A DNA stretch of 9,425 nt from CBDUXP01 sp965371225 [NCBI: uncultured bacterium] (GTDB taxonomy: Bacteria; Abyssobacteria; SURF-5; CBDUXP01). This document shows positions 1 to 9,425 of this stretch, piece by piece. Position 1 is the stretch's first letter; each line of letters opens with the position of its first letter. Under the pieces are notes generated by a model that was given only the letters and a program-made list of their open reading frames with translations, was not told the DNA's origin and made no database searches. The translations under genes and the position numbers were made by a program. Location: NCBI GenBank assembly GCA_965371225.1, contig CBDUXP010000101.1:1-9425 (forward strand), in the 5' to 3' direction.

Positions 1-43
1 CTGCGCCCGCCCGGGCGCGGAGCAGATTCTATACCACGGGGGG

Positions 44-71
44 CGGCCGGCCCGCGGCGGGGGGCCGGCCG
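44..71 (-). terminator. GC-rich hairpin downstream of korB, candidate terminator
   Basis: Two perfectly complementary 10-base arms at 44-53 and 62-71 enclose an 8-base loop. The hairpin lies 17 bases past the korB stop. No T-run follows it on the minus strand, so it is not a textbook intrinsic terminator. Its place at the end of the operon is the main argument. A second small hairpin (GCGCCC at 3-8 with GGGCGC at 13-18) lies beyond it. Confidence 0.5.
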
Positions 72-88
72 GGGGATGGGGGGCGGCG

Positions 89-979
89 CTACGGGTAGAA
101 GGAGTCGATGATGGATTCGACGGAGCGCGGGCTGCCACTCTGGGCGAGGGCGCGCACGTCGGCCAAGCGGGCGCCGTACGTGGGGCATTGCTCGCGGTAG
201 ATGACCCCGACATTGATCGTGTCCGTGTCGCGGGCGAGCGCCACCGCCGCGTCCATGTCCGTGGGATCGTGATTCTCGTCCAGGTACCGCAACCGGGCCT
301 TCTGGGCTTCCACCCCTTGCTTGCCGTCGCGGAAGGTGGTGCACGGGCTGATGCTGTGCACGAACGCAAAGCCGTCGTGCTCGATCGCCTGGCGCACGAT
401 ATCCGCATGGTGTTTCGCATCCATGGCGAAGGCGCGCGCGACGAACGTGGCCCCGTAGCTCAACAGTTGGAGCACCGGGTTGATGGGCCGTTCAATGTGC
501 CCATAGATGGTGGACTTCGTTTCGTCGCCCACCGGCGTCGTGGGCGAGGCCTGCCCCTTGGTCAGCCCGTAGATTTCGTTATCCATCACGATGTAGGCGA
601 TATCCACGTTGCGGCGCGCCACGTGCGGCAAGTGCCCGGCGCCGATGGAAAAGCCGTCCCCGTCGCCGCCCACGGCCAGCACGGTCAGCTCGGGCCGCGC
701 CAGCTTCAGGCCCGAGGCGATGGGGATCGCGCGGCCGTGGACCGCATTGAACCCGTACGTGCTCACGTAGCCGGGCAGCCGGCTGCTGCACCCGATGCCG
801 GAGATGACGGCCACCTGGCTGGGGTCCAGCTGGAGCTGGGCGAAGGCCATGTACAGGGAGGAGAGCACCCCGAAGTCCCCGCAGCCGGGGCACCAGATGT
901 TCTCGAACGCCCCTTTGTAATCCTTGGGTTTCCGTTGAGGTTGGTCAATGGTGACCGTGGCGGTCGCGCACTCAGCCAT
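89..979 (-). CDS. korB: 2-oxoacid:ferredoxin oxidoreductase, beta subunit (KorB-like)
   Basis: This 296-residue protein is the thiamine pyrophosphate (TPP) and Fe-S subunit of a 2-oxoacid:ferredoxin oxidoreductase. With KorA it interconverts a 2-oxoacid plus CoA with acyl-CoA plus CO2, using ferredoxin, in the cytoplasm. WCPGCGDFG lies at residues 29-37. Cys30, Cys33, Cys64 (GIGCSSR) and Cys213 (SPCTTF) match the four ligands of the single [4Fe-4S] cluster in two-subunit enzymes. GDGDGFSIG at 105-113 and MDNEIYGLTKGQ at 132-143 form the TPP/Mg motif. The start at 979 is chosen over an upstream in-frame ATG at 1009 because AGGAGG stands nine bases before it. The start overlaps the korA stop by 8 bp (ATGGCTGA), so the two are probably translationally coupled. 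The 2-oxoglutarate preference is inferred from overall likeness to KorB; pyruvate or a broad-range enzyme cannot be excluded. The family call is very secure, the substrate moderately so. Confidence 0.95.
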   Translation of the reverse strand: MAECATATVTIDQPQRKPKDYKGAFENIWCPGCGDFGVLSSLYMAFAQLQLDPSQVAVISGIGCSSRLPGYVSTYGFNAVHGRAIPIASGLKLARPELTVLAVGGDGDGFSIGAGHLPHVARRNVDIAYIVMDNEIYGLTKGQASPTTPVGDETKSTIYGHIERPINPVLQLLSYGATFVARAFAMDAKHHADIVRQAIEHDGFAFVHSISPCTTFRDGKQGVEAQKARLRYLDENHDPTDMDAAVALARDTDTINVGVIYREQCPTYGARLADVRALAQSGSPRSVESIIDSFYP

Positions 980-2735
980 GGACAGTCGCCTCCTGAGCGA
1001 CGAAGTCATAGACTTCCCGAAAGCCGAACGGTTTCCCGCCGCTGCGTGCGTACGAGATTGTGTTGGCCGGTAGGTTCAATTCCGCGCGCAGATATCGGTA
1101 GAACTGCGCACCGTAGGACAATTCCAAGATGATGAGTTGGTCCACGCTATCCACGAAATCCTGGAGCTTCTCTCTGGGCACCGGATTGAGGACTTGCGGA
1201 ACGCACACGGCGATGTTCAGGCCGTCCTGGGCACCGATTTCCAGGACCTTCTTCATGACGCCTTTGGTGGACCCCCAGCCGAGCAGGCCGATGGTCGCCC
1301 GTTCGGGGCCGTAGCGCCGCACGAAGTTGTATTCCTTGCCGATCGCGGCCAGCTTCGCGTAGCGCTTGGCGTTCTGCTGCGTGTGGACCGTGTAGGACGC
1401 GGTCGGGGCCCCGGCCTCGGTGTGCTCGATCCCGGCCGTGATGAATTGCCCGCCCGGGGTCCCCGGCACCGCGGCGGGGGACACGCCCGAATCCGTTATC
1501 TTGAAGCGTTGGTATCCCTGCAGGTCCGCCTCGGTCGGCCGCTGTCCCTGGAGAATCTTGGAGTCGGTGGGATCGAACCGCCGGACGCACTCCCGCCGCT
1601 GGCCGATGAATTGGTCGGAGAGCACGATGACGGGGACCTGATAACAGTCGGCGATGTTGAACGCGTCCACCGCGACCTGGAAGCAATCTTCCGCATCCGC
1701 GGGGGCGAGGACTACGCGCGGCGCGTCGCCGCTCGCGCCGTACAGCGCCTGGTTGAGGTCGGCCTGCTCCGTCTTGGTGGGAATCCCGGTGCTCGGGCCG
1801 CACCGTTGAACGTTCAGGACCACGCAGCCCACTTCGCTGGTCCAGGCCAGCCCGAGCATTTCGTTCATTAGGGAGACGCCGGGTCCGGAGGTCGCGGTCA
1901 TCGCCCGCACACCGCCGAAGGAGGCACCGAGCACCATCCCGATGGCGGCCATCTCGTCCTCGGCCTGGACGAGCGTCCCGTCGAATTCCGGCAGATGGGT
2001 GTGCATCCAGTGGAGCACTTCGGAGGAGGGGGTGATCGGGTACCCGGCGTAGAAGCGGCACCCGGCATAGAGCGCGCCGAAGGCAAACGCTTCGTTGCCC
2101 TCCATCACCAGCCGGGGGGCATGCCCTTCCTCGTAGGTGAATTCGATGGGATCGGCCTTGGTGAGATGCTCGCGCACCCACTGCGCGCCGACGTCCACCG
2201 CTTTGAGGTTGCTGTCGATCACCGCCTGCTTCTTCCGTTGAAACTTCTGTTCGATGGCGCGATTGAGGCCCTTGGTCGGCAAGCCGAAGAGTTCGCACAG
2301 GGCGCCAAGCATGACGATGTTCTTGGCCAAGCTCGTGCCCACCTCCTTGACGGCCAGGTTCTTGAACGGGATGCCGTAGTGATACGCGCGGTGCTCCCGG
2401 AACGGGAGCTGGTCCGGATTGATGCCCTTGTCCCCCGTGTCGTACAGGACGACGCACCCTTCCTTCGGGATCATCTCGTCGTGAAACTTCATCATCTCCC
2501 GCATGTCGAGCGCCACTAGCACGTCGATCTCATCACCCTGCATCAAGACGACTTGGTCGCTGATGCGCAAGCGAATCGACGATTCCCCGCCGCGAATCTG
2601 CGCCCCAAAACTCTTCAGCAGCATGCAGAAGAGGCCTTCGTTCGCCGCGGCCGCCGTGAGCAAATCGCCCGCACTGACGACGCCGTCTCCGCCACTGCCA
2701 GCGATACCAATATTGATGTCTCGATACAACGTCAT
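972..2735 (-). CDS. korA: 2-oxoacid:ferredoxin oxidoreductase, fused gamma-alpha subunit (KorA-like)
   Basis: This 587-residue partner of KorB is a fusion of the gamma and alpha parts of the oxidoreductase, the usual form in two-subunit enzymes. Residues 1 to about 185 are the gamma domain, opening with IGIAGSGGDGVVSAGDLL and containing GAQIRGGESS at 44-53. Residues from about 205 are the alpha domain. YPITPSSE at 232-239 is the hallmark 2-oxoacid-binding/TPP-contact motif. RCGPSTGIPTKTEQADLNQA at 311-330 is the conserved substrate-side loop, and its KTEQADL form is typical of proteins annotated as 2-oxoglutarate enzymes. The start ATG has GGAGAGG seven bases upstream (2743-2749). No delta (ferredoxin-like) subunit or ferredoxin gene is seen in the window, so a separate ferredoxin must be the partner. 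Likely roles are an oxidative TCA bypass or reductive carboxylation of succinyl-CoA in a reverse TCA cycle; the sequence cannot choose between them. It is first in the operon, with a long leader that may be regulated. Confidence 0.95.
   Translation of the reverse strand: MTLYRDINIGIAGSGGDGVVSAGDLLTAAAANEGLFCMLLKSFGAQIRGGESSIRLRISDQVVLMQGDEIDVLVALDMREMMKFHDEMIPKEGCVVLYDTGDKGINPDQLPFREHRAYHYGIPFKNLAVKEVGTSLAKNIVMLGALCELFGLPTKGLNRAIEQKFQRKKQAVIDSNLKAVDVGAQWVREHLTKADPIEFTYEEGHAPRLVMEGNEAFAFGALYAGCRFYAGYPITPSSEVLHWMHTHLPEFDGTLVQAEDEMAAIGMVLGASFGGVRAMTATSGPGVSLMNEMLGLAWTSEVGCVVLNVQRCGPSTGIPTKTEQADLNQALYGASGDAPRVVLAPADAEDCFQVAVDAFNIADCYQVPVIVLSDQFIGQRRECVRRFDPTDSKILQGQRPTEADLQGYQRFKITDSGVSPAAVPGTPGGQFITAGIEHTEAGAPTASYTVHTQQNAKRYAKLAAIGKEYNFVRRYGPERATIGLLGWGSTKGVMKKVLEIGAQDGLNIAVCVPQVLNPVPREKLQDFVDSVDQLIILELSYGAQFYRYLRAELNLPANTISYARSGGKPFGFREVYDFVAQEATVHG
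989..994 (-). promoter_or_regulatory. Ribosome binding site deciding the korB start
   Basis: The minus strand reads AGGAGG here, nine bases before the ATG at 979-977. It lies inside the 3' end of korA. It favours this start over the longer frame opening at 1009, which would add ten residues that have no counterpart in the family. Confidence 0.85.
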
Positions 2736-2978
2736 CGGGACGCCTCTCCGGTCGGCACCGGGACTACCGGTGGGTGCCTAAGGGTTACTCGTGCTTAGGG
2801 GGGGGAGAATCGGCCGCTCGCGGCCACGGGGTCGGATACACGACGGGCGTTAAGTGCGCGCGGGTGCGCTGCGCCACGAGCGGAAAAACCGTTTGCTGTC
2901 CTCGAACCGGGCGTCTGTGCGACATGCCCAGGACCGCTCCTGAAGGTCTTGTGCGGGTTTGGTGCACCCGCCACCCTC
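2736..2978 (-). other. Hairpin-rich korA leader, no convincing gene
   Basis: If the promoter at 2985-3013 is right, korA mRNA starts near 2978 with about 240 untranslated bases. Perfect short inverted repeats in this stretch are: GCGGGT 2953-2958 with ACCCGC 2966-2971; GGCCG 2812-2816 with CGGCC 2821-2825; CCTAAG 2777-2782 with CTTAGG 2794-2799; and CACCGG 2756-2761 with CCGGTG 2767-2772. The last ends seven bases before the ribosome binding site at 2743-2749. I recognise no riboswitch class. A 60-codon GTG-initiated frame (2967-2785) and other small frames here resemble nothing and look like chance. Confidence 0.4.
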
Positions 2979-2984
2979 ACGTTT

Positions 2985-3008
2985 ACTATATCACGAATCC
3001 GAGATAGT
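2985..3008. repeat. Imperfect inverted repeat over the korAB promoter, candidate operator
   Basis: ACTATATC (2985-2992) and GAGATAGT (3001-3008) are inverted copies with one mismatch, separated by 8 bases. The element covers the putative -10 box and most of the spacer, as a repressor site would. The regulator is unknown, and I see no match to a named operator. Confidence 0.4.
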
Positions 3009-3013
3009 GACAC
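2985..3013 (-). promoter_or_regulatory. Candidate sigma70-type promoter of korAB
   Basis: On the minus strand, GTGTCA (3013-3008, four of six against TTGACA) is followed after exactly 17 bases by TATAGT (2990-2985, five of six against TATAAT). It lies in the most AT-rich part of the window and points at korA. Transcription would start near 2978. The call rests on consensus match, spacing and position only. Confidence 0.5.
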
Positions 3014-3169
3014 GCATAAAGGCCTACGAGTACAGGACATAACCAGAATCATCTACCGACAATCCTTATGTGTGCTTAATAGTCTCTTCGCCTCATCATA
3101 CTAGCGGTTTCAGCGACTCGTCGTATGCTTCCTGGCTGGCACCTGCGTCTGGCCCGTCGGCCAAAAACC

Positions 3170-3200
3170 TTGACGCCGTGGCGGTCTCATCCCGTAAACT
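3170..3200 (+). promoter_or_regulatory. Candidate promoter of the thiolase gene
   Basis: TTGACG (3170-3175) and TAAACT (3195-3200) are separated by 19 bases, slightly longer than ideal. They lie about 70 bases before the thiolase start. The rest of the upstream stretch (3014-3169) holds no gene I can support. Confidence 0.4.
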
Positions 3201-3269
3201 ACCTCGGCGCGCCCACCACATTCCGGCGAAACGAGCCGCGGTCGCCGGGCGACGAAAGGAATTCCCGCC

Positions 3270-4415
3270 ATGTCTGAGGCCTACATAATTGACGCCGTGC
3301 GCACCCCCCGGGGCAAACGCGGGGGCTCCTTCGCCCATACCCATCCCGTGAACTTGGCGGTGACCGCGCTGAACGCCCTGCCCGAACGCACGGGGCTGGA
3401 CCCGGCGGAAATCGACGACGTGGTAATGGGCTGCGTGACCCAAACCGGGGAGCAAGGCCTGGACATCGGCCGGGCCTCCGTCCTGGCGGCCGGCTGGCCG
3501 ATCCAGGTGGCCGGCGTGGCGCTCAACCGCTTTTGCGGCTCCGGCCAACAGGCGGTGAACTTTGCCGCCCAGGGCATCATGAGCGGCATGCAGGACGTCG
3601 TCGTCGGCGCCGGAGTCGAGAACATGACCCGCGTGCCCATGGGCAGCGACTTCGGCCCCATGAGCGACCTGATGACGGCGAACTACCCGGACCTGGTGCC
3701 CCAGGGCGTCAGCGCCGAAATGATCGTCGACAAGTGGGGGTACACGCGCGAGCAGGTGGACGGGTTTGCGCTCGAGAGTCAGAAACGTGCCGCCCGCGCC
3801 TGGGAGGAGGGTCGCTTCGCCAAAAGCATTCTTCCCACCCCGGCGAAAAATGAGGATGGCTCGGAATTCACGGTCACGAAGGACGAGCACTTCCGGCCGG
3901 GAACGACCACGGAAGCGCTGGCTGGCTTGAAGACGATCTTCAAGCCCGATGGGGTTATCACGGCCGGCAACAGTTCGGGGATCGTCGACGGCGCGGCCGC
4001 CGTGCTGCTCGCTAGCGGCGAGGCCGTGGAGCGGCTAGGCCTGAAGCCGCGCGCGAAAATTCGCGCTATGGCCGTGGTCGGCTCGGAGCCGAAGATCATG
4101 CTCACCGGCCCCATTCCCGCGGTCGCGAAAGTGCTCAAGAAATCGGGGATGAGTATTAATGACATCGACCTTATCGAGATCAACGAGGCGTTCGCGCCCG
4201 TGCCCCTGTGCGTCATGCAGGAGTGCGACATGGATCACGACAAGGTCAACGTCAACGGTGGCGCCATCGCGCTCGGCCACCCGCTGGGCGCGACGGGTTC
4301 CATGCTGGTCGGGACCCTGCTGGACGAGCTGGAGCGCACGGACCAGACCACCGGGCTGGTCACCATGTGCATCGGCTTCGGTATGGGCATCGCCACCGTC
4401 ATCGAACGCGTCTAA
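3270..4415 (+). CDS. Thiolase, acetyl-CoA acetyltransferase type
   Basis: This 381-residue enzyme joins two acetyl-CoA to acetoacetyl-CoA, or cleaves 3-ketoacyl-CoA in the reverse direction. The whole thiolase fold is present. The acyl-accepting Cys89 sits in [10 protein letters not shown], Asn305 in INEAFAP, His337 in [15 protein letters not shown], and the second active-site cysteine Cys367 in CIGFGMG. This spacing resembles the well-studied Zoogloea enzyme, whose nucleophile is also Cys89. AEM-type segments and [17 protein letters not shown] (233-249) are typical. The start has AAAGGA nine bases upstream. One small oddity is Phe370 in CIGFGMG, where Gly or Val is common. The gene stands alone, divergent from korAB and convergent with the mod operon, so whether it serves fatty-acid oxidation, ketone or polyhydroxyalkanoate metabolism, or biosynthesis is not shown. 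The exact chain-length preference is open. Confidence 0.95.
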
Positions 4416-4435
4416 GCGCGCACCATAGTTCCCCC

Positions 4436-4475
4436 CCGGACGCCGCGGCGTGCACCAGTGCCCCGCGGCGTCCGG
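4436..4475. terminator. Long GC hairpin between convergent thiolase and modC, candidate two-way terminator
   Basis: CCGGACGCCGCGG (4436-4448) pairs perfectly with CCGCGGCGTCCGG (4463-4475) around a 14-base loop. It begins 20 bases after the thiolase stop and ends 32 bases beyond the modC stop, so it can serve both genes. Neither side has a T-run; on the left it is bordered by a C-run. A very strong stem between convergent genes is the support. A minor hairpin, AGGGG-tcg-CCCCT, touches the modC stop (4497-4509). Confidence 0.6.
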
Positions 4476-4507
4476 CCGTTCGGCAGACGGCGGCGCAGGG
4501 GTCGCCC

Positions 4508-5572
4508 CTACGACAAGGGGTCCAGGCTCGTGGTCTTCAGGTTGACCCACGTCTCCGCCCCGACCCCGAGGCCCAGCTCCCGCAGCGCCCGGGCCAGCAC
4601 CAGCGCCCGCAGGCGTTCGTGGCCAATCTCCAACTCGACGATCACGGCGGTGCCCAGCGGCCGGAGCGCGCCGATATGTGCCCGCAGGTGATTCCGCGCG
4701 GACTGCTGCGCCGGCTCCCGGAGGCTGAGCACCAGGCTGTTCGCGTAGCACCCGTACGCGGCTTCGCTGCCCGGCGCCGGCGGGGCCGGAACGATGAGGC
4801 GATGTCCCCCCCAGTCCAGTTCCGCCAGGCCCGCATCCTCCGGCACCGGGCGGGTGGGGCCGCGCAGCAAATTGTCCACGTCGTGCGCGAGGCCCATGGG
4901 GTTTGTCGCGTGCGCCGCCAAGCACTCCAGCGGATTGCCCTGCGCCGCAACCGCGCCCTCCTCCAGCACGATCACTTCATCCGCGGCAAGCGCCAAGTCC
5001 GCCCCCCGATGGCTCACCAGCACCCAGGGCACGCCAAAGCGCCGGTGCACGCGGTCGAGCAGTGCCAGCGCCGTGCGCCGATTGTGCGTGTCGAGCCCGG
5101 TGAACGGCTCGTCCAGCAGCAGCAATTCCGGTGCGCTCAGCAGCGCGCGCCCCAGGGCCACCCGGTGCTGTTCACCGCCCGACAGGCTCCGCGGCATCCG
5201 CCCGAGCAGCGGCCGGAGGTTCAGAGCGTCCGTCACCTCGGTGAAGTGGTTGGACGCCGCCGCGCCCGCCGGGCTGTACCGCAGGTTCTGCTCCACCGTG
5301 CAATGGGGAAAGAGCAACGGGTCCTGCGTCATGTACCCCACGCGCCGGCGTTGCATGGGGGTGAAGGTGGCGCTGTCCGTGTCCTGCCACAGGCCCTCGC
5401 CGTGCGCCAGGCGCGCCTCCCGCGGCCGCAGGTCCCCCGCGATGCAGCGCAGCAGGCTCGACTTGCCCGAGCCGCTCGGCCCGAACACCCCCAGCCGCGG
5501 CGCGGTGGTCTCCACGTCCACGTCCAACGCGAACCGGGGGCTCAGCCGGTGGCGAACGCGAAGCCGGAGCAT
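4508..5572 (-). CDS. modC: Molybdate ABC transporter, ATP-binding protein with C-terminal Mop domain
   Basis: This 354-residue ATPase powers molybdate import through ModB at the inner face of the membrane. Visible motifs: Walker A GPSGSGKSS at 31-39; Q-loop Gln83 in MTQDPLLFPH; signature LSGGEQHRVAL at 130-140; Walker B LLLLDEP at 150-156 with catalytic Glu155; D-loop GLD at 159-161; and switch His188 in LVSHRG. Residues about 290-354 (from SARNHLRAHIGAL) resemble a single molybdate-binding Mop/TOBE domain, as in typical ModC (family usually about 350). The start at 5572 is set by GGGAGGA upstream and by the modB stop two bases away. The same frame stays open another 201 codons upstream, but that part lies over modB and is not translated ModC. 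The signature has GEQHRVALGRAL where GEQQRVALARAL is more usual, a conservative change. It is last in modEABC and probably coupled to modB. Confidence 0.93.
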   Translation of the reverse strand: MLRLRVRHRLSPRFALDVDVETTAPRLGVFGPSGSGKSSLLRCIAGDLRPREARLAHGEGLWQDTDSATFTPMQRRRVGYMTQDPLLFPHCTVEQNLRYSPAGAAASNHFTEVTDALNLRPLLGRMPRSLSGGEQHRVALGRALLSAPELLLLDEPFTGLDTHNRRTALALLDRVHRRFGVPWVLVSHRGADLALAADEVIVLEEGAVAAQGNPLECLAAHATNPMGLAHDVDNLLRGPTRPVPEDAGLAELDWGGHRLIVPAPPAPGSEAAYGCYANSLVLSLREPAQQSARNHLRAHIGALRPLGTAVIVELEIGHERLRALVLARALRELGLGVGAETWVNLKTTSLDPLS

Positions 5573-5574
5573 CG

Positions 5575-6270
5575 CTACGAATCCTCCCACTCGATGCGCG
5601 TCCGATGCCGCCGGTTCAGGGCCTCGTACCCCCCGAGGACCGCCGCGGCGACGGCCACCGCGATCATGGAAAGCAGGAACGCGAGGCGCTCGCCGCCGGG
5701 GGCTTCCAATGCGCGAAAAATGGTCAGGGCGATGGTGTTCGTCTCGCCCGGCACGTACCCCGCCAGCGTGATCGTGGCGCCGAACTCGCCCAGGCTGCGC
5801 GCGAACGCCAGCAACACGCCGGCCAGGATGCCCGGACGCGCCAGGGGGAACGTGACGCGCCAGAAGCCCGCCCACCCGGAACGGCCCAGGCTCAGGCTCA
5901 GGCGTTCGTACCGCGGGTCCACCGCCTCGACGCTGTGGCGAATCTGCTGCACGAGCAGGGGGAACCCCACCACCCCCGCGGCGACCACCGCCCCGGTCCA
6001 GCCGAACGCCACCCGCAGGCCGAACACATCGAGCAGGACGGCGCCGAGCCACCCGCGCGGCGAGAAGAACACCAGCAGTAGATAACCCGTGACCACCGGT
6101 GGCAGGACCAGCGGCAGCATCACCAGCATCTGCACGAGGCCTCGGCCGCGGAACGAGCGCCGCGCCAGCAGCCACCCCAGGTAGAGGCCGGGGGGAAGGG
6201 TCAGCAGCACGCTGGCGCAGGCCACCGAGACGGAGAGGCCGACGGCCTGGAGGACGGGCGCGTGTTCCAT
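5575..6270 (-). CDS. modB: Molybdate ABC transporter, permease
   Basis: This 231-residue inner-membrane permease forms the molybdate channel with ModC. Hydrophobic spans are visible at about 10-36, 45-69, 91-110, 147-170 and 195-216. The cytoplasmic EAA-type loop that docks on the ATPase is YERLSLSLGRSGWAGFWRVT with FPLARPGI following (121-148). SLGEFGATITLAG at 159-171 is strongly typical of ModB and related oxyanion permeases. The length is normal for the family (about 225-230). It starts four bases after the modA stop (three bases between) and ends two bases before the modC start. Its own ribosome site is weak (GGCCTGAG), so translation probably depends on modA. Tungstate or sulfate permeases are close relatives, but the linked ModA and ModE favour molybdate. 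Confidence 0.93.
   Translation of the reverse strand: MEHAPVLQAVGLSVSVACASVLLTLPPGLYLGWLLARRSFRGRGLVQMLVMLPLVLPPVVTGYLLLVFFSPRGWLGAVLLDVFGLRVAFGWTGAVVAAGVVGFPLLVQQIRHSVEAVDPRYERLSLSLGRSGWAGFWRVTFPLARPGILAGVLLAFARSLGEFGATITLAGYVPGETNTIALTIFRALEAPGGERLAFLLSMIAVAVAAAVLGGYEALNRRHRTRIEWEDS
5582..5588 (-). promoter_or_regulatory. Ribosome binding site deciding the modC start
   Basis: The minus strand reads GGGAGGA, nine bases before the modC ATG at 5572. It lies within the last codons of modB. It excludes the much longer open frame that extends to 6175. Confidence 0.8.
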
Positions 6271-6273
6271 GAC

Positions 6274-7047
6274 TCAGGCCGGCGCGAACCCGTGCGCCTC
6301 GATGATGGGGCGCGCCGCGGCGCCCCGCAGGTAGGCGAGGACGCGTATCCCCGCCGCCGCGACTTCGCCCCGCGCGAGCACCGCGGCCGGATAGATGATG
6401 GGGGCATGGAGGCGCGCGTCAATGGTGAACGCCACGCGCACGCGCGGTTCGGCCCGGGCGTCCGTGCGGTACACGATGCCGGCCGGGACGCCCCCCAGCG
6501 CCACCTTGGCCAGCGTGTCCCGGGCATTGCGCCCTTCGATGAGGCGGGCAGGGAGGGCCACGCCGCCGCCGGCCAAGGCCTCGCGCGCGTACGCACCCAC
6601 CGGCACGCTGGCCGCCGCCAGGGCGAGCGCAGTCGGCTGCGGCCCAGCCAAGGCCGGCAGGTCCGGCGGCACCCAGGCGGCATCCGCCGGGACGATGCAC
6701 ACCAGGGCATTGCGCAGCCAGTCGCACGACGTTCCCTCGCCGCCGGCGATGAGACCCGCGTCGGCGACCGTCGCCATCCACCTGGTGTCCGCGCTGATAT
6801 AGAGGTGGGCCGGTGCGCCGTGCAGGATTTGCCGCGCCAAGGTCCCGCTCGACGCCGTGGTCAGCACCACTGGGTGGCCGCCCGCCGCCTCCATGCCCAG
6901 GCGCAGGTCCTCCAGAAGATCCACGAGGCTGGCCGCGGCGTACACGCGCAGGGGTTCTCCCGTCGCACCGGGCACCGTGGGACCCGCCTGACATCCGAAC
7001 GCGAGTGTCAACGCACCGAGCAGGAGAGGCCACCGGCTACGTCGCAT
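6274..7047 (-). CDS. modA: Molybdate-binding protein, probable lipoprotein
   Basis: This 257-residue extracytoplasmic protein captures molybdate (or tungstate) and delivers it to ModB. MRRSRW starts a signal peptide with hydrophobic core PLLLGALTLAF, followed by Cys19 in AFGCQAG. That would be a lipobox with an unusual Phe before Gly, suggesting a membrane-anchored lipoprotein. The mature part shows family landmarks: LRVYAAASL at 33-41, TTASSGTLARQI at 63-74, GAPAHLYISADTRWM at 77-91, SVPVGAYAREAL at 147-158 and GIVYRTDA at 190-197. The start at 7047 has GGAGGGA seven bases upstream. The longer frame from 7146 would place 33 arginine- and tryptophan-rich residues before the signal peptide and is rejected. 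It overlaps the end of modE by 11 bp. Confidence 0.92.
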   Translation of the reverse strand: MRRSRWPLLLGALTLAFGCQAGPTVPGATGEPLRVYAAASLVDLLEDLRLGMEAAGGHPVVLTTASSGTLARQILHGAPAHLYISADTRWMATVADAGLIAGGEGTSCDWLRNALVCIVPADAAWVPPDLPALAGPQPTALALAAASVPVGAYAREALAGGGVALPARLIEGRNARDTLAKVALGGVPAGIVYRTDARAEPRVRVAFTIDARLHAPIIYPAAVLARGEVAAAGIRVLAYLRGAAARPIIEAHGFAPA

Positions 7048-7465
7048 GGGTCTGTCCCTCCGCCTCGGGTGCCACATGGATGCCCGGCGGCACCATAGCC
7101 GCCAACAGGTTGTCCAGCTCCCGCTCCGCGCGCCGGAATTGGGCAATGGCTTGCGCTCCCGCCGGGGTCAGGTGGCTCCCGCCGCCGCCGCGGCCCCCCG
7201 TCGCCCGTTCCACGAGCAGGGTGGGCGCCAAGCGGTTCATTTGCTGGACCAAGTCCCACGCATGCCGGTAGCCCATGCCCATCGAGCGGGCGGCGGCGGC
7301 GATGGATCCCCGATCGCGGATGCGCTCCAGCAGCGAAACACGCCCCATCCCCAGATACGTTTCGGCGCCGCGCTCGACCCAGAGGCGCGCCACGGCCCTG
7401 GGCGCGGCCGGCGCCTGGGCCGGCGCTCCTGGGGGAGCATGCGGATATGGATTCGGCTGCGCCAT
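7037..7465 (-). CDS. modE: ModE-family regulator consisting of the DNA-binding domain only
   Basis: This 142-residue protein carries the LysR-like winged helix-turn-helix of ModE, the molybdate-responsive repressor/activator. Residues 1-22 are a Pro/Ala-rich tail. Residues about 27-78 read as the family core: LWVERGAETYLGMGRVSLLE, then RDRGSIAAAARSMGMGYRHAWDLVQQMN. The wing follows as GGRGGGGSHLTPAG at 90-103. The rest is a short helix and tail. Classical ModE (about 260 residues in E. coli) has two C-terminal Mop domains that bind molybdate; here they are absent. The gene is first in the operon and overlaps modA by 11 bp. An inverted repeat matching the ModE operator lies 10-35 bases upstream of its start, so autoregulation of modEABC is likely. 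The start has only a weak ribosome site. How it senses molybdate is not evident from the protein itself. Confidence 0.88.
   Translation of the reverse strand: MAQPNPYPHAPPGAPAQAPAAPRAVARLWVERGAETYLGMGRVSLLERIRDRGSIAAAARSMGMGYRHAWDLVQQMNRLAPTLLVERATGGRGGGGSHLTPAGAQAIAQFRRAERELDNLLAAMVPPGIHVAPEAEGQTHAT
7055..7061 (-). promoter_or_regulatory. Ribosome binding site deciding the modA start
   Basis: GGAGGGA on the minus strand stands seven bases before the ATG at 7047, inside the modE coding sequence. It supports the start that places a signal peptide at the N terminus. Confidence 0.8.
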
Positions 7466-7474
7466 GGTGCCCGA

Positions 7475-7500
7475 GCGTTATTCCCACCAGAATATAACGC
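7475..7500. promoter_or_regulatory. ModE box (molybdate operator) before modE
   Basis: GCGTTAT (7475-7481) and ATAACGC (7494-7500) are perfect inverted arms 12 bases apart. The known ModE consensus, written from memory as CGTTATATA-N6-TATATAACG, also places CGTTAT and ATAACG exactly 12 bases apart. The right half AATATAACG matches eight of nine positions of the consensus half (first base A instead of T). The left half departs from consensus after CGTTAT. The position directly upstream of a modE gene makes this a strong call. Confidence 0.82.
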
Positions 7501-7520
7501 GCGGATCGCCCAGGCCTCAA
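7491..7520 (-). promoter_or_regulatory. Candidate modEABC promoter
   Basis: On the minus strand TTGAGG (7520-7515) and TATATT (7496-7491) are 18 bases apart. The -10 box lies inside the ModE box, so bound ModE would block RNA polymerase. Transcription would begin near 7483, leaving a very short leader of about 18 bases. Confidence 0.55.
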
Positions 7521-7735
7521 TGGCCAGATCCCCGCTCAGGCGCCTCGCGAGGAGGAAGGCGCGCGGGGGGAGCATCCCGAGGCGCTGCGGCAGCGTACGG
7601 GCGGGGCCACCCTGCGGGCTGGCGGTGGGAGGGTCGGATGTACTTGACGGCGGGGCATTTACAGTGCCCCTGGGGGAAGCCATAGTGAAAAAGGCGGCGG
7701 CGGCCAACGCACGCGCGTGCCAGGCGGCCCGTTGC
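7521..7735. other. Intergenic stretch without a recognisable gene
   Basis: Upstream of the modE promoter and of the rightward promoter there is no frame with family likeness and no RNA gene I can recognise. It holds a small perfect hairpin, GGGGCA (7652-7657) with TGCCCC (7665-7670) around a 7-base loop, and a GCGCCT/AGGCGC pair (7540-7545, 7557-7562). Neither is followed by a T-run. Confidence 0.4.
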
Positions 7736-7765
7736 TTGACCCTAAATGACGCACGGTGTTAGACT
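7736..7765 (+). promoter_or_regulatory. Candidate sigma70-type promoter of the NuoF-GltD fusion gene
   Basis: TTGACC (7736-7741, five of six) is followed after 18 bases by TAGACT (7760-7765, four of six). TTAGAC at 7759-7764 with 17-base spacing is an alternative. Transcription would start near 7772, giving a leader of about 255 bases. Confidence 0.55.
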
Positions 7766-7877
7766 CCGCCGCCTTCGCGGGTTGGCTTGGAGCCCCCACC
7801 CGGTTTATCCGGCCGCGGCAGGCGCACTGGATCCCGCGGATCGCACGCACGCCCCTCCTCCACTGGATTAGGAGCGG

Positions 7878-7979
7878 ATGCCCCCGCCGGTCCGAGTGAT
7901 CGGCGGGCCACGCGCCATGTGTGTGTGCCTGGGGAGAGCCCCGTGCATCGATGACCTTCGCGCGGCTGCGGTCGCTTGA
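7878..7979 (+). CDS. Possible 33-residue leader ORF, unproven
   Basis: An ATG frame of 33 codons ends in TGA three bases before the 28-bp palindrome. AGGAG lies upstream but only three bases from the ATG, closer than usual. The peptide contains a cysteine cluster, MCVCLGRAPC at residues 14-23, and a second in-frame ATG at 7917. I recognise no family. It could be a leader peptide read before the following redox gene, or simply a chance frame in GC-rich DNA; the short length makes chance quite likely. Confidence 0.2.
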   Translation: MPPPVRVIGGPRAMCVCLGRAPCIDDLRAAAVA

Positions 7980-7981
7980 GG

Positions 7982-8009
7982 GGCGCAGGTTGCGCGCGCA
8001 ACCTGCGCC
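7982..8009. repeat. Perfect 28-bp palindrome before the NuoF-GltD start
   Basis: The 14-base arm GGCGCAGGTTGCGC (7982-7995) is followed without a spacer by its exact reverse complement (7996-8009). It ends 17 bases before the ATG at 8027. As DNA it could be an operator for a dimeric protein; as RNA it would fold into a very stable hairpin beside the translation start. No T-run follows, so termination is less likely. Confidence 0.75.
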
Positions 8010-8026
8010 GGAGTACATCACGAGCC

Positions 8027-9425
8027 ATGGCGGACATTCTCCTGGACACTTGGTACACGGACCCTGCGGGCCCGGAATCGGATAACGGCGCGGCCATTCC
8101 GAAGGCGCACGCCCAGTACTTCGACCAGCATCGCGACGCCCCCTCCGTCAAAGCCATTGTGGGGTGGGGCGGCATCGTCAATACGGATCCGAATCTGAAG
8201 GTCGTGCCGCTGATGAAGTCGTACTTCGACCAGATTTGGCGGAACAGTTGCGGGAAATGCGTCCCCTGCCGGGTCGGCACGCGCGTGATCTACGACACGA
8301 TCAGCGACATCAATGACGGGACGTGCACGCGCGAGCGGTTCGACCAAATGCTCGAGCTGTCCGAAGACATCGGCTCGGACTGCAAGTGCAGCTACGGGAC
8401 CGCGTTCCAAAAACCGCTCGCGGATGCAGTGGCGCACTACCGCGGGCAGTGGGACGCCGCGCTGAACGGCGAGAGCCAGGGCAGCGAGCCGGAGTATTCG
8501 TGGTTCATGACCGCACCCTGCAACCACGGCTGCCCGGCCAATACGGACGCGGCGCGCTACATCGAACTGATCACCGAAGAGAAGCATTTCGAGGCGGCGG
8601 AGGTCGCCTACGAGCCGGATACGTTCGCGACCACCATGGGCCGGGCGTGCTTCCACCCGTGCGAGGACCTGTGCAAGCGCAAGGACGTGGAGCAGCCCAT
8701 CGCCATCTCGCAACTGAAGCGCTTCGCGACCGACTACCAACACAAGATGCGCGCGGAGGGGCAGATCGGCGAGCAGGTGTACGTCTCGAAGCGGACGAAG
8801 GGCAAGGTGGCGTGCATCGGCGCGGGGCCCGCGTCCGTGCAGTGCGCCAAAGACCTGCTCGACATGGATTACGACGTGACCATTTTCGAGGCGGCCCCCG
8901 TGGTGGGCGGCGTGGCGCACCTGGGCATTCCGGCCTACCGGCTGCCGCGCGACCTCGTCGTGGAAGAGATCACGAACGTGGAGCGCCAGGGCGCCCGGGT
9001 GGTGGTCAACTCCTATTTCGGTACGGACGTCACGTGGCCGGCCCTGGAACAGCAGGGCTTCGACGCCATCATGCTCGGCTTCGGCTGCTTCCGCGGGAAG
9101 AAGATGCGCGTGCCGAACGAGGACGCCACGTACGTGATGGACGCGATCGACTACCTCTATAACATTGCGCTCCACCGGCCGCTCCCGAAACCGATCGAGG
9201 AGATCAACCGGGTCGTGGTGGTCGGCGGCGGGAACACCGCCATCGACGCCGCGCGCAGCGCGCGCCACCTGGGGGTGGAGGACGTGGTGCTCGTCTACCG
9301 CCGCGGGCGGGAGCAGATGCCCTGCGCGTGGTGGGAAGTGGACGAGGGCCTGGAAGAGGGCGTGACCTTCGAGTTCCTCGTGTCGCCGACCAAGATCGTG
9401 GTCAACGACAAGAACGAAGCGGTCG
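8027..9425 (+). CDS. NuoF-type 4Fe-4S domain fused to GltD-like FAD/NAD(P) oxidoreductase, 3' end beyond window
   Basis: The frame is open for 466 codons from ATG to the window edge without a stop. Residues 1 to about 65 are unassigned. NSCGKCVPCRVGT at 73-85 with Cys75, Cys78 and Cys81, plus Cys119 or Cys121 in SDCKCSYG, matches the 4Fe-4S region at the C-terminal end of NADH dehydrogenase subunit NuoF; the NuoF FMN/NADH-binding fold is absent. APCNHGCPANTDAARYIELI (163-182) and GRACFHPCEDLC (205-216), then LKRF, match the N-terminal Fe-S domain shared by glutamate synthase small subunit and dihydropyrimidine dehydrogenase. GAGPAS at 265-270 is the FAD site and LGIPAYRLPRDLV at 299-311 is typical of GltD. 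GGGNTAIDAARSARHLG at 400-416 is the NAD(P)H site. It probably passes electrons between NAD(P)H and an Fe-S partner. No glutamate synthase large subunit is seen, so a true GltD role is not supported. The start is chosen because upstream in-frame sequence offers only a TTG before a stop at 7952. Confidence 0.88.
   Translation, partial: MADILLDTWYTDPAGPESDNGAAIPKAHAQYFDQHRDAPSVKAIVGWGGIVNTDPNLKVVPLMKSYFDQIWRNSCGKCVPCRVGTRVIYDTISDINDGTCTRERFDQMLELSEDIGSDCKCSYGTAFQKPLADAVAHYRGQWDAALNGESQGSEPEYSWFMTAPCNHGCPANTDAARYIELITEEKHFEAAEVAYEPDTFATTMGRACFHPCEDLCKRKDVEQPIAISQLKRFATDYQHKMRAEGQIGEQVYVSKRTKGKVACIGAGPASVQCAKDLLDMDYDVTIFEAAPVVGGVAHLGIPAYRLPRDLVVEEITNVERQGARVVVNSYFGTDVTWPALEQQGFDAIMLGFGCFRGKKMRVPNEDATYVMDAIDYLYNIALHRPLPKPIEEINRVVVVGGGNTAIDAARSARHLGVEDVVLVYRRGREQMPCAWWEVDEGLEEGVTFEFLVSPTKIVVNDKNEAV

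Follow-up and report, generated by a model that had tools for sequence, protein, structure and literature searches.

A divergent flavoprotein of the FdhB/SfrB kind beside molybdate transport genes, probably the beta subunit of a formate dehydrogenase

The right edge of the DNA analysed here (the window, 9,425 nt) cuts through a gene for a flavoprotein in which an iron–sulfur domain of the NuoF type is joined to a GltD-like oxidoreductase. The question raised by this locus is which enzyme the protein serves. Its frame is open from ATG 8027 to the last full codon at 9424 and runs off the contig (Table 1), and an in-frame TTG lies upstream at 7976. GC by codon position is 0.63/0.42/0.90, as in the other genes of the window, so that the frame without a stop described by the original prediction is real and well coded. 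The 416-residue antisense frame that it reported over the gene is also present, with GC by codon position of 0.89/0.44/0.62; because this mirrors the pattern of the flavoprotein frame, it is judged a shadow. The flavoprotein gene and the divergent modE-like gene, which ends at 7465, are 561 nt apart, too little room for an FMN fold upstream of ATG 8027. By its domains and ligand residues, the protein is a subunit of the FdhB/SfrB kind, truncated by the window edge.

Table 1. Features of the window
Feature	Positions	Strand	Remarks
KorB, 2-oxoacid oxidoreductase	89-1009	-	domain search
KorA (fused), 2-oxoacid oxidoreductase	972-2735	-	domain search
Thiolase	3270-4415	+	domain search
ModC, molybdate transporter ATPase	4508..5560	-	TIGR02142 273 bits (cut-off 285)
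ModB, molybdate permease	5575..6270	-	passes curated NCBIfam cut-off
ModA, molybdate-binding protein	6274..7146	-	passes curated NCBIfam cut-off; start more likely at an ATG near 7047
ModE-like molybdate regulator, HTH part only	7037..7465	-	TIGR00637 90 bits (cut-off 98.5); transcribed away from the flavoprotein gene
Perfect 28-nt palindrome	7982..8009	.	its end lies 17 nt from the start codon; candidate operator
Antisense frame, 416 aa	8018..9268	-	shadow, not a gene, judged by codon-position GC
FdhB/SfrB-type NAD(P)H iron–sulfur flavoprotein subunit	8027..9425	+	466 residues in the window; no stop before the right edge
NuoF-type 4Fe-4S domain (Pfam NADH_4Fe-4S)	8213..8455	+	residues 63-143, E 3e-17; ligands Cys75/78/81/121
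Fer4_20 domain	8510..8749	+	residues 162-241, E 2e-15; five Cys (165, 169, 208, 212, 216) and Lys231 at the StnC K170 position
GltD-like FAD and NADP(H) domain (Pyr_redox_2)	8804..9412	+	residues 260-462, E 2e-15; cut by the window edge

Domains and cofactor sites of the flavoprotein

The protein consists of a NuoF-type 4Fe-4S domain, a Fer4_20 domain and a GltD-like FAD/NADP(H) domain, in this order. This set of Pfam domains (NADH_4Fe-4S, Fer4_20 and Pyr_redox_2) in one chain without Complex1_51K marks membership of the FdhB/SfrB family. Neither Complex1_51K, which is the FMN fold and the mark of NuoF of complex I, nor SLBB is reported by Pfam in the window protein. The original prediction had seen this NuoF iron–sulfur part without its FMN fold, the second iron–sulfur domain and the FAD and NAD(P) sites, all of which are found, and had left the fourth NuoF-type ligand as Cys119 or Cys121. 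The alignment settles it as Cys121: Cys75, Cys78 and Cys121 are cysteines in all 75 aligned relatives and Cys81 in 68 of them, and by this conservation the four form the NuoF-type cluster. The five cysteines of the Fer4_20 domain are each conserved in 75/75 relatives. The FAD motif reads GAGPAS (residues 265–270), in which Ser270 replaces the third glycine, a glycine in 75 of 75 relatives. The second dinucleotide motif, GGGNTA (400–405), and a YRR motif (424–426) correspond in the alignment to the GxGxxA and YRR of NADPH-binding NfnL, and this comparison favours NADP(H) as the putative nucleotide.

Lys231, a lysine in 74 of the 75 relatives, aligns with K170 of StnC, which is described as an unusual ligand of the FAD-proximal cluster (PMC10482914). 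The bifurcating NfnB has a glutamate at this position according to the same source, and this NfnB/NfnL-type glutamate ligand is absent from the window protein. A non-bifurcating shuttle is therefore more likely, because the lysine is that of StnC and not the glutamate of NfnB.

One of the two clusters of the Fer4_20 region would be incomplete in the part of the protein that can be read. PCxxxCP is found in 67 of the 68 sequences checked, and none of these 67 has a CxxC in the preceding 25 residues. All 77 short-form relatives (defined below) carry [RK]CxxC within their last 45 residues, the StnC-like protein L001 has RCxxC behind its GltD domain, too, and the unfused GltD-like proteins L003, L005 and L109 have a CxxC only later than PCxxxCP. 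From this we infer that the C-terminal CxxC tail completes the second cluster of the Fer4_20 region. The tail of the window protein, expected as EAxRCLRC about 170–200 residues past the edge, would supply the missing CxxC.

The AlphaFold model of the window protein (mean pLDDT of 78.8) is confident from about residue 60, with pLDDT under 50 for residues 1–53 and 153–162. Its best matches in the PDB are NfnABC, NfnL and StnC. StnC and NfnA of the Stn and NfnABC transhydrogenases share with it the GltD-like domain and the FAD and NADP(H) sites, and StnC also the lysine at the FAD-proximal cluster, but these enzymes carry the GltD domain in fusion with a NuoG-like domain, and the FMN subunit StnB is a separate chain. 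The likeness to NuoF of complex I is limited to the 4Fe-4S domain; NuoF has an FMN fold and SLBB, which are not reported here. GltD, the small subunit of glutamate synthase, shares the Fer4_20 domain and the FAD/NAD(P) fold, but the window protein carries a NuoF domain in front, falls far under the NCBIfam cut-offs for GltD (223 of 472 bits for TIGR01316 and 169 of 483 for TIGR01318, scores that truncation lowers) and is not accompanied by gltB. Its best NCBIfam match is PRK12771 (271 bits, cut-off 516, again with a score lowered by truncation).

A divergent branch of a known family

A profile of two sequences found at least 80 loci in genome contigs, and the fused relatives come in two forms. 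In the long form (about 1000 aa), a NuoF that retains the FMN fold is joined to GltD; one such protein by Pfam, L012 of Moorella thermoacetica, stands before an [FeFe] hydrogenase. The short form (about 610–730 aa) has only the NuoF 4Fe-4S domain plus GltD. With the first 150 residues of the window protein, short forms are the top 22 of 198 matches (several being one gene fetched twice, and L155 a partial frame). The best of them scores 86.7 bits, a modest margin over the 69.4 bits of the best NuoF-like protein, L075, and Moorella FdhB is not among the best 40 matches listed. These N-terminal residues are nearer to short forms than to NuoF, HydB or the long forms. A recent fusion with another GltD was considered for the window protein and set aside as rather improbable: since the N-terminal part prefers short forms, a separate fusion is not needed. 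The C-terminal part has as its best matches two 565-aa HdrA/GltD-like proteins (L139 and L140, 43%).

The architecture itself is not new: it is that of the known and widespread FdhB/SfrB subunits, which include the beta subunit of the Moorella NADP-formate dehydrogenase and proteins put forward as partners of [FeFe] hydrogenases. What the window protein adds, as far as its alignments tell, is a divergent new sequence. Among the matches listed, the highest identity is 41% over the fused architecture (G1084) and 44% over the GltD part (G679). Samples from eight phyla hold no closer relative (best E of 4e-97 at 40% over the whole length, among the matches listed), and a search of genome and viral contigs with exact peptide patterns confirmed no close relative. 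KorA of the window is similarly distant, with at most 40% identity among the matches listed in 200 Pseudomonadota genomes (51 with E up to 1e-100) and 43%, over a partial match, in one Eisenbacteria genome among 29 genomes. This distance suggests that the source lineage has not been sampled. In a tree of 76 rows, the window protein has the longest end branch (1.98). A weak, unstarred branch (93/37) joins it to a group of 48 rows that holds Moorella FdhB and the short forms embedded in nuo clusters, and a starred branch (96/94) keeps it outside this FdhB/SfrB core. No partner class is indicated by the tree. A sister position to the 48-row group describes the window protein best, with the caution that its long branch demands.

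The closest known counterpart in design is FdhB of Moorella thermoacetica (L097), which has the same domain order and cysteines, a similar short N-terminal segment and no FMN fold. The two proteins are about 36% identical (alignment A2), and FdhB differs by an insertion of about 40 columns before Fer4_20. The Moorella short form (L097, L124) lies beside the start of an FdhA-like gene (Fer2_4, Molybdop_Fe4S4); architecture, length and this neighbour identify L097 as the putative beta subunit of the NADP-formate dehydrogenase. According to PMC5736913, Moorella FdhB contains 4Fe-4S, ferredoxin-type and NADP-binding domains, and the beta subunit of NADP-formate dehydrogenase is given as the product of sfrB2 (PMC13040438).

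Short forms from seven loci (L190, L192, L195, L198, L204, L211 and L212) lack the third NuoF-type cysteine (e.g. YCGxCxPG), and in these the NuoF-type cluster may be altered or lost. The first five have SfrA-like partners and a glycine in place of this cysteine, which the window protein retains; they are suspected to be SfrB proper, of the Geobacter type. Geobacter SfrB, a subunit of an NADPH oxidoreductase, has the short-form architecture. It is cited as a relative of such proteins (PMC7483475, PMC3543383), and StnC has been compared with SfrB (PMC7483475).

Partner genes of the short forms

Partners were assigned for 77 short-form loci. The largest group is 43 loci found in 158 sampled genomes of the phylum to which Desulfacinum infernum belongs (Desulfobacterota in GTDB). 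The others are five single loci, two from a Chloroflexota sample, 12 from samples of Bacillota, Nitrospirota, Eisenbacteria and Planctomycetota, and 15 of Bacillota or Actinomycetota from the first scan or a plasmid collection. The 43 Desulfobacterota loci were picked by hand among the matches listed as open frames of ~640–735 aa in which the match starts before residue 45. They exclude partial frames in G671 and G730, the longer frames of G705 (829 aa) and G726 C165 (756 aa), two further frames (G695 C270, 726 aa; G671 C401, 786 aa), unlisted matches and, separately, G911 (598 aa). Dropped before the count of 77 were L213 (807 aa), L214 (715 aa, from an Acidobacteriota sample), the long form L215 and four loci at contig ends (L015, L049, L061, L071); of these, L213 and L214 would class with FdhA and L015 with HydA.

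In 64 of the 77 loci, the next gene on the same strand encodes a protein with a NuoG-type N-terminal 2Fe-2S domain. The partner is FdhA in 20 of them, an SfrA-like protein in 22, [FeFe] HydA in 17, and the domain alone or a cut gene in five; these classes are set by bit-score thresholds, and L169 and L173 moved from SfrA-like to FdhA by threshold alone. Pfam analysis of eight neighbour proteins found Fer2_4 in all seven partners, one of them a 235-aa ferredoxin-like protein behind porAB in L211, and NADH-G_4Fe-4S_3 in six of the seven; the eighth protein is FdhD. The motif [HN]CAR[LV][UC]H, mostly with selenocysteine, occurs in 17/20 FdhA loci, 4/22 SfrA-like loci and 0/17 HydA loci, in a scan of whole loci that in L173 and the Nitrospirota loci may have caught the motif of an FdhA on the other side. 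The survey of gene neighbours, proposed as a check by the original prediction, thus finds an adjacent molybdenum or iron–sulfur partner subunit in most homologues. Its reading of the protein as an electron-transfer hub, possibly the NAD(P)H module of a larger complex, is well supported by the relatives. As for observations it named as contrary, the window holds no large subunit of glutamate synthase, and stand-alone homologues are a minority.

The 13 loci with no adjacent partner bear on the possibility that the window protein works alone as an NADPH:acceptor oxidoreductase, e.g. as a ferredoxin or flavodoxin reductase. One of them is L123 (Pseudomonadota sample), which belongs to the nearer sequences (35.6% identity to the window protein) and for which about 10 kb of downstream sequence shows no recognised partner. 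In three others (L168, L170, L180), however, the nuo cluster that holds the short form also carries FdhA, upstream of nuoA, and in L209 the contig stops 87 nt past the gene. A stand-alone role of the window protein is rated very improbable. The L123 short form (10376-12346, minus strand; motif SCGQCLPCPVG) lies behind an ABC permease/ATPase pair that is ZnuBC-like by eye. In L188 and L197, the short form has no NuoG-type partner and lies upstream of etfBA-like genes and a gene for a membrane FeS protein (names partly by eye), with an HdrA-like gene about 6 kb upstream in L197. In L185 and L200, the short form lies amid genes of methyltransferase or corrinoid type, named by eye from sequence starts.

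A hydrogenase partner is suggested by the HydA genes directly downstream in 17/77 relatives and by the starred tree set that includes the window protein, which has 14 HydA rows among 28. The enzyme would be an NADP(H)-linked hydrogenase, as proposed for HndD1 of Pelobacter carbinolicus (Pcar_2502/2503), for which an SfrB-like partner has been put forward (PMC3543383). Because none of the 17 HydA loci has modAB nearby while the window gene adjoins modABC-modE, this pairing is regarded as very improbable.

The genes for KorAB at the other end of the window raise a further option, in which the flavoprotein is the NAD(P)+ reductase of this 2-oxoacid oxidoreductase. Aromatoleum and Methylovirgula do have GltD-like proteins next to KorAB or NifJ, and in L211 and L212 a short form comes directly after PorAB. 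KorAB, however, is encoded on the opposite strand at a distance of about 5.3 kb, the thiolase gene and the mod operon lie in between, and the GltD-like proteins of L003 and L005 have no NuoF domain, so this assignment has very little to commend it. The clusters of L211 (6888-12544) and L212 (5169-10514) consist of porA- and porB-like genes, the short form and a NuoG-type ferredoxin of 235–240 aa, and could each encode a pyruvate:NADP+ oxidoreductase.

In 23 of the 43 Desulfobacterota loci (L168-L174, L176, L177, L179-L183, L186, L187, L189, L194, L199, L201, L207, L208, L210), the short form sits inside a nuo cluster, on one strand and in the place of NuoEF. L209, in which nuoA-D is followed by the short form and the contig end, is left out of this number. 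The order is nuoA-B-C-D-short form-(FdhA or SfrA-like)-nuoH-I-L in 19 of the 23; nuoH lies directly behind the short form in L168, L170, L174 and L180. Searched by tblastn, none of the 23 stretches contains the NuoF FMN domain or NuoE, queries that match 63 and 58 of 87 control loci, respectively, and one other short-form locus (L247). This arrangement points to a candidate complex I that takes its electrons from NADPH or formate. No description of such an operon was found among the open PMC papers listed. The nuo genes of sulfate reducers are treated without a short-form subunit in the relevant passages of PMC4046663 and PMC5109826.

Molybdate transport genes and the probable formate dehydrogenase

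Upstream of the flavoprotein gene and divergent from it, the window carries modABC-modE, which is not co-transcribed with it. When modAB was sought with the proteins of the window (E up to 1e-8, stretches of about 5 to 21 kb), six of the 42 loci with an FdhA or SfrA-like partner had it close to the short form, against none of the other 35 (Fisher p 0.03, which overstates independence, the six loci being two lineages, four from the Nitrospirota sample and two Lachnospiraceae). The mod genes and FdhA share a cluster in all six: in L056 the order is modA-modB-modC-short form-FdhA, and in L243 it is FdhA-short form-SfrA-like-FdhD with modB, modA and modC further on. Mainly because the window repeats this pairing, FdhA is expected shortly after position 9425, and the window protein is probably the beta subunit of a soluble, NAD(P)-linked molybdenum formate dehydrogenase.

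A related reading places beside it an SfrA/NuoG-like molybdopterin protein that is not a formate dehydrogenase, or makes the pair an input module of complex I, so that electrons of NADPH would pass to a cytoplasmic acceptor or to quinone. SfrA-like partners occur in 22 of the 77 relatives, more than half of the Desulfobacterota loci (23/43) lie inside nuo clusters, and the best whole-length matches of the window protein (L168, L169 and L170) are nuo-embedded. All 23 nuo-embedded loci, however, have nuoA-B-C-D upstream on the same strand, whereas the window has mod genes upstream on the other strand, and a partner without catalysis at molybdenum would account less well for the mod genes. This reading is considered unlikely.

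If the window protein belongs to a formate dehydrogenase, its presumed partner, nucleotide, cluster types and direction of electron flow would combine into the following reversible path. Formate would be oxidised at the molybdenum in FdhA, and the electrons would enter the NuoF-type 4Fe-4S cluster (Cys75/78/81/121) by way of the N-terminal, NuoG-type clusters of FdhA. From there they would move on to the pair of 4Fe-4S clusters in the Fer4_20 region, one of which would have three cysteines and Lys231 as ligands, and continue to FAD and finally to NADP+. The NuoF remnant would act as a docking plug for the NuoG-type domain and not as an NADH site.

The palindrome in front of the flavoprotein gene is a possible operator. 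Its exact sequence is absent from the 250 fetched loci, and a search of the window for its 18-nt core, allowing up to 3 mismatches, found only the one copy. An RNA hairpin at this site was considered and rejected, the fold of 81 nt being not exceptional (z -1.29), and the window has no Rfam matches and no tRNA.

A wider proposal, tentative and on balance doubtful, is that the short form is a general plug, whose NuoF remnant would dock on any enzyme with a NuoG-type N-terminal 2Fe-2S domain and thereby let formate dehydrogenases, hydrogenases, pyruvate oxidoreductases and even complex I use NADP(H). It would replace NuoEF in many nuo operons of Desulfobacterota, giving a proton-pumping quinone reductase fed by NADPH or formate, and the window protein would be a deep separate branch with an unseen partner. 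What donates electrons to a complex I lacking NuoEFG is a question left open in PMC11238625, and the Desulfobacterota loci bear on it. Across the family, one shared docking domain seems to govern which partner is used, a rule that can be tested. The window protein brings a divergent sequence (at most 41% identity over the fused architecture, among the matches listed) into a family of which a member has been studied enzymatically, and the window ties molybdate uptake to a likely formate dehydrogenase.
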